A stretch of 12,105 nucleotides of DNA from an uncultured Anaerolineales bacterium. Lineage in GTDB: Bacteria > Chloroflexota > Anaerolineae > Anaerolineales > UBA11657. The notes under the pieces are model-generated. The model searched no databases. It was not told the origin of the DNA and worked only from the letters and a program-made list of their open reading frames with translations. The position numbers were made by a program, and so were the translations under genes. Location of the stretch: NCBI GenBank assembly GCA_913040765.1, contig CAJWIA010000023.1, positions 1-12,105 on the forward strand, read 5' to 3'. Below, piece after piece: positions 1 to 12,105 of this stretch (its first letter is position 1; each line of letters opens with the position of its first letter).

Positions 1-984
1 ATTCAGCGCTAAGTTGACTGCTGTTTCAATACATTTGGCTTCCTGCGCTAGCTTAAGGGAATGACGTAGCAATAGAGCAGTTGAGAGGATCATGCCAATG
101 GGATTAGCAATACCTTTTCCAGCTATATCGGGTGCCGATCCATGTATTGGCTCATATAATCCTGGTCCGCTTTCACCCATTGAAGCAGATGGAAGATTTC
201 CCATAGATCCAGTTAATACAGATGCTTCATCTGTCAGTATATCACCAAACATATTACTGGTTACCAATACGTCGAAATTAGATGGTTTTGTGATTAGGTG
301 CATTGCTGCTGCATCAACCAACAAATGGTTAAAACTAATATTTGGATGATTATCTGCAACTTCAGTTGCTATTTGACGCCATAATCTAGATGATTCAAGA
401 ACGTTTGCTTTGTCCACGGAGGTGACTTTACCTTGCCGGTCTTCAGCCAAACTACATGCTAATCGTACTATTCTCTTTATTTCATAATCCCAGTAGATCA
501 TGGAATCTACGGCATACGTGTTACCGTCTTCATTAACCCTGCGACATTTTGGCTCGCCAAAATATATCCCTCCAGTTAATTCCCGCACGACTAGTATATC
601 TACATCTGCAAGGATCTCATTTTTCAAAGGCGAAGAATCTTGCAGTTTTGGATGTGTGCTTACTGGTCTTAGGTTAGCAAACAAACCCATTTCTTTTCTT
701 AAAGCCAGCAGTCCCTGTTCTGGACGAACCTTAGCGTTTGGATCATCCCATTTAGGACCTCCAACTGCACCCAGCAAAACTGCGTCAGCCTCTAGACAAT
801 CTGCTAGGGTTTCATCCGTAAGGGCGATACCATTTTGATCAATTGAAATACCTCCCATTAAGCGTTCATCTATTTGAAGATTATGATCGAATTGACTGGC
901 CACTTTGCCCAATACTTTTTCGGCAGATGCCATGACTTCAGGACCAATACCATCACCTGGTAGTGTAACAATGCGTGCCTTCAT
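1..984 (-). CDS. leuB: 3-isopropylmalate dehydrogenase (partial, C-terminus beyond left edge)
   Basis: NAD-dependent oxidative decarboxylation of 3-isopropylmalate to 2-oxoisocaproate in leucine synthesis. With cimA next door it would also oxidise 3-methylmalate to 2-oxobutyrate. Reading from ATG at 984 gives 328 codons without a stop; the family is about 355-365 residues, so roughly 30 are missing. Visible motifs: GAVGGPKWD (72-80), substrate arginines R96, R106 and R134 ([11 protein letters not shown]), catalytic Y141 and K192, metal-binding D224, D248 and D252, and the nucleotide segment [12 protein letters not shown] (278-289), where D286 is the position that marks NAD rather than NADP use. 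These match Thermus-type LeuB in order and spacing. The start overlaps the cimA stop as ATGA, with no good Shine-Dalgarno of its own, so translational coupling is likely. Last gene of the operon inside the window; what follows is not visible. Confidence 0.96.
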
Positions 985-2543
985 GTTAATAGCAGCCCAT
1001 ATTCAATACCGTCAATTAATGCTTGCCAGCTCGCTTCGATAATATTGGTGCTTGTTCCTACAGTGCTCCAGCGTTCTCGTTCATTGTGCATATCAATTAG
1101 CACACGAGTGAGTGATGCGGTTCCGTCGCGACCATCTAAAATCCTTACCTTAAAGTCTGACAAATGTATATCATTCAGCTTTGGATAAGTGGGCAAAATA
1201 GCCTTACGCAATGCTATGTTGAGAGCATTTACTGGCCCATTTCCATCACCAGCTGTGTGAACTTCCTTTTTATTGATAAGTATTTTTACTAGTGATTCAG
1301 AGAACATTCCACGTCCCTGACGGTGTTGAACTGTAGCTGAGTAATCTAAAAACTCAAATGGAGGATTGTAGTCAGGTTGACGGCGTTTTAACCGTATTGC
1401 TACAGAAGCTTCTGCTGCCTCAAATGAGAACCCCTGCGACTCTAAATCCTTGATTTCTGAAAGGACCTCAGTCACCGTTTCTCTGTTGCCTAACTGCATT
1501 CCGAATTCTTCTGCTTTAGCAATCAAGTTGCCGTGACCCGATAGCTCTGATACTACAGTACGCATTTCATTCCCCACGAGTTCGGGATTGACATGTTGGT
1601 AACTATGTGAGTTGCGACGCATAGCTGCTACATGTATACCACCCTTATGCGTAAATGCACTGTGCCCTACATAAGACTGATGTTCATCAGGAGAGAGATT
1701 GGCGACCTCAGCCACAAAATGTGCTAAGTCGTACAGATCGCTAAGGTTACCTTCGGGCAGGCATGTTACACCCATTTTTAATTCTAAATCTGGCAAAATA
1801 CTGCACAAATTGGCATTGCCACACCGTTCTCCATAGCCATTAACAGTGCCTTGAATGTGTGTAACACCTTCGCGTACTGCTATAAGTGTATTAGCAACAG
1901 CACATCCAGAATCGTCATGTGTGTGTATGCCTAAAGTAGTATCAATTTGTTTTTTTACATCATGTATCACAGAAGCTATTTGCCATGGCATAGTACCACC
2001 ATTGGTGTCACAAAGTACTATGGTATCGGCACCTCCACTCTGGGCTGCAAGTATTGTTTCCATAGCATAATCTGGGTCAGCGTTAAATCCATCAAAAAAA
2101 TGTTCCGCATCATAAATAACTTCTTTTTTATGATGTTTCAGATGAGCTACACTGTCTTGAATCATGCGTAGATTTTCTTCTTGTGTGGTTTTGATTACAT
2201 CAGTTACGTGTAATGTCCATGATTTACCTACAAGTGTGCATGTAGGAGTATTTGCGAGTATTAAAGCCTGTAGATTGCTATCTTCCTCTGGTTTAGAGTC
2301 TGCACGGCACGTGGATCCAAATGCGCTGATTCGAGCAGTTTTAAGATCTAATTCAGGCATTCGATCAAAGAATTCAACATCTTTGGGGTTAGATCCGGGC
2401 CAGCCTCCTTCAATATAACTTACACCAAGATCGTCAAGACGCTGAGCTATACGAAGTTTGTCATCACAGGACAGTGATATTCCCTCGCGTTGTGTACCAT
2501 CACGTAAGGTCGTATCATAGATTTTTATGTAATTATCTAACAT
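981..2543 (-). CDS. cimA: (R)-citramalate synthase
   Basis: Condenses pyruvate and acetyl-CoA to citramalate, the entry to threonine-independent isoleucine synthesis. 520 residues, normal for the CimA branch of the LeuA-like DRE-TIM family. N-terminal TIM barrel: [12 protein letters not shown] (10-21) with catalytic R14 and metal ligand D15, [11 protein letters not shown] (45-55), GKSWTLHV (106-113), [10 protein letters not shown] (144-153), metal histidines H207 and H209 (HTHDD), and [12 protein letters not shown] (235-246). The [14 protein letters not shown] and [10 protein letters not shown] signatures separate it from isopropylmalate and homocitrate synthases. A C-terminal regulatory (LeuA-dimer type) domain covers about 390-520, with [15 protein letters not shown] (432-446); in this family it binds the feedback inhibitor, usually isoleucine. 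The start overlaps the last 7 bases of leuD, and the stop overlaps the leuB start. Placement among leuCDB fits shared use of those enzymes. The substrate call is strong by motif but rests on family knowledge. Confidence 0.92.
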
Positions 2544-3121
2544 GTTGACTCATAAGCCTCTATTAGTGATTCGTGTGATAGGATGTAACCAAGTTGATCT
2601 ACCCCAGTAAGAAGACAGTTTTTTGCAAAACTGTCTATTGGAAATGTGACAGCAGTGCTTCTAGGTATCGTTAAAGTCTGAGAAGCAAGATTTATGGAAA
2701 GTTCTGAGTCTGGTGATTGTGCGACTAATTCAAACAATGATTGATGAATATCCTTGTTAACAACTATCGGCAAGAGCGCATTTTTTAAAGCATTATTACG
2801 AAAAATGTCGGCGAAAGATGTCGATATCACTGCATTTATACCCCAAGCAGTTAGAGCCCACGGCGCATGCTCTCGGGATGATCCACATCCAAAATTGTCA
2901 CCAGCCAAAATGATTTTTGCATCCTGGTTTTGCTGTTGGTTAAGTACAAAGTCAGGTTTGACGGAACCATCGCTATTGTAACGCCAGTCAGAGAAAAGTG
3001 CTTCTCCCAGACCGTTCTTGTCTGTTACCTTCAGGAATCGAGCTGGAATGATTTGGTCAGTGTCTATATTACGATTAGGTATCACAATGACTTTAGATTT
3101 GAGATGAGTGAATTTGGCCAT
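2537..3121 (-). CDS. leuD: 3-isopropylmalate dehydratase, small subunit
   Basis: Swivelling small subunit of isopropylmalate isomerase; pairs with LeuC to isomerise 2-isopropylmalate to 3-isopropylmalate, and probably citramalate to 3-methylmalate here. 194 residues, the longer bacterial LeuD type (Escherichia-like, about 200) rather than the roughly 165-residue archaeal type; this agrees with the long LeuC beside it. Motifs: IPNRNIDTDQIIPARFLK (14-31), GDNFGCGSSREHAPWAL (74-90), the aconitase-superfamily substrate loop, FADIFRNNALKNALLPI (103-119), and the C-terminal LLTGVDQLGYIL (170-181). Start ATG at 3121 is one base after the leuC stop and is preceded by a GGAG site lying inside the leuC 3' end, so the two subunits are probably made by coupled translation. 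The 3' end overlaps the cimA start by 7 bases. Confidence 0.96.
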   Translation of the reverse strand: MAKFTHLKSKVIVIPNRNIDTDQIIPARFLKVTDKNGLGEALFSDWRYNSDGSVKPDFVLNQQQNQDAKIILAGDNFGCGSSREHAPWALTAWGINAVISTSFADIFRNNALKNALLPIVVNKDIHQSLFELVAQSPDSELSINLASQTLTIPRSTAVTFPIDSFAKNCLLTGVDQLGYILSHESLIEAYESTC

Positions 3122-3122
3122 T

Positions 3123-4532
3123 TTATATCATCTCCCTAACATCTGATATTGCGCCCCTCACTGCTGTTGCAGCTGCTGTGAGAGGAGATGCCAGGAAGGT
3201 GCGTGCACCTTTCCCCTGGCGACCTTCAAAATTCCGGTTGCTAGTACTGACAGCATATTGTCCAGGTTCGACTTGGTCTCCATTCATTGCTATACACATG
3301 GAACAGCCTGCTTCACGCCATTCGGCACCGGCTTCAGTAAACACTTGGTCTAAGCCTTCAGATTCAGCTTGTATTTTCACTGATTGTGAACCAGGTACTA
3401 CTAACATTCTTATGTTTTCTGCAACCCGCCGACCTTCTAGGACTTTGGCTGCTAATCGTAGATCAGAAATACGGCCGTTAGTACAGCTTCCTATGAATAC
3501 AACATCGACAGGATGTCCTAACAGTGGTTGTCCTGGTTGTAATTCCATATAAGTGAGCGAATCCTCCAAGTTATGTCGTTTGTCTGGATCACTATAGTTG
3601 TTCGGATTCGGAATCCGGCCTGTAATTTGAAGTCCCATGCTTGGATTTGTACCAAAAGTTATCATTGGTTCAAGTGACGATGCATCCAGTGTTATAGATT
3701 GGTCATAAATAGCTTCTCCGTCAGTAGAAAGTTTTTTCCACGACTTAATAGCTTTATCCCATTCAATTCCCTTAGGAGAGTGTTCGCGTCCAGCCAGATA
3801 TTCGAAGGTTGTGTCATCAGGGGCAACCATGCCAGCACGAGCTCCACCTTCAATCGACATATTGCATATGGTCATTCTTTCTTCCATTGTAAGGCCGCGG
3901 ATTGCTTCACCGGTGTATTCAAATACATGACCTGTACCACCACCAATACCTATTTGGGCTATCAGTGCTAATATTATGTCTTTTGCAGATACACCTATTC
4001 CCAGTTTGCCTGATAAGTTCACTTGGAATGTTTTAGGTTGGTGTTGGAGTAGGCATTGACTGGCCAGCACATGTTCTACCTCGCTGGTGCCTATTCCAAA
4101 GGCCAGAGCTCCAAATGCACCATGTGTTGACGTGTGGCTATCACCACATACTATGGTCATGCCAGGCTGTGTTCGTCCGAGTTCAGGACCTATAACATGT
4201 ACTATACCCCTCATAGGAGAGTCCATTCCATAAAGTTCTATGTCAAACTCCTCACAGTTTTCAGCGAGTTGTTGTAGTTGTGCAGCTGCTTGAGTGTCTG
4301 CCATAGGGATTGAAAGTGGTGTAGTAGGAATTGAGTGATCCATTGTCGCAAGTGTATGTGTTGGGCGTCGTACTTTCAATCCGCGTTCTCGTAATCCGGT
4401 AAATGCCTGCGGGGATGTGACTTCATGGACCAAGTGCAGGTCGATATATAACACCGCCGGGGACTTTGGTTCTTGTGTCACTATATGTGAGTGCCAAATC
4501 TTTTCAAAAAGTGTAAGTGGATTAGAACTCAT
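3123..4532 (-). CDS. leuC: 3-isopropylmalate dehydratase, large subunit
   Basis: [4Fe-4S] catalytic subunit of isopropylmalate isomerase (aconitase superfamily), working with LeuD. 469 residues, matching the long bacterial LeuC (Escherichia about 466) and not the about 420-residue archaeal-type form. Cluster cysteines are all present: C350 in GSCTNGR, and C410 and C413 in GCSMC. Other family blocks: [14 protein letters not shown] (31-44), MDHSIPT (64-70), [21 protein letters not shown] (128-148), [16 protein letters not shown] (224-239), and [12 protein letters not shown] (429-440). Starts at ATG 4532 with a GGAG site nine bases upstream. It lies 17 bases after leuA and one base before leuD. 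Dual use for leucine and citramalate routes is inferred from cimA in the same operon. Confidence 0.97.
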
Positions 4533-4549
4533 AAGAAAGCACTCCGTTT

Positions 4550-6196
4550 TTAGTCGTTAGTAATAGCATCGTTGTTATTGGTATGTAAATCTAATGCTCC
4601 AATTGCCTTGTTTAAGGCATTTACGTAAGCTCGTGCACTGGCAACAAAAATATCTGTACTGGCTCCATGTCCTCCGAAAGATCTATACTGCATTTGCTCT
4701 CTCTGCGGGGATAGGCGTTTGGGAGCTGACACTTTTTCTGAATCTATTTGTATCCGCACAGTAACCTCACCAATCGCATCTATTCCTTCAGTCACTGCAT
4801 TTACGTTATATTCCGTCAGTTCATTCGGCAATTCTATGATGTGGTCTATAGCACTGTAACAAGCGTCTACTGGTCCAGTGCCAATGGATGCATGCTCTAT
4901 CAGCAGTCCGTTAGAGTCAACTATTCGTACTGTTGCTGTAGGTAAACCTAGGGTGCCACACACTACTTGCACATCCTGCAACTTAAATACTTCTATAGGT
5001 TGATTTATTTCATCAGTAATTAACACTTCTATGTCTGCGTCTGTGATCACTTTTTTCTTTTCGGCTACTCTCTTGAAACGGTTAAAAACGTCTTTTAAAT
5101 CTTTATCGCTAAGTTCGTAGCCTAGCTCCTGTAGTCGTACTCGAAGAGCATGGCGTCCAGAATGTTTACCCAAAACTAGTTTGGATTGTGATAACCCTAC
5201 TGTTTCAGGACGCATAATCTCGTAGGTTTCTTCATGTTTGAGCATTCCGTCCTGATGGATGCCAGCTTCATGCGCGAAAGCATTTGCTCCCACTATAGCT
5301 TTGTTGGGTTGCACCACTATTCCAGTGTAATTGCTGACCATGCGACTAGTGCGCACAATTTGAGTGGTGTCTATACCATGTTCAAGTTCAAATATTGACT
5401 TTCTCGTTTGTAAAGTCATAACAACTTCTTCTAGGGAAGTGTTTCCGGCACGTTCGCCAATTCCGTTAATGGTTACTTCTGCCTGTCTTGCACCGGCTCT
5501 AATACCCGCTAGAGTGTTTGCCGTGGCCATACCTAAGTCATTGTGACAATGTACTGAAAGAATTACTTTTTCTATTCCGGGCGTATTAGCAACAATTCCA
5601 GCGATGAGTGCTCCAAACTCATCCGGAGTGGTATATCCCACAGTATCAGGTATATTTAATGTGGTTGCGCCAGATTTTATCGCCTGTTCTAACACTGTGT
5701 AGAGGAAATCCGGTTGGCTACGACCAGCATCCTCTGGGCTAAATTCTACATTATCACACAGTTGTTTGGCGTATGCGACTGCGTGCTTTACTCTATCTAT
5801 CACTTCTTCGGGGTCCATACGCAGTTTGTGTCGCATGTGTATTTCAGAGGTAGCAAGGAAAGTATGAATACGTGGGTGGTCGGCACTTTGTATGGCTTCC
5901 CAAGCAGCATCAATATCCTGTTCTGATGCTCGAGCTAAACCGCATATTGTAGGAGTGTGTTTATATTCTTCCCCTAATTTGGTCAGGGAATCTTCTCGAC
6001 CTATTTCATTAGCTATACCCTGTACTGCAGCTAAATCATCTGGAGATGCAGCTGGGAAACCAGCTTCAATAATGTCAACTCCAAGTCTAGCTAATTGTCT
6101 AGCAACCTCGAGTTTTTCTGAACTGGTGAGAGTTGCACCTGGTGATTGTTCACCATCTCTTAGCGTAGTATCGAAAAAACGAATATACTTTGTCAT
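4550..6196 (-). CDS. leuA: 2-isopropylmalate synthase
   Basis: First committed step of leucine synthesis: 2-oxoisovalerate plus acetyl-CoA to 2-isopropylmalate. 548 residues, slightly longer than the usual 510-525 of bacterial LeuA type 1; the excess is a loop near 66-80 and a hydrophilic Asn/Asp-rich tail (539-548). Barrel motifs: [16 protein letters not shown] (8-23) with catalytic R13 and metal ligand D14, EAGFPAASP (44-52), [12 protein letters not shown] (149-160), metal histidines H216 and H218 in HCHNDLG, and [14 protein letters not shown] (244-257). The linker region has HEAGIHQDG (309-317). The C-terminal regulatory domain (about 400-535) keeps the [20 protein letters not shown] segment (509-528), so leucine feedback inhibition is expected. 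Sits 22 bases after ilvC and 17 before leuC. The only Shine-Dalgarno candidate is a weak GAGG about 13 bases upstream. Clearly distinct from the cimA paralogue in the same operon. Confidence 0.96.
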
Positions 6197-6218
6197 GACA
6201 AATTAATTGCCTCGTTTA

Positions 6219-7277
<1,059 letters not shown>

Positions 7278-7296
7278 TTATAATCTGTGCTTTTTA

Positions 7297-7830
7297 TTAA
7301 TCTTGCTTGGTTTGTATAGTTTCAAATAGTGAGGGATCAGAATAATCCTGGTCATCCCCTGGTTGTATTGCTATCACTCCAGTACGCTGTACTTCAACTA
7401 TTCTGAATGGCTCTAGCATTTGTAGTAAACGCGTAACTTCTTCTGCTGTACCACTAATTTCAAGCACAAGAGTCTGAGATGCAGTATCTACAATATTAGC
7501 GTGAAATACATCCGCTATTTGTACAATTTCACTTCGAGTTTTACTATCAGCTTTTACTTTGATAAGGGCTAGTTCTCGAGCTACTGGAGATTTATGTGTT
7601 AAATCATCAACTCGTAGAACATTGACTAGTTTGTACAGGTTAGCTTCAATGCGTCTAGCTACGTTTTCGTCTTCAGCATCTACCATTATGGTCATTCGAG
7701 AAATTCCAGGCCTGTTAGTATGACCTACGGCTAAAGATTCAATATTAAAACCGCGTCGACGGAATAATGATGCTACTCTATTTAGAACACCAGGTTTATC
7801 TTCGACGTAGGCAATAATTGTGTGTATCAT
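7297..7830 (-). CDS. ilvN: acetolactate synthase, small regulatory subunit
   Basis: Regulatory partner of IlvB; activates the catalytic subunit and confers valine feedback inhibition. 177 residues, typical of the IlvH/IlvN family. An N-terminal ACT domain (about 3-75) holds DKPGVLNRVASLFRRRGFNIESL (11-33 region) and SRMTIMV (44-50). G14 and N29 correspond in position to residues whose substitution makes Escherichia IlvH valine-resistant, so the valine site looks intact. A second, C-terminal domain (about 85-160) ends in VQRTGVIAIQPG (147-158), followed by a short acidic tail. ATG 7830 lies 19 bases after the ilvB stop, with a purine-rich GGAGTAGAG stretch upstream. Gene order ilvB-ilvN-ilvC is the common one. 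Confidence 0.96.
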   Translation of the reverse strand: MIHTIIAYVEDKPGVLNRVASLFRRRGFNIESLAVGHTNRPGISRMTIMVDAEDENVARRIEANLYKLVNVLRVDDLTHKSPVARELALIKVKADSKTRSEIVQIADVFHANIVDTASQTLVLEISGTAEEVTRLLQMLEPFRIVEVQRTGVIAIQPGDDQDYSDPSLFETIQTKQD

Positions 7831-7849
7831 ACCATTACTCTACTCCAAT

Positions 7850-9550
7850 CTACCATTCGATCTCTGGTTTTGGTCTTCTTATCATATCATCCAAGTCTGC
7901 TCCAGTAGCTACCATTGGATATACTGAATCTTCTTTTTCAACTTCGAAGTCTATTACTACTACCCCTGGTGTACTTTGTGCTTTTCGGACAGCTGTTTCC
8001 ACGTCTTCGCGTTTTGATACTCGAATACCAGTGGCACGGTGAGCCTCTGCTAGTTTCACAAAGTCAGGACTAAGCATTGGAGTAGCAGAATAACGACCAT
8101 CATAAAAAAACTCTTGCCATTGTCGGACCATCCCCAAATATCCATTGTTAATTATAGCTACATTTAGGTCAATATTTTCCTGAGCTAGAGTAGTGAGTTC
8201 TGCTGCGGTCATCTGAAATCCGCCATCTCCGCAGATGACCCATACTTCTTTCTCGGGACAAGACAACTTTGCTCCCATAGCTGCTGGTAGTGCAAATCCC
8301 ATTGTTCCTAGACCGCCGGAAGTAATCAAAGATCGAGGGGTATCATGATGATAATATTGAGTTTCCCACATCTGATGTTGTCCGACATCAGTTACGACTA
8401 ATGCGTCTCCGTTTGTTAGACGCCAGATATCATGAATAACATGAGCAGCATAAAGATGTCCCATATCAGGCATGTGCTTGATATCACGCACAGCTGAGTC
8501 TCCCCTATGTGATTCAATTTTACTTAGCCACTCTTTACGGTTGCCCTGATCAGTATGTGACGTGAGTTTTGCTAGCATTTCTCGTAAATCACCTACAATT
8601 GCAACATCGACTTTAACATTCTTATCTATCTCGGTAGGGTCGATTTCTATATGGATTTTCTTAGCATGTTTAGCATAATTAGCCAAATTGCCAGTGACAC
8701 GATCATCAAATCGCATTCCAAATGCTAGAAGTAGATCAGATTCTTGTATAGCAGTGTTTACCCATGCTTCTCCATGCATACCCATCATACCCAGATTAAG
8801 TGGATGAGATGCTGGAAATCCGCCAAGACCCAACAATGTCATAGACAGTGGGATATTGGTGCGTTCCACAAATTTCAGAAGTTCTGCCATGGCGCCCGAT
8901 GCAATAACGCCCTGTCCGGCTAAAATGATAGGGCGTTCAGCGTTATTTATTAAATCGGCAGCTTCTTGAAAAGTTCGTTGGTCCGCACTCATATCAGGAC
9001 GATAACCCGGCAGTTTGACAGGTTTGTCGATCCATTGGAATTCTATTTTTTCATTTTGCACATCTTTTGCAATGTCAACTAGAACAGGACCTTGTCTGCC
9101 TGAACGGGCTATGTAAAATGCTTCACGCAGCGTGTCTGCAAGTTCTGCTATTTCGGTTACTAGATAGTTGTGCTTAGTGATTGGGAGTGTTACTCCTGTT
9201 ACATCAGTTTCTTGAAATGCATCAGTACCGATGACTTGTGAAGGCACTTGTCCAGTAATACAAACTATAGGTGAAGAGTCGAGCATAGCTGTGGCAATCC
9301 CTGTCACTAGGTTAGTTGCTCCAGGTCCTGAAGTGGCCATGGCAACTCCCACCTCGCCTGAAGCTCTTGCATAACCATCTGCTGCATGGGCAGCGCCTTG
9401 TTCATGTCTGGTGAGGACATGATGAATATTGTAGTCCAGCATGGCATCATAAATTGGCATTATGGCACCACCAGGATAGCCAAAGATGAGTTCAACACCT
9501 TCCTTCACTAAAACTTCCATAGTGATTTGTGCTCCGCTCAAAATAGGCAT
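7850..9550 (-). CDS. ilvB: acetolactate synthase, large catalytic subunit
   Basis: Thiamine-diphosphate enzyme making 2-acetolactate from two pyruvates, or 2-aceto-2-hydroxybutyrate from pyruvate plus 2-oxobutyrate. I start it at ATG 9550 (566 residues): AAGGAG at 9559-9564 lies eight bases upstream, while the in-frame TTG at 9556 would be only two bases from that site. Three-domain ThDP fold: FGYPGGAIMPIYD (23-35), catalytic glutamate E50 in TRHEQGAAHAADGYARA, SGPGATN (74-80), a central FAD-binding domain with GMRFDDRV (278-285), and the ThDP motif GDGGFQMTAAEL to INN (441 to 469). W478 is the residue at the herbicide-contact site of plant and yeast enzymes. GFPASHPLNLGMMGMHGEAW (244-263) resembles Chloroflexus-group homologues. 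First structural gene of the operon, placed directly behind the leader attenuator. Confidence 0.97.
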   Translation of the reverse strand: MPILSGAQITMEVLVKEGVELIFGYPGGAIMPIYDAMLDYNIHHVLTRHEQGAAHAADGYARASGEVGVAMATSGPGATNLVTGIATAMLDSSPIVCITGQVPSQVIGTDAFQETDVTGVTLPITKHNYLVTEIAELADTLREAFYIARSGRQGPVLVDIAKDVQNEKIEFQWIDKPVKLPGYRPDMSADQRTFQEAADLINNAERPIILAGQGVIASGAMAELLKFVERTNIPLSMTLLGLGGFPASHPLNLGMMGMHGEAWVNTAIQESDLLLAFGMRFDDRVTGNLANYAKHAKKIHIEIDPTEIDKNVKVDVAIVGDLREMLAKLTSHTDQGNRKEWLSKIESHRGDSAVRDIKHMPDMGHLYAAHVIHDIWRLTNGDALVVTDVGQHQMWETQYYHHDTPRSLITSGGLGTMGFALPAAMGAKLSCPEKEVWVICGDGGFQMTAAELTTLAQENIDLNVAIINNGYLGMVRQWQEFFYDGRYSATPMLSPDFVKLAEAHRATGIRVSKREDVETAVRKAQSTPGVVVIDFEVEKEDSVYPMVATGADLDDMIRRPKPEIEW

Positions 9551-9558
9551 CTGCAACT

Positions 9559-9564
9559 CTCCTT
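9559..9564 (-). promoter_or_regulatory. ilvB ribosome binding site
   Basis: AAGGAG on the minus strand, eight bases before ATG 9550. It decides the start: the TTG two codons upstream (9554-9556) is only two bases from this site, too close to be used with it. Confidence 0.85.
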
Positions 9565-9633
9565 GTCAAATCCGCTCTAGTTAGCTCAATAAATCCTCGG
9601 ATTACTACTGCATTTATGACACTATCTATATAT

Positions 9634-9664
9634 AAAAAAAGCCGCTCCTTTGTGTGGGGCGGCT
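9634..9664 (-). terminator. intrinsic terminator of the ilv leader (attenuator)
   Basis: On the minus strand AGCCGC pairs with GCGGCT (six contiguous pairs), continued inward after a C/A mismatch by CC with GG, around a loop of about seven bases. It is followed directly by seven T (9634-9640). It lies about 29 bases after the leader-ORF stop and 84 bases before ilvB, so it would end transcription before the structural genes unless prevented. On the plus strand the stem is followed by no T tract, so it acts only in the ilv direction. Confidence 0.88.
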
Positions 9665-9728
9665 CGTATGTTTCTCTTCTTCAGCTTGGATACTAGTGTT
9701 TGTTTATCCTAGCTGGGGCCATCCCACA
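9653..9728 (-). promoter_or_regulatory. predicted antiterminator structure of the ilv leader
   Basis: The minus-strand segment TGTGGGATGGC (9718-9728), inside leader codons 24-27, can pair with GCCGCCCCACA (9653-9663), which contains the 5' arm of the terminator. Ten of eleven positions pair (one G-U, one A/C mismatch). Between the arms, CAGCTAGGATA (9705-9715) and TATCCAAGCTG (9682-9692) form a ten-pair hairpin with one A/A mismatch, whose loop holds the leader stop codon. That hairpin would bring the long-range arms together. Pairing with the terminator arm and the terminator hairpin exclude each other. Predicted by eye; no energies computed. Confidence 0.65.
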
Positions 9729-9797
9729 TGAGTCAGACTCCTCTACAATAACAAGGAGTACAAACAATAACGATAGCACCAGCAATAAGAAATACAT
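9693..9797 (-). CDS. ilv operon leader peptide, Leu/Val-rich
   Basis: A 34-codon ORF from ATG 9797 to TAG 9693-9695. The N-terminal 18 residues, MYFLLLVLSLLFVLLVIV, contain eight Leu, four Val and one Ile. The rest (EESDSCG, then MAPARINKH) is ordinary. It is too short to be found by length, but its place between a promoter and a T-tract terminator ahead of ilvB is that of an attenuation leader: a ribosome starved for charged Leu or Val tRNA would stall in codons 4-18. AGGA at 9811-9814 is 12 bases from the ATG; an in-frame TTG three codons further up is better spaced and could be the real start. The eight Leu codons include all six synonymous triplets. The alternative, a small single-span membrane protein, is possible from the hydrophobic run, but the surrounding RNA elements favour a cis-acting leader. 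Confidence 0.8.
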   Translation of the reverse strand: MYFLLLVLSLLFVLLVIVEESDSCGMAPARINKH

Positions 9798-9809
9798 TAT
9801 CAACAAATA

Positions 9810-9819
9810 TCCTATAGGA
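9810..9819. promoter_or_regulatory. palindrome at the predicted ilv transcription start
   Basis: TCCTATAGGA is a perfect 10-base palindrome spanning the inferred +1 of the ilv promoter. Position suits a repressor site, but its length gives weak evidence. Its half-site CCTAT/ATAGG recurs in the glnA leader palindrome at 11390-11404. Confidence 0.3.
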
Positions 9820-9823
9820 ATCT

Positions 9824-9852
9824 AGTCTACTTCAAGCTCAGTGTAATGTCAA
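9824..9852 (-). promoter_or_regulatory. predicted sigma70-type promoter of the ilv-leu operon
   Basis: Consensus -35 TTGACA (9847-9852), 17-base spacer, then -10 TAGACT (9824-9829; four of six consensus positions). Transcription would begin near 9817, about 20 bases before the leader start codon. It lies about 40 bases after the glnA stop. Confidence 0.65.
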
Positions 9853-9870
9853 GGCTCAAAATGTCATACT

Positions 9871-9886
9871 GGATAGCAAACCATCC
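9871..9886 (-). terminator. weak hairpin after glnA, possible terminator
   Basis: Seven bases after the glnA stop, GGATGG pairs with CTATCC (six pairs, one G-U) around TTTG. No immediate T tract follows; a TTTT comes about ten bases later. It may be a weak terminator or a 3'-end stabiliser, or nothing. Without it glnA transcripts would read into the ilv leader. Confidence 0.25.
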
Positions 9887-9892
9887 TGAAGA

Positions 9893-11323
9893 TCATGAGT
9901 CAAAATATAAACTAAATTCGTGTGGATGTGTACGTAGACGGACCGCATCCACCTCATTTTCGCGTTTATAGCCTATGTAAGTCTCAATGAGATCAGGAGT
10001 AAACACATCACCCTTAAGTAGAAAGTCATGATTGTTCTCAAGCTCATCAAGTACTTCTGCAAGTGTACCAGGTACTTGCGGAACATTTGCCAGTTCCTCA
10101 GGTGGTAAATCATATAAATCCTTATCCATTGGTTCTCCAGGATCTATCTGGTTTTCTATTCCATCTAGCCCAGCCATCAGCAACGCTGCACATGCAAGAT
10201 ACGGATTGCACGTTGGGTCTGGAGCACGAAACTCTACTCTAGTTGCCTTTTCGCTTTTAGAGAAAGTAGGAAGCCTACATATTGCAGAGCGATTACGCTT
10301 GGAATATGCTAGGTTGACTGGTGCTTCAAAACCTGGTACTAGACGACGATAAGAATTGGTAGTAGGTGCAGCCAGTGCCAATAGTGCTGGAGCATGTTTT
10401 AGCAAACCTCCAATATAGTACAAAGCTGTCTCAGAGAGTTGAGCATAACCACTCTTGTCATAGAAGACGTTTTTGCCGTTTTTCCAAAGACTAGTGTGCA
10501 GGTGCATACCACTTCCATTGTCCTCAAATAGTGGCTTAGGCATGAAAGTAGCAGTAAGTCCATGGCGTCTTGCCACCATTCGAACCAAGTATTTATATTT
10601 TAGTAGATTATCTGACGTGTTAACCAAAGTGTCATAACGTAAATCGATCTCACTTTGACCTGCAGAAGCTACTTCGTGGTGATGTGCTTCTACTGGAATG
10701 CCTGCCGCTTGAAGAGTAAGCATCATGTCACTACGAACGTCCTGCAGGGTATCAACAGGTGGGACAGGGAAATATCCACGTTTGGCTTGTATCTGTCCAC
10801 CTGGGTTAGGCCCTAAATCTTCACCACTATTCCACCAGCCCTCACGACTATCAATAGCATAGTATGAGGAGTATGGTGTGCTTTCGTATCTGACATCGTC
10901 AAATATAAAGAATTCTGCTTCAGGGCCCCAGTAGCTTAAGTCTGCTATGCCGCTTTGTTGCATGTAGTTATTTGCCTTTCTTGCAACATAGCGTGGATCA
11001 CGACTATAAGGCTCTAAGGTTACCGGGTCATAGATATCACATATAATTGCTAATGTAGATATGTCGAGTACTGGATCCATGAAAGTTGTGCTTGGATCAG
11101 GGAGGAGCAACATATCAGATTCATGAATTTGTTGGAATCCACGGATTGAAGATCCATCAAAACCTATACCATTTTTGAATAGTTCTTCTGTGAATTCATT
11201 TACCGGAATACTAAAATGCTGCCAAGTACCAAATAAATCAGTAAATCGTATGTCTACTACTTGAGCTTTCGCTTCTTCGGCTACCTTGATAACCTCTTTA
11301 ATTGCAGAACCTTTTGCTGACAT
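9893..11323 (-). CDS. glnA: glutamine synthetase, type I-beta
   Basis: ATP-dependent condensation of ammonia with glutamate; cytoplasmic dodecamer. 476 residues, usual for GSI. N-terminal beta-grasp domain (about 15-105) with FDGSS (55-59). Catalytic domain: GPEAEFF (133-139; metal ligands E135 and E137), HHHEVASAGQSEID (214-227; E217, E225), NGSGMHLH (269-276; H274), NSYRRLVPGFEAPVNLAYS (323-341) with flap E333, and VEFRAPDP (363-370). The insertion around 150-175 (IDSREGWWNSG) and the loop MDKDLYDLPPEE (399-410) are those of the I-beta subtype; Y404 matches the tyrosine adenylylated by GlnE in Escherichia, so covalent control is possible. ATG 11323 is preceded by AAAGGAGGG, unusually far (about 12 bases). 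It lies 204 bases after gltB and has its own promoter, so the two GS-GOGAT genes are adjacent but can be expressed separately. Confidence 0.97.
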   Translation of the reverse strand: MSAKGSAIKEVIKVAEEAKAQVVDIRFTDLFGTWQHFSIPVNEFTEELFKNGIGFDGSSIRGFQQIHESDMLLLPDPSTTFMDPVLDISTLAIICDIYDPVTLEPYSRDPRYVARKANNYMQQSGIADLSYWGPEAEFFIFDDVRYESTPYSSYYAIDSREGWWNSGEDLGPNPGGQIQAKRGYFPVPPVDTLQDVRSDMMLTLQAAGIPVEAHHHEVASAGQSEIDLRYDTLVNTSDNLLKYKYLVRMVARRHGLTATFMPKPLFEDNGSGMHLHTSLWKNGKNVFYDKSGYAQLSETALYYIGGLLKHAPALLALAAPTTNSYRRLVPGFEAPVNLAYSKRNRSAICRLPTFSKSEKATRVEFRAPDPTCNPYLACAALLMAGLDGIENQIDPGEPMDKDLYDLPPEELANVPQVPGTLAEVLDELENNHDFLLKGDVFTPDLIETYIGYKRENEVDAVRLRTHPHEFSLYFDS

Positions 11324-11334
11324 CTCTAACTCTT

Positions 11335-11343
11335 CCCTCCTTT
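11335..11343 (-). promoter_or_regulatory. glnA ribosome binding site
   Basis: AAAGGAGGG, an almost full match to the anti-Shine-Dalgarno, but about 11-12 bases before ATG 11323, longer than the usual 5-9. No in-frame start lies closer to it, so the ATG stands. Confidence 0.7.
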
Positions 11344-11389
11344 ACATTAACGATTAAAACCACTACAGGCAACCAATCTTTAGATACAA

Positions 11390-11404
11390 ACCTATAAGAT
11401 AGGT
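11390..11404. promoter_or_regulatory. palindrome/hairpin in the glnA leader
   Basis: ACCTATAAGATAGGT on the plus strand: six-base arms that pair perfectly around a three-base loop, about 45-60 bases downstream of the predicted glnA start of transcription. Could be an operator or a small RNA hairpin. It shares half-sites with the palindrome at the ilv promoter (9810-9819). Function not known. Confidence 0.3.
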
Positions 11405-11446
11405 AACATCTGAATGTACTATTGTTAGCTTAGAACTATGTGGTTG

Positions 11447-11478
11447 ATTATACTATAACAGAATTTTGTGTTTGTCAA
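11447..11478 (-). promoter_or_regulatory. predicted glnA promoter
   Basis: Perfect -35 TTGACA (11473-11478) and perfect -10 TATAAT (11447-11452), but 20 bases apart. An overlapping TAGTAT (11450-11455) gives the normal 17-base spacing with a poorer hexamer. Either way, a leader of roughly 115-120 bases precedes glnA. No glnA/glutamine riboswitch core or GlnR/TnrA site was recognised in it. Confidence 0.6.
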
Positions 11479-11527
11479 CTTGAGATCACTATGATTATTA
11501 TTGGATTGATACAATTTTATGCAATAT

Positions 11528-12105
11528 TTACTCTGATAGCCGAAGTCTAGAGCTATGCTTCTCCTGTTTGGGTGTTTGTTTTCTTATAGATTGTGGTGGA
11601 ACATTGTTCCAGGGTACAACTTTTACAATGGCATGCCGTACGGATGGCCAATTTTTGCACAACTGGCTGGCAACATGACTATTTGTTAGTCGGGAATGGT
11701 GATTTACCCACTTAAAAAGCTCCTCCTCTTCTTCTTTGTGAAGTGATTTGATTGTTACTTGTTCTGGATTTATTCTTGTAGAGAGTTTTGTGTGGGGATC
11801 GTATACATAAGCTTTTCCACCGGTCATTCCTGCACCAAAGTTTTGACCTACAGTTCCCAGAACTATTACAGTTCCATCAGTCATATATTCACAGCCATGA
11901 TCACCAATACCTTCAACAATGGCAAAAGCACCACTATTACGTACAGCAAAACGTTCGCCTGCACTCCCAGCCAGAAATAATTCTCCTGATGTTGCGCCAT
12001 ACAGAATTGTGTTACCAGCCAATGTAGGATGCATTCCTTGATATCCAATCTCTGAACGAATTATGATTCTGGCACCACCCAAACCTTTACCAACATAATC
12101 ATTAG
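11528..12105 (-). CDS. gltB: glutamate synthase large subunit (partial, C-terminal GXGXG domain)
   Basis: Only the last 192 complete codons are present; the gene runs off the right edge with no start in the window. It begins in NDYVGKGLGGARIIIRS, the signature entry of the glutamate synthase alpha-subunit C-terminal beta-helix. It continues through regular glycine-turn repeats (GNTILYGATSGELFLAGSAG, then NSGAFAIVEGIGDHGCEYMTDG, then LGTVGQNFGAGMTGG) to about residue 100 of the fragment. This domain positions the amidotransferase and synthase parts for ammonia channelling. After it come an acidic EEEEE helix region and a basic tail (SIRKQTPKQEKHSSRLRLSE) longer than I expect for the family. 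GltB with GlnA forms the GS-GOGAT cycle, and its glutamate is the amino donor for branched-chain amino acids. A stand-alone GXGXG protein cannot be excluded from this fragment. Confidence 0.88.
   Translation of the reverse strand, partial: NDYVGKGLGGARIIIRSEIGYQGMHPTLAGNTILYGATSGELFLAGSAGERFAVRNSGAFAIVEGIGDHGCEYMTDGTVIVLGTVGQNFGAGMTGGKAYVYDPHTKLSTRINPEQVTIKSLHKEEEEELFKWVNHHSRLTNSHVASQLCKNWPSVRHAIVKVVPWNNVPPQSIRKQTPKQEKHSSRLRLSE

Follow-up and report, generated by a model that had tools for sequence, protein, structure and literature searches.

Introduction

The attenuators of the enteric ilv, leu, thr and trp operons consist of a leader open reading frame (ORF) with control codons, alternating 1:2, 2:3 and 3:4 helices, and an intrinsic terminator. 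Other ilv and leu operons are controlled by T-boxes, which are tRNA-binding RNAs. A 2010 survey states that its own Firmicutes case was preceded by no such attenuator shown outside the Proteobacteria and Actinobacteria (PMC2965389); the branched-chain amino acid (BCAA) attenuators of Firmicutes came later (PMC5794164). A gammaproteobacterial origin of amino acid attenuators, with very few transfers, was suggested as a possibility by a 2013 survey of Rfam motifs that included five Chloroflexi genomes (PMC3766115).

Several described systems resemble the element reported here. In Corynebacterium, a BCAA-rich upstream ORF (uORF) precedes ilvBNC and is accompanied by anti-antiterminator, antiterminator and terminator hairpins (PMC11857589, PMC10272879), and the description of ilvB-II places the start codon near the transcript start, as here. 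By the same description, however, the ilvB-II start-to-stop distance is usually 45–51 nt, compared to about 90–126 nt for the leaders of the order studied here, which belong to another phylum. The ilvB-OMG and Leptospira ilvB leaders have been proposed as BCAA-rich uORF attenuators before ilvB outside the classical groups, but they are described as also being Thr-rich, and it is by these descriptions that the present family is set apart from them (PMC10272879). Because ilvB-OMG is placed in unnamed "various bacterial phyla", it may overlap with the Chloroflexota family (PMC10272879). In Staphylococcus aureus, a leucine-rich leader peptide controls BCAA synthesis outside the Proteobacteria and Actinobacteria, although this ilv-leu attenuator belongs to the Firmicutes and the likeness is drawn from its description (PMC5794164). 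Within Chloroflexota, RNA control by tRNA charging has been described for the ileS, trpE and trpB T-boxes of Dehalococcoides (PMC2494555), which differ from the present element in that the window described below has no Rfam match.

The DNA analyzed here (the window) is a stretch of 12,105 nt from an uncultured Anaerolineales bacterium. As in the enteric ilv, leu, thr and trp attenuators, a leader ORF with control codons, alternating helices and a terminator precede a biosynthetic operon. The element differs from the enteric attenuators in that its antiterminator strand is part of the ORF and follows closely on the control codons, that a conserved stop-codon hairpin is nested in the antiterminator, that tandem copies occur in some genomes, and that it has no Rfam match. 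An earlier sequence-only reading had likened the architecture to enteric and corynebacterial attenuators, and this likeness is supported by the presence of the leader, the terminator and a covarying antiterminator. From sequence comparison and folding models, we consider it very probable that the window element is a ribosome-mediated transcription attenuator that senses charged Leu, Val and Ile tRNAs. The mechanism is classical; what is new is a family unlisted in Rfam, with its in-ORF antiterminator strand, nested stop hairpin, tandem copies and transport branch. The sequence-only reading knew of no described case in Chloroflexota, and we likewise found no description of such an attenuator there among the open-licence papers that the searches listed; the survey of Lopatovskaya (2010) is outside that scope, and priority is uncertain.

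Organization of the leader region and the putative operon

The element is followed on the minus strand by ilvB-ilvN-ilvC-leuA-leuC-leuD-cimA, each of which scores above the curated cutoff of one or more fitting NCBIfam models, and upstream of it lie glnA and the end of a gene for glutamate synthase. The features are as follows.

9847..9852, minus strand: -35 box TTGACA, conserved in relatives
9824..9829, minus strand: -10 box TAGACT, with a 17-nt spacer to the -35 box
9693..9797, minus strand: leader ORF, 34 codons plus stop, from ATG 9797 to TAG 9693, with Leu/Val/Ile-rich control codons 3–18
9772..9780, minus strand: R1, GGTGCTATC, early control codons, predicted in MFE folds to pair with the antiterminator 5′ strand (pre-emptive 1:2 helix)
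9755..9759, minus strand: P0 hairpin 5′ arm, ACTCC, from folding and permutation
9737..9741, minus strand: P0 hairpin 3′ arm, GGAGT, from folding
9718..9728, minus strand: antiterminator 5′ strand (R2), TGTGGGATGGC, within the ORF, from covariation
9705..9715, minus strand: P1 stop-codon hairpin 5′ arm, from folding and permutation
9682..9692, minus strand: P1 stop-codon hairpin 3′ arm, from folding
9653..9663, minus strand: antiterminator 3′ strand, GCCGCCCCACA, which is the terminator 5′ arm and loop, from covariation
9639..9665, minus strand: GC stem-loop of the predicted intrinsic terminator
9634..9640, minus strand: T7 tract
7850..9550, minus strand: ilvB, start taken as ATG 9550, preceded by AAGGAGAG; TTG at 9556
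7297..7830, minus strand: ilvN
6219..7232, minus strand: ilvC
4550..6196, minus strand: leuA
3123..4532, minus strand: leuC
2537..3121, minus strand: leuD
981..2543, minus strand: cimA, citramalate synthase (isoleucine via pyruvate)

The position of cimA (981–2543) as the last gene of the row means that the same switch would also govern the threonine-independent route to isoleucine. The sequence-only reading had guessed a Chloroflexota host; the organism is an Anaerolineales bacterium, and the nearest ilvB genes among named records are also those of Anaerolineales MAGs (Chloroflexota). The source genome, which is 77% complete, contains a single copy of the element.

The leader peptide, MYFLLLVLSLLFVLLVIVEESDSCGMAPARINKH, has Leu, Val or Ile at 13 of its first 18 residues, and translation could also start at an in-frame TTG (9806). 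Dinucleotide shuffling of the window produced an ORF of 20–60 codons with at least 13 Leu/Val/Ile among its first 18 residues in 2 of 300 cases, and shuffling of the glnA-ilvB gap in none of 2000; a chance ORF was rejected on these figures. The real window contains two ORFs of this kind, the leader and a 22-codon ORF elsewhere. A consensus scanner predicted four promoters in the region, which is not above the number in shuffled sequences (mean 2.7, sd 1.8). The same scanner reported a terminator here on the plus strand only, probably because the minus-strand stem contains an internal A.C mismatch that is a G.T pair on the plus strand. These doubts about the promoter and terminator are settled by the recurrence of the promoter, leader, hairpins and terminator in relatives: all four were recognizable in each of the six loci of genera g1 and g3 with sufficient upstream DNA (window included), and a TTGAC-type promoter was found upstream of 62 of 85 related leaders, compared to 1.4 expected by shuffling.

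The fold of positions 9720–9630, which comprises the stop hairpin and the terminator, had an energy of -26.2 kcal/mol (z -5.2), and none of 200 shuffles was as good. P1 (CAGCTaGGATA/TATCCaAGCTG) holds the stop codon in its loop. In the antiterminator, 10 of 11 positions of 9728–9718 pair with 9663–9653, and this helix and the terminator are predicted to be mutually exclusive. The antiterminator strand begins 15 nt past the last control codon (Val18), or about half of the length of RNA that a ribosome covers. P1 was considered as a candidate antiterminator and rejected; it is conserved and nested within the actual antiterminator (9718–9728 with 9653–9663), with which it is compatible. The sigma70-like promoter, the 34-codon ORF, the hairpin over its stop codon and the GC stem with T7 before ilvB were all found where the sequence-only reading had placed them, but that reading had missed the antiterminator and the two helices involving the control codons.

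Covariation of the predicted helices

The helices were evaluated in 42 representatives chosen by peptide similarity, and not independent in descent, from 85 related elements (described below). The two halves of the antiterminator change together, as in the pairs TGTGGGATGGC/GCCGCCCCACA, GGTTAGGATGGC/GCCGCCCTAACC and GTTTGAGGCGGC/GCCGCCTCAAAC. When terminators were permuted among the 42 representatives, the native antiterminator energies summed to -839.5 kcal/mol, compared to -676.6 (sd 15.7) for permuted terminators, and none of 5000 permutations was as good. The loop part of the antiterminator alone gave -444.2 compared to -343.4, again with 0 of 5000 as good; because the loop nucleotides are outside the terminator stem, a conserved terminator alone cannot explain this covariation.

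Permutation gave z -8.7 for P1 in both of two runs (0/5000 in the first) and z -6.3 (0/5000) for P0, with -6.1 in a repeat; P0 is ACTCC/GGAGT in the window and GTCCTT/AAGGAC or GCTTCTC/GAGAAGC elsewhere. The R1:R2 helix had the weakest covariation of the four, at z -3.8 (0/5000), and at z -3.6 (5/5000) when repeated on the 39 usable representatives. Fourteen control segment pairs in the 39 representatives ranged from z -2.7 to +1.7, the lowest value (9/2000) being that of the pair P0a:AT5, which comes near R1:R2 in strength and may overlap R1.

Synonymous codons drawn from the leaders themselves were also resampled in the 42 representatives. The mean z was -1.8 for AT, -1.9 for AAT, -2.1 for P0 and -1.3 for the AT loop part, and the numbers of representatives below 5% were 22, 24, 26 and only 8, respectively. 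L099, a near twin of the window, passed none of these tests (z -0.5 to -0.8). When each of the 85 elements was given swapped partners, on average 17% of the swaps paired as well as the native partner, with fewer than 10% doing so in 31 of 85; this separation is modest because relatives share terminators. What sequence comparison shows is the covarying antiterminator, P0, P1 and R1:R2 helices, together with the leader, the terminator and the gene context.

Several covarying helices would also suit a leader that senses a protein or metabolite (a riboswitch, a T-box or the target of an RNA-binding regulator), in which the ORF would be incidental or would only couple translation, and the T-boxes of other ilv and leu operons count in favor of this reading. 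So does the ppGpp riboswitch that is described as controlling ilvB in some bacteria (PMC10272879). However, no Rfam family matched the window at gathering threshold, in keeping with the absence of a T-box claimed by the sequence-only reading, and a search of six representatives at E ≤ 1 returned nothing relevant, the sole matches being Atu_Ti1 and L10_leader, far below their thresholds. The T-box and ppGpp riboswitch families are part of the Rfam library, and a T-box or riboswitch was rejected on these results. Furthermore, the conserved feature is a run of Leu/Val/Ile codons followed by an in-frame antiterminator strand. We therefore regard a sensing leader of this type as extremely unlikely.

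Predicted effect of a ribosome on the leader

In the folding model, RNA ahead of the ribosome was folded with the transcript ending just before the terminator 3′ arm, and pairing across the ribosome was forbidden. For the window, the predicted probability of the antiterminator was 0.03 without a ribosome. Placing the A site on codon 1 gave 0.46 and on codon 2 gave 0.39; the probability was 0.87–0.88 on codons 3–20, 0.63 on codon 21, 0.30 on codon 22, and zero from codon 23 onward. Over the 42 representatives, the modeled mean was 0.80 with the A site on Leu/Val/Ile codons (at least 0.5 in 41 of 42), 0.36 without a ribosome, and 0.00 with a late ribosome. The OFF state with a late ribosome is in part a consequence of the model itself, because pairing across the ribosome was forbidden. 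The predicted ON interval of ribosome positions is robust, whereas the predicted OFF state without translation is valid for the window but not in general. The pre-emptive helix is the weakest part of the model, because there was little antiterminator without translation (below 0.5) in only 25 of the 42 representatives.

These results are consistent with a model in which transcription would start about 20 nt upstream of the leader ATG. When amino acids are plentiful, the ribosome would pass the Leu/Val/Ile codons onto 9728–9718, or would release, with R1 and P0 re-pairing over that strand; the GC hairpin would then form and RNA polymerase would stop at the T7 tract. A ribosome parked on the stop codon would not itself cover 9728–9718. 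In a shortage, the ribosome would stall on codons 3–18, covering R1 and part of P0 and leaving 9728–9718 free to pair, around the stop-codon hairpin, with the terminator 5′ arm and loop (9663–9653). The terminator would thus be blocked, and ilvBNC-leuACD-cimA would be transcribed. In this model, it is the transcription start, the single operon, leader translation, stalling, termination and the direction of control that we infer.

The same leader could instead act through Rho-dependent termination or through translation of ilvB, with the position of the ribosome having no effect on an intrinsic terminator. A precedent is provided by the similar-looking leaders of Streptomyces ilvB and leuA, which are reported as non-classical in mutational tests (PMC1262725). 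In the present family, however, the terminator hairpin and the T-rich tract are conserved, and it is the 5′ arm and loop of this hairpin that the antiterminator captures. In addition, the terminator ends 83 nt upstream of the ilvB ATG (9550), which has its own AAGGAG. A mode of action by Rho or by ilvB translation is consequently judged exceedingly improbable, and control of the intrinsic terminator by the ribosome is the reading that we retain.

Distribution in Chloroflexota

A first covariance model, built from the six sequences of genera g1 and g3, found the element in 10 of 10 genomes of the taxonomic family. In the order, it matched 138 of 400 genomes at E ≤ 0.5, a permissive threshold under which some of the matches are false. 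A second model, built on 79 matches, was applied at E ≤ 0.01; it matched 117 of the 298 class genomes, 16 of which belong to the same order, and 47 of 400 genomes of the phylum, namely 26 of the same order, 11 of the same class and 10 of other classes. In the order, 90 loci were examined among the matches listed (30 automatically, 60 fetched), leaving out matches below about E 0.02 from genera g14 and g40 and most weaker ones. It was found that 79 of these 90 loci had both a Leu/Val/Ile-rich leader and BCAA genes, which is the telling figure because gene context, unlike structure and sequence, plays no part in the models. The other 11, which by inspection had no leader or no BCAA gene, were dropped (L151, L164, L165, L171, L172, L177, L181, L183, L185, L186 and L188), the best scoring being L151 at E 2.3e-4. 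The 79 loci yielded 88 model matches, and removal of three on the opposite strand left the 85 elements used here; figures on the 85 therefore describe a selected set.

Among the class and phylum matches listed, 69 were inspected, some of which belong to the same order. A BCAA reference gene was present within the examined stretch in 66 of the 69 (at 478–1148 nt in four) and was not found within it in L205, L235 and L259. At least 8 Leu/Val/Ile in 12 residues were found in 67 of the 69, and the two exceptions were livK leaders. Six of the 10 matching genomes of other Chloroflexota classes were inspected, and all six had a Leu/Val/Ile leader and a downstream BCAA gene, which in L270 is about 1 kb away, behind another ORF. 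In genus g142 (L205 and L235), the element with its Leu/Val/Ile leader precedes a protein of 137–138 aa that has no NCBIfam match.

The sequence-only reading had proposed looking in relatives for a conserved Leu/Val-rich ORF with a covarying terminator, and both were found (79 of 90 order loci; 0 of 5000 permutations). The element is not a one-off: members of its family occur throughout the class, and other Chloroflexota classes also gave matches.

All 85 order elements had, by inspection, a Leu/Val/Ile-rich leader containing the antiterminator strand, which ends at codon 24–34 (usually 27–31). In L241, L249 and L253, which are wider matches, the ORF seems by eye to stop before this strand, so that the location inside the ORF is characteristic of the order. 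The leader peptides diverge widely, but a VRMATVRVK-like tail is kept within families. A terminator hairpin was predicted in 85 of 85 elements, and the predicted antiterminator ranged from -12.5 to -28.1 kcal/mol, with a contiguous block of 2–15 pairs (median 11) and 52 distinct helices. The first downstream reference gene was ilvD in 70 elements, ilvB in 9, the gene of a livK-like substrate-binding protein in 3, and in 3 a CBS-like gene followed by ilvB. The latter are the genus g2 loci L109, L112 and L113, in which the gene between the element and ilvB appears by eye to be CBS-domain-like and would fall under BCAA attenuation. In some Anaerolineae-type loci no leader was seen directly before ilvB, the probable reason being that ilvD, whose end was read by eye, stands before ilvB.

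Tandem elements and transport operons

Six order loci (L114, L153, L154, L159, L160 and L174) contained two matches on the same strand, each copy with its own leader and its own terminator hairpin, and the class locus L264 looks like a tandem as well. In L154, the order is one promoter, leader 1, terminator 1, AAAGGAA, leader 2, terminator 2 and ilvD, and both leaders are Leu/Val/Ile-rich. Because leader 2 starts about 20 nt past terminator 1, any promoter specific to it would need to be located inside element 1. The Salmonella mgtCBR leader mRNA also contains two leader ORFs, but these are described as sensing different signals, proline and ATP, whereas both tandem leaders here are Leu/Val/Ile-rich and have their own terminators (PMC3641672). 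In L232 and L260, from two genomes of the class, the upstream one of two matches is a GC hairpin without a T-tract and was not counted as a tandem terminator; judging from the sequences, these copies are possibly decayed first attenuators of a tandem.

The leaders of BCAA-type ABC transporters (L124, L163, L170, L201 and L225) mix Ile, Leu, Val and Met with Trp, Tyr and Phe, as if matching a broad hydrophobic range of substrates. In L163, livK and the adjoining livH were best NCBIfam matches below the curated cutoffs.

Matches outside Chloroflexota

Loci outside Chloroflexota led to 43 genomes, labelled mainly as Acidobacteria, Myxococcales or Deltaproteobacteria, and Verrucomicrobia. Of these, 7 matched at E ≤ 0.5 and 4 at E ≤ 0.01, and 8 of the 12 matches were inspected. 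The four genomes at E ≤ 0.01 are labelled as Opitutia or Verrucomicrobia, and each has by eye a Leu/Val/Ile leader before an ilvD-like ORF. One Acidobacteriaceae match looks false.

An evenly balanced proposal, for which we see as much chance of being right as of being wrong, is that an undescribed family of BCAA attenuators spans Chloroflexota and has reached, or shares an origin with, Opitutia (Verrucomicrobiota). Such a family would control ilvD or ilvB operons and liv operons, the latter through leaders in which Trp, Tyr, Phe and Met accompany Leu, Ile and Val, as though the full range of substrates were being sensed. In several lineages, serial pairs for the same signal behind one promoter would work as two successive gates, making the response steeper. 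The breadth of such a family speaks for convergence or for an older origin. If the proposal is true, leader-peptide attenuation would be old or repeatedly invented, well beyond the Proteobacteria, Actinobacteria and Firmicutes, and a large phylum known mainly from MAGs would have a conserved and testable mode of BCAA control. The covariance model would be usable for annotation, the leader codons would be a possible readout of transporter specificity, and the family would supply natural tandem attenuators for the same signal.

Three weaker Opitutia matches (L276, L277 and L279; E 0.04–0.07) had the same antiterminator and terminator layout with Phe/Tyr-rich leaders (by script in L277 and by eye in L276 and L279) and similar downstream genes. 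In L277, the best matches of the downstream gene were DAHP synthase models, below the curated cutoffs. The presence of Phe/Tyr-rich leaders before a DAHP synthase-like gene indicates that leader composition follows the regulated genes. This bears on the reading that the ORF encodes a functional small hydrophobic membrane peptide, its Leu/Val/Ile run being a transmembrane helix, with an ordinary terminator and partial read-through to ilvB. Peptides rich in Leu, Val and Ile do resemble transmembrane segments, and the VRMATVRVK-like tail is conserved within families. However, besides the Opitutia leaders, the codons of that tail form the antiterminator strand, whose sequence covaries with that of the terminator loop, the peptides otherwise diverge widely, and BCAA genes lie downstream of the element in 79 of the 90 order loci that the structure model found. 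A functional membrane peptide is thus very unlikely, and we favor attenuation by a ribosome that reads the control codons.

Another Leu/Val/Ile-rich leader was observed upstream of ilvB in L026, L028, L029, L031 and L038, and in the divergent L061, L079 and L035, which are mostly Myxococcales or Deltaproteobacteria. This leader contains VVVVVGLIISLLLV followed by GCGGGGACCAGAA, which is able to pair with TTTCTGGCCCTCGC at a downstream terminator. From these sequences, it is apparently a separate BCAA attenuator.
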